This document shows positions 1 to 64,000 of a DNA stretch of 64,000 nt, piece by piece (position 1 is the first letter of the stretch; every line of letters starts with the position of its first letter). The DNA comes from Burkholderiales bacterium (GTDB taxonomy: Bacteria > Pseudomonadota > Gammaproteobacteria > Burkholderiales > Burkholderiaceae_C). The DNA lies in the NCBI GenBank assembly GCA_019509985.1, contig JAEKLF010000036.1, forward strand, positions 3,517 to 67,516, read 5' to 3'. Under the pieces are notes generated by a model. The model made no database searches. It was not told the DNA's origin and was given only the letters and a program-made list of their open reading frames with translations. Made by a program: the position numbers and the translations under genes.

Positions 1-699
1 ACGATTCAGCGCCTGCTGGTCGAGCACACGCAAGAGCTCGTGCCGCAGGCGCTCGGCGGCTCGCCAGTGGTGAAGGACGATCCCAGCAAGATCCAGGAGG
101 CCTACTACGCCGCGCTCAAGGTCGTGCTATCCAACGTCGTCAGCGACGGCTACAACGAGCAGGCCAAGAAGAACTCCTGCCGCGCGAACCTGTCGGTCAG
201 CACTGCAGCCGGTGAGACGCTGTCGCGCGATCTGGTCTACACCACGCAGAAGACTGAGGACAAGGCAGGCGGCTTTGTCGTGGAAGTGCTGGATGTGCAG
301 CCCTTCGTGATGGGGCTGGTCAACGACCTCACGCAGTACTACCTGACCAAGCGTCTCGTCGGCGAATGGAAGGGTGACTACAAGTGCGAGGGCATCGACG
401 GCGCCACAGACGGACCGCAGGGGCCGTACAGCATGCCCGTCGCCCTGGTCGTCGACGCGAACTTCAAGGCCAAGTTGGAGCGCACCACGAAGGGCGGCGG
501 TATCGAGATACTGGAAGGTGACGCCGCCTATCGCACGAGGCTGCGCGGTGAAGGCAAGAACAGTCCCGACGACACCTGGCGCACCAGCTTTGACGGCCAG
601 GTTCAGGGGCTCGGCTACGAGGCCAAGGGGCAGGTCATGACCCCGGAAGGGCAAGTGCTGCGCCAATGCCAGCTCAAGCTGACGCTTCCGTCGAGCTGA
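1..699 (+). CDS. Hypothetical protein, 5' end cut by window
   Basis: The reading frame is open from the first base, so the gene starts outside the window; a GTG at 40 is not needed as a start. The visible 232 residues have no motif I recognise. They are soluble in character, with two similar-sized halves and two cysteines in the second half (in YKCEG and RQCQL) that could form a disulphide. The stop is 63 bp before the start of the exported NlpC/P60-like gene, so the two may be co-transcribed. The function is unknown. Confidence 0.6.
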   Translation, partial: TIQRLLVEHTQELVPQALGGSPVVKDDPSKIQEAYYAALKVVLSNVVSDGYNEQAKKNSCRANLSVSTAAGETLSRDLVYTTQKTEDKAGGFVVEVLDVQPFVMGLVNDLTQYYLTKRLVGEWKGDYKCEGIDGATDGPQGPYSMPVALVVDANFKAKLERTTKGGGIEILEGDAAYRTRLRGEGKNSPDDTWRTSFDGQVQGLGYEAKGQVMTPEGQVLRQCQLKLTLPSS

Positions 700-762
700 T
701 GTGCGGTGCCGCGGTGATTCGCCATCCCGTACCCTATGGCGGCTATCCGAGGGAGAAAAAAA

Positions 763-1587
763 ATGGAACAGGCGAGCCGGCGCTGCGGCTTGGACCGTGT
801 CTTGCGGCTGAAAGCCCTGGCCGTTGCAAGCGTGCTGAGCCTTGTCACGACACTCGCCGCCGCTGACGATGTGGTCGTGCCCAGGCACCTTCAGATCGCG
901 CGTGACTTCGTCGCCAACACGAAGCAGGAGAACAACTCCTACTCCAACAAGAACCCGTACACGAAGATGCCGGGCGACTTCCTGGCCAGCCAGTACGTTG
1001 TGGCGACCGACTGCAGCCGTTTCGTGGAGGACATGTTCCGCCGCGCCAAGTCCGGCGTCGTCGAGCAGCTTCGCACGAAGAGCCTCAAGAGCAGCTACAG
1101 CATTCGCGACTGGCATCCCAGCGTGGAGCGCGAGGAAGCCTTCACGCGGGTCTGGAAAGTTGAAGACTTGAAGCCCGGCGATGTGGCGGTCTGGCTGTAC
1201 CTGAACGTGGGCGATCACACGCTGCCAGGGCACATGTTGTTCATCGACTCGGCGCCGGTGAAGCTCACGAAGGCGCGCAAGCCGCTTGTCGAGGGTCTTG
1301 GCCAGTACGAGGTGGCGATCATCGACACGTCGCAGGAGGCCAAGAGCCGTGACGACACGCGCTTCGTCAGCGACGCGGCATTGCGGGACGCCAACGAGGC
1401 CAGGGGTAAGGAACGCGGCAGCACCGCCAGCGCCAACTACAAGGGTGTCGGCCGAGGGCACATCCGCTTCTATGCCGATGCCGGCGGCGACATCAAGGGT
1501 ATCGCGTTCAGTTTCGACAAGGCCAAGTTCCACGGGCTTGATGAATGGAGCATCTTGGTCGGGCGCCCGAAACTGAAGGCTGATTGA
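763..1587 (+). CDS. Exported NlpC/P60-like cysteine peptidase-type protein
   Basis: 274 residues from the ATG at 763, which has a purine-rich ribosome site (GAGGGAGA) just upstream; an earlier ATG at 736 lacks one. A basic N-terminus followed by a hydrophobic stretch ending in LAAADD looks like a signal peptide, so the protein is probably periplasmic. The order C (ATDCSRFVEDMF), then PGDVAVW, then H (LPGHMLFID) is what is seen in NlpC/P60 or related papain-like amidases that cut peptidoglycan peptides. The family call rests on these motifs only. A role in element transfer or cell-wall entry is possible but not shown. Confidence 0.5.
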   Translation: MEQASRRCGLDRVLRLKALAVASVLSLVTTLAAADDVVVPRHLQIARDFVANTKQENNSYSNKNPYTKMPGDFLASQYVVATDCSRFVEDMFRRAKSGVVEQLRTKSLKSSYSIRDWHPSVEREEAFTRVWKVEDLKPGDVAVWLYLNVGDHTLPGHMLFIDSAPVKLTKARKPLVEGLGQYEVAIIDTSQEAKSRDDTRFVSDAALRDANEARGKERGSTASANYKGVGRGHIRFYADAGGDIKGIAFSFDKAKFHGLDEWSILVGRPKLKAD

Positions 1588-1609
1588 ACGCTTCCCCGCG
1601 GGGGAGCGT
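1588..1609 (+). terminator. GC-rich hairpin after the NlpC/P60-like gene
   Basis: ACGCTTCCCC pairs with GGGGAGCGT around a GCG loop, with one bulged T, starting right at the stop codon of the preceding gene. There is no T-tract behind it, so it may be a weak terminator or an mRNA-stabilising hairpin. The following 229 bp up to 1,838 hold no supported gene. Confidence 0.4.
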
Positions 1610-1838
1610 CCTGGCTGCAGTCTGCCAAAGTCATAGACAGCTTGATCTGAAGCATCAGATCGCTCGACCATGCGCTTCGGTCGCCGTTCGGCGAACCGGC
1701 CAGCGCGGCCATCCTCGGCCGCGTTCACCTCCGGCGCGCAGCCGCCGCGCATCCCCCTCATGATCTAACGCCACTCGGCCAACGCCGAGCGGTCGCGTTC
1801 GCTCGCGCCGGAGTTCCCTACCTCACGGAGAACTCCAG

Positions 1839-2186
1839 ATGAACGACTTTCCATTGACCTACGCCAGCCAGGCCGACATCGAGCGGCGGCGCCTCGTCGG
1901 CAAGCCCCTGTTCGGGCTCGGCAGGATTCTGGCGACCCCGGCCGCGTTGGAAGTGCTGACCGCCGCCGCGCACCACCCCGCCAAGTTGTTGCAACGGCAT
2001 CAGTGTGGCCAGTGGGGTGAACTGTGCAGCGCCGACAAGGCGGCCAACGATCAGGCGCTGATTTCAGGCGGCCGGCTGCTCTCGCTATACAAGGTCAACG
2101 ACATCAGGCTGTACCTCATCACGGAGGCGGTGTCCGACGCGGGGCAACGCGAATGCTCGACCCTCCTCTTGCCGTCGGAGTATTGA
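1839..2186 (+). CDS. Small plasmid/ICE-type conserved protein
   Basis: 115 residues. The ATG at 1839 has GGAG eight bases upstream; that GGAG is partly inside a 7-bp inverted repeat (GGAGTTC 1,810-1,816 with GAACTCC 1,830-1,836), which could control translation. The protein resembles small proteins often found on plasmids and integrative elements, with a pattern like RHQxGxWGxLxxxDKxANDxAL followed by SxYK and ending in a strand plus LLLPSEY. Its biochemical role is not known to me. The next gene starts 2 bp after its stop, suggesting an operon. Confidence 0.6.
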   Translation: MNDFPLTYASQADIERRRLVGKPLFGLGRILATPAALEVLTAAAHHPAKLLQRHQCGQWGELCSADKAANDQALISGGRLLSLYKVNDIRLYLITEAVSDAGQRECSTLLLPSEY

Positions 2187-2188
2187 CC

Positions 2189-2554
2189 ATGGGCACGCAG
2201 CGAAACGTTTCGCGCCCGATGCGGCAACTGCTCACGCTGATGCCTCGGGTTCAAGTCGACGCTGATGGTCAGCCTGACTTTGATGCCAGCGCGCCCGAAT
2301 TGTTGGTGCAGATCGCGGAGTCGGCCGAGCTGCTGCAGCGCGTGATCGCGTTGGGCACGAGCGCCGTGGGTCAGTTGATGGCCTTCGCGTCGGCAGACGT
2401 CGACACAGGCGAAGTCGGGCAGGACGCCATCGAAGCCCTCGGCTGGCTGATCGCCGAGATGTGCGACGGCGCTGCGGCATGCCTGGTGTTGGCAGCGCCA
2501 TGCAGGCGGGTCACGGCGGATTTCACGGGAGCGCGCGATGGCGAAGCGCAGTAA
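2189..2554 (+). CDS. Hypothetical protein upstream of recombinase
   Basis: 121 residues, ATG at 2189, two bases after the stop of the previous gene. It is mostly helical by composition, with ELLVQIAESAELLQR and an alanine-rich centre. I do not recognise a domain. Its 3' end overlaps the start of the recombinase gene by 17 bp, so it is probably translated together with it and may be an accessory factor of the recombinase or of the element's maintenance. That link is inferred from position only. Confidence 0.5.
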   Translation: MGTQRNVSRPMRQLLTLMPRVQVDADGQPDFDASAPELLVQIAESAELLQRVIALGTSAVGQLMAFASADVDTGEVGQDAIEALGWLIAEMCDGAAACLVLAAPCRRVTADFTGARDGEAQ

Positions 2555-3488
2555 GGGCAACGTGCGGCCAGCGACCAAAGAGGGCGAGGCGAGCCCATCG
2601 GCCGAGGTCAACCGCTACACCCACGCCGCGCTGGCCGCCAACACCCACCGCAGCTACGCCGCCGACCTGAATCACTTCAAGGCGGCCGGGGGCACGATAG
2701 CCTGTACGGCGGTCCAGCTCGCCGAGTACCTGGCGAGCCATGCGACAACGCTGGCGGTGGCGACACTGCAGCATCGGCTCATCGCCATCCATCGTGCACA
2801 CCTCAAGGCCGGCCTGGCCTCGCCGGCCATGGATACGCTCGTCAAACAGACGATGCAGGGCATTCGGCGCACGCGCGGAACGGCGCAGCGGCGCGTCAGC
2901 GCGCTGGTCAAGGACGACATCATCGAGTTGGTGCTGACTGCGGAGAAGCAAAAGCCGCTCAAGGCCGCACGCGATGTTGCACTGATCTTGGTCGGCTTTG
3001 CGGGGGCGTTCCGCCGATCAGAGCTGGTGAGCATCCAGCGAGAGGACATCACCGAGTTCGACCATGGCCTTGAGATACACGTCCGGCGTACGAAGACACA
3101 GCAGGAGGCCGGACACACGGTGTTCATACCCTGCGCCAAGTCGTCGCGGTGCCCGGTCAAGGCGCTCAAGCACTGGCTGGCCCTGAGCGGCATTGAGTCT
3201 GGTCCGGTACTCCGCCGTATCAACCGGCATGACCAACTCGTCTCCGGCGAGGCGCTGACGGCTCAGTCCGTGGCGTTGGTTCTTAAGGCCGCCGTGACCG
3301 CGGCCAAGGGCGCTGAGGCTGCGAAGTTTTATGCGGGGCATTCGCTCAGGGCTGGGTACTGCACCGAGGCGGCGTCAGTCGGCGTACCGACGCACGTCAT
3401 CATGGATCAGACTGGGCATCGCAGCCCGGCCATGTTGACGCGATATATCCGACCCCTGACGCGCAGGAAGACTCCGTCCCTGCTGTAG
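2538..3488 (+). CDS. Tyrosine recombinase (XerC/D-like integrase)
   Basis: 316 residues. The N-terminal 110 residues look like a SAM-like core-binding domain (ANTHRSYAADLNHF). The catalytic set is visible: arginine in GAFRRSELVSI, then HSLRAGY, TGHRSPAM and the nucleophile tyrosine in LTRYIRPL. It cuts and rejoins DNA at a specific site. It lacks the DUF4102 arm-binding domain of the integrase at 21,238-22,593, so the element holds two different recombinases. It lies 146 bp upstream of the defence operon and could mobilise that operon as a nested unit or act in dimer resolution. Confidence 0.85.
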   Translation: MAKRSKGNVRPATKEGEASPSAEVNRYTHAALAANTHRSYAADLNHFKAAGGTIACTAVQLAEYLASHATTLAVATLQHRLIAIHRAHLKAGLASPAMDTLVKQTMQGIRRTRGTAQRRVSALVKDDIIELVLTAEKQKPLKAARDVALILVGFAGAFRRSELVSIQREDITEFDHGLEIHVRRTKTQQEAGHTVFIPCAKSSRCPVKALKHWLALSGIESGPVLRRINRHDQLVSGEALTAQSVALVLKAAVTAAKGAEAAKFYAGHSLRAGYCTEAASVGVPTHVIMDQTGHRSPAMLTRYIRPLTRRKTPSLL

Positions 3489-3511
3489 CAGGCAGAGCTG
3501 GCGCATCTGAA

Positions 3512-3535
3512 CCAAACGTCGCGAGACGTGTTTGG
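3512..3535. promoter_or_regulatory. Imperfect inverted repeat ahead of defence operon
   Basis: CCAAACGTC and GACGTGTTTGG flank a GCGA centre (one arm has a 2-base insertion). It lies in the 146-bp gap between the recombinase stop and the methyltransferase start. It could be an operator for the defence operon or a weak terminator of the recombinase gene; nothing in the sequence decides between these. Confidence 0.3.
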
Positions 3536-3634
3536 AGATCTGCTTTGAGGAAGTCGAAGTGGCGTTCACCGCTCGACGGGCGCAGCACCTTGGTTGCTAC
3601 CATGTTGGGGCGCCCGAGGAGCGCCCTCATCCAC

Positions 3635-6418
3635 ATGAACGCCGTAGAAATCGAACAAGCCATCTCCGAGCTGGCGCTTCAGCCTTTTGACCCCGTCGAG
3701 TTTCCGTACGCCTTCCTGGCTGCCTTCGGCAACAAGGAGGTCACGCTCAAGCGCCTGCGCAGCGGCAATAACAACACATCCGATCTGTCGGATGGAGTCC
3801 TGCTGCGCAACAACATCCATATTGCGACCTGCGAGGCGCACAACGTCAGCGAGACTTTCGCCGCCCTGCTAGCAAGCCCCGCCACCACCAAGGGCAAGGC
3901 CAAGTTCGTGCTGGCCACTGATGGGCAGACCCTGGAAGCCCAAGAACTGGTCAGCGGCGAAACCATCGCCTGTGACTTTGAGGATTTTCCCAACCACTTC
4001 GGGTTCCTGCTGCCGCTAGCCGGCATCTCCACCATCAAGGAGATCAAGGACAACCCCATCGACGTGCGTGCCACGGCGCGGCTAAACAAACTGTACGTTG
4101 AGCTGCTGCGCGAGAACCCCGCCTGGGCCAAGGATGAACGGCGCAGCGACATGAATCACTTCATGGCGCGCTTGGTGTTTTGCTTCTTTGCCGAAGACAC
4201 CGGCATCTTCAGCGACACGGGCCTGTTCACGCAGACGGTTGACCGCTGGAGCGATCGCAGCGGAGGCAACACCCACGAGGTCCTGTCCGAAATCTTCCGG
4301 GCAATGAACATCAAGCCCTCAGAACGCGGTGCCGCAACGCCACGCCTGCCAGCCTGGGCCAATGCCTTCCCATACGTGAACGGCGGACTGTTCTCGGGCA
4401 GTACCGAGGTGCCGCGCTTCACCCAGATGGCCCGTACCTACCTGCTGCACGCTGGGGCGCTGAGCTGGCGCGAAATCAACCCGGACATCTTCGGCAGCAT
4501 GATCCAGGCGGTGGCTGACGACGAAGAGCGGGGCGCCCTGGGCATGCACTACACCAGCGTGCCTAACATCCTGAAAGTGTTGAACCCGCTGGTTCTCGAC
4601 GACCTGCGCGCCGCACTAGCCGAGGCAGGCGACAACGAACGCAAGCTGCTCAACCTACGCAAGCGCATGGCTCGAATCCGGGTGTTCGACCCAGCCTGCG
4701 GATCAGGCAACTTCCTGGTCATTGCTTACAAGCAGATGCGCGAGATCGAAGCAGAGATCAATCGACGGCGCGGTGAGTCATATCTCGGCAGCGAAATCCC
4801 GCTGACAAACTTCCGCGGCATTGAGCTGCGAAACTTTCCAGCGGAAATCGCCCGGTTGGCATTAATTATTGCTGAATTCCAGTGCGACGTTCTTCATCGT
4901 GGGCAAAAGGATGCTCTGGCGGCATTCCTTCCACTAAACGCGCAGAATTGGATTATTTCCGGCAATGCATTGAGGGTTGACTGGCTCAATATATGCCCGC
5001 CCACCGGCACTGGGGTCAAACTCCTGGCTGACGATTTATTTGAAACTCCTCTCGATCAAGCGGAAATCGACTTCGAGAACGAGGGCGGTGAAACTTATAT
5101 ATGCGGCAACCCTCCATATCTCGGGAACAAGCTGCAAACTTCTGAACAAAAGGCCGATCTTGAAAGTATATTCGGCGGACTAACCTCCAGCTGGAAATCG
5201 CTTGACTACGTAGCAGGATGGTTCATGAAAGCCGCTGCCTACGGACAACACAGTAAATGTGCAACCGCGTTCGTAAGCACAAACTCCATTTGTCAGGGGC
5301 AACAGGTTCCTATTCTTTGGCCACTGGTTTTTCAGCGAGGGCAGGAAATTTCTTTTGCCCATACTTCGTTTAAGTGGGCCAACCTTGCCAGCAACAACGC
5401 TGGAGTTATTGTCTCGATAATTGGTATAGCGGCAAATCCGGGCAAAAGTCGTAGATTATTTTCAATCGCAGAAGATGGCGGGTTGGTATCGCGGGACGTT
5501 GATTACATAAATGCGTACTTGACGCCAGGCCCAAATCTTGTCGTTGAGGCAGTTTCCGCTCCGATCAACGGGCTGCATCAAATGATGTTTGGAAACATGC
5601 CGCGAGATGCTGGGCAGTTGTTGATGTCTACTGAAGAGCGCAAAGCTCTAGTCGCCGTTGAACCGAGAGCCGGGAAGTATCTAAAAGACTTTGTTGGTTC
5701 CGAAGATGCGATTCACGGTGGGAAGCGCGTATGTGTGTGGGTAGGCGAGGCGGAATATGAGGCTGCGAGGGAAATCCAAGCGTTGCGCGAACGATTCGAT
5801 GACGTTAAGCGAGAGCGCTTGGCTATGAAAGCACCGTCCACTCAGGCGTATTCAAAAAAGCCCTATCGGTTTGTTCAAATTCAAGGCGTAGCGAAGTCCC
5901 ATCTTTTCTTGATTCCACGCCATTCGTCGGAGTCAAGACCATATTTGCCAATCGCGCTTTTTGACGGATCCACCATTGTTGCGGATAGTGCGTTCGCAAT
6001 CTATGACGCGCCTTTGTGGAATTTTGCTTTATTCAGCTCCCGACTACATCTTGTTTGGGTGGCGACAGTGTGCGGCAAGATTAAGAGTGATTTTAGATAT
6101 TCCAATACTATTGGATGGAACACGTTCCCGGTTCCGACGCTGACCCAGCAAAACAAAATAGACTTGGATGAGTGCGCGGAAAGAATTCTTGCCGCTCGCG
6201 AGGCGCACTTTCCGCAGTCTATTGCTGATCTGTATGATCTTGAGTCGATGCCGGAAAATCTGCGTCGCGCTCACGAATGGAATGATGAAGTGCTGGAGAG
6301 GATTTATATCGGCCGCACTTTCCGCAACGACACTGAGCGGATCGAGAAGCTATTTGCACTTTACGCCGCCGGAAAAGGTTTGGTCGCGAAGGTTTCACGG
6401 AAGCGAGTTCCCTCATGA
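3635..6418 (+). CDS. MmeI-like N6-adenine DNA methyltransferase, nuclease motif absent
   Basis: 927 residues from the ATG at 3635; upstream in-frame ATGs lack a ribosome site. It has the layout of MmeI-type enzymes: N-terminal domain, helical spacer (FPYVNGGLF, NPDIFGSMIQAV, LGMHYTSVPNI), SAM motif I DPACGSGNF near residue 352, catalytic NPPY near 492, then a target-recognition region. It should methylate adenine in a specific site. MmeI itself has a D-x9-ExK nuclease site near residues 70-82; nothing like it is present here, so this protein probably only modifies, leaving cleavage to its neighbours. From about base 4,850 to its end the gene is clearly AT-richer than its first half. It overlaps the next gene by ATGA. 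Confidence 0.85.
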   Translation: MNAVEIEQAISELALQPFDPVEFPYAFLAAFGNKEVTLKRLRSGNNNTSDLSDGVLLRNNIHIATCEAHNVSETFAALLASPATTKGKAKFVLATDGQTLEAQELVSGETIACDFEDFPNHFGFLLPLAGISTIKEIKDNPIDVRATARLNKLYVELLRENPAWAKDERRSDMNHFMARLVFCFFAEDTGIFSDTGLFTQTVDRWSDRSGGNTHEVLSEIFRAMNIKPSERGAATPRLPAWANAFPYVNGGLFSGSTEVPRFTQMARTYLLHAGALSWREINPDIFGSMIQAVADDEERGALGMHYTSVPNILKVLNPLVLDDLRAALAEAGDNERKLLNLRKRMARIRVFDPACGSGNFLVIAYKQMREIEAEINRRRGESYLGSEIPLTNFRGIELRNFPAEIARLALIIAEFQCDVLHRGQKDALAAFLPLNAQNWIISGNALRVDWLNICPPTGTGVKLLADDLFETPLDQAEIDFENEGGETYICGNPPYLGNKLQTSEQKADLESIFGGLTSSWKSLDYVAGWFMKAAAYGQHSKCATAFVSTNSICQGQQVPILWPLVFQRGQEISFAHTSFKWANLASNNAGVIVSIIGIAANPGKSRRLFSIAEDGGLVSRDVDYINAYLTPGPNLVVEAVSAPINGLHQMMFGNMPRDAGQLLMSTEERKALVAVEPRAGKYLKDFVGSEDAIHGGKRVCVWVGEAEYEAAREIQALRERFDDVKRERLAMKAPSTQAYSKKPYRFVQIQGVAKSHLFLIPRHSSESRPYLPIALFDGSTIVADSAFAIYDAPLWNFALFSSRLHLVWVATVCGKIKSDFRYSNTIGWNTFPVPTLTQQNKIDLDECAERILAAREAHFPQSIADLYDLESMPENLRRAHEWNDEVLERIYIGRTFRNDTERIEKLFALYAAGKGLVAKVSRKRVPS

Positions 6419-7509
6419 GCGCATCTGACTACATCGCCCAACCGACGTTTCGCACAACTCTCGACGCGATACAAAGCATTCTCGGTAGCGGACAGGTTGA
6501 AAGCATAGATATAGCGGTCGCCTATATAACTAGCGGCGGAGCGCATGACTTCGTTACCCGAGCGCGTCAAGCGGTTGGCAACGCGTGGGACGGCATCCAG
6601 AAGAGATGGGTCACTTCATTCGACTATTGTCGGACAGAGCCTATCGCTCTGGAATATATAAGCTCTATTCCAAATTCAAGCGTTCGGATTTTCGGTGCTG
6701 ATTTCTGTTTGCTACACGGATGCGCGCCACAAGTCCCCTTTCACCCCAAGACCTTCTTAATTAAAACGAATCTGGACGACTTCGCGCTCGCAGGTTCCGG
6801 CAACATGTCAAGATCGGGGCTCTCGCGCGGCGTCGAGGCGGGGCTTGTATTAAGCGTTAACCGTGCAAACCCCATCGAAGCAACCTCCGCAGCTTCCATA
6901 GTCGGCATGAGCCACTGGTTCGACAATACGTGGGGCGATTCGTTGCCTTTGACGCAAATAATGCTCGGCAATTATCGGAGCGTGTATAGGCGCGCGGACA
7001 ATCTAAGGCATCCCGCCCCAACTGATGACGATATTGCAAGCACTGAATCGGGCATAGGATCGCTTTCGACGAAGGATCTGCAAAGGCTGCGAGTTTGCGA
7101 AAGTTTCTGGATTGATGCAGGGAATATTACAAAAAACAGGGGTCCAGCCTTGCCCGGCAACCAGCTTATGATGAAGCGCTTGTCGAGAGTTTTTTTTGGA
7201 TTTTCTCCTGCCAGCCTCCCCAAAAATTCTCATATCGGCGATATCGACATAAGAATAAATGGAGGTCAGAGCGGCATGTTTTCGCTCACCTACAGCGACA
7301 ACAAGATGGACAAGCTGGTTTTGCCGGTGCCGGGGGCGGGAGCGCCCGCTGCCTACGATAATGAGTATCTATTGTTTCAGAGATGGCGGCCAGGTGGATT
7401 CGAGTTGTCACTTGGTTCTAAGGCCATGAAGAATCAGTGGCTTAAAAAAAGTTCGGTCATCGACGCTGCTTTCAAAATGTCGAGTGGGCGCGAATGGGGA
7501 GTGTTTTGA
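6415..7509 (+). CDS. PLD-family (single HKD) nuclease-like protein
   Basis: 364 residues, overlapping the methyltransferase stop by 4 bp, so translationally coupled. One phospholipase-D-type motif is visible: H110-P-K112 followed by GSGNMSRSG around N130. Single-HKD proteins usually dimerise to build the active site and several are DNA nucleases (BfiI, Nuc, DISARM DrmC are known examples). The C-terminal half is unassigned. Base composition is close to 50% GC, matching the last half of the methyltransferase but not the helicase that follows. Its likely role is cleavage or target sensing for the cassette; substrate unknown. Confidence 0.7.
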   Translation: MSASDYIAQPTFRTTLDAIQSILGSGQVESIDIAVAYITSGGAHDFVTRARQAVGNAWDGIQKRWVTSFDYCRTEPIALEYISSIPNSSVRIFGADFCLLHGCAPQVPFHPKTFLIKTNLDDFALAGSGNMSRSGLSRGVEAGLVLSVNRANPIEATSAASIVGMSHWFDNTWGDSLPLTQIMLGNYRSVYRRADNLRHPAPTDDDIASTESGIGSLSTKDLQRLRVCESFWIDAGNITKNRGPALPGNQLMMKRLSRVFFGFSPASLPKNSHIGDIDIRINGGQSGMFSLTYSDNKMDKLVLPVPGAGAPAAYDNEYLLFQRWRPGGFELSLGSKAMKNQWLKKSSVIDAAFKMSSGREWGVF

Positions 7510-7558
7510 TGTTGTGTGACGATCTAGCAGTCTGGAATTCTTCCGAGAAGGCCGCGCC

Positions 7559-9682
7559 ATGAGCGAGGCGCTAGAGAATCCAACCAACGCCTACACCGTG
7601 CCGTCGGTGTCCATCACCACGGCACGCACTGGGGCGTCCAGCAAGGCCAACGAGTTAGGCATGCGTGCCATGCAGGAGCGGGCTTACGCCAAGCGGGGCG
7701 AGCAGTACCTTTTGATCAAGTCGCCGCCGGCTTCGGGCAAGAGTCGCGCCTTGATGTTCATCGCGCTGGACAAGCTGAACAACCAGGGCTTGCAACAGGC
7801 CATCGTCGTGGTGCCCGAGCGGTCAATCGGCGGCAGCTTTGCCGACGAGCCATTGAGCCAGTTCGGCTTCTATTGGGACTGGCACGTCGCCCCTCAACGG
7901 AACCTGTGCAATGCACCTGGTGGCGACGAGCCGCGCGCAGCCAAGTCCAAGGTCGACGCGGTGCGGCAGTTCCTGGCCAGCACCGACAAGGCCCTGGTCT
8001 GCACCCACGCCACCTTCCGGTTCGCGGTGGAAGAGCTTGGCATTGCAGCCTTCGACAATCGCCTGATTGCCATCGACGAGTTCCACCACGTCTCCAGCAA
8101 TCCAGACAACGTGCTCGGCAGCCAGTTGGGCGCCTTCATCGCCCGCGACAAGGTGCACTTGGTGGCCATGACTGGCTCGTACTTCCGCGGAGACAGCGAA
8201 GCCGTACTAGGCCCGGCCGATGAATCGAAGTTCGAGACGGTCACCTATACCTACTACGAGCAGCTCAACGGCTACCAGTGGCTCAAGTCGCTGGACATCG
8301 GCTACTTCTTCTACACCGGCCCCTATGTGGACGCCGTGACGAAGGTACTCGATCCGGCGCTGAAGACCATCGTCCACATCCCGAACGTCAACGCGCGCGA
8401 GAGCCTAAAGGACAAGCAGCGCGAGGTGGACGAGATCATGCACGGCCTGGGCGAATGGAAGGGCGTTGACCCTGACACCTGCTTCCACCTGGTGGTGGCC
8501 AAGGACGGCCGCACCCTTAGGGTTGCTGACTTGGTAGACGACAGCGACCCCGCGCGGCGCACCCGTGTGCTCGGCGCGCTGAAAGATCCCGCGCACAAGG
8601 ACGACCGTGACCATGTGGACGTGATCATCGCGCTGGGCATGGCTAAGGAAGGCTTCGACTGGATTTGGTGCGAACACGCGCTGACCATCGGCTACCGCAG
8701 CAGCCTGACCGAGATCGTGCAGATCATTGGCCGAGCCACGCGAGACGCAAAAGGCAAGGAACGGTCACGCTTCACGAACCTGATTGCCGAGCCGACGGCC
8801 GAGCAATCCGCCGTGACCGAGGCCGTGAACGACATGCTCAAGGCTATCTCAGCCAGCCTTTTGATGGAGCAGGTACTAGCGCCGCGCTATGAGTTCACGC
8901 CCAAGAATGCCGGCGCCCAAGACGGCTTTGTTTACAACGGCGGTGAGGGCTACCAAGAAGGTGGCACCAACGTCGGCGTGAACGAGGCCACTGGCCAATA
9001 TCACGTCGAAATCAACGGTCTGGCAAAGCCCGAGACGCCCGAAGCCACCCGCATCTGCAGGGAAGACTTGAACGAGGTGGTTACCAGCTTCCTGCAAGAC
9101 AAGACGGCGTTGGAGCGTGGCTTGTTCGACAAGGAAAACACCTTGGCCGAGGAGCTGACGCAACTGCGTATGGGCAAGATCGTGCGCGAGCGCTACCCCG
9201 AGCTGAGCGAAGGTGACCAAGAAGCCATCCGGCAGCACGCCATCGCCGCCATGAACATCACCCAGCAAGCCAAGCTGGCCTTGGCCCAGGCAGACGCCGC
9301 TGGCGGTACCACGGTGCAAGGCAGCACGGCGCTGCTGGACGGCGTGCGCAAGTTCGTCAACGTGCGCGACTTGGACATCGACTTGATCGACCGCATCAAC
9401 CCCTTCGATGCGGCCTATGCGGTGCTTGCTAAAGCAATGGACGAGAAATCGTTGCGCCAGGTACAGGCCGCCATAGCGGCGAAGAAGGTGAGCATTCCCG
9501 AGGATGAGGCCCGCGACCTGTCGAAACGCGCTTTGCAGTTCAAGACCGAGCGAGGTCGTCTGCCAGACATCAACTCGGCTGACGCCTGGGAAAAGCGCAT
9601 GGCCGAGGGGGTAGCCGCCTTCGCGCGCTATCGCTCGCACGCCAAAGCGGCGCAAGCCGCAGGAGGCGCCGGCAATGGCTGA
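7559..9682 (+). CDS. SF2 DEAD/DEAH-type helicase of defence cassette
   Basis: 707 residues with an ATG at 7559 preceded by GAGAAGG. Walker A is SPPASGKS (residues 55-62), motif II is DEFH near residue 174, and motif VI QIIGRATRDAKGK lies near 390. The C-terminal 300 residues hold no domain I recognise. This is the translocase layout of restriction-type helicases. It follows the PLD gene after 49 bp and overlaps the GIY-YIG gene by 8 bp. Here GC content is high again, which marks the downstream edge of the AT-rich block. Confidence 0.85.
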   Translation: MSEALENPTNAYTVPSVSITTARTGASSKANELGMRAMQERAYAKRGEQYLLIKSPPASGKSRALMFIALDKLNNQGLQQAIVVVPERSIGGSFADEPLSQFGFYWDWHVAPQRNLCNAPGGDEPRAAKSKVDAVRQFLASTDKALVCTHATFRFAVEELGIAAFDNRLIAIDEFHHVSSNPDNVLGSQLGAFIARDKVHLVAMTGSYFRGDSEAVLGPADESKFETVTYTYYEQLNGYQWLKSLDIGYFFYTGPYVDAVTKVLDPALKTIVHIPNVNARESLKDKQREVDEIMHGLGEWKGVDPDTCFHLVVAKDGRTLRVADLVDDSDPARRTRVLGALKDPAHKDDRDHVDVIIALGMAKEGFDWIWCEHALTIGYRSSLTEIVQIIGRATRDAKGKERSRFTNLIAEPTAEQSAVTEAVNDMLKAISASLLMEQVLAPRYEFTPKNAGAQDGFVYNGGEGYQEGGTNVGVNEATGQYHVEINGLAKPETPEATRICREDLNEVVTSFLQDKTALERGLFDKENTLAEELTQLRMGKIVRERYPELSEGDQEAIRQHAIAAMNITQQAKLALAQADAAGGTTVQGSTALLDGVRKFVNVRDLDIDLIDRINPFDAAYAVLAKAMDEKSLRQVQAAIAAKKVSIPEDEARDLSKRALQFKTERGRLPDINSADAWEKRMAEGVAAFARYRSHAKAAQAAGGAGNG

Positions 9683-10886
9683 CATGGACGACGACGAACT
9701 GCTCGATGCGCTAGGTGTTGAATTCACCCCGTTAAAGGCATCGAGCCGCACCCCGCGCGAGGAGCGCATCATCGCGGGCTTTGAAGACATCCTGCGCTTC
9801 CACCAAACCCACGGACGCGCCCCGCGGCATGGCGAAGGCGGTGAAATCTTCGAGCGTCTGTATGCAGTGAGGCTTGATCAGTTGCGCAAGTTGCCCGAGG
9901 CGCATGCCCTGTTGGCCGGGCTGGACAAGCCTGGCCTGCTTATTGGTTCGTCCAGCGCCGCGACTGATGTTGATGCCCTCGATGAAGATGCTTTGCTGGC
10001 CGAGTTGGGCGTTAGCCATGTTGTGCCCGATGACGACGACATCACCGTGCTTCGCCATGTGCGATCCAGCGTGGAAAAGCGGGCAGCCGAAGAGGTTGCG
10101 GACCGCTCGCCCTGCGAAGACTTCGAGAACTTCCGACCGCTGTTCGAGCGGGTCGAGGAGGAGTTGAAGGCAGGCGTGCGCAAGGCCCTGCGCTTTGGCC
10201 GCGATGCCAGCGTGGCCGATGGCAACTTCTTCATCGTCGGCGGCCAGCTCGCCTACGTGGCCGCGGTGGGTAACACCATCAAAGCTCCGAATGGGGAGAG
10301 CGACGCGCGCTTGCGGGTGATCTACGCGAACGGCACCGAGAGCAACTTGCTCCGTCGATCCCTGCAACGTGCTCTGTACAAGGACGACACCGGCCGGCGC
10401 CTATCCGACCCAGACATGGGGCCGCTGTTCGGCGGCACGGCCGAACCCGAGGATATTGAGTCCGGCACGATCTACGTGCTGCGCAGCAAGTCCGACCACC
10501 CCTTCGTTGAAGCGCACCGCGAGCTGATCCACAAAATCGGGGTGACAGGTGGAAAGGTCGAGACTCGCATAGCGAGTGCAAACAAGGACGCTACCTATTT
10601 GCTAGCCGACGTTGACGTTGTCGCGGCCTATGCACTCCACAACGTGAACCGGGTGAAGCTGGAAGGGATCTTCCATCGCCTGTTTGGGGCCGCACAACTC
10701 GAATTAACCATCTCAGATCGTTTCGGCAATCCGGTCAAACCGCGGGAGTGGTTCTTGGTGCCGCTGGCCGTGATTGACGAGGCTGTTCAGCGGATTTGCG
10801 ACGGGTCGATCACTGCATACGTGTACGACCCGCAAACGGCGCGGCTGGTCGGTCCTGACGCCACGACCGGTCATTCGCCCGATTGA
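9675..10886 (+). CDS. GIY-YIG (T5orf172/MUG113-type) nuclease-like protein
   Basis: 403 residues. An acidic N-terminus (MADMDDDELLDALGVE) occurs again in similar form around residue 105 (LDEDALLAELGV), so it has an internal repeat. The C-terminal domain has GTIYVLRSKSD, then KIGVTGGKVETRIASA and KLEGIFHRLFG, the pattern of the T5orf172 branch of GIY-YIG nucleases. It overlaps the helicase gene by 8 bp and stops 4 bp before the DUF4365 gene. It is the best candidate for the cleaving subunit of the modification cassette. Confidence 0.75.
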   Translation: MADMDDDELLDALGVEFTPLKASSRTPREERIIAGFEDILRFHQTHGRAPRHGEGGEIFERLYAVRLDQLRKLPEAHALLAGLDKPGLLIGSSSAATDVDALDEDALLAELGVSHVVPDDDDITVLRHVRSSVEKRAAEEVADRSPCEDFENFRPLFERVEEELKAGVRKALRFGRDASVADGNFFIVGGQLAYVAAVGNTIKAPNGESDARLRVIYANGTESNLLRRSLQRALYKDDTGRRLSDPDMGPLFGGTAEPEDIESGTIYVLRSKSDHPFVEAHRELIHKIGVTGGKVETRIASANKDATYLLADVDVVAAYALHNVNRVKLEGIFHRLFGAAQLELTISDRFGNPVKPREWFLVPLAVIDEAVQRICDGSITAYVYDPQTARLVGPDATTGHSPD

Positions 10887-10890
10887 TTCC

Positions 10891-12216
10891 ATGGCCGAAA
10901 AGAAGCTCACGAACCAACAGCTTCTTGGCGAGCAGGGTATCGCGCTGATCAGCCTCGCGGTGTCTGGCATCGGCTTCGTGTGGAGGCCGACCTCGCAACA
11001 CGACACGGGCATAGACGGCGAAATCGAGGTGCGGGACACAGTGACGGGTGCAGTATCCGGTTTGCTGCTCAAGGTCCAAAGCAAGGCAGTCTCGTCGTTC
11101 GGCAATGAAACGGCGGATGGCTTCGACTACTCGCCCGAGGCGAGGGACGTCACCTACTGGCTGGGGCACAACGTGCCCGTAATCCTGGTCGTTTCACGTC
11201 CAAGTACCGGGGAGGTGTACTGGCAGCCTGTGCAGGAGCCTTCGGGCCAAGCACGGTCGCGCAAATTTTGCTTCGATAAGCGGCGCGACGCGCTTAATGC
11301 CAATGCCACGGGCCGGCTGACAGAGCTTGTCCGGCAGCATTCGGCAGGCGCTCGCGGCGTGGCATTGCAACGTTCGGAGCGGCTGGTCAGCAACCTTCTG
11401 CCGGTGACCAAACTGCCGACGCGGTTGTACCTGGCCGAGACTCCGCACCGGACTGGTAAGGACGTAACAGACGCGCTGCAAGGCAGGCAACTGTCCTTTG
11501 AATTCGTGCTAAAGAACAAGCGCGTACTGACGGTCCGTGACCTGACAGACCCGAGGTATGAATTCCTTTGTGACCGTGGAACCGTAGAAGACTTCCCGGT
11601 TGCCCAGTGGTCGGCCTCGGACGATCCCAACACTCAGCGAGATTTCGTGCATCTACTGAACCAGTGTCTTCGGCAGGCGCTTCGTACCTTGCCTGGGCGC
11701 ATCCGCCGCAATAAGGAAACGGGCGCGTACTTCTTCCCCTCGAACACTGAACGCACGGCCTACTCTATTGGCTACCAGGGGCAGAAAAAGACTACTGCGC
11801 GCGAGGTCGTCAAGGTGCTTCGCAACAAGAAGCTAGACCACGTCATGGGCTTCAGGCATTCGGCGATGTGGGGACAGTTCAACCGCTATGACGGGCGGTG
11901 GTATCTGGAGGTCACGCCGACGTACGTCTTCACCGGGCCGGACGGAACCTCACCGAGCAGATTCGCAGGAGAGTGGACCAGCGGCATCAAGCGGCTAGAG
12001 AAGAACCAGTCCGTTCTTGGCCAGTTGGTGATGTGGGAGGAGTTGCTCACTTCGGAGGTTGACCTCTTTGTCGAGCCGTACCCTTTTCTCGGGTTCGGCA
12101 AGCTCTTGAGCTTTTCGACTGATCGCGGTATCGACGATGAAGCATGGACGCCTCCTGACGATGACGTTGCTGGCGCTGCTGAAGATCTGCCTGCCGGACT
12201 GTTCGACACGCCATGA
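10891..12216 (+). CDS. DUF4365-APAZ effector nuclease (SPARDA DREN-APAZ)
   Basis: 441 residues from the ATG at 10891 (MAEKKLTNQQ). The N-terminus is a DUF4365 PD-(D/E)xK-type fold: GEQG with E14, GIDGEIE with D42, and VQSK with Q63-x-K65, so the site is a D...QxK variant. The rest (about 150-441) fits an APAZ domain by position and by the gene pair. In the known SPARDA system such a protein binds a short Argonaute and degrades DNA and RNA indiscriminately once guided target recognition occurs. It starts 4 bp after the GIY-YIG stop and overlaps the Argonaute gene by ATGA. Confidence 0.8.
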   Translation: MAEKKLTNQQLLGEQGIALISLAVSGIGFVWRPTSQHDTGIDGEIEVRDTVTGAVSGLLLKVQSKAVSSFGNETADGFDYSPEARDVTYWLGHNVPVILVVSRPSTGEVYWQPVQEPSGQARSRKFCFDKRRDALNANATGRLTELVRQHSAGARGVALQRSERLVSNLLPVTKLPTRLYLAETPHRTGKDVTDALQGRQLSFEFVLKNKRVLTVRDLTDPRYEFLCDRGTVEDFPVAQWSASDDPNTQRDFVHLLNQCLRQALRTLPGRIRRNKETGAYFFPSNTERTAYSIGYQGQKKTTAREVVKVLRNKKLDHVMGFRHSAMWGQFNRYDGRWYLEVTPTYVFTGPDGTSPSRFAGEWTSGIKRLEKNQSVLGQLVMWEELLTSEVDLFVEPYPFLGFGKLLSFSTDRGIDDEAWTPPDDDVAGAAEDLPAGLFDTP

Positions 12217-13688
12217 AACTCGACTTCATAGAAGAACCAGAGCTGGAATTCGGCGGCCTGCGCAGGCACGTGGACATCCGGGAGGGGCTGAAGCAGTTCG
12301 GGCCCTTGGACATAGGCGACAGTGCTCCACGACGCATTCGTGCCGGTATCGTCGGGACGAAGCAAACCATGGACGGCTTGCAGCAGTGGTTCGAGCGCTG
12401 CCGCAACGGGGTCGCCGCGAAGGCGAGCAAGCAACCCAATCTTTTTCCGTCCTTTCCGGGCTTTGGCGACGAGTCGCCATTCAGGACGGACTTCGACTTT
12501 GACGCTTCCCTGTGTCGCGTGCTTCCGGCGCGCGACCTACGAGCGCTCGCGCAGCAGTCCCATTACAAGGCGCTGTTCGATGGAGTGGAGATGGTCGCGA
12601 GCGAGATTCGCGCCATCACAGAGCATGGCAGGCCGGACGTGGTGCTGATTGCGCTGCCCCCTGAATTGTTGGGGTTGGACGACGAAGAGGAAGAGGACTC
12701 GGACGGCAAGGCGTCCAGTCCCGAGCCCCAAGAACGTAAGTCTGCCGAGGACGAGGAGCTGGCCTTCGGCACTGACCTCGACCTGCGCAATATGCTGAAG
12801 GCCGAGGTGATGAAATTCGGCCAGCCGATTCAGATCGTGCTCCCTGCGACTTACGATCCTGCGGCCAAAGCACGGAGCGGCAACGCCGACGGCAAGGGGC
12901 GACTTCAGGATGAAGCGACCCGGGCGTGGAACATCCACACCGCGCTGTACTACAAGGCCAACTACCGGCCATGGCGTATCACGCGAAACTATTCGGACCT
13001 GAAGACCTGTTTCGTCGGAGTGAGCTTCTATCGCTCACTGGATAAGGCCAATCTGGTCACGAGCATGGCGCAGGTGTACGACGAACGCGGCGAAGGCGTC
13101 ATCGTCAGAGGCAAGCCGGTGCAGTTGTCGAAGGACGACCCCGTTCCGCACCTTTCCAGCGCGGATGCCTTCGCGCTGATCGACCATGCTCTAAAGGAAT
13201 ACCGCAAGGAGCACAAGCACTCACCTGCCCGCCTGGTGCTGCACAAGAGCTCGAACTACAACGCGGCCGAACTCGAAGGGTTCAACCGCGCCGTCGATGA
13301 ACAAGGACTAGAGACGGCTGATTTCCTGGTCATCACTAAAGCGAGTGCGAAGCTCTTTCGCGAAGGCCGATATCCACCGCTGAGGGGCACGATGTTGAGC
13401 CTGGACAGCCGGAACCACCTGCTCTACACCCGTGGCAGCGTTCCCTACTACGCGACCTACGCCGGCCTGTACGTCCCGCGCCCGTTGAAAATCCAGATTG
13501 CCCAGGGGGACGAAAGTCCCCGGAAGCTCGCCGAAGAAATTCTGGCTTTGACCAAGCTGAACTGGAACAACACGCAGTTTGACGGCGGCATGCCGATCAC
13601 ACTCCGGGTTGCGCGGGACGTAGGTAAGGTGCTGAAGTACGTCAGAGCGGATGGGGTGGTGCAGCCGAAGTACAGCTTCTACATGTGA
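12213..13688 (+). CDS. Short prokaryotic Argonaute (MID-PIWI, catalytically inactive)
   Basis: 491 residues with no room for N and PAZ domains. The MID region ends near residue 260, and the PIWI domain starts at CFVGVSFYRS. In slicing Argonautes the fourth residue of this VGxD strand is the first catalytic aspartate; here it is S271, and the LVLHKSSNY strand (341-349) also lacks an acid. This is typical of short Argonautes that only sense guide-target pairing. The protein ends on a hydrophobic YSFYM, as Argonautes do. An unusual acidic linker (residues 156-183) interrupts the MID domain. It forms the SPARDA pair with the DUF4365-APAZ gene upstream. Confidence 0.88.
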   Translation: MKLDFIEEPELEFGGLRRHVDIREGLKQFGPLDIGDSAPRRIRAGIVGTKQTMDGLQQWFERCRNGVAAKASKQPNLFPSFPGFGDESPFRTDFDFDASLCRVLPARDLRALAQQSHYKALFDGVEMVASEIRAITEHGRPDVVLIALPPELLGLDDEEEEDSDGKASSPEPQERKSAEDEELAFGTDLDLRNMLKAEVMKFGQPIQIVLPATYDPAAKARSGNADGKGRLQDEATRAWNIHTALYYKANYRPWRITRNYSDLKTCFVGVSFYRSLDKANLVTSMAQVYDERGEGVIVRGKPVQLSKDDPVPHLSSADAFALIDHALKEYRKEHKHSPARLVLHKSSNYNAAELEGFNRAVDEQGLETADFLVITKASAKLFREGRYPPLRGTMLSLDSRNHLLYTRGSVPYYATYAGLYVPRPLKIQIAQGDESPRKLAEEILALTKLNWNNTQFDGGMPITLRVARDVGKVLKYVRADGVVQPKYSFYM

Positions 13689-13764
13689 TGGTAGGTTTTA
13701 AAGCTGATATGGGCTCTCCGAAGCTCACTACGCGCGCCTGACTTTCCAGCACTAGAAAGTGGTG

Positions 13765-13793
13765 TTGACAAATGACAGCACGCACTTGTCGAT
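13765..13793 (+). promoter_or_regulatory. Possible sigma-70 promoter
   Basis: A perfect TTGACA at 13,765-13,770 is followed after 17-18 bp by a poor -10 (GTCGAT or TCGATA). It lies 61 bp before the small gene at 13,854, so it could drive that gene separately from the defence operon. Weak evidence because of the -10. Confidence 0.3.
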
Positions 13794-13853
13794 AGTTACG
13801 AACAGCGCCGAACACGCTGGCACTGTTAAGTGTTTGCCGCATACGATTCATGG

Positions 13854-14153
13854 ATGACAGTCAGAAACTCATCCCCCACCCTGCGGAGGGTCGCGGTCGA
13901 AGCTCAGCAACTTGCTATCGAGGGTGAGGCTGACGACACCGTCGAGATCACCATCAAGCCAGCGTTGGGCGGATGGGTGATTTTGCGCGACGGCGTCCCA
14001 TCAGCGGTGATTCGGTTCGATGCTGATGGCACCAACGGTCTTGCGTGGGTAGGCCCATGCAAGGATGGTCAGGTGGTCTACACGAAGCCATGCCGGCTTG
14101 CCGCCGCGGCGGCGGCAACTGCGCGGATGGCACAACCTTCGCCGGTTGCCTGA
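13854..14153 (+). CDS. Small hypothetical protein
   Basis: 99 residues from the ATG at 13854; an upstream in-frame GTG at 13830 is possible. The middle reads like a beta-rich domain (VEITIKPALGGWVILRDGVPSAVIRF followed by a turn), which fits small proteins found on mobile DNA, but I do not recognise a family. It lies alone between the Argonaute gene and a nuclease remnant, with a TTGACA box upstream. Codon use fits coding DNA moderately well. Confidence 0.4.
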   Translation: MTVRNSSPTLRRVAVEAQQLAIEGEADDTVEITIKPALGGWVILRDGVPSAVIRFDADGTNGLAWVGPCKDGQVVYTKPCRLAAAAAATARMAQPSPVA

Positions 14154-14214
14154 TCGCGACGGGAAGCGCTTACGGTCACGCCGTGGTGAGCTCCCGCCGC
14201 AGCATCTCGACGGA

Positions 14215-14619
14215 GGACATCCGCGACTTGCGTTCACTGCAGTTGAGAACCCGTGCCCAGACGGTCGCTGCATCGCGCGGGCGTTGGAGGTGCAGTTGCA
14301 GAAGCTCGCGAACACTGGATCTCCCGCCGAACGGCTCAAAGCGCTCAAATGGGTTGTCCACCTCGTTGCTGATGCGCACCAGCCGCCGCACGCTGGATCT
14401 TCGGATGATCGAGGCGGCAACCGGTTCCAGGTCCGTGCGTTCGGACGAGGAACAAATCTTCATGCTGTTTGGGACAGCGTCTTGATCGCCAACTGGCCTG
14501 GCGGCCTCCCCGTACTACGCGACGTTGCGGCGTCGACCAAGCAGCGGGTCGACGGCTCGCTTTCAGTGGGCGCGTGGTTGCAAGAATCCTGCGAACTAGT
14601 CGCCGCACCGAGTCGCTAA
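14215..14619 (+). pseudogene. Remnant of an S1/P1-type nuclease gene
   Basis: The frame gives NPCPDGRCIARALEVQLQKL, then ALKWVVHLVADAHQPPHAG, DDRGGNRFQVRAFG and GTNLHAVWDSVL, which are the central and C-terminal zinc-ligand motifs of S1/P1 single-strand nucleases. The N-terminal part with the mature N-terminal Trp and first His ligands is missing, no convincing start exists near the homologous part, and the C-terminal last quarter is cut off by a stop at 14,617. It is read as a broken, probably non-functional gene left inside the element. Confidence 0.6.
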
Positions 14620-14676
14620 CTAGCGCCGGCGACCGGTGAGCGATTGATGTGACAAAGGCAGGGAGAAATCAGCGCA

Positions 14677-15681
14677 CTACCTGACGATGCCAGTTCCGGG
14701 TGTTCGCAATTGCTTGAGCCAGTTCTTAACGCCATCATGCTCCACGGCTTGGATCGCGTAGCCGCGAGCCGAGATAGTCGTTTTCGCACCCGGACTCAGC
14801 TCCGATGTGGTGACGATGACGCCGTACTCTGCCTCCTCATACTGAACGTCGGCGTGCAAGCCCTTAATGGTGACTTTGTCGATCTTGCTCTTAGTCCGCT
14901 TGCACTGAGCGATGCAAAGTGGCTTATCAGCCGAATCAGCGCCTGGATGCCATACACGTACATCGACGCCATCATCATTTCGACCCGGACCGAGTTCTAC
15001 CTTATAGCCCTCGCGCTCAAAAAATTCAGCGGTCAACTGTTCAAACTTACGCCAGTCGATGTCGCCAAGACGGTCAGTATTGTTAGATAAGTAGTCGATG
15101 TACCGCTGGTCGATGAATCGCCCCTTCTCCGGCTGATGGTCCGTCCGCTGAAACAGACTACTCAATTCCAATGGGATATCCCACTCTCGGCCTATGCCGA
15201 AGTGTGGATTCATGCGTATGCCCATTTGGATGATCTCAAACGTCTCCATCGCGATCTTTCCGCCTTCTACGCCGAACTCGCGGAGGATGTCGCGAATGAT
15301 TGCGTCCCCATCAACTGGCCCAGGAGCGCCGCGGCCCGAGCTCAACTTACCGTTCAACCTCATTGAAACCGCTTGGTAGAGCGCGAACTTTTTAGGGTTG
15401 TTTTTGTAGCGATGAAACTGTTTCGCCATCGCGTGTACTGAGCCGAAGTACTCTTGCTCCGTGTAACCGATGCGATGCATCAGACGGTAGTACAGCTCTT
15501 CGTAGTCCTCGGACCTGAGCCTGGCTCCATGCTCTTCTGAATCCCGAACCGTGTCGGGATACCGCGTCCCCGAAAGGTGATCGCAAATCTCTTCAATGGA
15601 CAACGCCAGACCGGCCTTGCCGCCGGCAAGCTCTGTAAGGTTGTCCGGTAAGCTCCTCGGAGGAAAGTTGATGCTGCCCAT
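14677..15681 (-). CDS. Mrr-like restriction endonuclease domain protein
   Basis: 334 residues from the ATG at 15681, with GGGAG seven bases upstream. The N-terminal 200 residues have no family I recognise. The C-terminal 125 residues are an Mrr_cat domain: WRKFEQLTAEFFEREGY, DDGVDVRVW with the metal-binding Asp, then IAQCKR with Q-x-K and YGVIVTTSELSPGAK. Such enzymes cut modified or foreign DNA. It faces away from the OLD gene and is the only minus-strand gene in the 13.7-18 kb stretch. Like the DUF4365 effector it uses a QxK rather than ExK core. Confidence 0.8.
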   Translation of the reverse strand: MGSINFPPRSLPDNLTELAGGKAGLALSIEEICDHLSGTRYPDTVRDSEEHGARLRSEDYEELYYRLMHRIGYTEQEYFGSVHAMAKQFHRYKNNPKKFALYQAVSMRLNGKLSSGRGAPGPVDGDAIIRDILREFGVEGGKIAMETFEIIQMGIRMNPHFGIGREWDIPLELSSLFQRTDHQPEKGRFIDQRYIDYLSNNTDRLGDIDWRKFEQLTAEFFEREGYKVELGPGRNDDGVDVRVWHPGADSADKPLCIAQCKRTKSKIDKVTIKGLHADVQYEEAEYGVIVTTSELSPGAKTTISARGYAIQAVEHDGVKNWLKQLRTPGTGIVR

Positions 15682-16049
15682 GCACGCTCCCTGTTCGACG
15701 GGAGGATAGCGGGAAGGCTGCAAAGTTCCCGAGAACGAGATGTGTGGCCCCCACCTCGCCGCTCGACCTGCGGACGCGGCTCGGTCACGGCCTCGGGCGG
15801 AATTGGCGTCGCGCGCAAATATCCCGGCATCCAAGATTTCCCGGAAGCGCATAGGAGACACAGCGACACCCTACGACCGGCCAGGAAGCCCCGATCCTCA
15901 AGGTTCGCGTTGACGACCATCTGAACATCCGCCGCCCGTTCGGCCGCGGCAGCGTCGAAGAGACCACTGCTTTCGGGTAGCCTCTGCCAGCTTGTGGGCG
16001 GCACTCGCCGCGCGCAGAATCGCCCGCAAACAACAGCCTGGGAGGGCAG
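15682..16049. other. 368-bp divergent intergenic region
   Basis: This lies between the Mrr-like gene (leftward) and the OLD gene (rightward), so it should contain both promoters. I see no convincing gene, repeat or RNA in it. A GGAGG-type ribosome site (GGGAGGGC) sits directly before the OLD start at 16,050. Confidence 0.4.
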
Positions 16050-17912
16050 ATGAGACTTGAAAGTCTTCGTGTGCGCGGATTTCGGTGCTTCGAGAAGGAG
16101 ACCGAGCTGCTTGTCGGCGGTTTCACAGCGGTGCTGGGACGCAACGACATTGGCAAGTCGGCCTTGCTAGAGGCCCTGCAGATGTTCTTCGACGACGCTG
16201 CTCCGGATGCCGGCGACGTCAACAACAAAACAGAGGACCGACAGATCGTCATCATCTGCGAGTTTGGAGACCTGCCCGACCGGCTGGTGCTCGACGCAAG
16301 CCACCCAACGACGCTTGCCGATGAGTATCTGCTCAATGTGAGGGACCGGCTGGAAATCCAAAAGGTGTACGACGGCAAGTTGAAGACGCCCAAGCTGGTC
16401 GGCACCTACGCCGTGGCCGAGCACCCTTCGCATGCTGGCTACGAGAGCCTGCTGGAATACAAGCATGCGGGGTTGAAGGCGCTAGCTGAAGGATTCAAGG
16501 TCGACCTGACCGATGTTCCGAAGAACGTCAGCACCGCGCTTCGTCGCGCGCTGTGGGCGAATGCTGCCGAAACCTATGGGACTTTGAAACTACAGCCGAC
16601 GCTGCTGGACCTCGGCAAGGACGGAACCAAGCAGATTTGGGCGCAGCTCAAAGAAGCGCTGCCCGTGTTTGCCCTCTTCAAGGCGGACCGGGCCAGCACA
16701 GACCAGGATGCGGAGGCGCAGGATCCGATCAAAGCGGCTGTGGTCGAAGCACTCAAGGCACAAGAGGCCAAACTAGAAGAACTCCGCGAGGCAGTCGAGA
16801 AATCCGTGTTGGAGGTAGCCGCACTGACCCTCGAGAAGCTCAAGGAAATCGACCCGCATCTCGCCCAGGAGCTCAAACCCACCGTGGCACGTCCGAACTG
16901 GGCGTCCGCCTTCAAGATCGCGCTGACCGACGAGTCAGCAGTGCCGGTGAACAAGCGTGGCAGCGGCGTGCGCCGGCTGATCTTGTTGAACTTCTTCAGG
17001 GCTCAGGCCGAGCGTCGCAACCGCGAGGCGATGGGCCCGGGGATCATCTATGCCATCGAGGAACCTGAAACCAGTCAGCATCCTCACAACCAAAGGCTCC
17101 TGCTTCGCGCATTCCTTGAACTGTCCGAACAGCCGGGCTGCCAGGTGCTCATCACGACCCATAACCCAGCGTTCGCCCGCGGGCTGCCAGTTGATTCACT
17201 GCGCCTGCTATGCCGGGCCGAGGACGGGAGCCGCCAGTTGCTTGTGGGGACTGAGGAAGTCTACGCAAAGGCCGCCAAGGATCTGGGCGTGCTGCCAGAC
17301 AATTCCGTACGGGCCTTTGTCGGCGTCGAGGGCACTAACGACATCAACTTCCTGAAGGTCATCTCGTGCACGCTGTCTCAGGTCGAGCCGGACATCCCCG
17401 ACTTGGCAGAGGCTGAAGACGGTGGTCGTCTGATTTTCATTCCGCTCGGCGGATCGAACCTCGCCAACTGGATCGGCCGCTTTTCCCACCTGAACCGGCC
17501 CGAGTTTCATTTGTTCGACCGGGATACAGCGCCCCCAGCCGACCCGAAGTACGCGGATGCGGCCAACAAGATCCTTGGCCTTGGCTGTTGGGCGGAGCAC
17601 ACCGACGCGCGCGAGATGGAAAACTACATTCACCATGCTGCGATCAACGCGCAATGGCCCGAAATCGGCTGGGTGCCCCACCATGCAAGGACGGATGTGC
17701 CCATGGCGCTGGCCCAAATGATCGTGGCGGCTGCAGGCAAGGATTGGGGCGCGTTGAAGGAGCAGGGACGTAAGGACGCTCAGGCCGGCATCAAAGTTAA
17801 GCTGAACAGAGAGGTGGTGGGCCGCATGACTCCGGCTCAGCTCACCGAATCCGACCCGAACGATTGCGTGCGTGGCTTTTTGCGGAGGATAGGCGTCGCC
17901 CTGGCCGCATGA
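16050..17912 (+). CDS. OLD-family ATP-dependent nuclease (AAA ATPase + TOPRIM)
   Basis: 620 residues with a strong ribosome site. The N-terminal ABC-type ATPase has Walker A GRNDIGKS (residues 30-37), a coiled-coil insert near 230-260, a signature loop (KRGSGVRRL), Walker B IIYAIEEPE and ITTHNP as switch histidine. The C-terminal TOPRIM domain has FVGVEGTNDINFL and FHLFDRD, the metal-binding acids. OLD nucleases serve in anti-phage defence (P2 Old, Gabija GajA, retron-linked types). No UvrD-like GajB helicase is adjacent, so this is a stand-alone class 1-type OLD protein. Confidence 0.88.
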   Translation: MRLESLRVRGFRCFEKETELLVGGFTAVLGRNDIGKSALLEALQMFFDDAAPDAGDVNNKTEDRQIVIICEFGDLPDRLVLDASHPTTLADEYLLNVRDRLEIQKVYDGKLKTPKLVGTYAVAEHPSHAGYESLLEYKHAGLKALAEGFKVDLTDVPKNVSTALRRALWANAAETYGTLKLQPTLLDLGKDGTKQIWAQLKEALPVFALFKADRASTDQDAEAQDPIKAAVVEALKAQEAKLEELREAVEKSVLEVAALTLEKLKEIDPHLAQELKPTVARPNWASAFKIALTDESAVPVNKRGSGVRRLILLNFFRAQAERRNREAMGPGIIYAIEEPETSQHPHNQRLLLRAFLELSEQPGCQVLITTHNPAFARGLPVDSLRLLCRAEDGSRQLLVGTEEVYAKAAKDLGVLPDNSVRAFVGVEGTNDINFLKVISCTLSQVEPDIPDLAEAEDGGRLIFIPLGGSNLANWIGRFSHLNRPEFHLFDRDTAPPADPKYADAANKILGLGCWAEHTDAREMENYIHHAAINAQWPEIGWVPHHARTDVPMALAQMIVAAAGKDWGALKEQGRKDAQAGIKVKLNREVVGRMTPAQLTESDPNDCVRGFLRRIGVALAA

Positions 17913-17933
17913 CACCGATCTGTCCAAAAGAAA

Positions 17934-17958
17934 AACTCGCCGGGGTTGCCGGCGAGTT
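17934..17958 (-). terminator. Rho-independent terminator
   Basis: A perfect 10-bp stem AACTCGCCGG / CCGGCGAGTT around a GGTTG loop. On the minus strand it is followed by a T-rich tract (complement of AAAAGAAA), so it ends leftward transcription from the MazE-like gene. It also lies 21 bp after the OLD stop and can act for both genes. Confidence 0.8.
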
Positions 17959-18075
17959 GAATGGTGTGCCGCTGTCATTGCGGAACGCCACCGGCTCAGG
18001 GAGGAAAAGCCGGGCCAGCGCAGACGCCGGCAGGGCGATGGTACAGACACGGAGCCATCAGACCTAGCGGAGAGT

Positions 18076-18291
18076 TCACCACACGGTAGGACTGTCGGGG
18101 GCGGCATCCTCTGATGCGGCGGAAGCGGCGTCGGCAGGCTGGGACGGGCCAACGGGGCGCATGCGAATGTCCCCGTTGTCCAACAGTCTCAGTGCGACTG
18201 CGCGTCCTGGCTTGAGGCCAGCAGCTTCGAGTACGACCTTGGGGATGCGCAACCCGGTCGAGTTGCCCCAGCGGCATAGGCGGACGGTCAT
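18076..18291 (-). CDS. AbrB/MazE-type DNA-binding protein (orphan antitoxin-like)
   Basis: 71 residues from the ATG at 18291, preceded by AAGGAG at good distance. The sequence MTVRLCRWGNSTGLRIPK followed by VLEAAGLKPG and LLDNGDIRMRP is a swapped-hairpin AbrB/MazE DNA-binding fold. Antitoxins of this kind normally repress their own operon and neutralise a toxin. The C-terminal tail here is short and Ala/Asp-rich, and no toxin gene lies beside it, so it is either an orphan antitoxin or a simple regulator of the replication module upstream. Confidence 0.75.
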   Translation of the reverse strand: MTVRLCRWGNSTGLRIPKVVLEAAGLKPGRAVALRLLDNGDIRMRPVGPSQPADAASAASEDAAPDSPTVW

Positions 18292-18379
18292 AGAACGCTC
18301 CTTTCGTGGTTGTATAGCCATTGCGAAATTGGCAGGCCCGTGACCGCCGGCGCTATTGCCGCTCAGTTCGGCTCAACCG

Positions 18380-19462
18380 CTACTCGCCGAAACGCTGGCT
18401 CGGGGGCGCGAAGCACGGTGTGCCCACCGCCCACTCCGGGATGGGCATCAAGTTGTCCCGACGCAAGAGGTCACGGATGTCCACGGGCTGGAGGGGATCG
18501 GGACGACGGTTCGACGAGATGTTGATCTGGGTCTTTTCGTAGATCGAGTTGACGTACTTGTTCCGCGTGCTGCGGCTATCGAACTGCTCCGTCAGCGACT
18601 CACCCTTGAGCCAACGCTTGTAAACCCTGCCCTCATTGGGTGTCAGCATCGCTTCCTCGTCAGCGGTCAGCAGGGGCTGCATGCAAGCCCTGAGCTCAAA
18701 AGACTCGATGAACCCGAAATACAGCTCCATGACGTCAACATCGCGCCAGGCCTTGCCAAGTTGCAACGCGCGGTGCCGGAGACCGTCCGAGTAGAGCTTC
18801 AGCTCCAACCGCAGCGTTTCGCTGAGCCAGTCGAGGATGCGCGCCTGATAGGGGCCGGGCTGCGGCCAAGCCGCGAGGCGCTCCAGGTACTTGTCATAGG
18901 CAGTGAAGGCCCGATGCTTCGAGCGGCGCATGCCCGGCGAGCCCACGGTGATGGAGGTCTCGATGTTGCGTTGCTTGCCCTCGGTGAACGCGTCGTCGAT
19001 GGCCTGGATGATCGGCAGCACGGCGAAACGAGGGCATCGAAACGTGCCGGTGAGGTGAACCTCGGTGAGCCAGAAGTCGCCGTTGCGCCAGCGTTCGCGA
19101 TCTTCCGGCGAGACTTTGATTTTGAGGGCCTGGGTCACTTGATGGAACACCTGGTACACGGCGGTCAGCATGTCTGCGTGTCCAAAGGCGTTGTGGCGCT
19201 GCAGTACCTTCGGTGGGCAGCACTCAATCCACAGCTCAAGAGCGGTGCCGTCGGGCTGACCCTTCATGGACTTGGCCTGAAAGGTGCAGTCGCGGTGACC
19301 CACGTCGCCATCGACACGATCCCCTCCAAACTTTTCTTCCCCTGTGTCGGTATCGAGCCGGTGCCACATGCCGGATCCAAAGATGCGGTGGCTGCAAGGT
19401 CCCTTGACGACGATCTTGTCGATCTGTAGGGACAGGTATTGATTGAGGCGGTTCTGCTTCAT
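18380..19462 (-). CDS. Phage/plasmid replication protein, gene II/X type
   Basis: 360 residues from the ATG at 19462 (MKQNRLNQYLSLQIDKIVVK), with GGAG nine bases upstream. The N-terminal half resembles the Phage_CRI domain (HRIFGSGMWHRL, WIECCPPKVLQRHNAFGH), the C-terminal half the Phage_X domain (NEGRVYKRWLKGES). Such proteins nick the origin and start rolling-circle replication of filamentous phages and related plasmids. No phage coat or assembly genes are near, so it is more likely a plasmid-type Rep. It allows the element to replicate after excision; this last point is inferred. Confidence 0.75.
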   Translation of the reverse strand: MKQNRLNQYLSLQIDKIVVKGPCSHRIFGSGMWHRLDTDTGEEKFGGDRVDGDVGHRDCTFQAKSMKGQPDGTALELWIECCPPKVLQRHNAFGHADMLTAVYQVFHQVTQALKIKVSPEDRERWRNGDFWLTEVHLTGTFRCPRFAVLPIIQAIDDAFTEGKQRNIETSITVGSPGMRRSKHRAFTAYDKYLERLAAWPQPGPYQARILDWLSETLRLELKLYSDGLRHRALQLGKAWRDVDVMELYFGFIESFELRACMQPLLTADEEAMLTPNEGRVYKRWLKGESLTEQFDSRSTRNKYVNSIYEKTQINISSNRRPDPLQPVDIRDLLRRDNLMPIPEWAVGTPCFAPPSQRFGE

Positions 19463-19861
19463 GGTGAATAGCTCCAAATAGGTTGATGGCTGTGACCGTC
19501 CACACTGCGTCGCTGGCCGTTGAGACCGTGCCGCTACGCCGAGGCGCTTGACGACCTGCTTGGCGTGTGACTCGTTCAAATTGCGAACGAATGTGATGTG
19601 GTACAGCCATCGGCTATTCACAGCATGGTCACCCCTCCTGACATCGAGAGGGAGGCACTCACGCAGCACGCGGTCGGCGTGCGTGCTAGTGCGGCGTATG
19701 TAGTCGATCAAGGCCCTGAGCACGCCGCCACGCTGGTCCAGGAGCGCCGCACGGCGGCGCAAGCAAGCTCAAAAGCGCAAGTGGAGCGGCTATTGGCCAG
19801 CCGGCCGGGTCTTGCAACTTTGAAATTCTGAAATCTTGCAAATCCGCAATTGCGTTTCAGG
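19463..19861. other. 399-bp gap, possible replication origin or Rep promoter
   Basis: No convincing gene lies here. The part next to 19,818-19,856 is AT-rich against its surroundings (runs such as TTTGAAATTCTGAAATC). Sitting between two replication genes on the same strand, it may hold the Rep promoter or an origin, but I cannot identify a nick site. Confidence 0.25.
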
Positions 19862-20929
19862 TCATTCAGCTTGCAGAGAATTGTCGAAGGAGTCCGACAT
19901 TTTCGTTTGCGTGGGCTTCAGCCTCTCGAGTCGCCGCCGCATGTCTTGCATGTCTCGCGTGACAGTCGCCGCACTGATATCCAGACGATCTGCAATGTAC
20001 TTTTGCTTGACCTTAACGCCGCGGGCTTTGCACTCCATCTGAATCCTCCTGATCTTCATCTGCCGCTGATACTTCTCCAGGGCCTTGCCCTTCTCCGGGC
20101 GCTCAAGAAGCCCATCTTCCCAGCCGAGATCAATGACGCCGTTCTCGTCCTGCAAGTACCAGAAATGGAGCGTTGTGGGCATGCCCCCTGCCAGATGCCT
20201 GGGTGCCGTGATGGAGAAGCCCGTGCCGCAGTCCATCAGCGCGGGTTCGTCAAAAGCCAAGTCCAACACGTTGTACTGGCGTTCCGTGAACTCGGCGATT
20301 GCCGAAGCTGGCTTTCTAGATGGCTCTACCAAGACGACCGCTACCCCGTCATCGTTGAGTTCTTTCAGTAAGCGTTCAAACGCCTTGTCGGTGAACAGAT
20401 CTTGCGCGCCTTTCAGATAGCAGGTCGGGCGGACGATGATGACCAGCTTGCAGTTCATCGGCATCGCACGACGAAGAGCCTTGTGCCCTACGGCGTGGTT
20501 GAACTGTGGGAGTTGTTCGCCCTCGCGTGCTCCGTGACACCAGCGAAAGCCAAGGTGAGCACTGAGCATTTGGTTGGAGCTCTCGATGCGGGCCAGCATT
20601 CCTGCAAGCAATTGACTGTCATCAACGCGGTGGCCGTCAGGGATCAACAGCAACGTGGGAACGCAGGCCCCGGCGCCAAACGGCTCAACCCGCGCGCCTG
20701 TGACGGCAGCTATCGCCAGATGCATTGCAAAGTAGCGAACGTCGATCCGATGATCGGCCACAAAGACGGTGGTCTTCGCTTCCGGCACCAGGTTCCCGAC
20801 GACATAGGGAACAGGCACGTCACGCAACTGCAGAATTTCAGGAATGCGCATGGGTTCCAGAGCGTCCTCGCCCGGCCATGCATCCGCGTCGTTGCCAACG
20901 TTGATTGGTAGATTTTTCAATGCCGACAC
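19862..20929 (-). CDS. RepA-like RecA-fold protein with lost P-loop, plus C-terminal HTH
   Basis: 355 residues from a GTG at 20929 with GAGGGA upstream. Plasmid RepA-type helicases start with a patch such as NLVPEAKTTVFVAD, where a GxxGxGKS loop should follow; here DHRIDVRYFAMHL follows, so ATP binding is not expected. The Walker B position (KLVIIVRPTCY) also lacks its aspartate. The C-terminus KQKYIADRLDISAATVTRDM is a helix-turn-helix. It probably binds DNA as a replication or control factor of the element rather than acting as a motor. Confidence 0.6.
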   Translation of the reverse strand: MSALKNLPINVGNDADAWPGEDALEPMRIPEILQLRDVPVPYVVGNLVPEAKTTVFVADHRIDVRYFAMHLAIAAVTGARVEPFGAGACVPTLLLIPDGHRVDDSQLLAGMLARIESSNQMLSAHLGFRWCHGAREGEQLPQFNHAVGHKALRRAMPMNCKLVIIVRPTCYLKGAQDLFTDKAFERLLKELNDDGVAVVLVEPSRKPASAIAEFTERQYNVLDLAFDEPALMDCGTGFSITAPRHLAGGMPTTLHFWYLQDENGVIDLGWEDGLLERPEKGKALEKYQRQMKIRRIQMECKARGVKVKQKYIADRLDISAATVTRDMQDMRRRLERLKPTQTKMSDSFDNSLQAE

Positions 20930-21237
20930 TTGCGTCCCTCGGTTTCTGGTTCTGCGCGGCTCCTCTGCAAGCGAAGAATCCGGTCGTTCAACAGCTCAGC
21001 CCCATGCCGTCATGCGGGTTGGATGCAGGGCACGGCGCGGAGCGCGTCAGTGCAGCAAGTTTGCCAAGGCGCTTTCACCGGGCGCACGCAGTTGAAAGTT
21101 TCAAATCGCGTGCGAAGGCCCTATCCCAACCCGACCTAACCTCAACAGCGCGCACGCGAACTTCTCGGACGCGCATACATGGCTATGCCGAGGACGACAG
21201 GCGTAGTGGGCCTAAAGCCCCAATCGCCGCAGCAGAT
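20930..21237. other. 308-bp gap between replication module and integrase
   Basis: This lies upstream of the RepA-like gene and downstream of the integrase gene (both leftward). It should contain the promoter of the replication module. I see no clear -35/-10 pair, gene or repeat in it. Confidence 0.3.
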
Positions 21238-22593
21238 CTACTTGGTTTGTGCAACCGTCTGAAGCATCGCTGCAGTGGCAACTTCAACGGCCTCTCGAAC
21301 AGGGCCAAGGCTTAGACGCGCGTATACCTGCGTTGCCTGAGGGCTCTTGTGGTTGAGGGCCTTGCCGATGATTGGCAGGCTGGTGCCACCCGATGCCAGC
21401 CACGACCCTAGCGTCCTGCGAAGATCGTGAATGTGTAGATTGCGCAGGTCGTAGTGCTCGACGTGCAGGCCATGCTTTTTTGCAAGCGATTCAAAGCGCT
21501 CGATGCACTGGAGCGGGAACGCCGTCGCTTCCTCTAGTGCAAGCCGATAGTCGAAGGTCTTGGCCTTGGCGCACTCAGCAATGGCCTCTACCAAGCCGAC
21601 GGCGGTGCCGCGGATCAGAATCCGAGACCAGGCTCGTTGTGGGTCCACGATGTGACCGTCTGCGCCGGGGCCGGGGAAGACAAACGCCGATTTCTGGTCG
21701 GTCGCAGCGGCGGATCGCCGCTTGAGTACTTCGATCGCAGCGTGGGACAGAGGAAGTGTCTGCGAGGTGCCGTTTTTCGTCTTCTCGATGCGCCATTCTT
21801 TTCGTTCCATGTGGACATCCGCCCACTTCATCGTCAGAACGTTTTGGCGGCGCGCTCCGGTGAACAAAGCCATCATCAGGAAGTCGCGGACTACCTCGTT
21901 GGGCTCGTTCTCTAGGGCATAGAGGAGTCGAGGCATCTCGTCGGGCTGTACGAAGCGGTCACGAGAGCGTTCGGGAAACTTTTGGATGCCACGGCATGGG
22001 TGGTTGCCGTCAAACAGGCTCCACTGGATGGCCTTGCTGAACATGGAACTGAGAAGAGCAAGGACGCGGTTGGCTGTCGTTGGAATCGCGACCATCTTCG
22101 CGTGATGAGCGGTGAGCTTGGCGCGTGTTACCTCCGAAAGTCGCAACTTGGCCAAGTTGGGACCATGCACAGTCGTGTTGACGTGCCGGGCGAAGTGCGC
22201 AACATCCTCCTCGTGCGTGACCTTCCGAGGCTGCGAATGGCGCTCGTAGTAGATCTTGAATAGTTCTTCAAGCGTCATCTCGGTGCGCTTCGCGCGGCCC
22301 GAGTCAGCCGGATTGGCTTCCTGCGCTATCTGTGCGTTGAGGACGTCGGTCGCCTTACGGGCTTGCTCGATGGACAGATCGGGGTAGGGGCCGATCTTGA
22401 TGCGCTCGGGCTTGCCTTTGATCTTCCGATAGAGGAGGAAAGCTTTGCGCCCTGTCTTGCCGACGCTGAGGGCCAATCCCTTGGCCTTGGCGTCGTAGTA
22501 GTAGGCTACGCCGGCGGCCGGCAAGGGCAGGGCGTCGATGGCTCGCTTGGTGAAGTCAAAGCGATTGGAGGCTGTCTTGTCGTCTGAGGGCAT
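21238..22593 (-). CDS. P4-type tyrosine integrase of the element
   Basis: 451 residues. The N-terminal 90 residues are the DUF4102 arm-type DNA-binding domain (AYYYDAKAKGLALSVGKTGR, KIGPYPDLSIEQAR). The catalytic domain shows LFTGARRQNVLTMKW, HDLRRTLGSWL and ALNHKSPQATQVYARL, giving the R, H-x-x-R, H and nucleophile Y. It inserts and removes the element at the tRNA 3' end. Its start codon is 205 bp from the tRNA core, and the gap carries the repeats expected of arm sites. Confidence 0.9.
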   Translation of the reverse strand: MPSDDKTASNRFDFTKRAIDALPLPAAGVAYYYDAKAKGLALSVGKTGRKAFLLYRKIKGKPERIKIGPYPDLSIEQARKATDVLNAQIAQEANPADSGRAKRTEMTLEELFKIYYERHSQPRKVTHEEDVAHFARHVNTTVHGPNLAKLRLSEVTRAKLTAHHAKMVAIPTTANRVLALLSSMFSKAIQWSLFDGNHPCRGIQKFPERSRDRFVQPDEMPRLLYALENEPNEVVRDFLMMALFTGARRQNVLTMKWADVHMERKEWRIEKTKNGTSQTLPLSHAAIEVLKRRSAAATDQKSAFVFPGPGADGHIVDPQRAWSRILIRGTAVGLVEAIAECAKAKTFDYRLALEEATAFPLQCIERFESLAKKHGLHVEHYDLRNLHIHDLRRTLGSWLASGGTSLPIIGKALNHKSPQATQVYARLSLGPVREAVEVATAAMLQTVAQTK

Positions 22594-22603
22594 GGGCGGT
22601 CTT

Positions 22604-22652
22604 TGCTACCGGACTGCTACCGCAAGCCGGCTCTCTGATGATTTTGCTACCG
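22604..22652. repeat. Three TGCTACCG direct repeats beside integrase start
   Basis: TGCTACCG occurs at 22,604-22,611, 22,615-22,622 and 22,645-22,652, with a shorter CTACCG at about 22,658. They lie directly upstream of the integrase start, where an integrase or excisionase would bind arm sites or where the integrase represses itself. Confidence 0.6.
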
Positions 22653-22668
22653 CTTTTCTACCGCCTCT

Positions 22669-22743
22669 GTTAACCGATGGTCCAGATGCTCGTTAACCGA
22701 GAATTGGCCGGGAACCCGCATGAATGCTTGGTTCCGTTAACCG
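22669..22743. repeat. Three GTTAACCG direct repeats near att site
   Basis: GTTAACCG occurs at 22,669, 22,692 and 22,736, with distances of 23 and 44 bp, close to multiples of two helical turns. Together with the TGCTACCG set they fit two classes of recombination-protein binding sites within 200 bp of the core site. Confidence 0.6.
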
Positions 22744-22797
22744 TATCGACCCTCCGGCGGTGACAGTCGGCGTGCGTTGACCATAGCAAAAATGCCG

Positions 22798-22842
22798 CTC
22801 ATAATCCTTTGGTCGTTGGTTCAAGTCCAACACGGCCTACCA
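22798..22842 (+). other. Attachment site: 3' half of a CAU-anticodon tRNA gene
   Basis: The sequence contains the anticodon loop CTCATAA, a complete T-arm (GTTGG TTCAAGT CCAAC), the 3' acceptor strand ACGGCCT, discriminator A and an encoded CCA at 22,840-22,842. The upstream bases (AATGCCG) cannot pair with the anticodon-stem strand TCCTT, so the 5' half is absent and this is not a working tRNA gene. This is the expected right-hand core repeat left by integration into a tRNA-Met or tRNA-Ile2 gene. Confidence 0.85.
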
Positions 22843-22913
22843 ATTTACAGGTGGCATGGAGATGGCAGCCTCAGGTCCGCGCCAATCTCCCTTTTCCTGA
22901 TCCGGAGAGCGCG

Positions 22914-24416
22914 ATGGCCGCGGAAAAAACCCGTTCAGCGAGTGGTGTCCCTGGCCTCGACGAGGTGCTGCACGGCGGACTGATTTCCGGGCGGCTGTAT
23001 CTGGTCGACGGAGAACCCGGCGCCGGCAAGACGACGCTGGCCCTGCAATACCTGATGCAGGGCGTGCGCGAAGGCGAGCCCACCTTGTACGTGACACTCA
23101 GCGAGACCGCGGGCGAGCTGCGCGCGGGGGCGCAGTCCCACGGCTGGACTCTCGACGGGATAGAGATCGTCGAGCTCATCGTCGACGAGGACGAGCTGTT
23201 CGGCGACTCCGAGCTGACGATGTACCACCCGTCCGAAGTCGAGCTGAACGAGACGACCAAGCGCATCCTGCAGGCGGTCGAGCGCTTCAAGCCGCGCCGC
23301 ATGGTGCTGGATTCGTTGTCGGAGCTGCGCCTGCTCGCGCAGACCTCGCTGCGCTATCGCCGCCAGATCCTGGCGCTGAAACAGTTCTTCATCGGCCGTG
23401 GCTGCACGGTGCTGTTCCTGGACGATCGGTCCACCGACGGCATGGACACGCAGGTGCACAGCATCGCGCACGGCGTCATTGCGCTGGATCGCAGCGTGCC
23501 GGACTACGGGCCGGTGCTGCGGCAGCTGCGCGTCAACAAGTTCCGCGGCAGCGACTTCATCAGCGGGCAGCAGGATCTGCTCATCCGCCACGGCGGCCTG
23601 GAGGTGTTCCCGCGGCTGACGGCCCATGAGCATGGCATGCCCTACCGTCGCGACATCGTGCCGAGCGGCGTCCGCGCGCTGGACGACCTGCTGGGCGGCG
23701 GCATCGAGCGCGGTACGGCGACGCTGCTGGTCGGTCCGGCAGGGTCCGGCAAGTCCACCATCGCTGCGCAATACGCCGTCGCGGCGACGCGCCGTGGGGC
23801 GCATGCGGCCGTCTTCACCTTCGAGGAGGGGCGCACGCTGCTGCTCGACCGGCTCAAGGGCCTGGGCATGGCGGTCGACGAGGGCGTTGGGCCGGGCAAG
23901 CTGCTGGTGCGCCAGATCGACGCCGCCGAGGTGCTGCCGAGCCAGTTCACCAACATGGTCCGGGATTCCGTCGAGAAGGATGGCGCGGCCGTCGTCGTCA
24001 TCGACAGCATCAACGGCTACCTCAATGCCATGCCGGAAGAGCGCGCGTTGACGATCCAGCTGCACGAGCTGCTCAACTACCTGAACAATCATGGCGTGGC
24101 GACCTTCCTGGTCGCGACGCAGTCCGGCATGCTGGGCGCCGGCATGCGCAACCCGATCGATGCCAGCTACCTGGCCGACGCGGTGGTGCCGTTCCGCATG
24201 TACGAGCATGCCGGCGCCGTCTGCAAGGCTATCTCGGTGGTCAAGAAGCGCAGCGGCCCTCACGAGGACACGATCCGCCAGCTCTGGTTCAACGCGCAGG
24301 GCGTGCACCTGGGCCCGCCGCTGGCGCATCTGCGTGGCGTGCTGTCCGGCGTTCCGGTGGAACTCGAGCGCGCGGCGAACCAAAAGGCAGAGCCAGGTGA
24401 TGACCGCGCGGGATGA
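22914..24416 (+). CDS. KaiC-like two-domain RecA-fold ATPase
   Basis: 500 residues from the ATG at 22914 (GGAGAGCG upstream). It has two RecA/KaiC repeats: Walker A GEPGAGKT (33-40) and GPAGSGKS near 276, each with a following acidic switch region (TLSETAG; FTFEEG). KaiC-like proteins outside cyanobacteria act as phospho-signalling hubs with kinase partners. The next gene, a hybrid histidine kinase, overlaps it by 17 bp. This is the first chromosomal gene right of the element, so its transcription could be affected by the insertion. Confidence 0.85.
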   Translation: MAAEKTRSASGVPGLDEVLHGGLISGRLYLVDGEPGAGKTTLALQYLMQGVREGEPTLYVTLSETAGELRAGAQSHGWTLDGIEIVELIVDEDELFGDSELTMYHPSEVELNETTKRILQAVERFKPRRMVLDSLSELRLLAQTSLRYRRQILALKQFFIGRGCTVLFLDDRSTDGMDTQVHSIAHGVIALDRSVPDYGPVLRQLRVNKFRGSDFISGQQDLLIRHGGLEVFPRLTAHEHGMPYRRDIVPSGVRALDDLLGGGIERGTATLLVGPAGSGKSTIAAQYAVAATRRGAHAAVFTFEEGRTLLLDRLKGLGMAVDEGVGPGKLLVRQIDAAEVLPSQFTNMVRDSVEKDGAAVVVIDSINGYLNAMPEERALTIQLHELLNYLNNHGVATFLVATQSGMLGAGMRNPIDASYLADAVVPFRMYEHAGAVCKAISVVKKRSGPHEDTIRQLWFNAQGVHLGPPLAHLRGVLSGVPVELERAANQKAEPGDDRAG

Positions 24417-25959
24417 CGCCGGACACGCGTACAGCGAACGGGTCATCGTCCTCGCACCGACGGCGCGCGATGCGGAGGTCACGGGCACGCTGCTGGCCGA
24501 CGCCGGCATCGAGGGCATCGTCGCCCGGGGTTGGCGTCATGCCCAGGAGCTGATCCGCGAGGGCGCCGGGGCGCTGATGGTCACCGACGTCACGCTCGCC
24601 GACCCAGGGTTTGGGCTGCTCGGCGCTCTCGAGAGCCAGCCCGCCTGGTCGAACCTGCCCGTGCTGGCGTTGTGCCGCCAGGGCCTGCTGACGCCGGCAC
24701 TGCGCGGCGCCCGGCTGCGCAACCTGACGGTGCTCGATCGCCCGACCTCCAAGCGCGCCATGCTCAGCGCGGTGATGACGGCCCTGCGCGGGCGGCGCTG
24801 GCAGTACCAGATCCGCGACCAGATCGAATCCCTGCTCCAGGCCGAGCGCTCGCTGCGCCTGGCCGACCAGCGCAAGGATGAGTTCCTGGCCACGCTGGCG
24901 CATGAGCTGCGCAACCCGCTGGCTCCCATCCGTACGGGGCTGGAGCTGTTGTCGCAGCCGGGGCACGACGCCGCCCAGCTCAAGGGTGTCACGGAGATGA
25001 TGGACCGGCAGATGAGCCAGCTTCTGCGCCTCATCGACGACCTGCTGGAGGTGTCCCGGATCTCGACCGGCAAGCTGATGCTGCAGCGCGAGCGGCTGGA
25101 CATGCGCCGCGTCGTCGAGACCGCGCTGGAGGCCTGTGAGCCCCTGATCGCGCGCGGCGGGCATCGCCTTGAGGTCACGCTGCCGGAAGAAGAGATCTGC
25201 GTGGATGGCGACCTGACGCGGCTCGCGCAGTCGCTGAGCAACCTGGTCAACAACGCGGCCAAGTACACGCCCGACGGCGGCCACATCACCCTGACCCTCG
25301 CCCGCGTCGGCCGTGAGGCGGTGCTGACCGTCAGGGACAGCGGCGTCGGCCTGCCGCCGGACATGATCGCTCGGGTCTTCGACATGTTCGCCCAGGTCAA
25401 CCTCTCGCTCGACCGCTCGCAGGGCGGCCTGGGCATCGGCCTGGCGCTGGTCCGCAGCCTCGTCACGCTGCATGGCGGCAAGGTCAGCGCCGCCAGCCCG
25501 GGGCCGGGGCGGGGCAGCACCTTCACCATCCAGCTGCCGGTCGCACAGGACGCCGCCATGCCAGCGCCCGAGCTGCCCAAGGCCGCGCTGGCATCTGCCA
25601 GGCGGGCGCGCATCCTGGTGGTGGACGACAACGACGACGCGGCGACGTCGCTTGCGCTGCTGCTGTCCCTGTCCGGCCACGAGGTCCATGTCGAGAACGG
25701 CGGCCAGGCGGCGCTGACGGCGGCTGCGACCTTCGTGCCGGATGCCATCTTTTGCGACGTGGGCATGCCCGGCATGGGTGGCTACGAGTTCGCGGCCCGC
25801 TTGCGCCAGGACCCGCGCTACGCCGCGACGCTGCTGATCGCGTTGACGGGCTGGGGTACGGAAGAAGACAAGAAGCGCGCGCACGCGGCCGGGTTCAACG
25901 AGCACCTGACCAAGCCGGCCAGCCTGGAAGCGGTGGAGGCCGTGCTGGCCAAGCTCTAG
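24400..25959 (+). CDS. Hybrid sensor histidine kinase/response regulator
   Basis: 519 residues. The N-terminal 130 residues look like a degenerate receiver fold (VIVLAPTARDAEVTGTLL). A short coiled coil leads into HisKA with the phospho-acceptor in HELRNPLAPI (near residue 169), then HATPase with NLVNNAAKYTPDGG, DSGVGLPP and GGLGIGLAL, and a C-terminal receiver with phosphorylatable Asp in IFCDVGMPG (near 452) and Lys in LTKPAS. There is no membrane segment, so it is cytoplasmic. The overlap with the KaiC-like gene suggests the two form one signalling unit. Confidence 0.88.
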   Translation: MTARDDAGHAYSERVIVLAPTARDAEVTGTLLADAGIEGIVARGWRHAQELIREGAGALMVTDVTLADPGFGLLGALESQPAWSNLPVLALCRQGLLTPALRGARLRNLTVLDRPTSKRAMLSAVMTALRGRRWQYQIRDQIESLLQAERSLRLADQRKDEFLATLAHELRNPLAPIRTGLELLSQPGHDAAQLKGVTEMMDRQMSQLLRLIDDLLEVSRISTGKLMLQRERLDMRRVVETALEACEPLIARGGHRLEVTLPEEEICVDGDLTRLAQSLSNLVNNAAKYTPDGGHITLTLARVGREAVLTVRDSGVGLPPDMIARVFDMFAQVNLSLDRSQGGLGIGLALVRSLVTLHGGKVSAASPGPGRGSTFTIQLPVAQDAAMPAPELPKAALASARRARILVVDDNDDAATSLALLLSLSGHEVHVENGGQAALTAAATFVPDAIFCDVGMPGMGGYEFAARLRQDPRYAATLLIALTGWGTEEDKKRAHAAGFNEHLTKPASLEAVEAVLAKL

Positions 25960-25968
25960 CCTGGAAGC

Positions 25969-26652
25969 TCAAGGCCCGCGCGAATCGGGCACGTCGCCGT
26001 TAGGGGCTTTGGCGGCCCAATGCGCCGGATCGGCGCCCTCGCCGCGCCACTCGCCGGCCTCCTCGGCCTCGCTCCGGCCGCAGTGGCCAGAGAGCCACAT
26101 CGGCCTGAAGGCCGGTTTCTCGCCCAACGGCCCCGCGTCCAGCGCCAGGTCGATGCCCTCACGCCAGGACGGCGGCAACTGGTCGACCGTCTCCGGCCCC
26201 GGTCCCCAGGCCGCGGGCGCCAGCAGCAGGGCCTCGTCGATCAGCTTCAGCAGCCCCTGCGTGGCCACGTGGCCGGCGAAATAGAGCTGCGCCTGGCCGT
26301 GCGCAGCGGATGCCAGCCGGCGTGGCACGCGCCGCGTGCAGGGCAGCGTGAAGGCGGCCGCGCCCGGCTCGCTAGCGCGGATGGCGCGGAAGGCTTCGTC
26401 GTCGATGTGCAGGTAGACGGCGGCCTGGCCCAGATCGCGGCACAGCAGCACGGCGGGATCGCGCTCGGCCGCGTCGGCCATGCGGCGCAGCTTGCTGGCG
26501 GCGGCCTTGTCGTCGAGGCGGCACACGGGCAGGTAGCCGGCCGCGGTCGGCAGCAGGGCGATGGCGCCGGCGCGGATGAGGGCCGCCGCGTTCGCCAGCA
26601 GGCGGGCTTGGGGGTTCTCGGGGTGAACCACATGGTGCAGGAAGCGTCGCAT
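25969..26652 (-). CDS. YciO/Sua5-YrdC family protein
   Basis: 227 residues from the ATG at 26652. RRFLHHVVHPENPQARLLAN followed by LIRAGAIALLPTAAGYLPVC resembles the N-terminal part of the YciO branch of the Sua5/YrdC fold, which binds RNA/nucleotide in a positively charged groove. True Sua5 makes threonylcarbamoyl-AMP for tRNA t6A37; YciO members often lack that role. The C-terminal end (EWRGEGADPAHW) is unusual. It starts 22 bp after the ABC transporter stop and is probably co-transcribed with it. It converges on the hybrid kinase gene, with 9 bp between the two stops. Confidence 0.65.
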   Translation of the reverse strand: MRRFLHHVVHPENPQARLLANAAALIRAGAIALLPTAAGYLPVCRLDDKAAASKLRRMADAAERDPAVLLCRDLGQAAVYLHIDDEAFRAIRASEPGAAAFTLPCTRRVPRRLASAAHGQAQLYFAGHVATQGLLKLIDEALLLAPAAWGPGPETVDQLPPSWREGIDLALDAGPLGEKPAFRPMWLSGHCGRSEAEEAGEWRGEGADPAHWAAKAPNGDVPDSRGP

Positions 26653-26674
26653 GGAGGGCCTGGCGCGGTGCCTG

Positions 26675-28408
26675 TCAGGGTCGGGTGTGCGTTGCCGCCT
26701 TGGGCGTGCTCCGCGGGGGCGGTTTTTCCTTGTCGGGCGGGGGGGTCTCGCCCAGCGTCCAGCGCCCGCCACCGGTCAGCTGCAGCACGCGGCGGTGAAA
26801 GCCCGCCACGGCCGCGCGGTGGGCGATGCTGATGAGCGTCGTGCCGCGCTTGCGCAGCCGCTCGTACAACCGGCGCTGGTTGGCGTCGTCCAGCGCGCTG
26901 GTGGCTTCGTCGAGGATGGCCACGCGCGGCGCGTGCACCAGCAGCCGGGCGAAGGCCAGGCGCTGCTGCTCGCCGCCGCTGAGCAGCTTCTCCCAGTCCT
27001 CGACGCGGTCCAGGCCACCGTCGCCCTCGGCGAGGTGGCGCAGCTGCACCTCGTCCAGCACCTTCAGCAGCGCCTTGTCATCCTTGCCGGTGTGCGTGCT
27101 CGGGTAGATGAGCTGGCTGCGCAGCGTGCCGCTCTGCAGATAGGGCCGCTGTGGCAGGAAGAAGACATCCTCCTGCGGCGGATGGTGGATGTTGCCGCTG
27201 CCCTGGGTCCACAGCCCGGCGATGGCGCGCAGCAGCGAGCTCTTGCCGCAGCCGCTGGCGCCGGTGATCAGCAGCGACTCGCCTGGTGGCAGCGAGAACG
27301 ACAGGTTGCGCACGAGCACGCGGTCGCTGTCCGGCGCCTTGACGGTCAGCTTGGACAGCTTCAGGTCCTGCGCAGGGTGGCGCTGGATGCCGCCTTCGGG
27401 CTGCCCCGCTTCCAGCGTGGCGGCCATCAGGTGCAGGCGGTCGATGCCGGCGACGAAGCGCGAGAGGCTCTCGAAGTTGTCGACGATGAGGGACACCGCG
27501 CTCAGCACCGCCGCGAAGGCGCCGCCGGCCTGCACGGCCTGGCCCACCTCCAGGTCGCCGGCCAGCACCTGGCCGGACAGCACGACGAAGGGCACCAGGA
27601 GGCTGAGCTGGCTGAAGGAGCGCTGGAACAGGTTCAGCATGAACTGCGCCTTGATCAGCTTCTTGGTGTTCTGCAGCGCCGCGCGCAGGCGCTGGTCGAG
27701 CTGGTGGCGCTCCTGCTTCTCGCCGCGGTAGAAGGCGATGGACTCGGCGTTCTCGCGCAGCCGCATCAGGCGGAAGCGGAAGTCCGCCTCTCGCTTGAGC
27801 TGCCAGAAGTTCAGCCGGATCAGCGGTCGGCCGAACAGGCCGATGGACAGCACCGTGCCGACCAGTGCGTAGACGATCAGGAAGCCCACCAGCATCCGGG
27901 ACAGACCCCATAGCACGGTGCTGAAGGCCACCAGTTGCATGGCCGAGCCGAGCAGGATGAGCAGGAAGTTCAGGGACCGGCCGGTGAAGGTGTTGACGTC
28001 GTCGGCAATGCGCTGGTCGGGGTTGTCCACGCCGGCCAGGCGGAAGTAGGCGCGGTCGCTCAGGTAGGCGTCCAGAAAGCGCCGCGTGAGCCAGCGCCGC
28101 CAGTCGTTGGCATAGGCGTCGCGCGACGCGTAATAGATGGCATAGATGGGCACCGCGAAGCCGACCACCCACAGCATGCCGCGCACGGCGGCCCAGAAGC
28201 GATCCTCGTTGCGTGCCGCCAGCGCCGAGGTCAGCTCGCCGGTCTGCCGGTTGATCAGCACGGCGAACTGCGTGTCCAGCAGCATCAGCACGACGATGCC
28301 CACCAGCACCGCCCAGGCGAGCTTGCGCCGGTCGCCCGTCCAGTAGGGCTTGGCGACGGTGATGAAGCGTGACCAGGCGGAGGAGGCTTCGGCGGCAGGG
28401 GCGCTCAT
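26675..28408 (-). CDS. SbmA/BacA (YddA)-like ABC transporter, fused permease-ATPase
   Basis: 577 residues. The N-terminal 330 residues are a six-helix membrane domain of the SbmA_BacA type (LLDTQFAVLINRQTGEL, YYASRDAYANDWRRWLT, ADFRFRLMRLRENAESIAFY). The ATPase follows: GASGCGKSS, LSGGEQQRLAFARLL and AILDEATSALD. Members move peptides, lipids or vitamin B12 derivatives; substrate not deducible. The proline/lysine-rich C-terminal tail (about 30 residues) looks disordered. Confidence 0.88.
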   Translation of the reverse strand: MSAPAAEASSAWSRFITVAKPYWTGDRRKLAWAVLVGIVVLMLLDTQFAVLINRQTGELTSALAARNEDRFWAAVRGMLWVVGFAVPIYAIYYASRDAYANDWRRWLTRRFLDAYLSDRAYFRLAGVDNPDQRIADDVNTFTGRSLNFLLILLGSAMQLVAFSTVLWGLSRMLVGFLIVYALVGTVLSIGLFGRPLIRLNFWQLKREADFRFRLMRLRENAESIAFYRGEKQERHQLDQRLRAALQNTKKLIKAQFMLNLFQRSFSQLSLLVPFVVLSGQVLAGDLEVGQAVQAGGAFAAVLSAVSLIVDNFESLSRFVAGIDRLHLMAATLEAGQPEGGIQRHPAQDLKLSKLTVKAPDSDRVLVRNLSFSLPPGESLLITGASGCGKSSLLRAIAGLWTQGSGNIHHPPQEDVFFLPQRPYLQSGTLRSQLIYPSTHTGKDDKALLKVLDEVQLRHLAEGDGGLDRVEDWEKLLSGGEQQRLAFARLLVHAPRVAILDEATSALDDANQRRLYERLRKRGTTLISIAHRAAVAGFHRRVLQLTGGGRWTLGETPPPDKEKPPPRSTPKAATHTRP

Positions 28409-28615
28409 GGCGGTGTGGACAGACGGAAGGTCATCGTGGCAAGCCTAGGCCGCGGCAAGGGGCCGGCGGTGTCGGACTGCATGCCGAGCCGGTGTCGCTC
28501 GCCGGCTCGATCCGTGCGACCTAGGTCTGGCCTTGGCGCGGGAGACCGGCCCAGAATCGGTTCGTCCCCGTCGCGGCCGGCCCGGCCGCGGCGACAACTT
28601 GATGGAGCCCTTGAC

Positions 28616-30346
28616 ATGAGATTGGCGAGCACCTTGAAGTCACGTCCGATGGCCTTGGCGGCCGCGCTGCTGACAGCGGCGCTGGCGCAGGCCGCGTCGC
28701 AAGCGCCGGTGGCGGCCGCGAACGGCATGGTGGTCACCGCCCAGCACCTGGCCACGCGTGTGGGCGTGGACGTGCTGAGGGATGGCGGCAATGCGGTCGA
28801 CGCGGCCGTGGCCGTGGGCTATGCGCTGGCGGTGGTCTACCCCGCCGCCGGCAATCTCGGCGGCGGCGGCTTCATGACCATCCAGCTGGCCGACGGCCGC
28901 AAGACCTTCCTGGACTTCCGCGAGAAGGCGCCGCTGGCCGCCACGGCCAACATGTACCTCGACAAGGACGGCAACGTCGTCAAAGGCGCCAGCACGCTGG
29001 GCCACCTGGCGGTGGGCGTGCCGGGCAGCGTGTCGGGCATGGAGTACGCGCTGGCCAAGTACGGCACGATGAAGCGTGCCACCGTCATCGCGCCGGCTAT
29101 TCACTTTGCCGAGCAGGGCTTCGTGCTCGAGCAGGGCGACGTCGACATGCTGCACGCCGCGACTGACGACTTTCGCAAGGACCCGGCCACGGCGGCCATC
29201 TTCCTGAACAAGGGCGAGCCCTTCCAGGTGGGCGGCAAGCTGGTGCAGAAGGACTTGGCCACCACGCTGAAGGCCATCCGCGACAAGGGCGAGGCGGGCT
29301 TCTACAAGGGCGCGGTGGCTGCGGCCATCGTTGCGTCGAGTCAGGCCGGCAAGGGCATCCTCGTGCAGTCCGACCTGGACCAGTACAAGACCCGCGAGCT
29401 CAAGCCGGTGGAGTGCGATTACCGCGGCTACCACGTCGTCTCCGCGCCGCCGCCCAGTTCGGGCGGCGTCATCGTCTGCGAGATCCTGAACATCCTGGAG
29501 GGCTATCCGTTGAAGGAGCTGGGCTTCCGGTCCGCGCAGGCGGTGCATTACCAGATCGAGGCCATGCGCCATGCCTACGTGGATCGCAACAGCTATCTTG
29601 GTGACCCCGACTTCGTGAAGAACCCGCTCGACCGGCTGCTGAGCAAGGAATACGCGGCCAAGGTGCGGGATGCGATCAATCCGACCAAGGCCGGCGTGTC
29701 CAAGGAGATCAAGCCGGGCGTGTCGCCGCACGAGGGCAGCAACACCACGCACTACTCCATCGTCGACAAATGGGGCAACGCGGTGTCGGTGACCTACACG
29801 CTCAACGACTGGTTCGGCGCACGCGTCACCGCGGCCAGGACGGGCGTGCTGTTGAACGACGAGATGGACGACTTCACCGCCAAGGTCGGCGTGCCCAACC
29901 TCTACGGCCTGGTGCAGGGCGAGGCCAACAAGATCGAGCCGGGCAAGCGCCCGCTGTCGTCGATGAGCCCCACCATCGTCACCAAGGACGGCAAGACCGT
30001 GATGGTGGTCGGCACGCCGGGCGGCAGCCGCATCATCACGGCGGTGCTGCATACCATGATCAACGTCATCGACTACGGCATGAACGTTCAGGAGGCGACG
30101 GACGCGCCGCGCTTTCACCAGCAGTGGCTGCCGGAAGCGACCAACGTCGAGGACTTCGCGCTGTCGCCCGACACGCGCAAGATCCTGGAAGGCTGGGGCC
30201 AGACCTTCGCCGCACCGCAGCCGGCCAACCACCTGGCCACCATCCTCGTCGGCGCGCCGACGCTGGGCGGCAAGCCGGTGGGCAAGAACCGCTACTACGG
30301 CGCCAACGATCCGCGGCGCAACACGGGCCTGGCCGCTGGTTATTGA
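28616..30346 (+). CDS. ggt: Gamma-glutamyltransferase (glutathione hydrolase)
   Basis: 576 residues from the ATG at 28616, with a signal peptide ending near QAASQA, so periplasmic. The self-cleaving nucleophile is the first threonine in SNTTHYSIVD (T377). Substrate-binding segments LSSMSPTIV and GTPGGSRIIT are intact. It cleaves glutathione and other gamma-glutamyl compounds and matures into a large and a small subunit by cutting before T377. The length is typical. A dispersed intergenic repeat begins directly at its stop codon. Confidence 0.93.
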   Translation: MRLASTLKSRPMALAAALLTAALAQAASQAPVAAANGMVVTAQHLATRVGVDVLRDGGNAVDAAVAVGYALAVVYPAAGNLGGGGFMTIQLADGRKTFLDFREKAPLAATANMYLDKDGNVVKGASTLGHLAVGVPGSVSGMEYALAKYGTMKRATVIAPAIHFAEQGFVLEQGDVDMLHAATDDFRKDPATAAIFLNKGEPFQVGGKLVQKDLATTLKAIRDKGEAGFYKGAVAAAIVASSQAGKGILVQSDLDQYKTRELKPVECDYRGYHVVSAPPPSSGGVIVCEILNILEGYPLKELGFRSAQAVHYQIEAMRHAYVDRNSYLGDPDFVKNPLDRLLSKEYAAKVRDAINPTKAGVSKEIKPGVSPHEGSNTTHYSIVDKWGNAVSVTYTLNDWFGARVTAARTGVLLNDEMDDFTAKVGVPNLYGLVQGEANKIEPGKRPLSSMSPTIVTKDGKTVMVVGTPGGSRIITAVLHTMINVIDYGMNVQEATDAPRFHQQWLPEATNVEDFALSPDTRKILEGWGQTFAAPQPANHLATILVGAPTLGGKPVGKNRYYGANDPRRNTGLAAGY

Positions 30347-30482
30347 AGCCCCTCGCCCAGCCACACCCCGCTGAACGCGAGTGTGACTGGGCGGTCCCCC
30401 GAGGGGACGGCGACGCTCGCGGCATTGAGCCGCGAGCACATCGTCATTGCGGGCCGGCTTGGGGCGCCCCGGCGCTCGGCCC
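30345..30482 (+). repeat. Dispersed intergenic repeat, copy A
   Basis: About 140 bp starting at the ggt stop codon. It contains AAGCCCCTCG, the stem GTCCCC-CGA-GGGGAC, GCTCGCGG, GAGCACATCG and CTTGGGGCG in this order. A second copy in the opposite orientation lies at 59,231-59,352. The central hairpin may act as a terminator for ggt. The rest of the gap up to 30,563 holds nothing I recognise. Confidence 0.7.
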
Positions 30483-30563
30483 GAACTCCGACGCGCTCGT
30501 CATCGCTTTGACACACAGCGCCGCCAGCATGCAGCCCTTTTGACTGATGTCGACAGGGCCTGC

Positions 30564-31046
30564 ATGCGTTTGCCATTCCTGCTGCTCGCTGCTGCGCTGA
30601 ACCTGCTGCCAGGCGTCGCGCCAGCTGCTGCGCCGGTGGAGCTGAGCTTCTCCGACTTCTTCGCCCAGCCCATCGGCCCGCGCGGCCTGGAACCCACCGA
30701 GAAGCTGAAGGCCGCCGTTGGCCATGAGGTGCGCCTGATCGGCTTCATGGTGCAGCGCGAGCAGCCGCAGGCCGGCCAGTTCTTCCTGACGCCGCGCCCC
30801 GTTTCCATGGCCGAGCATGCCGACGGCGAAGCCGACGACCTGCCCGCGGCCACCGTCACCGTGCTGCTGCCCGAGGCGCAGCGCGAACGTTTCGTCGCCC
30901 ACCAGGGCGGGCCGCTGGCGCTGACCGGCCGCCTGGAATACGGCCCCACCGAGGACGAGACCGGACGCGTGTCCTGGATCCGCCTGCATGTCGCGCCCGG
31001 CGCCTTGGCCGCCAAGCCGGCGACCGCCGCTCCCCATCCGCACTGA
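30564..31046 (+). CDS. Exported hypothetical protein
   Basis: 160 residues with a clear signal peptide (MRLPFLLLAAALNLLPGVAPAAA), so periplasmic. The body (RGLEPTEKLKAAVGHEVRLIGFMV, then ALTGRLEYGP) looks like a small beta-barrel of an OB-fold kind. I do not recognise a named family. It lies 10 bp before the alkaline phosphatase gene, and both are exported, so a shared function in phosphate or metal handling is possible. Confidence 0.6.
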   Translation: MRLPFLLLAAALNLLPGVAPAAAPVELSFSDFFAQPIGPRGLEPTEKLKAAVGHEVRLIGFMVQREQPQAGQFFLTPRPVSMAEHADGEADDLPAATVTVLLPEAQRERFVAHQGGPLALTGRLEYGPTEDETGRVSWIRLHVAPGALAAKPATAAPHPH

Positions 31047-31056
31047 ACGCCATCCG

Positions 31057-33078
31057 ATGAAACAAGTCCTGCTTCTTGCCTCCCTGGCCGCCGGCTCGGC
31101 GATCGCTGCACCCACCGTCACGCGGCTGACGCCGCCGAGCGAACTCTTCTCCAGCGGCCGGGCCGACCCCGTCGTCGCCCGCTTCCTGCCCGGCCAGCGC
31201 TTCGACCTGCAGGCCAGCATCAAGCCCGATGCGGGCCAGAAGATCGGCGCCGTGCGCTTCTTCGTCGACGGCAAGCCGGTGAACGCCACCGTGGCGCTGC
31301 GCGATTGCGCGAGCGGTTGCACCAAGGGCCTGGCGGCCGAGACCACGATCGCCACCGTGCGTGCGGTGTCCAGCGACGCCGCCGGCAGGCACGAGCTCAG
31401 CGTCGAGGCGACGCAAGCTGACGGCCAGAAGGTCTTGGCCAAGGGCAACTTCGAGGTCGTGCCCTTCACGGCCGCGATGGGTCCCAAGGTCAAGAACATC
31501 ATCATCCTGCTCGGCGACGGCATGGGCGCCTCGCAGCGCACGGCCGCGCGCATCGTGCACGGCTACGCGCAGGGCAAGGCGCTACAGCCGCTGGCGATGG
31601 ACTCCTTCACCGCAACGGCCTTGGTCAAGACCTCGTCGCTGAACTCCATCGTCACCGACTCGTCGCCGGGCATGACGAGCTACGTCAGCGGCAACAAGAA
31701 CAACAACAACGAAGAGGGCGTGTTCCCCGACGATACGGTTGACGCCTTCGACAACCCGCGCGTCGAGTACCTCAGCGAGTACCTGCACCGCACCCAGGGC
31801 AAGCAGCTGGGCGTGGTCACGACGGCCGACGTCTTCGACGCTACGCCGGCCGGCAATGCCGTTCACACCAGCAATCGCGGCGCAGGCACCGGCATCGTCG
31901 ACCAGTTCTTCGACGACCGCGGCCACACTGGCCTGACGGTGCTGATGGGCGGCGGCCGCAAGTGGTTCCTGCCGGCCGGCACGCCCGGCTCGGGCCGCAC
32001 GGACACCAGCGACTACGCGTTCTCGGCGACCGACGCGCACACGGCCGAAATCGTCAGGCGCTGGGGCGCCTCCGCCGGCTCACTGGACAAGGGCCGCGAC
32101 CTGATCAAGGAGTTCCAGGGCGCCGGCTTCAGCTACGCCGCAACCAAGGCCGACCTCGACAAGGCCGACGCCACCAAGCCCCTGCTCGGCCTGTTCGCCT
32201 TCTCCAACATGAACGTGGCGCTGGACAAGATCAACGGCCGCCGCGGCACGGAGAAGAATGGCATCAACGGCGGCAGCGTCGTCGACGACTTCGGCCTGCC
32301 CGACCAGCCCATGCTCGACGAGATGGCGGCCAAGGCCATCGGCGTGCTTAAAGCTTCGCCCAAGGGCTTCGTGCTGATGATCGAAGGCGCGTCCATCGAC
32401 AAGCAGGCCCACAACATGGACACCGAGCGCTGGATGCTGGACACGCTGGAGTTCGACCGTGCCGTGCGCGTGGCCCAGGACTTCGCGGCCGAGCAGGGCG
32501 ACACCCTCGTCATCGTCACGGCCGACCATGAATGCTCGGGCGCCGCACTGATCGGCGGTTCCATCGTCACCGACGCCAGGCTGGCCGAGATGGCAACGAA
32601 GAAGGGCGTGGCCAACCTGCGCAACAGCGTCGTCGGCGTCTACGAGAAGGCCGGCTTCCCGCACTACAAGATCGCCGCCGACGGCTACCCCGAGACGACG
32701 GACATCGACTTCCGCCTGCTGGTGGGCTACGGCGCCAACGCCGACCGCTACGAGGATTGGCGCACGAAGAAGACGCCGCAGCGCGACGCGCAGCAGCCCT
32801 TCGCCAGCGAGGCGCCGCTGAAGTGGTACCCGGCCAACGCGCAGGAGCGTGACGACGCGCTGGGCGACTACCTCGTCACCGGTCAGGTACCGGGTGAGTC
32901 GGCCGTGCACACGGCCACCGACGTGCCGCTGTCCGCCTACGGCCCCGGCGCGCTGGCCTTCACCGGCGTCATCGACAACACCGACGTGTTCTTCAAGCTC
33001 GCTCAAGCCGCCGTGAAGGGCGTCGTCGCGCCGGCCGATACTTCGGGCTCCAAGAAGCCGCCCAAGCCCAAGCGTTGA
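31057..33078 (+). CDS. PhoA-family alkaline phosphatase with N-terminal extra domain
   Basis: 673 residues. A signal peptide (ends at AIA-AP) precedes an Ig-like domain of about 120 residues not present in E. coli PhoA. The phosphatase domain starts at NIIILLGDGMGAS; the phospho-serine is in TDSSPGMTSY, and metal ligands lie in MIEGASIDKQAHNMD and TADHECSGA. It removes phosphate from organic esters in the periplasm. The gene end is read through into the next frame: TTG of the downstream gene overlaps its TGA. Confidence 0.9.
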   Translation: MKQVLLLASLAAGSAIAAPTVTRLTPPSELFSSGRADPVVARFLPGQRFDLQASIKPDAGQKIGAVRFFVDGKPVNATVALRDCASGCTKGLAAETTIATVRAVSSDAAGRHELSVEATQADGQKVLAKGNFEVVPFTAAMGPKVKNIIILLGDGMGASQRTAARIVHGYAQGKALQPLAMDSFTATALVKTSSLNSIVTDSSPGMTSYVSGNKNNNNEEGVFPDDTVDAFDNPRVEYLSEYLHRTQGKQLGVVTTADVFDATPAGNAVHTSNRGAGTGIVDQFFDDRGHTGLTVLMGGGRKWFLPAGTPGSGRTDTSDYAFSATDAHTAEIVRRWGASAGSLDKGRDLIKEFQGAGFSYAATKADLDKADATKPLLGLFAFSNMNVALDKINGRRGTEKNGINGGSVVDDFGLPDQPMLDEMAAKAIGVLKASPKGFVLMIEGASIDKQAHNMDTERWMLDTLEFDRAVRVAQDFAAEQGDTLVIVTADHECSGAALIGGSIVTDARLAEMATKKGVANLRNSVVGVYEKAGFPHYKIAADGYPETTDIDFRLLVGYGANADRYEDWRTKKTPQRDAQQPFASEAPLKWYPANAQERDDALGDYLVTGQVPGESAVHTATDVPLSAYGPGALAFTGVIDNTDVFFKLAQAAVKGVVAPADTSGSKKPPKPKR

Positions 33079-33677
33079 ACCCCACCGACACCACCTCTCC
33101 CGAGCGCCGGCCCAAGCCCTGGCGACGACTGGCGGTGGTGTTGGCGCTGGCGGCGGCGCTGTGGGCGGCGTTCGAGTTCACCGGCCTGCGGGCCCAGATC
33201 AACCCGGCGACGCTGCGGGCAGGTTTTGCCGAGCACCGGCTCTGGGGCTTCGCCGCGTTCACGGCACTGTTCGTCGTCGGCAACATGATCCACCTGCCAG
33301 GCTGGTTCTTCCTCGCCGCGGCGGTGCTGGCGCTGGGGCCCGTGTGGGGCGCTCTGGCGACCTTGTCGGCGGCGCTGATCTCCTGCGTCGCCACCTTCTT
33401 CGTCGTGCGCGCCTTGGGCGCCAACGCGCTGCGCGAACTGCCCGGGTCGCTGGCACGGCGCCTGTTCGAGCGCCTGGACGCCCACCCGGTGCGCAGCGTG
33501 GCGCTGTTGCGCCTGGTCTTCCAGACGCTGCCGGCGATGAACTATGCACTGGCGCTGTCGGGCCTGCGCTTTCGTGACTACCTGCTGGGCACGCTGATCG
33601 GGCTGCCCGGGCCGGTGATCGTCTACGCGGCCTTCTTCGACACGCTTGCGGGCTGGATGGGCTGGACGGTGCATTGA
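33075..33677 (+). CDS. TVP38/TMEM64 (VTT domain) membrane protein
   Basis: 200 residues with a TTG start overlapping the phosphatase stop by 4 bp; no ATG fits better. Four or five hydrophobic segments are visible. MIHLPGWFFLAAAVLALGP and VFQTLPAMNYALALSGLRF match the re-entrant-loop pattern of the VTT/DedA-type family, thought to scramble or carry lipids. Coupling to the phosphatase gene suggests an operon. Confidence 0.8.
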   Translation: MNPTDTTSPERRPKPWRRLAVVLALAAALWAAFEFTGLRAQINPATLRAGFAEHRLWGFAAFTALFVVGNMIHLPGWFFLAAAVLALGPVWGALATLSAALISCVATFFVVRALGANALRELPGSLARRLFERLDAHPVRSVALLRLVFQTLPAMNYALALSGLRFRDYLLGTLIGLPGPVIVYAAFFDTLAGWMGWTVH

Positions 33678-33735
33678 CCCCCCGCCTGCACGGGCGCATC
33701 GCGGCGGTGATGATGGCGACCAGCAGGGAGCTTGC

Positions 33736-34875
33736 ATGACCCCATCCACCTCTCGTCTGTTGTGGCTGCTGGCGCTGGCGAACTTCGTCATCGGCATGGG
33801 CGCTTTCGTCGTCGTCGGCGTGCTGTCGCCGGTGGCAGCGGCCTTCGACGTCGACCGCGCCCACGCCGGTGCGCTGATGAGCGTCTACGCCGCGACCTAC
33901 GCCATCGCCTCGCCGCTGCTGGTGGCCGCCACCGGCCGGCTGGACCGCCGGCGGCTGCTGACCATCGGCCTGGCGCTGTTCGCGCTCGGCGCGCTCGCGG
34001 CCGCGCTGGCGCCGAGCTTTGCACTGCTGCTGGCCGCACGGGCGCTGATGGCCCTGGGCGGCGGCCTGGTCACGCCGGTGGCGGCCTCCATTGGCGTGGC
34101 GCTGGCAGGGCCGGGCCAGCAGGGACGGGCACTGGCCGTCGTCTTTGGCGGGCTCACGTCCGCCCAGGTACTGGGCGTGCCGGCCGGTGCATGGCTGGGT
34201 TATGCCTTTGGCTGGGCTGCGGCCTTCGCCGTCGTCGCCGGGTTGTCCTTGCTGGGTCTGGTGGCCATCGTTACGGCCTTGCCCTCCGGCATCGCCGTAC
34301 CGGTGGCAAACCTGGCGAGCCTGGGTGCGGTGCTGCGCAGTGGGCGGCTGATGCTGGCCATCGCGTTCACGGCCCTGTTCACCGGCGCGCTCTACGTCTG
34401 CTACACCTTCCTCGCACCGCTGCTGGAGACGCTCTACGGTCTCAGCCGCGACGGCGTCACCGGCATGCTGCTGCTGTTCGGCCTGGGCGCCGTCGTTGGC
34501 AACGCGATGGGCGGGCGGCTGACCGACGGCATCGGCTCGCTGCGCACGCTCGTCCTGCTGTGCCTGGCGCAGAGCCTGCTAATGCCGGCGCTGACCTTGC
34601 CGACCTGGCCGTTGCCCGTGGTCGGCGCGCTGATCTTCGTCTGGAGCGTGTTCGGCTGGAGTTTCATGGTGCCGCAGCAGGCACGCCTGGCGGCGCTGGA
34701 CCCGGCGCGGCTGCCGGTGCTGTTCGCGCTGAATGCGTCGGCCATCTACGTCGGCGCGACGCTGGGTTCGAGTGTGGGCGGCGCGGTGCTGAAGGGCCTC
34801 GGCCTGCATGCGCTGGGCCTGTTTGGCGCCACGCTGGCCCTGCTTGGTCTGGCCTCATTGGCATTCCGTCGCTGA
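33736..34875 (+). CDS. MFS exporter (AraJ/PbuE-like)
   Basis: 379 residues, 12 hydrophobic segments. The start at 33736 follows AGGGAG. The loop between helices 2 and 3 (TGRLDRRRLL) and the ALMALGGGLVTPVA segment fit drug:H+ antiporter-type MFS proteins. Substrate not predictable. It lies 58 bp downstream of the VTT gene. Confidence 0.85.
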   Translation: MTPSTSRLLWLLALANFVIGMGAFVVVGVLSPVAAAFDVDRAHAGALMSVYAATYAIASPLLVAATGRLDRRRLLTIGLALFALGALAAALAPSFALLLAARALMALGGGLVTPVAASIGVALAGPGQQGRALAVVFGGLTSAQVLGVPAGAWLGYAFGWAAAFAVVAGLSLLGLVAIVTALPSGIAVPVANLASLGAVLRSGRLMLAIAFTALFTGALYVCYTFLAPLLETLYGLSRDGVTGMLLLFGLGAVVGNAMGGRLTDGIGSLRTLVLLCLAQSLLMPALTLPTWPLPVVGALIFVWSVFGWSFMVPQQARLAALDPARLPVLFALNASAIYVGATLGSSVGGAVLKGLGLHALGLFGATLALLGLASLAFRR

Positions 34876-34934
34876 CCTTGGACAGGGGCTTTGCCGGCCC
34901 CGCATACTGGCCACCCCTATCGGAGACACGACCC

Positions 34935-35735
34935 ATGAAGACTTGGCTGATCGCCACTCTCGCCCTGGCTGCCGCAGGCGCGCAAGCGCAAGGCACCGAC
35001 CCGCTGAAGGCCGCCGTCGCGGCCGACCACCGTTCGGTGGGCAATGTCGCCCGCGACGTCTACCGCCACCCTTACGAGACGCTGGCCTTCTTCGGCATCA
35101 AGCCGACCGACACCGTCGTCGAGCTCGCCCCCGGCCCCGGCGGCTGGTACACCGAGATCCTCGCGCCCTACCTGTCTGCACAAGGCCAGCTCTATGAGGC
35201 CGCTGACGATCCGGCCTCCAGCTCCGCCTACAACCAGCGCAGCGCGGCCCGCTTCAAGGCCAAGATGGATTCGATGGGCGTCTACGGCAAGGTCAAGATC
35301 ACCGTCTTCGACCCCGTTGCCGGCAAGCTCGACATCGCGCCCGCGGGCAGCGCCGATGCGGTGCTGACCTTCCGCAACGTGCACAACTGGATGGACGCCG
35401 GCACCGCCCAGGCCGTGTTCAATGCAGCCTTCAAGGCGCTGAAGTCCGGCGGCACGCTGGGCGTCGAGGAGCACCGCCTGCCGGCCTCGCGCACGCAGGA
35501 CCCCAAGGCCGGCACGGGCTATGTGCAGGAGGCCACGGTCATCAAGTTCGCCGAAGCCGCCGGCTTCAAGCTGGCCGGCCGCAGCGACATCAACGCCAAC
35601 CCCAAGGACACGGCGGATCACCCCGATGGTGTCTGGACCCTGCCGCCGACCTATGCGCTCAAGGACAAGGACCGCGCCAAGTACCAGGCCATTGGCGAGA
35701 GCGACCGCATGACCTTGAAGTTCACGAAGCCCTGA
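34935..35735 (+). CDS. Exported SAM-dependent methyltransferase-fold protein
   Basis: 266 residues. A signal peptide (MKTWLIATLALAAAGAQAQ) puts this methyltransferase fold outside the cytoplasm, where SAM is not normally found. The core VVELAPGPGGWYTEILAPYL is a motif I, and VLTFRNVHNWMDAG a motif IV-like segment. Homologues of this exported type (COG4798-like) are known but lack an assigned substrate. It overlaps the next gene by 1 bp (TGATG). Confidence 0.82.
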   Translation: MKTWLIATLALAAAGAQAQGTDPLKAAVAADHRSVGNVARDVYRHPYETLAFFGIKPTDTVVELAPGPGGWYTEILAPYLSAQGQLYEAADDPASSSAYNQRSAARFKAKMDSMGVYGKVKITVFDPVAGKLDIAPAGSADAVLTFRNVHNWMDAGTAQAVFNAAFKALKSGGTLGVEEHRLPASRTQDPKAGTGYVQEATVIKFAEAAGFKLAGRSDINANPKDTADHPDGVWTLPPTYALKDKDRAKYQAIGESDRMTLKFTKP

Positions 35736-36544
35736 TGGGTCGGCGGCACGCGGTCATCGGCTATGGCCGCTTGGCAGCGGCGCTGGTGCCGGCGCTGCGT
35801 GCGGCGGGTGAGGATGTCGTCGTCGGACGGCGTTCGCCCGGCGATGGTGAACTGGGCGTGGCGGATGCGATGCGCGCCGCCGACTGGGTCTGGTTGACCG
35901 TGCCGGACGACCACATCGCCGCCATCGCCGCAGCTCTGCCATGGCGAGCGGGCCAGCTGGCCCTGCACTGCAGCGGCGCAACGCCGCTCGCCGCGCTGGC
36001 GCCAGCGCCGGCCGCGGCCGGCTTTCATCCGCTGAAGTTGCTGGCCGGCGACGCGGGCCTGGCGGGCGCTCACGTCGGCATCGAGGCCGACGCCGCTCAG
36101 CAGCCTGTGCTGCAAGCACTCGCCCACGCACTGGGCCTCGTGCCGCTGGCGCTGCCGGCGCCGATGAGCGGCGAAGCGCGCGCGGCCTATCACGCGGCGG
36201 CCAACCTGGCGGCCAGCGGCGTGCTGGCCGTGCTGGCCGAGGCGCAGTCGCTTTGGGTGGCAGCGGGCCTGGCGCCGTCCGACGCGTTGCCGGCACTCAC
36301 GCCGCTGACCCGTGGCGCGCTGGACACGGCCCTGGCGCGCGGGCTGGCCGGCGCCGTCTCCGGGCCCGTCGCCCGTGGCGACGCCGGCGTGCTGGCCCGC
36401 CACCTGGACGCACTAGCCGCCGCCGGCCTGGACACCGACCTGTTGCTGGCGCTGGGCCGGCGACAGCTCGCGCTGGCCGAGGCGGCCGGGCGCCTGGATG
36501 CAGCGCAGCTCACGGCGCTGCACGCTCTGCTGGGTTCGCGATGA
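35735..36544 (+). CDS. Rossmann-fold/DUF2520 oxidoreductase-like protein
   Basis: 269 residues. AVIGYGRLAAALVPAL is a dinucleotide-binding strand-loop-helix; WLTVPDDHIAAIA, LHCSGATPLAAL and GFHPLKLLAGD follow the pattern of the Rossmann-like plus DUF2520 family related to ketopantoate and pyrroline reductases. The reaction is unknown. Its start overlaps the methyltransferase stop. Confidence 0.8.
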   Translation: MGRRHAVIGYGRLAAALVPALRAAGEDVVVGRRSPGDGELGVADAMRAADWVWLTVPDDHIAAIAAALPWRAGQLALHCSGATPLAALAPAPAAAGFHPLKLLAGDAGLAGAHVGIEADAAQQPVLQALAHALGLVPLALPAPMSGEARAAYHAAANLAASGVLAVLAEAQSLWVAAGLAPSDALPALTPLTRGALDTALARGLAGAVSGPVARGDAGVLARHLDALAAAGLDTDLLLALGRRQLALAEAAGRLDAAQLTALHALLGSR

Positions 36545-36664
36545 ATACGCTTGCAGCTGGCGTGACAAAGGCCGCGTTCGGCCGTCAGCCTGGCATTTGG
36601 CGGCGAGCCGCGCGTCCTAGACTGCCCAGATTCCCGTCGCCGTTGCCGGGACAGGGAGTTCCAG

Positions 36665-37219
36665 ATGTCCGACGCGTCCATCCAGACCATGATCCGGGCC
36701 GACGCCGCCCAGATCCTGCACGACGTCGTCGAAGAGCTGCCCGATGCCCGCGAGCGCCTGGCCTACGTGCGCAGCATGACGGAGCAGGCCGCCACCAAGG
36801 TGCTCAACCTGGTGGAAGCCGCGGCCGATGACGCCGAGGCCGTGCGCAAGAAGGGCCGCGAACTGTCCGACGCGCTGAACCGCCTGGCCCTGTCCAGCAA
36901 CATCAGCCCCGAACGGGCTCGCGCGCTGATGAAGCTGTGCGCGGCCTATGCCGCCGACGCCGCGAGCTTTGCGGCGCGCGAGAAGTCGCTGCACACCGAG
37001 ATCATGATGTCGCAGGACTTCCAGGATCTCTCCGGTCAGGTCATCAACAAGGTCAGCAAGATGCTGGAGCGCGCCGAGCCGCCGCTCAAGGACCTGATCC
37101 AGTCCATGCCCAAGCCGGCCCCGGCCGCCGCGACCGCGGAACTCGGCGGCGTGCAGACGCCCGACAAGGCCCTCAAGCAGGACGATGTGGACGACCTGCT
37201 GGCCTCACTGGGTTTCTAA
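36665..37219 (+). CDS. cheZ: Chemotaxis CheY-P phosphatase CheZ
   Basis: 184 residues with AGGGAG before the ATG. The long four-helix body carries SQDFQDLSGQVINKV, where Q is the catalytic residue that helps hydrolyse CheY-phosphate, and the C-terminal tail QDDVDDLLASLGF is the CheY-binding peptide. It ends the chemotactic signal at the flagellar motor. No other che or flagellar genes are adjacent, so it stands apart from the main cluster. Confidence 0.95.
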   Translation: MSDASIQTMIRADAAQILHDVVEELPDARERLAYVRSMTEQAATKVLNLVEAAADDAEAVRKKGRELSDALNRLALSSNISPERARALMKLCAAYAADAASFAAREKSLHTEIMMSQDFQDLSGQVINKVSKMLERAEPPLKDLIQSMPKPAPAAATAELGGVQTPDKALKQDDVDDLLASLGF

Positions 37220-38037
37220 AGCCAAGCTGCCGGGTCGAGCCGGTAGTAGCCGCTCAGCTCGGCATACAGCGCCGGGTGGCCCGTGGCCAGTTCGATGGGC
37301 CGCTCGAAGAACAGTTCGCTGACGACGGCGAAGAACTCCGCCGGATCAGTGGCCGCGTAGGCATCGATCAACCCGGGCTCGCCGCGCGCGAGCCGCCAGC
37401 GCAGCATGTCGTACTCGTTCTGCATCACCGTGGACCAGCGCCGGTAGGCCTCGGCCGTCGGCAACGCGGGTGCACCGTTGGCGCGGCCACCGGCCTGGTC
37501 GAGCTGGTGGGCGAACTCGTGGATGACGACGTTGTGCCCATCACCCGGCGTGGCTGCGCCGCGCCTGACTTCGTCCCAGGCCAGCAAGACCTGGCCCTGG
37601 CTCCAGCTCTCGCCGGCCAGTACGCGGCGCTGGTCGGACAGCACGCCGCTGGACTCGGTCACCGGCCGGTCGACGACGAAGGCGCCCGGGTAGACCAGCA
37701 CCTGGCGCAGTTCGGGGTAGACGCCGCGCGTCGCACCGAGCAGCGGCAGGCAGGCCAGCGCGGCGATGGTCACGCGGATTTCATCGGTTACGCGCAGGCC
37801 GCGGCAGCCGATGATGGGTTTTTCGGCCAGGAAGACCTGCATCAGCGCCTTGAGCTTGAGCTGCTGGCGAGCCGGCAGCCTCGAGACCAGCGGCACCTGG
37901 CGGCGCAGCAGCCGACGCCAGGCCTGCGGGAAGGGCCGGCCGGCGATGCGCTCGCGCCGACGGCGCACCCACAGCGGCCACAGCGCGACAGCCGCGGCGG
38001 CCAGCAGGGCAAGGCAGAAGCAGATCAGCAGCGGCAT
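37216..38037 (-). CDS. mtfA: MtfA-like zinc metallopeptidase (M90)
   Basis: 273 residues from the ATG at 38037, with an N-terminal membrane segment (LLICFCLALLAAAAVALWPLW). The zinc site is HEFAHQLD, with the third ligand Glu expected in EFFAVVSELFFE. E. coli MtfA binds the regulator Mlc and has peptidase activity. Its 3' end overlaps the cheZ 3' end by 4 bp (convergent genes). Confidence 0.88.
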   Translation of the reverse strand: MPLLICFCLALLAAAAVALWPLWVRRRRERIAGRPFPQAWRRLLRRQVPLVSRLPARQQLKLKALMQVFLAEKPIIGCRGLRVTDEIRVTIAALACLPLLGATRGVYPELRQVLVYPGAFVVDRPVTESSGVLSDQRRVLAGESWSQGQVLLAWDEVRRGAATPGDGHNVVIHEFAHQLDQAGGRANGAPALPTAEAYRRWSTVMQNEYDMLRWRLARGEPGLIDAYAATDPAEFFAVVSELFFERPIELATGHPALYAELSGYYRLDPAAWL

Positions 38038-38164
38038 GGAGCGTCCCGGTGGTTCCGCCTGCAACTGGGTGTGGCAAGGCGCTTTGCAAGCCCCGCGACC
38101 GACGCAGGCGGATGGCAAAGGCAGCGCACAAGCGCGAGCACGGCGTACACGCTAGTCTGCGCCC

Positions 38165-39343
38165 ATGTCCATTCCCATGCCCATCGAACGCGAATCGCGT
38201 CTGCAGGCCTGGCAGGTGCTGCTCGGCGGCATCTGCGCGCTGGTGCTGACCATTGGCCTGGCCCGCTTCGCCTACACGCCGCTGCTGCCGCAGATGCACA
38301 CCCAAGCCGGCCTGGGCGTGGCCGATGGCGGCATGCTGGCGGCCATCAACTACGCCGGCTACATGAGCGGCGCGCTGTTGGCGGCCTGGATCGAAAGCCC
38401 GATTTGGCGTCAGCGCCTGTACAGCTGGGGTCTGCCGCTGGCCCTGGTCATCACGGCGCTGATGGGCCTGAGCACGCAGTTCGGCGTCTGGGCGCTGTCA
38501 CGCTATGTCGGCGGCCTGTGTGGCGCCGCGGGCATGCTGCTGGGCTCGGGCCTGGTGCAAGGCTGGCTGATGCGGTCGGGGCGGCGGCCCGAACTGGGCC
38601 TGTACTTCGTCGGCCTGGGCCTGGGCATCGTCGTGTCGGCGCTGGGCGCGATGGGCATGACGGGGCTGAACCTCGGCTGGGCCGCACAGTGGCAGGGCTT
38701 TGCGCTGCTGGGACTGGCCTTCCTGATTCCGGCCTGGGCCTGGCGCCCGCCGGTGCCGCCGCCAGTGGTCAAGGCTGCGAATGGGGCGGCACCCAGCCGG
38801 CGCTGGATGGCGTTGATGGTCGCGGCCTACTTCTGCGCGGGCTGGGGCTTCGTCATCAACGCGACCTTCACGGTCGCCATCGTCGAGAAGCAGCCGCTGC
38901 TGGCCGGGCAGGGGCCGTGGGCCTGGCTGCTGGTCGGGCTGGCGGCCACGCCGGCGGTGTTCGTGTGGGATCGCATCGCGCGGCGCACCGGCGATGTCGG
39001 CGCGCTGCTGATCGCCTTTGGCGTGCAGATCGTTGGCGTGCTGCTGCCGATGCTGGCCGGTGGCCTCATCGCTTCCCTGCTGGGCGCGTTGCTGTACGGC
39101 GCGACTTTCATCGGCATCGTCAGCCTGACGCTGGCCCTGGTGGGCCGGCGCTCACCCGCCAACCCCGGCAAGGCAATGGCACGGCTGACGCTGAGCTATG
39201 GCGTGGCGCAGGTCAGCGCGCCGGCGCTGACGGGACGCATGGTCGAGGCCAGTGGCAGCTTCGACGCGGCGCTGTGGCTGACGGCGGCCGTGCTGGCCGC
39301 CGGCATGCTCGCCCTGGTGGGCGTGCTGCGCGAATCGCGCTGA
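38165..39343 (+). CDS. YbfB/YjiJ-family MFS transporter
   Basis: 392 residues, 12 hydrophobic segments. LTIGLARFAYTPLLPQM and AAINYAGYMSGALLAA are characteristic of the YbfB/YjiJ group. The first residues (MSIPMPIERESRLQAWQ) are cytoplasmic. Substrate unknown. It is divergent from mtfA with 127 bp between them. Confidence 0.88.
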   Translation: MSIPMPIERESRLQAWQVLLGGICALVLTIGLARFAYTPLLPQMHTQAGLGVADGGMLAAINYAGYMSGALLAAWIESPIWRQRLYSWGLPLALVITALMGLSTQFGVWALSRYVGGLCGAAGMLLGSGLVQGWLMRSGRRPELGLYFVGLGLGIVVSALGAMGMTGLNLGWAAQWQGFALLGLAFLIPAWAWRPPVPPPVVKAANGAAPSRRWMALMVAAYFCAGWGFVINATFTVAIVEKQPLLAGQGPWAWLLVGLAATPAVFVWDRIARRTGDVGALLIAFGVQIVGVLLPMLAGGLIASLLGALLYGATFIGIVSLTLALVGRRSPANPGKAMARLTLSYGVAQVSAPALTGRMVEASGSFDAALWLTAAVLAAGMLALVGVLRESR

Positions 39344-39598
39344 TCAGCGGCCGGGCAGGGTGCCCGAGCGCGTGCGGCGCGCGGCGTCGGACATCGCCTC
39401 TGCGTCGCGCCTGTCCTGCTCGCGGTCCGCGGCGGTGCGGCAGGTGATCTTCTGGAACTTGCTGCCGGTGATCTGCTCGCGCTCGCAGACCGTGGTGGGA
39501 TCGATGGCAGCGACCTGCTGCGGCGCCTCGTTGACGGCAGGCGTGCCGGCACAGCCGATCAGCATGGCGGGAAGCAGGAGCAAAAACAGGCGTTTCAT
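39344..39598 (-). CDS. Small lipoprotein, paralogue 1
   Basis: 84 residues with a lipobox (AMLIGC-A, Cys16). The mature part (TTVCEREQITGSKFQKITCR) contains two cysteines that likely form a disulphide. The next gene upstream on the same strand is a paralogue with the same pattern (DTICEREARTGTSLPTTRCR). Function unknown; anchored to a membrane by lipid. Its stop begins directly at the end of the MFS gene (convergent, no gap). Confidence 0.8.
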   Translation of the reverse strand: MKRLFLLLLPAMLIGCAGTPAVNEAPQQVAAIDPTTVCEREQITGSKFQKITCRTAADREQDRRDAEAMSDAARRTRSGTLPGR

Positions 39599-39678
39599 GA
39601 TGTCGGAGCCGGGGGTGGGCCAAGGGCACCTCGCTTCGACCTTTCGGGAAGCGGGTTGTGGAAACGGGATGAACGGGC

Positions 39679-39930
39679 TTATTTGCCCGTGGTCAGGCCC
39701 TGGAAGTTGCGTCGTGCCTCTTCCACCTGGGCGACGCCTTCCTGGGCGGCCTTGCGCTGCTCGGCGGTGCGGCAACGCGTGGTCGGCAGGCTGGTGCCGG
39801 TGCGGGCCTCGCGCTCGCAGATGGTGTCCTTGTCGACAGGCGCCAGCGCGACCTCCTGCTTGGGTTCGGTCGGCGCGGACGCGCAGGCGGCCAGCAGCAA
39901 GGGGATCAAGGGCAGCAGCAATCGTTTCAT
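39679..39930 (-). CDS. Small lipoprotein, paralogue 2
   Basis: 83 residues, lipobox LLLAAC-A, then CEREARTG...TRCRTAEQRK as in the neighbouring paralogue. Together they are a tandem duplication. Divergent from the S9 peptidase gene at 39,995, sharing a 64-bp promoter region. Confidence 0.8.
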   Translation of the reverse strand: MKRLLLPLIPLLLAACASAPTEPKQEVALAPVDKDTICEREARTGTSLPTTRCRTAEQRKAAQEGVAQVEEARRNFQGLTTGK

Positions 39931-39994
39931 GGCGAAAGACAGTCGAGGTTAGGCGCCGCAGAATACCGCGCGCCTGACTTCCCAACACCATGAC

Positions 39995-42028
39995 ATGCGA
40001 CACCTGCTGACAACCCTAGCTCTCGCCGGACTGCTGCTTTCGCCGGCGTTTGCCCAGCCCGCGCCGGTGGCCCGCAGCTTCGACGCCGCCGCGGCCAACG
40101 GCCTGCAACGCCTCGTCGACCCCGAGATCTCGCCGGATGGCCGCTGGGTCGTCTACGGCCTGCGGGCGGCCGACATGGCCAAGGACAAATTCCAGACCGA
40201 CCTCTGGCTCGCGCCGACGGCGCCCGGCAGCGTGCCGCGGCGCCTGACCTTTGCCGGCGACGTCACCGGCAAGCCGCACTGGGTCGGCCCGACGGGTGAC
40301 GCCATCGCCTTCCTGGCCGCGCGTGGCGGTGAGGAGGACAAGAAGAACGGCCCGCAGCTCTGGCGTCTGCCGGTCGCTGGCGGCGGCGAGGCCGAGAAGC
40401 TGACCGACGTGAAGGGCGGCGTCGAGGACTACGCCCTGTCGCCCGACGGCCGCCGCGCCGTCCTCGTCGTCATGGACGAGGCACCCGACCCCGAGACACT
40501 GGGTGGCTGGCAGCGCAAGACGGCCTTTCCCATCGTCATCGACCGCTTCCACTTCAAGCAGGACCGCGAGGGTTATCTCGATGGCCGCCACAAGCACCTT
40601 CAGCTCTTCGACCTGGCCAGCCGCAAGGCCGAGGCGCTGACCCGCGGCGACTTCGACGAGACCGCGCCGGCCTGGAGCCCGGATGGCCGGGAACTGGCCT
40701 TCCTCAGCAACCGCGCGGCCGAGCTGGACCGCACCGAGGCGACCAGCCTCTTCGTCATGCCCGCTGTACCCGGCGCCGCGCAGCGCGCGCTGGCCACGCT
40801 GACGACGGACAACGACGATGCCCATCCGGCCTGGAGTCCTGACGGCCGCCTCATCGCTCTGCCCACGGGCGACGAGATCAAGTGGAGCGCCTACCAGCAA
40901 TGGCGCGTCAGCCTCTACGACGCAGCCAGCGGCGCGGCCCGCGTGCTGAGTGCGGGCCTGGACCGAGGCTGGCAGCCCCAGCTCGCCTGGACGCCGGATG
41001 GCACGGCCCTCGTCGGCGTCGTCGACGATGACAGGCACAGCCAGCTCGCGCGCATCACGCTGGCGGACGGCAAGCTGCAGCGGCTGAGCGGCCCGGGCAC
41101 GGCCGCGATGGCCAGCGTGGCGCGCGACGGCCGCATCGCTTTCCTGGCCGGCGGCTTCAGCCAGCCGGCCGAACTGAAGCTGCAGGAGCCCGGCGCAGCT
41201 GCACCGCGGGCACTGACGGCCCATCACGACAGCTGGCGTGCCGGCCTGGCGCTGTCGACGGTGCGCGAGTTCGCGGTGAAGAGCGCGGACGGCGCCGAGG
41301 TCCGTGGCCTGCTGGCCCTGCCGCCCGAAGCCAGGCTGCCGCTGCCCACGGTGCTCTTCGTCCACGGTGGCCCCAACGGCCAGGATGCCCACGAACTGGC
41401 CGGCCGCAGCGTGCTGCGCGAGCGCCTCGTCGCGGCCGGCTACGCCGTGCTGCAGGTCAACTACCGTGGCAGCAGCGGCCGCGGCCAGGCCTTCCAGCGC
41501 GCCATCCATGCGGACTGGGGTCATCTCGAAGTGCAGGACCTGCACGCGGCCGTGGACTGGGCCGTCAAGCAGGGCATTGCCGACCCGGCGCGCCTGGGCG
41601 TGGGCGGCTGGAGCTACGGCGGCCTGCTGACCGATTACCTGATCGCCAGCGACAACCGCTTCAAGGCCGCCGTCAGCGGTGCCGGCAGCGGCAACCAGCT
41701 CAGCATGTTCGGCGCCGACCAGTACGCCGTGCAGTACGAGCGCGAGATGGGCCTGCCCTGGGCGCAACGCGAACGCTGGCTGAAGGTCTCCTACCCCTTC
41801 TTCAAGGCCGACCGCATCAAGACGCCCACCCTCTTCCTCGGCGGCGAGAAGGACTTCAACGTGCCCATCGCCGGCGGCGAGCAGATGTATCTGGCGCTGA
41901 AGATGCTGGGCGTGCCGACCCAGCTGGTCATCTACCCGGGCCAGTTCCACGGCCTGTCGTTGCCCAGCTACCAGCGCGACTGGGAGGCCCGTTTCATCGC
42001 CTGGATGGACCGCTATCTGAAGCCCTAG
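39995..42028 (+). CDS. S9-family (prolyl oligopeptidase-like) serine peptidase
   Basis: 677 residues with a signal peptide (ending AFA-QP), so exported. Residues 40-400 form WD40/TolB-like beta-propeller blades (SPDGRWVVYGL, WSPDGRELAFLS, WSPDGRLIALP). The C-terminal hydrolase has the nucleophile in GWSYGG, acid in GGEKDFNVPI and histidine in GQFHGLS. It cleaves small peptides in the periplasm. The stop codon is the first base pair region of a large inverted repeat. Confidence 0.9.
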   Translation: MRHLLTTLALAGLLLSPAFAQPAPVARSFDAAAANGLQRLVDPEISPDGRWVVYGLRAADMAKDKFQTDLWLAPTAPGSVPRRLTFAGDVTGKPHWVGPTGDAIAFLAARGGEEDKKNGPQLWRLPVAGGGEAEKLTDVKGGVEDYALSPDGRRAVLVVMDEAPDPETLGGWQRKTAFPIVIDRFHFKQDREGYLDGRHKHLQLFDLASRKAEALTRGDFDETAPAWSPDGRELAFLSNRAAELDRTEATSLFVMPAVPGAAQRALATLTTDNDDAHPAWSPDGRLIALPTGDEIKWSAYQQWRVSLYDAASGAARVLSAGLDRGWQPQLAWTPDGTALVGVVDDDRHSQLARITLADGKLQRLSGPGTAAMASVARDGRIAFLAGGFSQPAELKLQEPGAAAPRALTAHHDSWRAGLALSTVREFAVKSADGAEVRGLLALPPEARLPLPTVLFVHGGPNGQDAHELAGRSVLRERLVAAGYAVLQVNYRGSSGRGQAFQRAIHADWGHLEVQDLHAAVDWAVKQGIADPARLGVGGWSYGGLLTDYLIASDNRFKAAVSGAGSGNQLSMFGADQYAVQYEREMGLPWAQRERWLKVSYPFFKADRIKTPTLFLGGEKDFNVPIAGGEQMYLALKMLGVPTQLVIYPGQFHGLSLPSYQRDWEARFIAWMDRYLKP

Positions 42029-42294
42029 GAGCCTTCGGGGCAGAGGGCGTGGCCCGCGCCGGAGCGAGTTGCGGGGCCAGTCCAGGCGCCGGCGAGGCGT
42101 GGGGCGGACCCCACAACGAGCCGGCAACGCCGCATGGGTCTGCAAATCGCCCCGGCCCTGCGGGTTGAGCCTGGCAGGGGGCGCATGCGTTGTTGCTCGT
42201 CGTTGTGGGTCCCAACCCATGGCCTCCTCGCGCCTAGCCTGCGCCCCCTGCCAGGCTCAACGCGGGCCACGCCCTCTGCCCCGCAGGCTCCTAG
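42025..42294. repeat. Complex nested inverted repeat
   Basis: Outer arms 42,025-42,058 and 42,261-42,294 are complementary over 34 bp with one mismatch. A second perfect pair is 42,164-42,184 with 42,241-42,261 (21 bp). A third, imperfect pair is around 42,106-42,133 with 42,186-42,213. The second and third pairs interleave, so they cannot both form as simple hairpins. No gene is seen. It starts inside the S9 peptidase stop codon and may act as a terminator or be a miniature mobile repeat. Confidence 0.75.
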
Positions 42295-42395
42295 CAACCT
42301 TTCGCCACGAAGTAACTCCCTGTGAGCCGGTCATCCGCCGAGGCGCTGCGGTGGTTAGAGGAGTACGGCCGCGTCCTGCGGTCTGGAGAGTCCTC

Positions 42396-42557
42396 ATGAA
42401 ACGAATCGCCCTGGCGCTTGCGCTGATTGCTTCGACCTTGCTGTCCGGCTGCATCGTGGTTCCCGCCCACCGCGGCTATTACGGCGGCTATCACCGTGAT
42501 TACGACCGTGATCATGACCGCGACCGTGGCGGCTATGACCGTTACGGCCCGAGGTAA
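42396..42557 (+). CDS. Tiny lipoprotein, Tyr/Asp/Arg-rich
   Basis: 53 residues with GGAGAG before the ATG. Lipobox TLLSGC-I (Cys19), then VVPAHRGYYGGYHRDYDRDHDRD. The same VVPAHRGYY start is shared by the following gene, so it looks like a duplicate that lost its YXWGXW region. Its upstream ~90 bp are also similar to those of the next gene. Function unknown. Confidence 0.7.
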   Translation: MKRIALALALIASTLLSGCIVVPAHRGYYGGYHRDYDRDHDRDRGGYDRYGPR

Positions 42558-42637
42558 TTCTGTGTGAAGCCGTCATCCGCCCGCCCTGTGCGGGAGTTGG
42601 AAGGCGGTGGCCGCCTGGTGCGGCAAGGAGCAATCAC

Positions 42638-42979
42638 ATGAAACACCTCACGTTGTGCGCCGCCCTCGGCGCCGCCACCCTGCTGTCCGCCTGTGTGGTG
42701 GTGCCCGCCCATCGCGGCTATTACGACGGCGGCTATGCCGCTGCGCCGGCCGTCGTTGTCGACGCGCCACCGCCGGCGCCCTATGCCGAGGTGGTCCCCG
42801 TCACGCCCTATCCGGGCGCGGTCTGGATTGGCGGCTACTGGGGCTGGAGTGGCGGTCGCCACCAATGGGTGCCCGGCTACTACGAGCGCCCGCGGGCCGG
42901 CTACCGCTATGAGCCGCACCGCTGGGAAAACCATGGCGGCCGCTGGCATCTGCGCGCCGGCGCGTGGGTCAGGCTCTGA
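42638..42979 (+). CDS. YXWGXW-type repeat lipoprotein
   Basis: 113 residues. Lipobox TLLSAC-V (Cys19) followed by VVPAHRGYY and a region with GAVWIGGYWGWSGGRHQWVPGYY, the YXWGXW repeat seen in small outer-envelope proteins of proteobacteria. The last residues overlap the convergent gene by 11 bp. The function of the family is not established. Confidence 0.8.
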   Translation: MKHLTLCAALGAATLLSACVVVPAHRGYYDGGYAAAPAVVVDAPPPAPYAEVVPVTPYPGAVWIGGYWGWSGGRHQWVPGYYERPRAGYRYEPHRWENHGGRWHLRAGAWVRL

Positions 42980-43613
42980 TCTCGCCGTCCCTGGGCGGCG
43001 CCGATGACGGCGCGGGTGGCGCCACTGCAAGCCCAGCGCGCTGGCTGTCGGCCCAGAGCCGCTCGGCCTGAGCGTAGTCCTCGTCATCCAGCTCCAGCAC
43101 CTCGATCGGACCGGCCGCGGGCCAGGCCAGCGTGGCCGATGCCGTGGTCGCCGGCCCGTCCTGCGCGCTGGGCTGCAGGGCGCGCAACCGCGCGGCCAGA
43201 TCGGTCAAGGCCGGCGAAGCGGCGGTCGCCGCCAGCATCTCGGCCTGCACCGCGGCCCGGACGAGAACCCGGCCTGGCAGCGCGGCCACGCCCGCCCAGC
43301 CGGCCTCGTCGAGCTGTTCCTCCACCCGCATCAGTTCCCGCAGGGCCAGCGCATCGTCGCCGAGGGCCAGCAATTCGGCCCGCAGATCGGCTCGCAGCCG
43401 CATCAGCCCCGGATCCTGGGCCGGCGCCTGGCGGCGTTCGACCCAGGCCAGCCTCGGCAGGCCGGCGCGCCAGAGCACCTTGAAAGGGCGGCGTATCAGC
43501 CCGCGCAGCCAGCGCAGCCGGGCCTTGGCAGATGGGTCAGCCGGTGCCCGCCTGTCCCGCGGCGGTGCCGAACGTGATGTGCCCGAGATCCTCGAGGCGT
43601 GGCCGATATGCAT
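42969..43613 (-). CDS. Hypothetical protein, Ala/Leu/Arg-rich
   Basis: 214 residues from an ATG at 43613. A basic segment (RLRWLRGLIRRPFKVLWRAG) is followed by helical, acidic sequence (LRELMRVEEQLDEAGWAG) and ends in ELDDEDYAQAERLWADSQ. No signal peptide or named domain seen. Codon use (high third-position GC) supports it as real. It is convergent with the lipoprotein gene. The 156 bp upstream to 43,769 hold no supported gene. Confidence 0.5.
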   Translation of the reverse strand: MHIGHASRISGTSRSAPPRDRRAPADPSAKARLRWLRGLIRRPFKVLWRAGLPRLAWVERRQAPAQDPGLMRLRADLRAELLALGDDALALRELMRVEEQLDEAGWAGVAALPGRVLVRAAVQAEMLAATAASPALTDLAARLRALQPSAQDGPATTASATLAWPAAGPIEVLELDDEDYAQAERLWADSQRAGLAVAPPAPSSAPPRDGEIRA

Positions 43614-43769
43614 GTGTGCCCTTCGTCATCCCTGTCCCGCCGTGCGTTGCGGCCGAGAGGGGGACGGAGATTCTGGACACGCGCTACGTCCGCCGTGCAC
43701 GGCGAACTAGGGATGTCGGCCTGTTTCAGCGACAGGCCCTTGAATTGAGGGCCGAGAGCGCCTACTGAC

Positions 43770-44972
43770 TCAAACTCTTTCGATGATGGTCGCGATGCCC
43801 ATGCCGCCGCCCACGCACAGCGTCACGGCGCCGGTCTGAAGATCGCGGCGCTCCAGTTCGTCGAGCAGGGTGCCAAGCAGCATCGCGCCGGTCGCACCCA
43901 AGGGGTGGCCGAGCGCGATGGCGCCACCGTTGACGTTGACGCGCTCGCCGTCCAGTCCGAGGTCGCGCATCGTCTTCAAGGGCACGGCAGCGAAGGCCTC
44001 GTTGATTTCCCACAGGTCGATATCTTCGGCTCGCATGCCGGCTTGCTTCAGGGCTTTGAGACAGGCGGGCGTCGTGCCGGTCAGCATGATGGTCGGCTCG
44101 CTGCCGACGACGGCAGCCGCGCGGATGCGCGCGCGCGGCTTCAGGCCAGCGGCCTCGCCGCCCGCCCTGGAGCCGACCAGCACCAGCGCGGCGCCGTCGA
44201 CGATGCCCGATGAATTGCCCGCGTGGTGGCGGTGCTCGATGGCTGCGGCCTGCGGGTAGTTGCGCAGCGCCAGCGGGTCGAACTTCGCGCCGAGCTTGAC
44301 GAAGCTGGGGTTGAGCGCGGCCAGCGTCTCGGCGGTCGTCTGCGGGCGGATGGTCTCGTCCTCGGCCAGCAGCAGCGTGCCGGCTTCGTCACGCACAGGC
44401 ACGAGGGCGCGGTCGAAGCGGCCTTCGGCGCGGGCCGAGGCGGCGCGTTGGTGCGAGCGTGCGGCCCAGCTGTCCAGCGCCTCGCGCGTGAAGCCTTCCA
44501 GCGTCGCGATCAGGTCAGCGCTGATGCCCTGTGGCACGAAGCCGATGGCGTTCACCACTCGCTCGTCGAGCATCCAGGCGCCGCCGTCGCTGCCCATCGC
44601 GACGCGGCTCATGCTCTCCACACCGCCGGCCACGACCAGGCGCTCGAAGCCGCTGGCGACCTTGGCCGCCGCGAGGTTGACACTCTCCAGCCCCGATGCG
44701 CAAAAGCGCGACTGCGTGACGCCGGCCACCGACTGCGCCCAGCCCGCGTCCAGCACGGCCGTGCGGGCGATGTCGCCGCCCTGCTCGCCGATGGGCGTGA
44801 CGCAGCCGAGGACGATGTCGTCGACCAGCGCGGTGTCGAGGTGCGTGCGTTCACGCAGCGCTTGCAGCAGCGTGCGCACCAGCCAGATCGGCGTGGCCGC
44901 GTGCAGCGAGCCTTCGGCCTTGCCCTTGCCGCGCGGCGTGCGGCAGTGGTCGTACAGATAGGCGTCGAACAT
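43770..44972 (-). CDS. Acetyl-CoA acetyltransferase/3-ketoacyl-CoA thiolase
   Basis: 400 residues from the ATG at 44972. Acyl-accepting cysteine in [12 protein letters not shown], histidine in GHPLGATGA and the second cysteine in CVGGGMG are all in place; NEAFAAVPL is also conserved. It makes or splits 3-ketoacyl-CoA in fatty-acid degradation. The acyl-CoA dehydrogenase and WS/DGAT genes lie nearby, consistent with a lipid-turnover locus. Confidence 0.92.
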
Positions 44973-45010
44973 GGCGGTCGGTCCCTTCGGTGAGCGGGCC
45001 ATTGTCGGCG

Positions 45011-46240
45011 TCAGCGCCAGGCCGCCGCACGCCCGTGCAGGAATTGCCGCACCGCCTCGTCGGCCTCCAACGAGATCGCGCGCTCGTAGGCCTCGCGAGC
45101 GTCGGCATGCCGGCCGCTGCGGCCCAGCAGCTCGGCGCGGACGGCCCAGTAGGGCTGGTAATCGCCCAGCGCGGCCTGCAGCGCGTCGAACCGGGCCAGG
45201 CCGGCCGCCGCGTCGCCTGCCTGGGACAGCGCGACCGCATGGTTCAGCGCCGCGACGGGCGAGCCGGTCAGTTCGCACAGCACCGCGTAGAGCTGCTCGA
45301 TCGCGGCCCAGTCGACGCGGCCACGGCGCCGGCCTTCCAGGTGGGCCGACTGCACGGCCGCCTCGAGCTGATAGCGGCCGGGTCGGCCGTGGCTGACGGC
45401 CAGGTGCAGCAGGCCCTCGGCTTCGTCGATCGCCGCGCGGTCCCACAGCGCCGGGTCCTGTTCGGACAGCGGCACGTAGCCGCCGGTAGCGTCGCGACGC
45501 GCACCGCGGCGAGCGTGCGAGTACAGCATCAGCGCCAGCAGGCCGAGGGCTTCGGGCTCTTGCGGCAACAGCGATGCGACGAGGCGGGCGAGCCAGATCG
45601 CCTCGTCGGCGAGTTCGCGCCGGCGCGGGTCGGTGCCGGCCGCGTCGGTCCAGGCGTCGGCATAGACGGCATAGATGGCCGACAGCACGGCGCCCAAGCG
45701 TTCGCCCAGCTCTGCGTGCGCAGGGACCTGCAGGGGGATGCCGGCCTGGCGGATCTTGGCCTTGGCACGCACGAGGCGCTGGCTCATGGCAGCCGGCGCG
45801 ACGAGGAAGGCAGCGGCGATGGTCGCCGCGTCGAAGCCGAGCACGGCCTGCAGCATCAGCGGTGCGCGGGCCGATGGGTCGATGGCCGGGTGGGCGCAGG
45901 CGAACATCAGCTCCAGGCGGCGGTCCGGCAGAGCGAGCGAGTCGGCCGGCGCCTCCAGCGCGGCCAGCCATTCCAGCCAGGCCGCGGCTTCCTCGCCGCG
46001 GCGCCGGCCGCGCAGCGCGTCGATGGTCTTGCGGCGCGCGACGGTCAGCAGCCAGGCCTCGGGGTTGGCCGGCACGCCGTCCAGCGGCCAGCGGGTCAGC
46101 GCGGTCTCGAAGGCGTCGGCCAGCGCGTCCTCGGCACCGGCCACGTCGCGCGAGCGCGCCGAGAGATAGGCGACAAGGCGGCCGTAGCTGCGCCGGGCCG
46201 CCTGCTCGGCGGCCGTGGCCGGCGCGGCGTCGGTGCTCAC
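45011..46240 (-). CDS. ECF42-type RNA polymerase sigma factor
   Basis: 409 residues from a GTG at 46240. Sigma region 2 (GRLVAYLSARSRDVAGAEDALADAF, VARRKTIDALR) and region 4 (LGFDAATIAAAFLVAPAAMSQRLVRAKAK) are followed by a long C-terminal helical extension with TPR-like sequence, as in ECF42 proteins. These lack a classical anti-sigma factor and are linked to a YCII/DGPF protein, which overlaps it by GTGA here. The signal is unknown. Confidence 0.88.
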   Translation of the reverse strand: MSTDAAPATAAEQAARRSYGRLVAYLSARSRDVAGAEDALADAFETALTRWPLDGVPANPEAWLLTVARRKTIDALRGRRRGEEAAAWLEWLAALEAPADSLALPDRRLELMFACAHPAIDPSARAPLMLQAVLGFDAATIAAAFLVAPAAMSQRLVRAKAKIRQAGIPLQVPAHAELGERLGAVLSAIYAVYADAWTDAAGTDPRRRELADEAIWLARLVASLLPQEPEALGLLALMLYSHARRGARRDATGGYVPLSEQDPALWDRAAIDEAEGLLHLAVSHGRPGRYQLEAAVQSAHLEGRRRGRVDWAAIEQLYAVLCELTGSPVAALNHAVALSQAGDAAAGLARFDALQAALGDYQPYWAVRAELLGRSGRHADAREAYERAISLEADEAVRQFLHGRAAAWR

Positions 46241-46584
46241 ATCGGCCAGATCGGGCGCACCTCGACACTGCCATGGCTCGCCCCGGGGCAGCGCGCCGCC
46301 CAGCTCAGCGCGGCGTCGAGGTCGGGTACGTCGATCAGGAAATAGCCGCCGAGCTGCTCGCGCGTCTCGATGAAAGGACCGTCGAGCACCTCGGTCTTGC
46401 CGCCGCGCACGCGCACCGTCGTCGACAGGTCGGCCGGTTTCAGCCGGTTGCTGCCGCGGATCAGGCCGGCCTTGGTCAATGCCTCGGTGTAGGCCGCATA
46501 GGCGGCCAACGCGGCGCCGCGGTCGGCGTCGCTCAGCGCCGCGAAGCCGGTGGGATCGGCGTGGATCAGAAGCATGTATTCCAT
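46237..46584 (-). CDS. YCII/DGPF-domain protein, sigma-factor partner
   Basis: 115 residues with AAGGAG before the ATG. MEYMLLIHADP at the start and VLDGPFIETREQLGGYFLIDVPDLDAAL (with the DGPF motif) define the family. Such proteins are encoded next to ECF42 sigma factors and are thought to be regulators or targets. It overlaps the sigma-factor start by 4 bp. Confidence 0.9.
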   Translation of the reverse strand: MEYMLLIHADPTGFAALSDADRGAALAAYAAYTEALTKAGLIRGSNRLKPADLSTTVRVRGGKTEVLDGPFIETREQLGGYFLIDVPDLDAALSWAARCPGASHGSVEVRPIWPM

Positions 46585-46677
46585 TGGAGTCTCCTTGAAG
46601 GTCGGACGGCGCGACATGCGCCGTCCGACAATGACGTTCGGCCGTCCCGCCATTTCGACATCGGCGCTCAAAAAATC

Positions 46678-47841
46678 TCACATCGAGCGCGAGGCCAGCT
46701 CCTTCATGATCTCGTTGGTGCCGCCATAGATGCGCGTCACGCGCGCGTCGGCCCACAGCTCGGCGATCGGTGTCTCCAGCATGTAGCCATAGCCGCCGAA
46801 GAGCTGCAGGCAGGCATCGGTCAGGCGCGAGGCGAGGTCGCTGCACCAGGCTTTCACGAGGGCTGCACGGGCCGCGTCGAGTTCGCCCTTCAGGTGCGCG
46901 GTGATCGCCGCGTCGACGAGGGCGCGGGCGGCCAGCACATCGCTCTGCGCCTGGGCCAGCACGAAGCGCGTGTTCTGGAAGTTCCAAATGGGCTGGCCGA
47001 AGGCTTCGCGCTGCTTGGCGTAGGCGACTGTGTCGTCCAGCGCGCGCTCCATCATCGCCACCGCCTGGCAGGCGATGACCAGGCGCTCCTGCGGCAGCTC
47101 GCCCATCAGCTGGCCGAACGCCAGGCCTTCGCTCGCGCCGAGCAGGTGGGCCGCGGGCACGCGCAGCTCGTCGAAGAAGAGTTCGCTGGTGTCCTGCGCG
47201 TGCAGGCCGATCTTGTCCAGGCGCCGCCGCGTCAGGCCCGTCGTGTCGGCGTCGATCTCGGCGGCGATCAGAGACAGGCCTTTTGCCGGGGACTCGCCGG
47301 GCGCCTCTCCGGTGCGGCAGACGACGACGATGAGGTCGGCGTTCTGGCCGTTGGTGATGAAGGTCTTCTGGCCGCTGATGACGTAGTGGTCGCCGTCCAG
47401 GCGCGCCCGGGTGCGGATGGCCTGCAGGTCCGAGCCCGTGCCGGGTTCAGTCATCGCAATGGCACCGACGCGCTCGCCCGTGGCCATGGCCGGCAGCCAG
47501 CGCGCCTTCTGCGCATCGCTGCCGTGGCGTAGCAGATAGGGCGCGACGATGGCCGAATGCACACTGCCGCCGAAGCCGCCCAGGTTGGCGCGCGCGGCCT
47601 CCATGACGATGACGGCCTCGTGGCCGAAATCGCCGCCGGAGCCACCGAGGTGTTCAGGCATGGCCGCGCAGAGCAGGCCTTGCGTGCCGGTCTCGCGCCA
47701 GGTGTCGCGCTCCATCAGGCCAGCCGCGCGCCAGCCTGTTGCGCGCGGCACCCAGCGTTCGGCGAAGAAGCGCGCGGCGCTGTGCTGCAGCAGGCGGTGC
47801 TCGTCGGTCATCCAGGTCGCAGGGAAGAGCGGCAGGGGCAT
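46678..47841 (-). CDS. Acyl-CoA dehydrogenase
   Basis: 387 residues from the ATG at 47841 (an in-frame ATG at 47883 is possible). AMTEPGTGSDLQAIRT and YVISGQKTFITNG form the FAD/substrate centre; LFGGYGYMLETPIAELWADARVTRIYGGTNEI is the C-terminal signature region, with the base normally at the Glu/Gly before or in this stretch. It oxidises acyl-CoA to enoyl-CoA. It fits the long-chain/short-chain family; exact substrate length is open. Confidence 0.9.
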   Translation of the reverse strand: MPLPLFPATWMTDEHRLLQHSAARFFAERWVPRATGWRAAGLMERDTWRETGTQGLLCAAMPEHLGGSGGDFGHEAVIVMEAARANLGGFGGSVHSAIVAPYLLRHGSDAQKARWLPAMATGERVGAIAMTEPGTGSDLQAIRTRARLDGDHYVISGQKTFITNGQNADLIVVVCRTGEAPGESPAKGLSLIAAEIDADTTGLTRRRLDKIGLHAQDTSELFFDELRVPAAHLLGASEGLAFGQLMGELPQERLVIACQAVAMMERALDDTVAYAKQREAFGQPIWNFQNTRFVLAQAQSDVLAARALVDAAITAHLKGELDAARAALVKAWCSDLASRLTDACLQLFGGYGYMLETPIAELWADARVTRIYGGTNEIMKELASRSM

Positions 47842-47881
47842 GGTTTGCGAAGCGGCGCGGGGAGGCTCATGATGCCAGCGC

Positions 47882-48379
47882 ATGAACACCGCACTCGAAT
47901 ACCTGGCCCGTGACCTGCATCTGGCCGACCGCGACTCGTTGGGTCTGGCCTTCGGCCATGCCTGCGTGCAGCGCGTGCGCCACCTGCTTGAAGACGCCGA
48001 CGTGATCCGTTGCCTGGACACGCTGGGCGACGTGGTGGCCGGTCGCGCGGATGAGAACCAGCTCACCGCGGCGCGGGCCGAGGCGGCGCGACTGGCCAAC
48101 CACCACCCGGGCTCGAAGTCCATCGACGGCTGCGGCCACGCGGCCGTGTCGGCCTCCTACGCCGTGGCCAAGGCGCTGGAAGGCAAGGGCTTGCAGGCGG
48201 CCAGTTACGCGGCCTACGCGACGGTCTACGCGCAAGGTGGCGCCGCAGCGGTGGCCGAGCGCGAGTCGTTCGACGCCGAGTTCGGCTGGCAGTGCGACTG
48301 CCTGGCCAGGCTGGCCGCTCAGTCGGCGCGGCCGATGCCGACAGCCTCTTCCAGCGTCGCGATCTCTTCCTCGACGTAG
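47882..48379 (+). CDS. Imm-5-like putative immunity protein
   Basis: 165 residues, ATG at 47882. The helical stretch ANHHPGSKSIDGCGHAAVSA followed by AASYAAYATVYAQG and FGWQCDCLARLA resembles the Imm-5-like family, proposed to protect against toxins in polymorphic-toxin loci. No toxin gene is adjacent, so the family name may not reflect its role. The last 20 residues overlap the 3' end of the opposite WS/DGAT gene by 61 bp. Divergent from the acyl-CoA dehydrogenase. Confidence 0.55.
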   Translation: MNTALEYLARDLHLADRDSLGLAFGHACVQRVRHLLEDADVIRCLDTLGDVVAGRADENQLTAARAEAARLANHHPGSKSIDGCGHAAVSASYAVAKALEGKGLQAASYAAYATVYAQGGAAAVAERESFDAEFGWQCDCLARLAAQSARPMPTASSSVAISSST

Positions 48380-49731
48380 GTCGCGAGCCGGCCGAGGTTG
48401 GGCAGCGCGTCCGTCGCGATCAGCCCGAAGTAGAGCGTGCCGGCGTAGCTGAACAGCGTGATGTTCATCAGATGCGTGGCCGGCATGGTCGACAGCGGGT
48501 GCATCTCGCGCAGCTCGGCGCCCTTCATGTAGAGCTTCTCGGCCGGCCCGGGCACGTTGGATACCAGCGTGTTGCCCAGCGGCGTGAGGCTGTCGGCCAG
48601 CTTGAGCATGCCGGCGATCTGGCCGAGCAGGCCGGTGAGGATGGTGTAGGTCTCGACGGCCTCGGGCGCGACCGCGTCGATCATGGCCCGCACGTTGCGC
48701 AGCGAGTAGCCGACGTTGCGCAGGCGCACGTAGGCGTCGTCGGTGGGGGGCGACAGGTCGACGAGGATGATGCCGATCTTGTTGCCCGCGGCCTTCTCGC
48801 CCTCACTTCCCTTTTGGCGCAGGTTCACCGGCATCTGGATGGTGATGGGCCGGTCCAGCTCCACGCCCTCGTCGGCCAGGTAGCGGTGCATGGCGCCATC
48901 CAGCGCCGTCAGTGCGACGTGGTTGAGCGTGGCGCGCGCGACCTTGCGGATGGCGTCGATGCGGGCCATGGGCACGGCGGCCGTGGCGAACTGACGGCCA
49001 GGCGTGGCATTGCCGGTGAAGGGCGTGCCGCCGCTGGCCATGAAGGGCAGGGCGATGGCGTTCTTGGTCAGCTTGACGGCTTCCAGCGCCAGCATGGCCG
49101 TGAGCCGGCCGATGCCGACGGCGCGCTTGCTGTTGGCCGTGAGCTGCTTCCACACCGTGCCGGCCACGGCCTGGTCCAGCCGCTTCTTGCGCCCGAGGCC
49201 GCTGGCTCGGCGCGTGTGGGACAGGGTCCACACCGGCGTGACGGTGTCGTCGTCGGCCGTGGTGCGCAGCGACTCGACGCCCCAGCGCGTCATCGTGATG
49301 CCGTCGGCCACCGCGTGGTGCATCTTGTAGTAAATGGCGAACTGGCGGTCCCACAGACCGGCGATGACGTGCACCTCCCACAGCGGCCGGCTGCGGTCCA
49401 GCATGGGTTCGTGCAGCTTGGCCGCCAGCGCGTAGAGGGCCTCGCGGTCGTTGTGGCCGGCCTTGAGCTTGTGGAAGAAGACATGCTGCTCCAGGTCCAC
49501 CGCCTCGGCCGTGCTCCAGCTCGGCATCAGCCCCGCGGACACGAAGTTGATGACCTGGTCGAACGGCGCCTGGACGTCGGTGTGCGTCAGGAACTCTTCA
49601 TGCAACTGCTTCGCGAAGTTGGCGCCCGCGCCCTTGGGCAGCTGATGGATGTGCAGGCCGGCCACATGCTTGGGGCTGGCCTCGTTCTCGGCGATGAAGA
49701 AGGCGAGGTCGAGCAGGGAGAGTCGGCTCAT
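48319..49731 (-). CDS. Wax ester synthase/diacylglycerol acyltransferase (WS/DGAT)
   Basis: 470 residues. The active-site motif HHxxxDG is seen in KMHHAVADGITMTRWG; SLLDLAFFIAENEASPKHVAGL is the typical N-terminus, and NVPGPAEKLYMKGA is a C-terminal signature. It joins acyl-CoA to an alcohol or diacylglycerol to make wax esters or triacylglycerol. With the thiolase and acyl-CoA dehydrogenase nearby it suggests storage-lipid metabolism. Confidence 0.92.
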   Translation of the reverse strand: MSRLSLLDLAFFIAENEASPKHVAGLHIHQLPKGAGANFAKQLHEEFLTHTDVQAPFDQVINFVSAGLMPSWSTAEAVDLEQHVFFHKLKAGHNDREALYALAAKLHEPMLDRSRPLWEVHVIAGLWDRQFAIYYKMHHAVADGITMTRWGVESLRTTADDDTVTPVWTLSHTRRASGLGRKKRLDQAVAGTVWKQLTANSKRAVGIGRLTAMLALEAVKLTKNAIALPFMASGGTPFTGNATPGRQFATAAVPMARIDAIRKVARATLNHVALTALDGAMHRYLADEGVELDRPITIQMPVNLRQKGSEGEKAAGNKIGIILVDLSPPTDDAYVRLRNVGYSLRNVRAMIDAVAPEAVETYTILTGLLGQIAGMLKLADSLTPLGNTLVSNVPGPAEKLYMKGAELREMHPLSTMPATHLMNITLFSYAGTLYFGLIATDALPNLGRLATYVEEEIATLEEAVGIGRAD

Positions 49732-49796
49732 TGCTGCACTTGGAGTGGCGGGCGACCCAGCATAGGCGCGCCCAGGGGCCGGTCAAGGGCGGGGAA

Positions 49797-50759
49797 TCAC
49801 GCGTCCGCCGCGTCGCCGCTGCCGGCCTTGCGCCTGCCGCTGCGCTTTTCCTTGTCGGCCAGGCGCTCGGCTTCCTGCCTGGCCGCCTTGCGCGCCTCCT
49901 CGTCGGCCGCGGCCTGGCGCCAGGCGCTCATCTCGGCGGGCGTCTCCAGCGTGATGCGGCCCAGCAGCCCTTGACGGAAGTCGATCAGCAGGGCCTCGGC
50001 GGCCTTGTGCATCTGCACCGCACCGCCGCGCACCTTGGCGCCGCGCTTGCTGCCGATGGCCTCCAGCACGGTGTCATCGGCGCCCAGCTCGGCCAGGCCG
50101 TAGCGGTCCTGCAGCCGCTGCGGGTAGCGGCGCTTGAGCACCGCGATCAACTCCAGCGCCACCTCCTCCTCGTCGAAGGCGTTGCGGCCGATCGCGCCGC
50201 TGGCGGCGAGGTGGTAGCCACTCTGCTCGATGGCGATGCGCGGCCACAGCATGCCGGGCGTATCGAACAGGTAGAAGCCGTTCTCCAGCACGATCTTCTG
50301 CTCGAGCTTGGTGATGCCGGGTTCGTCGCCGGTCTTGGCCGCCTTGCGGCCCACCAGCGTGTTGATCAGCGTGCTCTTGCCGACGTTGGGAATGCCGCAG
50401 ATCAGCACGCGCAGCGGCTTGTGCATGTCGCCGCGCAGCGGCGCCAGCTCCCGGCAGGCCTTGATGAGGGCGCGCGCGGGAGACTTGTCGCCCGCGTCCA
50501 GCGCAATGGCGCGGGTGTAGGGTTGGGCGTTGTAGTGGGCCAGCCAGTCGGCCGTGACCGCCTCGTCGGCCAGGTCCTGCTTGTTCAGCACCTTCAGTGA
50601 CGGGCGGCCCGTGGTCAGTGCGGCCAGCAGCGGGTTGGCGCTGGAGCCGGGCAGGCGCGCGTCGAGCAGCTCGATGACCACGTCCAGCCCCGCCTTCACG
50701 CGATCCTTGATCGCCTGGCGGGTGGAGTTCATGTGGCCGGGGAACCAGTTGATGGGCAT
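49797..50759 (-). CDS. rbgA: Ribosome biogenesis GTPase YlqF/RbgA
   Basis: 320 residues from the ATG at 50759 (MPINWFPGHMNSTRQAI is the typical start). It is a circularly permuted GTPase: G4 (LNKQDLAD) comes before G1 (GIPNVGKSTLIN) and G3 (DTPGML). It helps late assembly of the 50S subunit. The lysine/arginine-rich C-terminal tail fits RNA contact. Confidence 0.93.
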   Translation of the reverse strand: MPINWFPGHMNSTRQAIKDRVKAGLDVVIELLDARLPGSSANPLLAALTTGRPSLKVLNKQDLADEAVTADWLAHYNAQPYTRAIALDAGDKSPARALIKACRELAPLRGDMHKPLRVLICGIPNVGKSTLINTLVGRKAAKTGDEPGITKLEQKIVLENGFYLFDTPGMLWPRIAIEQSGYHLAASGAIGRNAFDEEEVALELIAVLKRRYPQRLQDRYGLAELGADDTVLEAIGSKRGAKVRGGAVQMHKAAEALLIDFRQGLLGRITLETPAEMSAWRQAAADEEARKAARQEAERLADKEKRSGRRKAGSGDAADA

Positions 50760-50867
50760 GCGCTGACGAGTTTGGGGGCTTGCGGAGGCGGCATTGTGGG
50801 GCTTACATCCGGTTGCGGCGCCGGCCTGGGGCTCCCCCAAGATTTAAGGATTGCGTTCGAGGTTGGT

Positions 50868-51266
50868 ATGAGATTCGAAGGTGTTCTGAGCGCGTGGAAC
50901 CACGATGCCGGTTACGGCACGATTCGCCCATCGGGTGGCGGCGAAGAGGTGTTTGTCGGTCTGGCGGCGTTTCCGACCGATGGCGAAGGCCCGCGGCTGG
51001 ACGAACCGCTGAGTTTTGAAATCGTGACCGGCCGTGACGGCCGCAAGCAGGCCGTGCAACTCAAGCGCGTGCCGGGCATCCACGTCAACCCGGCCATGCG
51101 CCAGGCGGCCGGGAGCGCTCGCCTGCGCGCGCGGCAGGCCCAAAGAAAACGGCGCCTGAGCCTGCTGGCCGGCGCCGTTGTGGCGGTGATGCTGGTGGCG
51201 GGTGGCGTGCACTGGTGGCCGCCGCAGGGCAAGACCGGCGACGTGCCGGCCGGAACGAGGCGCTAG
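50868..51266 (+). CDS. Cold-shock domain protein with C-terminal membrane anchor
   Basis: 132 residues. The cold-shock fold is present (RFEGVLSAWNHDAGYGTIRP, GGEEVFVGLAAFP, LSFEIVTGRDGRKQAVQL), but the RNP1 motif K-G-F-G-F-I is changed to DAGYGTI. After an Arg-rich linker (RLRARQAQRKRRL) comes one hydrophobic helix (LLAGAVVAVMLVAGGVHWW). It would hold a nucleic-acid-binding domain at the inner membrane. Function not known; similar CSD-DUF1294 proteins have more helices. Confidence 0.8.
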   Translation: MRFEGVLSAWNHDAGYGTIRPSGGGEEVFVGLAAFPTDGEGPRLDEPLSFEIVTGRDGRKQAVQLKRVPGIHVNPAMRQAAGSARLRARQAQRKRRLSLLAGAVVAVMLVAGGVHWWPPQGKTGDVPAGTRR

Positions 51267-51270
51267 CTTC

Positions 51271-51318
51271 GACCCGCACGCGCGCCACCCTTGCGGGCGC
51301 GCTGAAAGCGGGTTCAGT
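51271..51318. terminator. Bidirectional hairpin between convergent genes
   Basis: GCGCGCC (51,280-51,286) pairs with GGCGCGC (51,296-51,302), and the outer GACCCGC / GCGGGTTC extends it across the 3' end of the TonB-like gene. It lies between the stops of two converging genes and may end transcription from both sides. Confidence 0.5.
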
Positions 51319-51631
51319 CCTCGTTCTTGAAGACGAGCTTCACTTCGTGCGTGGCCTTTTCGCCCGGCTCGAACTTCCACTCCATCAAGGCCTGTTTCAC
51401 GGCGCGGTCAAAGACGCGCTTGGGTTCGGCTTCGACGATTTCGACATCGCTGACCTTGCCATCGGCTTCGATGGTGAGCTTGGCCTTGACGACGCCGGTG
51501 GAGATGCCCTTCTGGGTCGCCTCACGCGGGAAGTCGGGCGGCACCTTCTTGACGACCTTGGGCACGGCGTGCGCGGCCATGGCCAGCATCAGGCTGGCAG
51601 CCAGGATGCTGGCGGAACGCAGGAATGACAT
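51314..51631 (-). CDS. Stand-alone TonB C-terminal-domain periplasmic protein
   Basis: 105 residues. A signal peptide (ending AAHA-VP) is followed directly by a TonB-type domain: PPDFPREATQKGISTGVVKAK, KVSDVEIVEAEPKRVFDRA, MEWKFEPGEK. It lacks the usual N-terminal membrane helix and proline-rich linker, so it is soluble and cannot be a normal energy transducer. It lies 29 bp downstream of the chemoreceptor gene stop on the same strand. Confidence 0.82.
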   Translation of the reverse strand: MSFLRSASILAASLMLAMAAHAVPKVVKKVPPDFPREATQKGISTGVVKAKLTIEADGKVSDVEIVEAEPKRVFDRAVKQALMEWKFEPGEKATHEVKLVFKNED

Positions 51632-51660
51632 GGCGAACCTCGGGATGTGGGAAATGGGGG

Positions 51661-53208
51661 TCAGGCCGCGCGGAAGAAGCCGACGGCCTCGATCAGACGG
51701 GTGGAGCTGTCGCGCAGTGCGTCGGCCGAGCGGCTGAGTTCGCCGACCAGGCTGGTGTTCTGCTGCGTGGCCTTGTCGAGTTCGTTCATCGCGCCGTTGA
51801 CGACGCCGACGCCCGTGGCCTGCTCGTGGGCTGAGTGCGAGATCTCCTCGATCAGCTGGCCCATGTTGTTGACTTCGTCGACGACGCTGCGGATGGTCAC
51901 GCCGGCGTTGTTGACCAGCGTGGTGCCGTTCTCAACCTTGACGGTCGATTCCTGGATCAGCACCTTGATTTCCTTGGCGGCACCGGCCGAGCGCTGGGCC
52001 AGCGCGCGCACTTCGGCGGCCACCACCGCGAAGCCGCGGCCATGTTCGCCCGCACGGGCGGCTTCGACGGCAGCGTTCAGCGCCAGGATGTTGGTCTGGA
52101 AGGCGATGCCATCGATGACGCCGATGATGTCGCCGATCTTCTTGGAGCTGGCGCTGATCTCTTCCATGGTCTCGACGACCTTGGAGACCACGGCGCCACC
52201 GTTGCTGGCGGCCTGGCGGGCCGTCACGGCGATGCCGGCGGCGCGGCGGGTCAGGTCGCTGGCGCCCTTGAGCGTGGAGGCGATCTCTTCCACCGAGGCT
52301 GCCGTGTTCTGCAGGCTGGCGGCGGATCGCGTCGTGCGCTCGGCCAGGTTGGAATTGCTGTCGGCGATGGAGCCGGAGTTCTCGGCCACTTCGCTGGCTG
52401 CGGTCGACACGTCGCGCACGACGCCGGACAGGGCCTGCTGCATGTCCTTCATGGCCTGCAGCATCTGGCTCAGCTCGTCGCGGCCTTCGACCCGGATGTC
52501 CTGCGTCAGGTCGCCGTCGCGGATCGCTTCGGCGGCCAGTTGGGCCTTGCGGGCCGGGCCGACGATGGAGCGGGCGATGACGAGGCCGCCGCCGATGCCG
52601 ATGGCCGCGGCCACGGCGACGAGGACGGCGGTCAGCATCACCGACGAGCGCGCCAGGTCACTGGCGGACGCAGCCAGCTCCTTGCCGCTGTCGAACTGCA
52701 TGTCGACCAGCTTCTTCAGGCCTTCCTGCAGCGCGGCCTGGGCCGGGCGCAGGTCGGTGATCAGGCTCTCGCGGGCTTCGTCGGGCGTGCCGTCGGTCTG
52801 GATCTTCTGGAACTTTTCCAGCGCGGCCAGGAACTTGGTCTTGCGCTCACGCACCTCGGCGACGGCGGCCTTCTCCTTGTCGTCGGTGGCGGCGGCTTCC
52901 AGGCCAGTGAGCTGTTTCTCCGCTTCTTCCACGGCGCCGACGATGGCCGCCTTCTGCTTCTTGATCGCGCCGGCGGTGTCCAGCAGCAGCAGATCACGCA
53001 CGGCGCGCGAAATGATGTTGACCTGACTCTCCAGCCCATTGGCCGCAGCGATCTTCACGAGGCTGGAATTGGCCGTGCGGTCCAGGTCCTTGGCCAGGTG
53101 GTTGGCGTTGCTGGCGCCGAAGAAACCGATCGCCACCATCAGCAGGATGAGGAGGCCAAAGCTCACGGCCAGGCGTTGGCCGATGCGCAGTTGCGTCAGG
53201 AAGTTCAT
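51661..53208 (-). CDS. Methyl-accepting chemotaxis protein
   Basis: 515 residues. An N-terminal membrane helix, a helical periplasmic four-helix-bundle sensor (about 35-190), a second membrane helix ([21 protein letters not shown]), a HAMP domain and the signalling hairpin with [20 protein letters not shown] are visible. It senses a ligand and controls CheA. Its C-terminus lacks the NWxxF receptor-tether peptide. It has AAGGA before the ATG and a sigma-28-like promoter upstream. Confidence 0.93.
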
Positions 53209-53238
53209 GCGGTTCAGGTCCTTGTCCGGTGATCTTCG

Positions 53239-53265
53239 GTATCGGCGGCAGGCTGCCGCTCTTGA
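53239..53265 (-). promoter_or_regulatory. Sigma-28 (FliA)-like promoter of the chemoreceptor gene
   Basis: Read on the minus strand, TCAAGAGC is followed after exactly 11 bases by GCCGATAC. The FliA consensus is TAAAGTTT-N11-GCCGATAA, so seven of eight bases match at -10 and four of five at the core of -35. The -10 end is about 31 bp before the start codon. This fits control of the receptor together with flagellar genes. Little else is seen in the 213-bp gap. Confidence 0.55.
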
Positions 53266-53421
53266 ATCCAACGATTACTTTAGGCCGCTTGGCCTTGATT
53301 GGTGCGGCCCAGCGTCGGGCCGGCGCGCAGTGTGTCGCGCACGGAGGTGATTTCGACGGAAACGCTTTCACTGCCGCGTGAAGTCGTTCACGTCGCTCCC
53401 CTCGCCCACGGGCTTGTGGTG

Positions 53422-54705
53422 TCAATGTGTTGCTGCGGCAGTGCGCAGCCGCAGCACCTCGACGGCATCGATCTCGCCCGCGTGATGGCCCCAGGACTGG
53501 CGCAGATGGCTGGCCAGCGCGGCCAGGTCTTCCGGACGAAGCACGCCGGCAAAGGGCGGCATGCCATAGGGCCGCGGGTGGCCGGGCGTGGCCGGTGCAA
53601 AGCCGCCGCGCTCGATGAGGCGGATCAAGTTGGCCGAACTGGCCTGTGTGACGAGGCGGCTGCCGGCCAGCGCCGGATAGGCCCAAGCGCCCGACGCGTC
53701 GCGCCGGCCTTCGCCCTGCTCGCCATGGCAGGCGGCGCAATGCTCGCGGTAGATGCCGGCACCGCGCTCGCGGCGGCGCGGGTCGGGATCGACGGGTTCT
53801 GGTCGGGCAACGACTTGCTCGGGCAGGGCGCGCAGATAGACGCTCATCGCGACGAGGTCGGCGTCGTTCAGCGCTGCCGTGCTGCCGAGCACGACCTCGC
53901 CCATCGGGCCGAGCGCCGCATGGCCGTCGACATGCCCGTCGCGCAGCCAGCGCTGCAGCGTGTCGGCTGGCCAGCGCTGCACGCCGGCCTCGGCGGGGTC
54001 ATGCAGGGATGGCGCCACCCAGCCCAGGCCGACGAGCAGGCCACCGCGGAAGTCCGCCGCGCCGGCATCACCGCCCAGCGCGTTGCGACCGGCGTGGCAG
54101 GCGCTGCAATGGGCCGGGCCCTGGCTCAGGTAGGCGCCGCGGTTCCAGGCGGCGTCGTGAGCCGGATCGGGCTGGTAGACGCCGGGCTTGAAGTAAAGCG
54201 CCCGCCAGGCGGCGATGGCGAGCTGGCTGCCGAAGGGCCAGCGCAGTTCATGGACACGGCGCGGTGCCTGCACGGGCGGCTGCGCCTGCAGCCAGGCGTG
54301 CAGCGCGTCGGCGTCCTCGCGCGTGAGCAGCGTCGTGTTCGTGACCGGGTGGGCCGGCGCCAGCAGCCGGCCGTCACGCCCCTGGCCGAGGTGGAGGGCG
54401 CGCCAGAAATCGTTGGCACTCCAGCCGCCGAGGCCGGTCTGGGCATCGGGCGTCAGATTGGACGAGAACACCGTGCCGAAGGGCGTCGGGATGGGGCGGC
54501 CGCCGGCCAGACGCTCGCCGCCGCGGGCCGTGTGGCAGCCGGCGCAGTTGCCGACCGCGGCCAGGTAGGCGCCGCGCGCCAGGCTGACGGGGGCGGCGGA
54601 CGCCGGTGTTGCGTCCGACAGGCCGCGCTGCCAGGCCAGCAGGCCGAAGGCCGCTGCCGTGGCGAGCAGGGCCAGCAGCGCGAGACCGAACAGCAGGCGT
54701 TTCAT
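53422..54705 (-). CDS. Triple-haem membrane-anchored cytochrome c
   Basis: 427 residues. An N-terminal hydrophobic anchor is followed by three CxxCH haem sites (NCAGCHTARG, HCSACHAGRN, HCAACHGEQG), the layout of the cytochrome subunit of membrane alcohol/sugar dehydrogenases. It passes electrons to the respiratory chain. No dehydrogenase subunit is encoded nearby. It overlaps the upstream dihaem cytochrome gene by 4 bp. Confidence 0.88.
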   Translation of the reverse strand: MKRLLFGLALLALLATAAAFGLLAWQRGLSDATPASAAPVSLARGAYLAAVGNCAGCHTARGGERLAGGRPIPTPFGTVFSSNLTPDAQTGLGGWSANDFWRALHLGQGRDGRLLAPAHPVTNTTLLTREDADALHAWLQAQPPVQAPRRVHELRWPFGSQLAIAAWRALYFKPGVYQPDPAHDAAWNRGAYLSQGPAHCSACHAGRNALGGDAGAADFRGGLLVGLGWVAPSLHDPAEAGVQRWPADTLQRWLRDGHVDGHAALGPMGEVVLGSTAALNDADLVAMSVYLRALPEQVVARPEPVDPDPRRRERGAGIYREHCAACHGEQGEGRRDASGAWAYPALAGSRLVTQASSANLIRLIERGGFAPATPGHPRPYGMPPFAGVLRPEDLAALASHLRQSWGHHAGEIDAVEVLRLRTAAATH

Positions 54706-55376
54706 GGCGGCAGGCCGCTGCAGCGCAGCGGTGCCGGTGCGGCGAGCGTGGCGGCCGGATGCGGGTCGGCCGGCAGGGGCTGGCCGGCCAGGAACTGCGT
54801 GACCGCGTTGATGTCGGCCTCGGTCAGCGTCTTGGCGACCTGCGCCATGCAGTCGGGCGCCTGGGCGTGGCGCTGGCCGCTGCGCCAGGCGCCGAGCTGG
54901 CCATTCAGATAGTCGCGCGACAGGCCGAGCAGCCCCGGCACGCCCGGCTGGGTGCCGGTCAGGCGCTCGCCGTGGCAGGCCGTGCAGGCGGGCAGGCGTC
55001 GAGCGGCGTCGCCGTTGCGGATCAGCTGCTCGGCGTGCGCCAACTCGGGCGCGGCGAGGGTGGGCTTCTGCGGCGGCGGGTAGGGCAGGTCCAGCGATGC
55101 GAAGTGGCCGGCCAGTTCTTTCAGATAGGTGTCGGACAGCGGTGCGATCAGCTCGCTCATCAAGCCGTAGTCGCGCCGGCCGTCGCGAAAGTTCAGCAAC
55201 TGGCTGTAGAGATACCCGGCCGGCTTGCCCGCCAGGCGCGGGTAGTAACCGTCCGGCGCGGCGCGGCCTTGCTTGCCGTGGCAGCCGGTGCAGGCCAGGG
55301 CGCGCTGCGCCAGCGTGTCCGGGACGGGCTGTGCCTGGGCCGCGGCCATTGCAAAGGCCAGCAGCCAGGCCCTCAT
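54702..55376 (-). CDS. Dihaem cytochrome c (c4-like)
   Basis: 224 residues. A signal peptide (MRAWLLAFAMAAAQA), two haem sites (ACTGCHGKQG and ACTACHGERL) and the repeated YLxxQLxxFRxG pattern (YLYSQLLNFRDGRR; YLNGQLGAWRSGQR) define the c4 type. Found in the periplasm. It lies between yggS and the triple-haem gene, with 4-bp overlaps on both sides, so the three genes form one operon. Confidence 0.88.
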   Translation of the reverse strand: MRAWLLAFAMAAAQAQPVPDTLAQRALACTGCHGKQGRAAPDGYYPRLAGKPAGYLYSQLLNFRDGRRDYGLMSELIAPLSDTYLKELAGHFASLDLPYPPPQKPTLAAPELAHAEQLIRNGDAARRLPACTACHGERLTGTQPGVPGLLGLSRDYLNGQLGAWRSGQRHAQAPDCMAQVAKTLTEADINAVTQFLAGQPLPADPHPAATLAAPAPLRCSGLPP

Positions 55377-56050
55377 GCCCGCGTCCCGAAGATCGCGCTG
55401 CCCACGCGCACCATCGTGGAGCCGGCCGTGATCGCGTCCTCGAGGTCGGCGCTCATGCCCAGGGACAGCGTATCCAGCGCCAGGCCTTCGGTCTTCAGCG
55501 TGTCGAACAGCGTCGCCATCGTTCGGTGCTGGGCCAGCGCGCCGGGGCCGGGCTCCGGCACGGCCATCAGGCCGCGCAGGTGCAGCCGGGGCAGGGCCGC
55601 CACCCGATGCGCCAGCGCGGCGACCTCGTCCAGCGCCAGGCCGCTTTTGCTCGTCTCGCCGCTGACATTGACCTGCAGGCAGACATTCAGCGGCGGCAAG
55701 GCGGCCGGGCGCTGTTCGCTGAGCCGCTCGGCAATCTTGAGCCGGTCGACGCCGTGCACCCAGTCGAATTGCTCGGCGACGGGCCGGGTTTTGTTGGACT
55801 GCAGCGGGCCGATCAGGTGCCACTCGATCTGGCCGCGCAGGTCGGCGAGCTCGTCGACCTTGGCCAGACCCTCCTGCACATAGTTCTCGCCGAAGGCGCG
55901 GGCACCTGCGGCGAAGGCTTCGCGCACGGCTGAAGCGGGGAAGGTCTTGCTGACGACGAGCAGGCGGACGGCCTCGGGCGGTCGTCCGGCTGCGACGCAT
56001 GCCGCAGCGATCCGGTGTTTGGTGGCTTGAAGGGAGTCGGAGATCGCCAT
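55373..56050 (-). CDS. yggS: YggS-family PLP homeostasis protein
   Basis: 225 residues. LLVVSKTFPASAVREAFAAG carries the PLP-binding lysine, with FGENYVQEG, WHLIGPLQSNKTR and SLGMSADLEDAI as further signatures. It binds pyridoxal phosphate and keeps its pool balanced. It faces away from pilT with 27 bp between start codons, a conserved arrangement in proteobacteria. Confidence 0.95.
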   Translation of the reverse strand: MAISDSLQATKHRIAAACVAAGRPPEAVRLLVVSKTFPASAVREAFAAGARAFGENYVQEGLAKVDELADLRGQIEWHLIGPLQSNKTRPVAEQFDWVHGVDRLKIAERLSEQRPAALPPLNVCLQVNVSGETSKSGLALDEVAALAHRVAALPRLHLRGLMAVPEPGPGALAQHRTMATLFDTLKTEGLALDTLSLGMSADLEDAITAGSTMVRVGSAIFGTRA

Positions 56051-56077
56051 AATGGTCCGAGCACTCCACCGAACACC

Positions 56078-57121
56078 ATGGACATCACTCAGCTGCTGGC
56101 ATTCTCGGTCAAGAACAAGGCGTCGGACCTGCACCTTTCGGCTGGGCTGCCACCCATGATCCGTGTGCATGGCGATGTGCGCCGCATCAACGTCGAGGCC
56201 CTGGACCATCGCGCGGTCCACGACATGGTCTACGACATCATGAACGACTCGCAGCGCAAGGTGTACGAGGAGACCTTGGAAGTCGACTTCTCGTTCGAGA
56301 TCCAGGGCCTGGCGCGTTTCCGCGTCAACGCCTTCAACCAGAACCGCGGCGCGGGCGCCGTGTTCCGGACCATTCCGAGCAAGATCCTGTCGCTGGAGCA
56401 ACTGGCCGCGCCCAAGGTCTTCGCCGAGCTGGCGCTCAAGCCCCGCGGCATGGTGCTGGTGACCGGCCCGACGGGCTCGGGCAAGAGCACGACGCTGGCG
56501 GCCATGGTCAATCACCTCAACGAGAACGAGTACGGCCACATCCTGACCATCGAGGACCCGATCGAGTTCGTGCACGAGAGCAAGAAGAGCCTGATCAACC
56601 AGCGCGAGGTCGGGCCGCACACGCACTCCTTCGCCAACGCGCTGCGCTCGGCGCTGCGCGAAGACCCGGACTGCGTGCTGGTCGGCGAAATGCGTGACCT
56701 GGAAACCATCCGCCTCGCGCTGACCGCGGCCGAGACGGGTCACCTGGTGTTCGGCACGCTGCACACGTCGTCGGCCGCCAAGACGGTGGACCGCATCGTC
56801 GACGTCTTCCCCGCGGCCGAGAAGGAAATGGTGAGGGCGATGGTGTCCGAGTCTCTCGTGGCGGTCATCTCGCAGAGCCTGTGCAAGCTCAAGGACGGCA
56901 CCGGCCGCGTCGCGGCGCACGAGATCATGCTGGGCACCTCGGCCATCCGCAACCTGATCCGCGAGAACAAGGTGGCGCAGATGTACTCGTCCATCCAGAC
57001 GGGCAATTCGCAAGGCATGCAGACGCTCGACCAGAACCTCACCGACCTGGTCCGCCGCAACATCATCTCGCCCGCGGAAGCGCGCTCCAAAGCCAAGTTC
57101 CCGGAAAACTTTCCTGGCTGA
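56078..57121 (+). CDS. pilT: Type IV pilus retraction ATPase PilT
   Basis: 347 residues. Start MDITQLLAFSVKNKASDLHL is typical. Walker A GPTGSGKSTT, Asp box ILTIEDPIEFVH, Walker B VGEMRD and the C-terminal AIRNLIRENK segment are complete. It disassembles pili for twitching. The last codons and stop are part of a perfect hairpin. Confidence 0.96.
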   Translation: MDITQLLAFSVKNKASDLHLSAGLPPMIRVHGDVRRINVEALDHRAVHDMVYDIMNDSQRKVYEETLEVDFSFEIQGLARFRVNAFNQNRGAGAVFRTIPSKILSLEQLAAPKVFAELALKPRGMVLVTGPTGSGKSTTLAAMVNHLNENEYGHILTIEDPIEFVHESKKSLINQREVGPHTHSFANALRSALREDPDCVLVGEMRDLETIRLALTAAETGHLVFGTLHTSSAAKTVDRIVDVFPAAEKEMVRAMVSESLVAVISQSLCKLKDGTGRVAAHEIMLGTSAIRNLIRENKVAQMYSSIQTGNSQGMQTLDQNLTDLVRRNIISPAEARSKAKFPENFPG

Positions 57122-57168
57122 GCCAGGAAAGTTTGACGTCACTCATGTGGCTTGCCACGTGAGTGACG
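57106..57168 (+). terminator. Two tandem hairpins between pilT and pilU
   Basis: First stem: AAACTTTCCTGGC (57,106-57,118) with GCCAGGAAAGTTT (57,122-57,134), 13 bp perfect, with the pilT stop codon TGA as its 3-base loop. Second stem: 57,137-57,150 with 57,155-57,168, 14 bp with one G-T pair and a CTTG loop. No T-tract follows, so they may modulate pilU expression or protect mRNA rather than end transcription. Confidence 0.65.
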
Positions 57169-57195
57169 GCAAAACTCCCGTATTGAAAGACCCTT

Positions 57196-58332
57196 ATGGA
57201 ACGCGACCAGGCCTCGAAATTCATCAACGACCTGCTGCGGCTGATGCTGTCGCGCAAGGGCTCCGACCTCTTCCTGACGGCCGAGTTCCCGCCGGCCATC
57301 AAGGTCGACGGCAAGCTGACCAAGGTCTCGCCTCAGCCGCTGACAGGCCAGCACACGCTGCAGTTGGCGCGGGCCATCATGAACGACAAGCAGGCGGCCG
57401 AGTTCGAGCGCAGCAAGGAGTGCAACTTCGCGATCTCGCCGCACGGCGTCGGGCGCTTCCGGGTCAACGCCTTCCTGCAGCAGGGCCAGGTCGGCCTGGT
57501 GCTGCGGACCATCCCGTCGACGCTGCCGACGATCCAGTCGCTGGACCTGCCGCCCGTGCTGCGCGAGGTGGTGCAGCACAAGCGCGGCCTGGTCATCGTC
57601 GTGGGTGCCACCGGCTCGGGCAAGAGCACGTCGCTGGCCGCGATGATCGACGAGCGCAACGAGACGACCTATGGCCACATCGTGACCATCGAGGATCCGA
57701 TCGAGTTCGTGCATCCGCACAAGAACTGCATCGTCACGCAACGCGAGCTGGGCCTGGACACCGACAGCTGGGAGGCCGCGCTGAAGAACTCGCTGCGCCA
57801 GGCGCCGGACGTCATCCTGATGGGCGAGCTGCGCGACCGCGAGACGATGGAACACGCGGTGGCCTTCGCCGAGACCGGCCACCTCTGCATGGCCACACTG
57901 CACGCCAACAGCGCCAACCAGGCGCTGGACCGCATCATCAACTTCTTCCCCGAAGACCGGCGCCAGCAGTTGCTGATGGACCTGTCGCTGAACCTGCGCG
58001 CGCTGGTCAGCCAGCGCCTGCTGCCGCGCCGCGAAGGCAAGGGCCGCGTCGCCGCGGTCGAGATCCTGCTCAACTCGCCGCTGATCTCGGACCTGATCTT
58101 CAAGGGCGAGATCAGCGAGATCAAGGAGCTGATGAAGCGCTCGCGCGAACTGGGCATGCAGACCTTCGACCAGGCGCTGTTCGACCTGTACGAGGCCGGC
58201 AAGGTCACCTACGAAGACGCACTGCGCAACGCCGACTCGGTGAACGACCTGCGCCTGCAGATCAAGCTGAACAGCGAGCGTGCGCGCTCCGGCGACCTGT
58301 CCTCCGGCACCGAACACCTGACCATTCTCTGA
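57196..58332 (+). CDS. pilU: Type IV pilus PilT-like ATPase PilU
   Basis: 378 residues. Walker A GATGSGKST, IVTIEDPIEFVHPHKN, GELRDRETM and the extended C-terminus typical of PilU are present. It supports PilT-driven retraction. It follows pilT after 74 bp that hold two hairpins. Confidence 0.95.
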   Translation: MERDQASKFINDLLRLMLSRKGSDLFLTAEFPPAIKVDGKLTKVSPQPLTGQHTLQLARAIMNDKQAAEFERSKECNFAISPHGVGRFRVNAFLQQGQVGLVLRTIPSTLPTIQSLDLPPVLREVVQHKRGLVIVVGATGSGKSTSLAAMIDERNETTYGHIVTIEDPIEFVHPHKNCIVTQRELGLDTDSWEAALKNSLRQAPDVILMGELRDRETMEHAVAFAETGHLCMATLHANSANQALDRIINFFPEDRRQQLLMDLSLNLRALVSQRLLPRREGKGRVAAVEILLNSPLISDLIFKGEISEIKELMKRSRELGMQTFDQALFDLYEAGKVTYEDALRNADSVNDLRLQIKLNSERARSGDLSSGTEHLTIL

Positions 58333-58334
58333 GC

Positions 58335-59225
58335 ATGAGCACCCGCAGCTACGACCCCGTTCCCTCCCGCCGCGTCGCCTTCCTGGGCCTCGGGGTCATG
58401 GGCGATCCGATGGCCGGTCATCTGGCGCGTGCCGGCCACCAGGTGACCGTCTACAACCGCACGGCCGCCAAGGCCGAGGCCTGGGTGAGGGACTATGGCG
58501 GCGCCTTCGCGGCGACGCCGGCCGCGGCCGCCAAGGACGCGGAGTTCGTGTTCTGCTGCGTCGGCAACGACGACGACCTGCGCTCGGTAGTGCTTGGGGA
58601 AACGGGTGCGTTCAGCGGCATGTCGCCGGGGGCAGTATTCGTCGACCACACGACGGCCTCGGCCGAGGTGGCGCGCGACCTGCATTCGGTGGCGGTCGTG
58701 CAGGGCCTGCATTTCATCGACGCCCCGGTCTCCGGCGGCCAGGCTGGCGCAGTCAACGGCGCGTTGACGGTGATGTGCGGCGGCGAGGCGGCACCCTTCG
58801 AGGCGGCCAGGCCCATCGCCATGGCCTTCTCCAAGGCCGTCACGCGGCTCGGCGGCCCGGGCTCGGGCCAGCTCGCCAAGATGGTCAACCAGATCTGTAT
58901 CGCCGGCATCGTGCAGGGCCTGTCCGAGGCCGTGCGCTTCGGCCAGAACGCGGGCCTGGACATGGCCCAGGTGCTGGACGTCATCGGCAAGGGCGCGGCG
59001 CAAAGCTGGCAGATGGACAACCGCGGCAAGACCATGGTCGAGGACAAGTTCGACTTCGGCTTCGCGGTCGACTGGATGCGCAAGGACTTGGGCCTCGTGC
59101 TCGACGAGGCCCGCCGCAACGGCTCGCGCCTGCCGTTGACGGCGCTCGTGGACCAGTTCTACGCCGACGTGCAGGCGCTGGGTGGCAACCGCTGGGACAC
59201 GTCTTCGCTGATCAAGCGCCTGTAG
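58335..59225 (+). CDS. 3-hydroxyisobutyrate dehydrogenase-family oxidoreductase
   Basis: 296 residues from the ATG at 58335, 2 bp after pilU. VAFLGLGVMGDPMAGHLARAG is the NAD(P) site, DAPVSGGQAGAVNG the substrate loop, and GQLAKMVNQ contains the catalytic lysine. It oxidises a beta-hydroxyacid; exact substrate unknown. Probably co-transcribed with pilU. Confidence 0.9.
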   Translation: MSTRSYDPVPSRRVAFLGLGVMGDPMAGHLARAGHQVTVYNRTAAKAEAWVRDYGGAFAATPAAAAKDAEFVFCCVGNDDDLRSVVLGETGAFSGMSPGAVFVDHTTASAEVARDLHSVAVVQGLHFIDAPVSGGQAGAVNGALTVMCGGEAAPFEAARPIAMAFSKAVTRLGGPGSGQLAKMVNQICIAGIVQGLSEAVRFGQNAGLDMAQVLDVIGKGAAQSWQMDNRGKTMVEDKFDFGFAVDWMRKDLGLVLDEARRNGSRLPLTALVDQFYADVQALGGNRWDTSSLIKRL

Positions 59226-59230
59226 CCGCA

Positions 59231-59352
59231 TCAAACCGACCGCCGGGCCGCCCCAAGGTCGGTTTGAGCCGATGTGCGAGCGAGCTAGTGCCCGCGAGCA
59301 TCGGCGTCCCCTCGGGGGACCGATCAGCGCCGCAGGCGCTGGACGAGGGGCT
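59231..59352 (-). repeat. Dispersed intergenic repeat, copy B
   Basis: The complement of this stretch aligns with 30,345-30,482: AAGCCCCTCG, the GGTCCCCCGAGGGGAC hairpin, CACATCGG and CTTGGGGCGG in the same order. In this orientation it begins at the stop codon of the BON-domain gene. It also carries AAACCGACC / GGTCGGTTT as a 9-bp inverted repeat near 59,235-59,268. Confidence 0.7.
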
Positions 59353-59960
59353 TACTTTTTCGGCGTCGTGCGAGCGAGTTCTTCCTCGCTGATGATCTCG
59401 AAGGCCCGCACCACCTTGCGCACGCCGCTGACGTCGCGCGCGATCTCGGTCGCGCGGTCGGCCTCGCGCTCGGTCACGCGGCCCATCAGATAGACCTGGC
59501 CGCGCTCGACGACGACGTAGAAGGCATTGCTGAGCAGGTCGCGCGCGTCGATGAGCTTGGCCTTCACCCGGCTGTTGATGAGCAAGTCGTTTGAGCGGCT
59601 GCTCAGCGAGCTCGCCGGCATCACGGCCACTTCGTTCAGCACCTTGCTGACGTTCTCCACACCGCCGACGATGCCGTCCAGCGCCGCCCGGGCTTCCTCG
59701 GAGTTGGCTTCGCCGGTGATCAGCGCGACGCGGTTGTAGCTGTTGACGCTGGCATGGACCTTCTCGCCCAGGTGTTCGCGGATGCGCGCACCGGCCTTGA
59801 CCTCGATGGACTCGTCCTCGAGCTGGGTGCCCGAGGTGCGGCGGTCGGTGGCGACGGTGACGCCGCCCATCATCGCGCCGCCGATCAGCAGCGGCGCGCA
59901 GCCGGTGGCGAGCGTGCTGGCGAGGACGGCGGCGGTCAGGGTCAGGGAGAGCTTTTTCAT
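59352..59960 (-). CDS. BON-domain outer-membrane lipoprotein (DolP/YraP-like)
   Basis: 202 residues. Lipobox LATGC-A (Cys21), then two BON domains (about 50-115 and 125-195) with VNSYNRVALITGEANSEEAR and VVVERGQVYLMGRVTEREAD. DolP supports outer-membrane integrity. It belongs to the conserved yraN-diaA-yraP order. Confidence 0.92.
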   Translation of the reverse strand: MKKLSLTLTAAVLASTLATGCAPLLIGGAMMGGVTVATDRRTSGTQLEDESIEVKAGARIREHLGEKVHASVNSYNRVALITGEANSEEARAALDGIVGGVENVSKVLNEVAVMPASSLSSRSNDLLINSRVKAKLIDARDLLSNAFYVVVERGQVYLMGRVTEREADRATEIARDVSGVRKVVRAFEIISEEELARTTPKK

Positions 59961-59977
59961 CGGGATTCCAATCTGGG

Positions 59978-60556
59978 TTATTCGTCGCTGCCGAGCAATT
60001 GCAGGTCGATAGCGTCGGCCAGCGCATGCAGCAGCACACGCTGGGCTTCGACAACGCGCGGCTCGCGGCCGTGGCTGACGCGGATCTGGATATCGGTGTC
60101 CTGCAGCAGGCCGCGCCACTCGTCGGCGGCGCCAGGCGGCTGGGCGGTCAGGGCGATGATGCTCATCTCCTGGGCGTGGGCCACGGCCAGCGCCGGCTGC
60201 CAGGCGTCGCGCTGCTCGCGCAGCGGCTCGATCATGACGAGCACGTCGCCGGGGTGGCCATGGGCCTGCAGCAACCGCGCCAGGTCCAGCCCGGCGGACT
60301 CGCGCGCCTGGGCGGCCAGGCTCCAGGCGGCCAGGCCCGGCCTCTCCTGCTCGAAGCGGCCGGCCAGGCGGGCGGCGAGGTAGTCGGCGTCCAGGGACGC
60401 CAGGCCCTGGGCAGCGCAGAGGATGCGGTTGCCGCCGGTGATGGCGTCCACCACCATTTGCGCGGCCATCGCCAGGGGGCGGGCCAGTTGCTCGGCGGCC
60501 TGGTAGAGCAGGTCGGCGCTTTCGAAGAACTGCTGCTGGATTCTTTGTTCGATCAT
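59978..60556 (-). CDS. diaA: SIS-domain protein (DiaA/GmhA-like)
   Basis: 192 residues. MIEQRIQQQFFESADLLYQA and the SIS fold (GGNRILCAAQGLASLDADYLAARL) match the DiaA group, which binds DnaA and times replication initiation. The usual GNGxS sugar-phosphate loop is changed to CAAQGLAS, against sugar isomerase activity. It lies between yraN and the BON gene with 16-17 bp gaps. Confidence 0.82.
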   Translation of the reverse strand: MIEQRIQQQFFESADLLYQAAEQLARPLAMAAQMVVDAITGGNRILCAAQGLASLDADYLAARLAGRFEQERPGLAAWSLAAQARESAGLDLARLLQAHGHPGDVLVMIEPLREQRDAWQPALAVAHAQEMSIIALTAQPPGAADEWRGLLQDTDIQIRVSHGREPRVVEAQRVLLHALADAIDLQLLGSDE

Positions 60557-60572
60557 CAGAGCGGAATCATAG

Positions 60573-60971
60573 TCAGGCCGCGTCGAAGGCCCCTTGCAGC
60601 CAGGTGAGCGTCTCGCCGTCCAGCGCGACGACGTCGAATCGGCAGGGCGGCGGGCTGGCGTGGCGCAGCAGGTAATGCTGGGCAGCGTAGATCAGCCGCT
60701 GCTGCTTCTTTGACGTGACGCTGGCCGCGGCACCGCCGTGGGAGTCATCGGCCCGGGCACGCACTTCGACGAAGACCAGGGTGCCGTCGCGGTCCGCCAG
60801 GATCAGGTCCACCTCGCCCGCGCGGCGGCTGGGGCCGGCGGCGACTCGATAATTCCTCTCCAGAAGGCGCAGGCCCGCGCGTTGCAGGTGGGCCAGCGCC
60901 GCGTCCTCGGCCGCGTCACCGCGCGTCCGGGTGTCCGGTTTTGATCGAGAGCCCCAGTTGAACATTGCCAT
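60573..60971 (-). CDS. yraN: YraN-family (UPF0102) nuclease-fold protein
   Basis: 132 residues. RGDAAEDAALAHLQRAG, then RAGEVDLILADRDGTLVFVEVRAR is the family signature with a PD-(D/E)xK-like core. In-vivo role not established. Divergent from and overlapping the rsmI start by 41 bp if the GTG start of rsmI is used. Confidence 0.9.
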   Translation of the reverse strand: MAMFNWGSRSKPDTRTRGDAAEDAALAHLQRAGLRLLERNYRVAAGPSRRAGEVDLILADRDGTLVFVEVRARADDSHGGAAASVTSKKQQRLIYAAQHYLLRHASPPPCRFDVVALDGETLTWLQGAFDAA

Positions 60972-61887
60972 TTCCGATCAGTCCCTGCTGCGCCAGGCCG
61001 CCGCTGCTGCGGCCGGCGGCCAGCAGTATCCGGCCGGCACGCTCTACCTCGTCGCGACACCCATCGGCAATCTTGCCGACCTGAGCCTGCGTGCCATCCA
61101 CCTGCTGGGTCTGGCCGACGCGCTGGCCTGCGAGGACACGCGCCAGGGTGGCGGCCTGCTGCGCCACCTGGGCCTGCACAAGCCGTTGATCGCGCTGCAT
61201 CAGCACAACGAGCGCGAGGCCAGCGGCAACGTGATTGCGCGCCTGGCCGCTGGCGAGCGGGTGGCCTACGCGTCGGACGCCGGCACGCCGGCCATCTCCG
61301 ACCCCGGCGCCGTGCTCGTTCAGGAAGTCGTGAAGGCCGGCTACCGCGTGCTGCCGCTGCCGGGGCCCAGCAGCGCCGTGACGGCCCTCAGCGTCGCCGG
61401 CGACACGGCGGCCACGGCATTCGCCTTCGCCGGCTTTCTGCCGACCAAGGCCGGTGAGCGCCGCACGGCCTTGCAGGTGCTGCTGGCGGTGGACGGCCAG
61501 AGCCAGGTCGTCTTCGAGGCGCCGCATCGCATCGAGGACTTGCTCGCCTTGCTGGCCGAGCTGGCGCCCGAGCGCCGGGTGACCGTCTGCCGCGAGCTGA
61601 CCAAGCAGTTCGAGACCGTGCACACGGCCGAGGCGGCGGCGTTGCCGGCCTGGCTGGCGGCCGATGCACAGCGCCAACGCGGCGAGTTCGTCCTCGTGCT
61701 GCATGCCCGCGCGCCGGTGGTGATGGCGGACGACGCACTGCCGGCCGAGGCCCAGCGTGTGCTGGCCCTGCTCGCGGCCGAGCTGCCGCTGAAGCAGGCC
61801 GTGGCGCTGGCCGCCCAGATCAGCGGCGCGCCGCGCAACCGGCTCTACGACGCGGGCCTGGCCCTCAAGCGCGGCGGCGACGAATGA
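60931..61887 (+). CDS. rsmI: 16S rRNA (cytidine1402-2'-O)-methyltransferase RsmI
   Basis: 318 residues from the GTG at 60931; a TTG at 60958 is another possible start that would reduce overlap with yraN. LYLVATPIGNLADLSLRA, CEDTRQGGGLLRH, AYASDAGTPAISDPG and LPLPGPSSAVTAL are all RsmI signatures. It methylates the ribosomal decoding centre. The 3' end overlaps the convergent PEP-CTERM gene by 23 bp. Confidence 0.95.
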   Translation: MSGFDREPQLNIAISDQSLLRQAAAAAAGGQQYPAGTLYLVATPIGNLADLSLRAIHLLGLADALACEDTRQGGGLLRHLGLHKPLIALHQHNEREASGNVIARLAAGERVAYASDAGTPAISDPGAVLVQEVVKAGYRVLPLPGPSSAVTALSVAGDTAATAFAFAGFLPTKAGERRTALQVLLAVDGQSQVVFEAPHRIEDLLALLAELAPERRVTVCRELTKQFETVHTAEAAALPAWLAADAQRQRGEFVLVLHARAPVVMADDALPAEAQRVLALLAAELPLKQAVALAAQISGAPRNRLYDAGLALKRGGDE

Positions 61888-63055
61888 AGAGGCCCAGGGC
61901 CGCCAGGCCCGCGGCCATCAGCGCTGCCGACGCGGGCTCGGGTACGGCGCCGGCCAGCAGGTAGATGTGGCCGTCGATGCCGACGGCATAGAGCGCGCCG
62001 TTGCCGCCCTCGCCGAAGCTGGTCAGCGTCGAGCCGCCGAAGGGCGTGGCCAGCTCGGTCACGCTGCCCAGGGTGCCGCCGCTCTGCTGCAGGCTCCAGA
62101 TGCGGCCCGACAGGAAGTCGCCGAACACATAGCGCCCCTGCAGGCTGGCGTCCGCGCCGCCGCGGTAGACATAGCCGCCGATGACGGTGCCGCCGACGTC
62201 GCGGCCGTAGTCGTAGAGCGGGTTGGTCAGGTTGGGTGGCGTCGGGTCGCTGATGCCGGGCGTGGCCACGCTGCCCTCGCGCACACGCCAGCCGTAGTTG
62301 GCGCCACGGCCCGTGCCGAGCAGGGCCAGGTCGACCTCCTCGCGCGTGCTCTGGCCGACGTCGCCGATCCACAGGTCGCCCGTCTGGCGGTCGAAGCTGT
62401 TGCGGTAGGGGTTGCGCAGGCCGTAGGCCCAGATCTCGTCGTTCCCCGCCACGCCGACGAAGGGATTGTTCCCCGGCACCGTGTAGCCGCCCGCGGCCTG
62501 CGGCGTGATGCGCAGCAGCTTGCCGAGGTTGCTGTTCAGGTTCTGTGCGTTGTTGTCGGGGTCGTTGCCGCTGCCGCCGTCGCCGGTGGCGATGTAGAGG
62601 TTGCCCGGATCGTTGGCGCTGAAACCAATCCAGCCGGCCTTGTGGTTGTTGCGCCCGGCCGGCTGGGCCACCGTGATGACGGTGTGCGCGCTGCCCAGGT
62701 CCACCGTGCCCGAGGCGTTGACGGTGTAGCTTGCGACGACGGTGTTCAGCGTCGTCTTGTCGATGTAGTCGACGTAGAAGCGGCCATTGCTTGAGAAGCT
62801 CGGGTCGAAGGCCAGGCCCAGCAGGCCGCGCTCGCCGTTGGTGTCGACCTGGGATGAAATGTCCAGCCAGGTGGACACGCTGGAGCCCTGCTGCGTCTTG
62901 ATGAGGCCGCCCTTCTCGACGACGAAGAGGCGGCTGTCACCCAGCGGCGCCGTGAGAAAGACGGGCTGGCTGTAGCCGGAGCCGACCTGGGTGTAGGCGA
63001 GGGCGGGGCCGGCGGCGGCCAGCGCGACAGCGGCGAGCGAGAAGAAAAGCTTCAT
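61865..63055 (-). CDS. PEP-CTERM-tagged sugar dehydrogenase-like beta-propeller
   Basis: 396 residues with a signal peptide (ending ALA-YT). LFVVEKGGLI, GERGLLGLAFDPSF, GWIGFSANDPGNLYIATGDGG and NPYRNSFDRQTGDLWIGDVGQ fit the glucose/sorbosone dehydrogenase propeller that can use PQQ. The C-terminus VPEPASAALMAAGLAALGLF then RRRR is a PEP-CTERM sorting tag for the exosortase pathway. An exosortase should be encoded elsewhere. Confidence 0.9.
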   Translation of the reverse strand: MKLFFSLAAVALAAAGPALAYTQVGSGYSQPVFLTAPLGDSRLFVVEKGGLIKTQQGSSVSTWLDISSQVDTNGERGLLGLAFDPSFSSNGRFYVDYIDKTTLNTVVASYTVNASGTVDLGSAHTVITVAQPAGRNNHKAGWIGFSANDPGNLYIATGDGGSGNDPDNNAQNLNSNLGKLLRITPQAAGGYTVPGNNPFVGVAGNDEIWAYGLRNPYRNSFDRQTGDLWIGDVGQSTREEVDLALLGTGRGANYGWRVREGSVATPGISDPTPPNLTNPLYDYGRDVGGTVIGGYVYRGGADASLQGRYVFGDFLSGRIWSLQQSGGTLGSVTELATPFGGSTLTSFGEGGNGALYAVGIDGHIYLLAGAVPEPASAALMAAGLAALGLFIRRRRA

Positions 63056-63165
63056 GCGGCGCTCCGGGTTCCGTGAAGGACGGATGCGCCGCATGCTTGC
63101 GGGGGGCAACCCCGCCGGCCATCCCTAGCAGGCCGCTGCCAGGAACGGAATTGTTAGCGAACGTG

Positions 63166-63519
63166 TCAGCCCGGGGCGCTGGCGGCGCGGGCGTTGTGGC
63201 GCTTGCGATGGATGTCGCGGCTGGTGCCGTCCTGCATGGCGGCGAGGCGGCGGCGCTCCTTGGCCGTCACGGTGCCGTCGGACTTGGCCTTGGCTTCGGC
63301 GTTGTCGACACGGCCCTGCTCCTTTTCCAGGCGCTGGGTTTCCTTGGCCGTCAGGCTGCCGTTGCTGGCGCCCTGGGCGATGCGGGCTTGCTGGTTGGCT
63401 TCGCGCTGGTCGATGCGCGGCGTGTTGGTGCCGGGGACGGAGGCTGCAGGCACCTGGGCGAAGGCGCTCGCGCTGGCCAGGGTCAACAGGGCAATCAGGG
63501 CTTGGTGAGAGGTCTTCAT
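63166..63519 (-). CDS. Exported small protein with EF-hand-like repeats
   Basis: 117 residues with a signal peptide (ending AFA-QV). Two similar units, ASNGSLTAKETQRLEKEQGR and KSDGTVTAKERRRLAAMQD, are spaced like a degenerate EF-hand pair. Arg/His-rich C-terminal tail. Calcium binding is doubtful because several acidic ligands are missing. Function unknown. Upstream 136 bp is shared with the divergent tldD gene. Confidence 0.7.
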   Translation of the reverse strand: MKTSHQALIALLTLASASAFAQVPAASVPGTNTPRIDQREANQQARIAQGASNGSLTAKETQRLEKEQGRVDNAEAKAKSDGTVTAKERRRLAAMQDGTSRDIHRKRHNARAASAPG

Positions 63520-63655
63520 CGGCTGCTCCTTGAGGGGTGTTGGGTTGCAGGGCCCGTCCACAACGAGGCCGGGGCGCGGGCGGCGGACAGGCTCGCGGTA
63601 AAGAAGGATGTCCATGTCTTGCAATCCCTGACGCGCAGCTTCCTAGAATCGGCCC

Positions 63656-64000
63656 ATGATCGCCGTCGAACCCACACTGGCCCGCCTGGCCACCGCCCGC
63701 TCGCAACTGCTGGAGCCCTTCGGCCTGACCGAGGCCTCGCTCACGCAGGCCTTGCGCTTCATCACCGAGCACCGCGTCGATGACGCTGACCTCTACTTCC
63801 AGACCACGCGCGCCGAGGGGTGGAGCCTGGAGGAGGGCATCGTCAAGAGCGGGTCTTTCAGCATCGACCAGGGCGTCGGCGTGCGCGCTGTGGCCGGCGA
63901 GAAGACGGCGTTCGCCTACTCCGACGACATCTCGCTGGAGTCGCTGCTGGACGCCGCCCGCACGGTGCGCACGATTGCCGCGGCCGGCCAGAGCAAGAAG
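63656..64000 (+). CDS. tldD: Metalloprotease TldD, N-terminal part (cut by window)
   Basis: 115 codons from the ATG at 63656, open to the end of the window. EASLTQALRFITEHRVDDADLYFQ, SLEEGIVKSGSFSIDQGVGVRAVAGEKTAFAYSDDIS is the typical TldD N-terminus. With TldE (PmbA) it forms a zinc protease that trims peptides. The catalytic HExxxH part lies outside the window. Confidence 0.93.
   Translation, partial: MIAVEPTLARLATARSQLLEPFGLTEASLTQALRFITEHRVDDADLYFQTTRAEGWSLEEGIVKSGSFSIDQGVGVRAVAGEKTAFAYSDDISLESLLDAARTVRTIAAAGQSKK

Follow-up and report, generated by a model that had tools for sequence, protein, structure and literature searches.

A probable co-inherited specificity cassette joining an MmeI-like recognition domain and a PLD-B3 protein

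Background

Restriction and modification must share a site, and the matching of two unrelated recognition folds, one of them under constant exchange, is rarely visible. The window analysed here, meaning the whole 64-kb stretch of DNA, carries an operon in which the second half of a DNA methyltransferase (MTase) and the PLD gene behind it are together poorer in G and C than what surrounds them. The question is whether the two were exchanged as one unit and, if so, whether the PLD protein reads the site that its partner methylates.

The operon and its variable slot

In this system an MmeI-like MTase is followed by a variable slot, and the slot in turn by a DEAD helicase and a GIY-YIG protein. 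Some relatives have no gene in the slot, and in others it is occupied by YhcG, AlbA, RhuM, Fic or something else; here the PLD gene occupies it. The frame consists of:

3635..6418, + strand: MmeI-like adenine DNA methyltransferase (Pfam; MmeI 5hr4; blastn)
3635..4748, + strand: N-half of the MTase, conserved, high-GC, PD-(D/E)XK motif lost (identity to L012/L013; aligned columns)
7510..7558, + strand: spacer, 49 nt (sequence)
7559..9682, + strand: DEAD helicase, conserved (Pfam DEAD; 96-97% identity to L012/L013)
9675..10886, + strand: GIY-YIG protein (Pfam MUG113/T5orf172)

The MTase reading frame opens at 3,545; the ATG equivalent to that at 3,635 is the start in most relatives, and blastn homology begins at about 3,625-3,634. 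Pfam finds MmeI_N, MmeI_hel, MmeI_Mtase, MmeI_TRD and MmeI_C in one chain, whose sole PDB sequence match is MmeI (5hr4). Judged by its aligned residues, the MTase's own nuclease motif is lost: the N-terminal D-x9-E-x-K is absent from all 79 helicase-linked MTases at the columns where the helicase-less L094 and L096 keep it, and the window MTase has Gly, Ala and Cys there. An alignment-free pattern, D-x(8-12)-[DE]-x-K, occurs in the N-terminal region of 4 of the 79, the window MTase not among them. The GIY-YIG residues Y267, R298 and E330 are kept in at least 97% of 86 sequences and are intact in the PLD loci, for which reason the idea that the PLD protein replaces the GIY-YIG nuclease was rejected. 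The TGATG at the PLD stop starts a 17-codon frame ending in the helicase ATGA.

Composition and limits of the low-GC block

The block and the MTase motif that falls inside it are:

4748..7558, + strand: low-GC exchanged block with the remaining MTase domain, TRD, C-terminal domain, PLD gene and 49-nt spacer (GC3 breaks, identity profile, blastn)
5108-5119, + strand: NPPY motif of the MTase (within the low-GC block)

Measured in 300-base windows, GC is 0.58-0.65 over 3,301-4,800, 0.47-0.55 across the windows spanning 4,651-7,650, and 0.58-0.64 over 7,501-9,900. The stretch 4,851-7,510 has a GC of 0.505, against 0.662 for the whole window, and such values are rare: only 6 of 614 windows of 2.6 kb reach the block's GC plus 0.01 or lower, with starts at about 4,600-5,100. 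With three segments fitted to third-codon-position GC (GC3) across four genes (MTase, PLD, helicase and GIY-YIG), breakpoints fall at 4,748 (2-lnL range 4,670-4,835) and 7,583 (7,267-7,598), between segments with GC3 of 0.80, 0.53 and 0.79; the gain is 88.7 lnL, the best of 40 shuffles giving 9.6. The AT-rich block that an earlier note on this DNA had described is thus borne out. It does hold the recognition part and the PLD gene, as that note claimed, but it is more than the specificity half of the MTase, starting within the methyltransferase domain and including NPPY.

The same note took the block for a cassette replaced by recombination. AT-richness by itself is no sign of this: TRD GC is below N-half GC in 76 of 78 relatives and TRD GC3 below N-half GC3 in all 78, so that low GC alone is no proof of a recent swap. 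Recent transfer from an AT-rich donor was likewise rejected as proven by composition, the TRD being AT-rich in relatives of several phyla.

What upholds replacement is the identity mosaic. Relative to its nearest relatives, L012 and L013, the MTase N-half is 94% identical (aa 31-450) and the helicase 96-97%, while the TRD is 34-41% identical and the PLD gene is absent in both. Windows of 30 residues fall from 87-100% identity (residues 31-450) to 17-83% within the block, and blastn homology to L012, L013 and L002 restarts at 7,558. Identity breaks at about 4,820-4,900 and again where the helicase begins, in both cases close to a GC3 break; divergence is not uniform, and the N-half and helicase are conserved as had been predicted. 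L012 and L013 also differ from one another across the same left part of the block, and over all pairs of the 79 systems the identity of the TRDs bears no relation to that of the N-halves (r 0.05). One non-PLD pair examined closely has its exchange ending before the MTase C-terminal domain. In the reading we propose, the N-half of the MTase makes up a fixed frame together with helicase and GIY-YIG protein. Within it the second half of the MTase with its TRD is swapped by recombination across the family, the left break falling directly behind the conserved SAM-motif region; in the PLD form the exchange extends over the C-terminal domain and the next gene.

The PLD-B3 protein

6415..7509, + strand: PLD-B3 protein, 364 aa, 4-nt overlap with the MTase stop (AF2 model; Foldseek)
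6742..6750, + strand: His110-Pro-Lys112, single PLD active-site motif (invariance in 7 sequences)
7090..7506, + strand: B3 DNA-recognition domain, aa 226-364 (structural match to 3zi5, 6c5d)

No sequence match of the PLD protein to PDB chains was found at E up to 1. Its AF2 model (pLDDT 83.4, pTM 0.84) has BfiI as top Foldseek match, with a VIA Z of 13.4 and rmsd of 11.1 over 276 aligned residues covering both domains; R.NgoAVII gives Z 11.5 and rmsd 3.2 over 158. The B3 domain taken separately matches the DNA-bound BfiI recognition domain (3zi5) at Z 10.9 and rmsd 3.4 over 130 residues, and LlaJI.R1 (6c5d) at Z 9.3. The protein thus models as a BfiI-type PLD nuclease domain joined to a B3 recognition domain. 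H110, K112 and N130 are invariant in 7 sequences. The PLD protein would presumably cut DNA. The invariant B3 positions in the same 7 sequences are gathered in the loop after the first strand (11/22) and in residues 296-317 (8/22), the remainder having 7/95. Corresponding loops in B3 domains touch DNA, and the pattern fits a conserved target.

Base-reading residues and their link to the PLD gene

5528..6142, + strand: MmeI target recognition domain (TRD), aa 662-866 (Pfam MmeI_TRD, E 1.7e-78)
5588..5599, + strand: Phe682 and Met685, corresponding to MmeI 642/645; A:T expected at position 2 (alignment; PMC4833311)
5918..5989, + strand: Arg792, Asp814 and Ser815, corresponding to MmeI 751/773/774; G:C expected at position 3 (alignment; PMC4833311)
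6083..6097, + strand: Lys847, Asp849 and Arg851, corresponding to MmeI 806/808/810; G:C expected at position 6 (alignment; PMC4833311)
6149..6367, + strand: MmeI C-terminal helical domain, divergent in slot-PLD loci (Pfam MmeI_C)

Ser815 and Arg851 perhaps specify a purine at position 4, giving NAGRAG as the predicted site of the window MTase. According to PMC4833311, Ile/Lys pairs at the position-2 residues can mean A or C, and the position-2 test was therefore done on residues. Residues expected to specify A at position 2 and G at positions 3 and 6 are present in 8 of 8 PLD-bearing systems (from three PLD sub-lineages) and in 2 of 69 others, a signature defined after inspection of the PLD loci, for which permutation tests of homogeneity are the fairer measure. 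L026 and L078 carry the read-out without a PLD, which makes it insufficient by itself. When one locus per sub-lineage is taken (3 loci), 48 of 20,000 random triples are equally homogeneous; AlbA-slot loci show some read-out likeness too (57 and 76 of 20,000), so the PLD may not be unique in this respect.

The TRDs of PLD-bearing loci resemble one another (0.475, against 0.374 for random sets; 0 of 2,000 permutations), and the same test was not significant within the YhcG, AlbA, RhuM, GmrSD or empty-slot groups. At TRD identities of 0.40-0.50 the three-base read-out is common to 20 of 20 PLD pairs; among non-PLD pairs the shares are 1% of 481 and 6% of 129. The PLD-linked TRDs do not form one clade (AU p 4.7e-5, on a tree with the read-out columns excluded), which means that two or more TRD lineages carry the match, whether they gained it or kept it. 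Divergence runs in parallel as well: by Mantel test over the 8 loci, B3 follows the TRD (r 0.75, p<0.001); its correlation is 0.22 (p 0.059) with the N-half, 0.19 (p 0.088) with the helicase and a weak 0.35 (p 0.024) with the C-terminal domain of the MTase. For the PLD catalytic domain the correlation with the TRD is 0.70 (p 0.004), with weak ones to the N-half (r 0.26, p 0.031) and to the helicase (r 0.25, p 0.039). These correlations of both PLD-protein domains with other parts mean that common cassette descent explains part of the signal. Among the two to three independent tree pairs, too few for a sign test, none goes against the expected direction.

The earlier note's expectation that TRD and PLD vary together is accordingly borne out by the tracking of PLD and TRD divergence, and its further claim, that PLD protein and recognition domain are matched, finds support in the shared specificity residues of all 8 PLD systems and the likeness of their TRDs. 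In our judgement the block is probably a specificity cassette for restriction plus modification, inherited as a unit within a modular operon, in which the B3 domain of the BfiI-like protein most likely reads the site methylated by the MTase. Self DNA would then be safe only when both readers match, and a mismatch would be harmful.

Alternative explanations

The strongest competitor, though unlikely, is that the PLD gene is passenger cargo in the slot and travels with the TRD through adjacency only. The slot does accept many unrelated genes, and the catalytic domain also tracks the TRD; yet YhcG and RhuM sit in the same slot without a TRD link, the read-out is common to TRDs outside one clade, and L073 has it (with an ordinary C-terminal domain) although its PLD lies behind the GIY-YIG gene. 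Less likely again is docking of the PLD protein as an effector on the MTase recognition or C-terminal domain, an alternative that the earlier note had raised, with B3 serving for contact or non-specific DNA binding and not for reading a site. This would suit the altered C-terminal domain of slot-PLD loci, 0.63-0.70 identical to non-PLD loci where the latter reach 0.79 among themselves (a few non-PLD loci are divergent too: L032 0.63, L061 0.67, L033 0.70), but it leaves the recurrence of the same base-reading residues unexplained and sits poorly with B3 invariance concentrated in two loops. That the block merely reflects the usual composition of recognition domains and nuclease genes, without exchange, agrees with the low TRD GC3 of all 78 relatives and is nevertheless very improbable, being contradicted by the identity profile against L012 and L013, by their lack of the PLD gene and by their own difference over the left part.

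Comparison with known systems

Several known systems share parts of this make-up. BfiI (Type IIS) and the R proteins of NgoAVII and CglI are built like the window PLD, with a one-HxK PLD domain followed by a C-terminal B3. As described in PMC4267653, CglI and NgoAVII encode a separate DEAD ATPase beside MTase and nuclease. Their MTase is a C5-cytosine enzyme, whereas the MTase here is of the MmeI kind and has NPPY, and the operon has a GIY-YIG protein in addition. The ATPase of CglI/NgoAVII combines DEAD with a Z1 domain; in the window helicase Pfam (E up to 0.1) finds DEAD and gives no match to Z1. MmeI and the Type IIL enzymes share all five MmeI domains with the window MTase, so that base-reading residues can be mapped, but they keep an active nuclease in the same chain, where the window MTase lacks the motif and the system has several genes. 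Known exchange of recognition domains proceeds by recombination, in Type III systems at weakly similar sequences encoding conserved MTase motifs; the unit exchanged here differs in also including a separate PLD-B3 gene.

A related PLD protein follows DrmMI on a Methylocystis class 1 DISARM plasmid (L092); at positions 3 and 6 this DrmMI carries the residues expected for G. PADLOC, applied to seven window proteins, matched none of them to DrmA, DrmB or DrmC and found no Drm helicase, and for the MTase the match to Type IIG (6.9e-278) is much stronger than that to DrmMI (1.3e-28). A DISARM identity was rejected on these grounds, as was assignment of the PLD to DrmC, the PLD having no PADLOC match.

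Distribution of the family

The PLD family is rare in the genomes sampled. At E 1e-15 it was found in 1 of 369 genomes of the window's own class and 1 of 349 of its own family (its own genome in both), in 1 of 385 of the class of G001 (G001 itself) and in 4 of 394 of the family of G001 (two known, two weak). At E 1e-30 the family of G005 gave 2 of 199, one of them new (G1648), and the families of G004 (1 of 151) and G002 (1 of 139) only the centres themselves. Viral contigs yielded none, and no near donor of the cassette was found, the best PLD protein identity being 56%. At the new one, locus L149, the MTase is of Type IIG and gives no match to the MmeI TRD; PLD relatives also occur at L095, L100/L150, L101/L151 and L153, with no MmeI-type TRD in the stretches scanned with the window MTase and TRD profile (L151 being a short contig).

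We give about an even chance to a wider proposal: an as yet unnamed modular defence core of nuclease-less MmeI-like MTase, helicase and GIY-YIG protein, with a plug-in slot, in which one plug-in, the PLD-B3 nuclease, independently reads the site of an exchangeable TRD, so that two unrelated folds for reading DNA change and travel together as a specificity cassette. Such a natural exchange series would make the nuclease site predictable from the partner methyltransferase, and the matching directly testable. At least 558 helicase relatives were confirmed by tblastn in one scan, which suggests that this modular family of defence systems, with its slot for additional genes, is large.

Organization of the operon

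The operon comprises four genes:

3,545-6,418: MmeI-like methyltransferase (MTase), all five MmeI domains present
6,415-7,509: PLD-like protein of 364 residues
7,559-9,682: DEAD helicase
9,675-10,886: GIY-YIG protein

MmeI is the sole PDB sequence match of the MTase. For the PLD protein, PDB chains gave no sequence match at E values up to 1; its AlphaFold model, built from a seven-sequence alignment (pLDDT 83.4, pTM 0.84), has BfiI as its top Foldseek match (E 5.6e-10). In VIA-align, residues 226-364 match the DNA-bound BfiI recognition domain (Z 10.9), the N-terminal part aligns with SauUSI at Z 17.6 and with R.NgoAVII at Z 11.5, and the model matches whole BfiI with Z 13.4. To judge from the Foldseek and VIA-align matches to these three enzymes, the protein consists of a PLD nuclease domain followed by a B3 domain.

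An ATG overlapping the PLD stop opens a 17-codon frame (7509-7562) that closes in the ATGA of the helicase, and a comparable short frame lies ahead of the helicase of L039 (L-numbers denote loci of relatives). A tyrosine integrase gene (2538-3488) is directly upstream of the MTase, as it is in L093 and L005, and the GIY-YIG gene is followed by a short-Argonaute pair (10774-13688; DUF4365 protein and pAgo, PADLOC class I). Such a pair also adjoins PLD-bearing L089 and L093, and not L039, L055, L072 or L074. Among non-PLD loci, the 52 that extend at least 5 kb past the helicase yielded no pAgo.

Relatives and contents of the slot

Four plasmid records, each matching in two pieces, came from a megablast search with 3,501-9,700. 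As annotated, three are MTase-helicase-GIY-YIG systems without PLD, one having a 42-codon hypothetical gene in between, and the fourth carries a PDDEXK gene in the gap between MTase and helicase, here called the slot. From a genome scan with the helicase, the best 80 of at least 558 confirmed relatives were kept as loci; 78 of 96 loci, whose MTase match scored 900 bits or more, were retained, the remainder being fragments, split or distant. Across L005-L091 this slot is a hot spot in which unrelated genes have settled. It is empty or nearly so (<200 bases) in 34 loci, and otherwise holds YhcG/DUF1016 (6 loci), PLD (6 and the window), AlbA/Schlafen (5) or RhuM genes (5) and, less commonly, GmrSD-like, PDDEXK_4, Fic or toxin-antitoxin genes (one member per cluster was scanned in Pfam). 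Two stand together in L055 (PLD and RhuM) and L026 (YhcG and AlbA); in L073 the PLD gene is located behind the GIY-YIG gene, not in the slot.

A mosaic of conserved and exchanged parts

Compared with L012 and L013, the window shares 97% and 96% identity in the helicase and 94% in the N-half of the MTase, but 62-64% in the rest of the MTase domain, 34-41% in the target recognition domain (TRD) and 66-69% in the C-terminal domain. Identity drops near residue 450 (4,895), at fourfold sites already around 4,820, and blastn homology restarts at 7,558. The earlier note had predicted breaks near the ends of an AT-rich block (4,850-7,555, the recognition half of the MTase and the PLD gene), with the N-half and helicase conserved; the comparison with these two loci bears it out.

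Between L012 and L013 themselves the same left part differs, but from about residue 826 onward they agree once more (83-100% in 25-residue windows), so in these two loci the exchanged piece ends short of the C-terminal domain, whereas in the window it extends to the helicase. Taken over every pair among the 79 systems, identity in the TRD shows no relation to that in the N-half (r 0.05). Very similar TRDs can come from different phyla: those of L005 (Polaromonas) and L044 (Tumebacillus) are 83% identical, and their N-halves 72%. In Helicobacter, recognition domains are described as moving by recombination at conserved MTase motifs (PMC3983042). The C-terminal domain is divergent in slot-PLD loci, with mean identity of 0.63-0.70 to non-PLD loci, against 0.79 among the latter; a few non-PLD loci are equally divergent (L032, 0.63; L061, 0.67; L033, 0.70), and L073, with its PLD elsewhere, is ordinary (0.80).

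Base composition

GC content falls sharply within the MTase gene and rises again at the helicase start. The best three-segment model of third codon positions places breaks at 4,748 (4,670-4,835) and 7,583 (7,267-7,598), with segment GC3 of 0.80, 0.53 and 0.79; the gain is 88.7 lnL, whereas 40 shuffles reach 9.6 at most. The block is the GC-poorest among 614 windows of 2.6 kb. By this fit and ranking, the block coordinates first proposed are right to about 100 bases. AT-rich though the block is, composition does not prove a swap: GC is lower in the TRD than in the N-half in 76 of 78 relatives (the difference averages 0.080, against 0.100 in the window), and GC3 is lower there in all 78. The slot-PLD loci are distinctive in that their low GC continues through the C-terminal domain: GC3 of the N-half minus that of the C-terminal domain is 0.09-0.24 in the six slot-PLD loci and 0.23 in the window, against a mean of 0.06 in 71 others (six versus 71, Mann-Whitney p 2e-4). 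A second AT-rich stretch, 14677-15861, is a minus-strand Mrr-type restriction gene (GC about 0.51-0.55 over 14,701-15,600).

Co-variation of TRD and PLD protein

Mean TRD identity in the eight PLD systems is 0.475, a value reached in 0 of 2,000 permutations, compared with 0.374 in random sets; the corresponding p values for other slot groups are 0.58 (YhcG), 0.20 (AlbA), 0.13 (RhuM), 0.60 (GmrSD) and 0.82 (empty). Within the eight, B3 divergence follows that of the TRD (r 0.75, p<0.001, from every eighth of all label permutations), with no clear correlation to the N-half (0.22, p 0.059) or helicase (0.19, p 0.088) and a weak one to the MTase C-terminal domain (0.35, p 0.024). For the PLD catalytic domain the values are r 0.70 with the TRD (p 0.004), 0.26 with the N-half (p 0.031) and 0.25 with the helicase (p 0.039). 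The B3-TRD correlation and the TRD likeness of the PLD group thus uphold the expectation that TRD and PLD vary together.

Predicted base read-out

Bases 2, 3, 4 and 6 are read in MmeI by Tyr642/Lys645, Glu751/Asn773, Arg810/Ala774 and Glu806/Arg808; Met645 with Phe/Tyr642 is associated with A:T, and Arg/Lys751 with Asp773, like Lys806 with Asp808, is associated with G:C (PMC4833311). Mapped through the MmeI alignment, the window has Phe/Met, Arg/Asp, Arg/Ser and Lys/Asp, for a predicted site of NAGRAG, with position 4 the least certain. Phe/Met, [Arg/Lys]/Asp and [Lys/Arg]/Asp are common to all eight PLD systems (Arg806/Asp808, in two loci, was scored as G by likeness to Lys/Asp). Met with both G pairs occurs in 2 of 69 other systems (one-sided Fisher 2.1e-9), and both G pairs in 13 of 69 (9.7e-6); L034, a near copy of L003, and the broken L007 are omitted from the counts. 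Random sets as homogeneous in these residues numbered, of 20,000, 0 for PLD, 10,664 for YhcG, 5,673 for RhuM and 76 for AlbA. The AlbA/Schlafen-slot loci (L019, L026, L030, L054, L080) have read-outs more alike than random (57 and 76 of 20,000). Position-4 residues are Ser/Arg in the window, L039, L072 and L089, Leu/Arg in L055 and L073, and Arg/Ser in L074 and L093, groups that coincide with PLD sub-lineages and the nearest groups of B3 domains.

Possible division of labor

The MTase's own nuclease motif has been lost in this helicase-linked family, none of the 79 systems having it at the columns that carry D-x9-E-x-K in helicase-less L094 and L096, so that cutting would fall to partner proteins; the GIY-YIG residues are retained in PLD loci too. 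The PLD-B3 proteins of CglI and NgoAVII are described as binding their own site, through B3 by analogy to BfiI, and needing an ATPase for cutting (PMC4267653). By analogy, the PLD protein here would be a nuclease that reads a site, perhaps with the helicase driving it, and that site would have to equal the one protected by the MTase. TRD recombination (Helicobacter), PLD-B3 nucleases and MmeI-type MTases are already known. A full-text search for MmeI with GIY-YIG, PLD, helicase, BfiI or NgoAVII, judged by titles and starts of abstracts, gave no published description of this operon, and the main text of PMC12839542 mentions neither GIY-YIG nor MmeI.

TRD phylogeny and read-out in other systems

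In a TRD tree built without the read-out columns, L074 and L093 group with five non-PLD loci lacking the position-3 pair, in a starred clade away from the other PLD loci, and a single clade for PLD-linked TRDs is rejected (AU p 4.7e-5). The read-out in the two PLD lines may reflect two gains, or retention in both. The tree offers two to three independent pairs that differ in PLD, a number too small for a sign test; on average their read-out follows the same direction in 1.9 of 2, and in no case the opposite one.

Outside the helicase systems, the G-specifying residues of positions 3 and 6 are also present in the MTases beside PLD in L094, L096 and L152, three Methylobacterium/Methylorubrum plasmids with like read-outs, and in the DrmMI beside PLD in L092, a Methylocystis DISARM locus. 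Position 2 in the three plasmids is Ile/Lys, a pair reported to read A:T in certain enzymes and C:G in one other (PMC4833311). On the L092 plasmid (1977-7080) the PLD relative immediately follows DrmMI, and PADLOC gave it no match, to DrmC or otherwise. A PLD-relative fragment is annotated near sul2 on a Paracoccus plasmid (L154, near 6001-6261).
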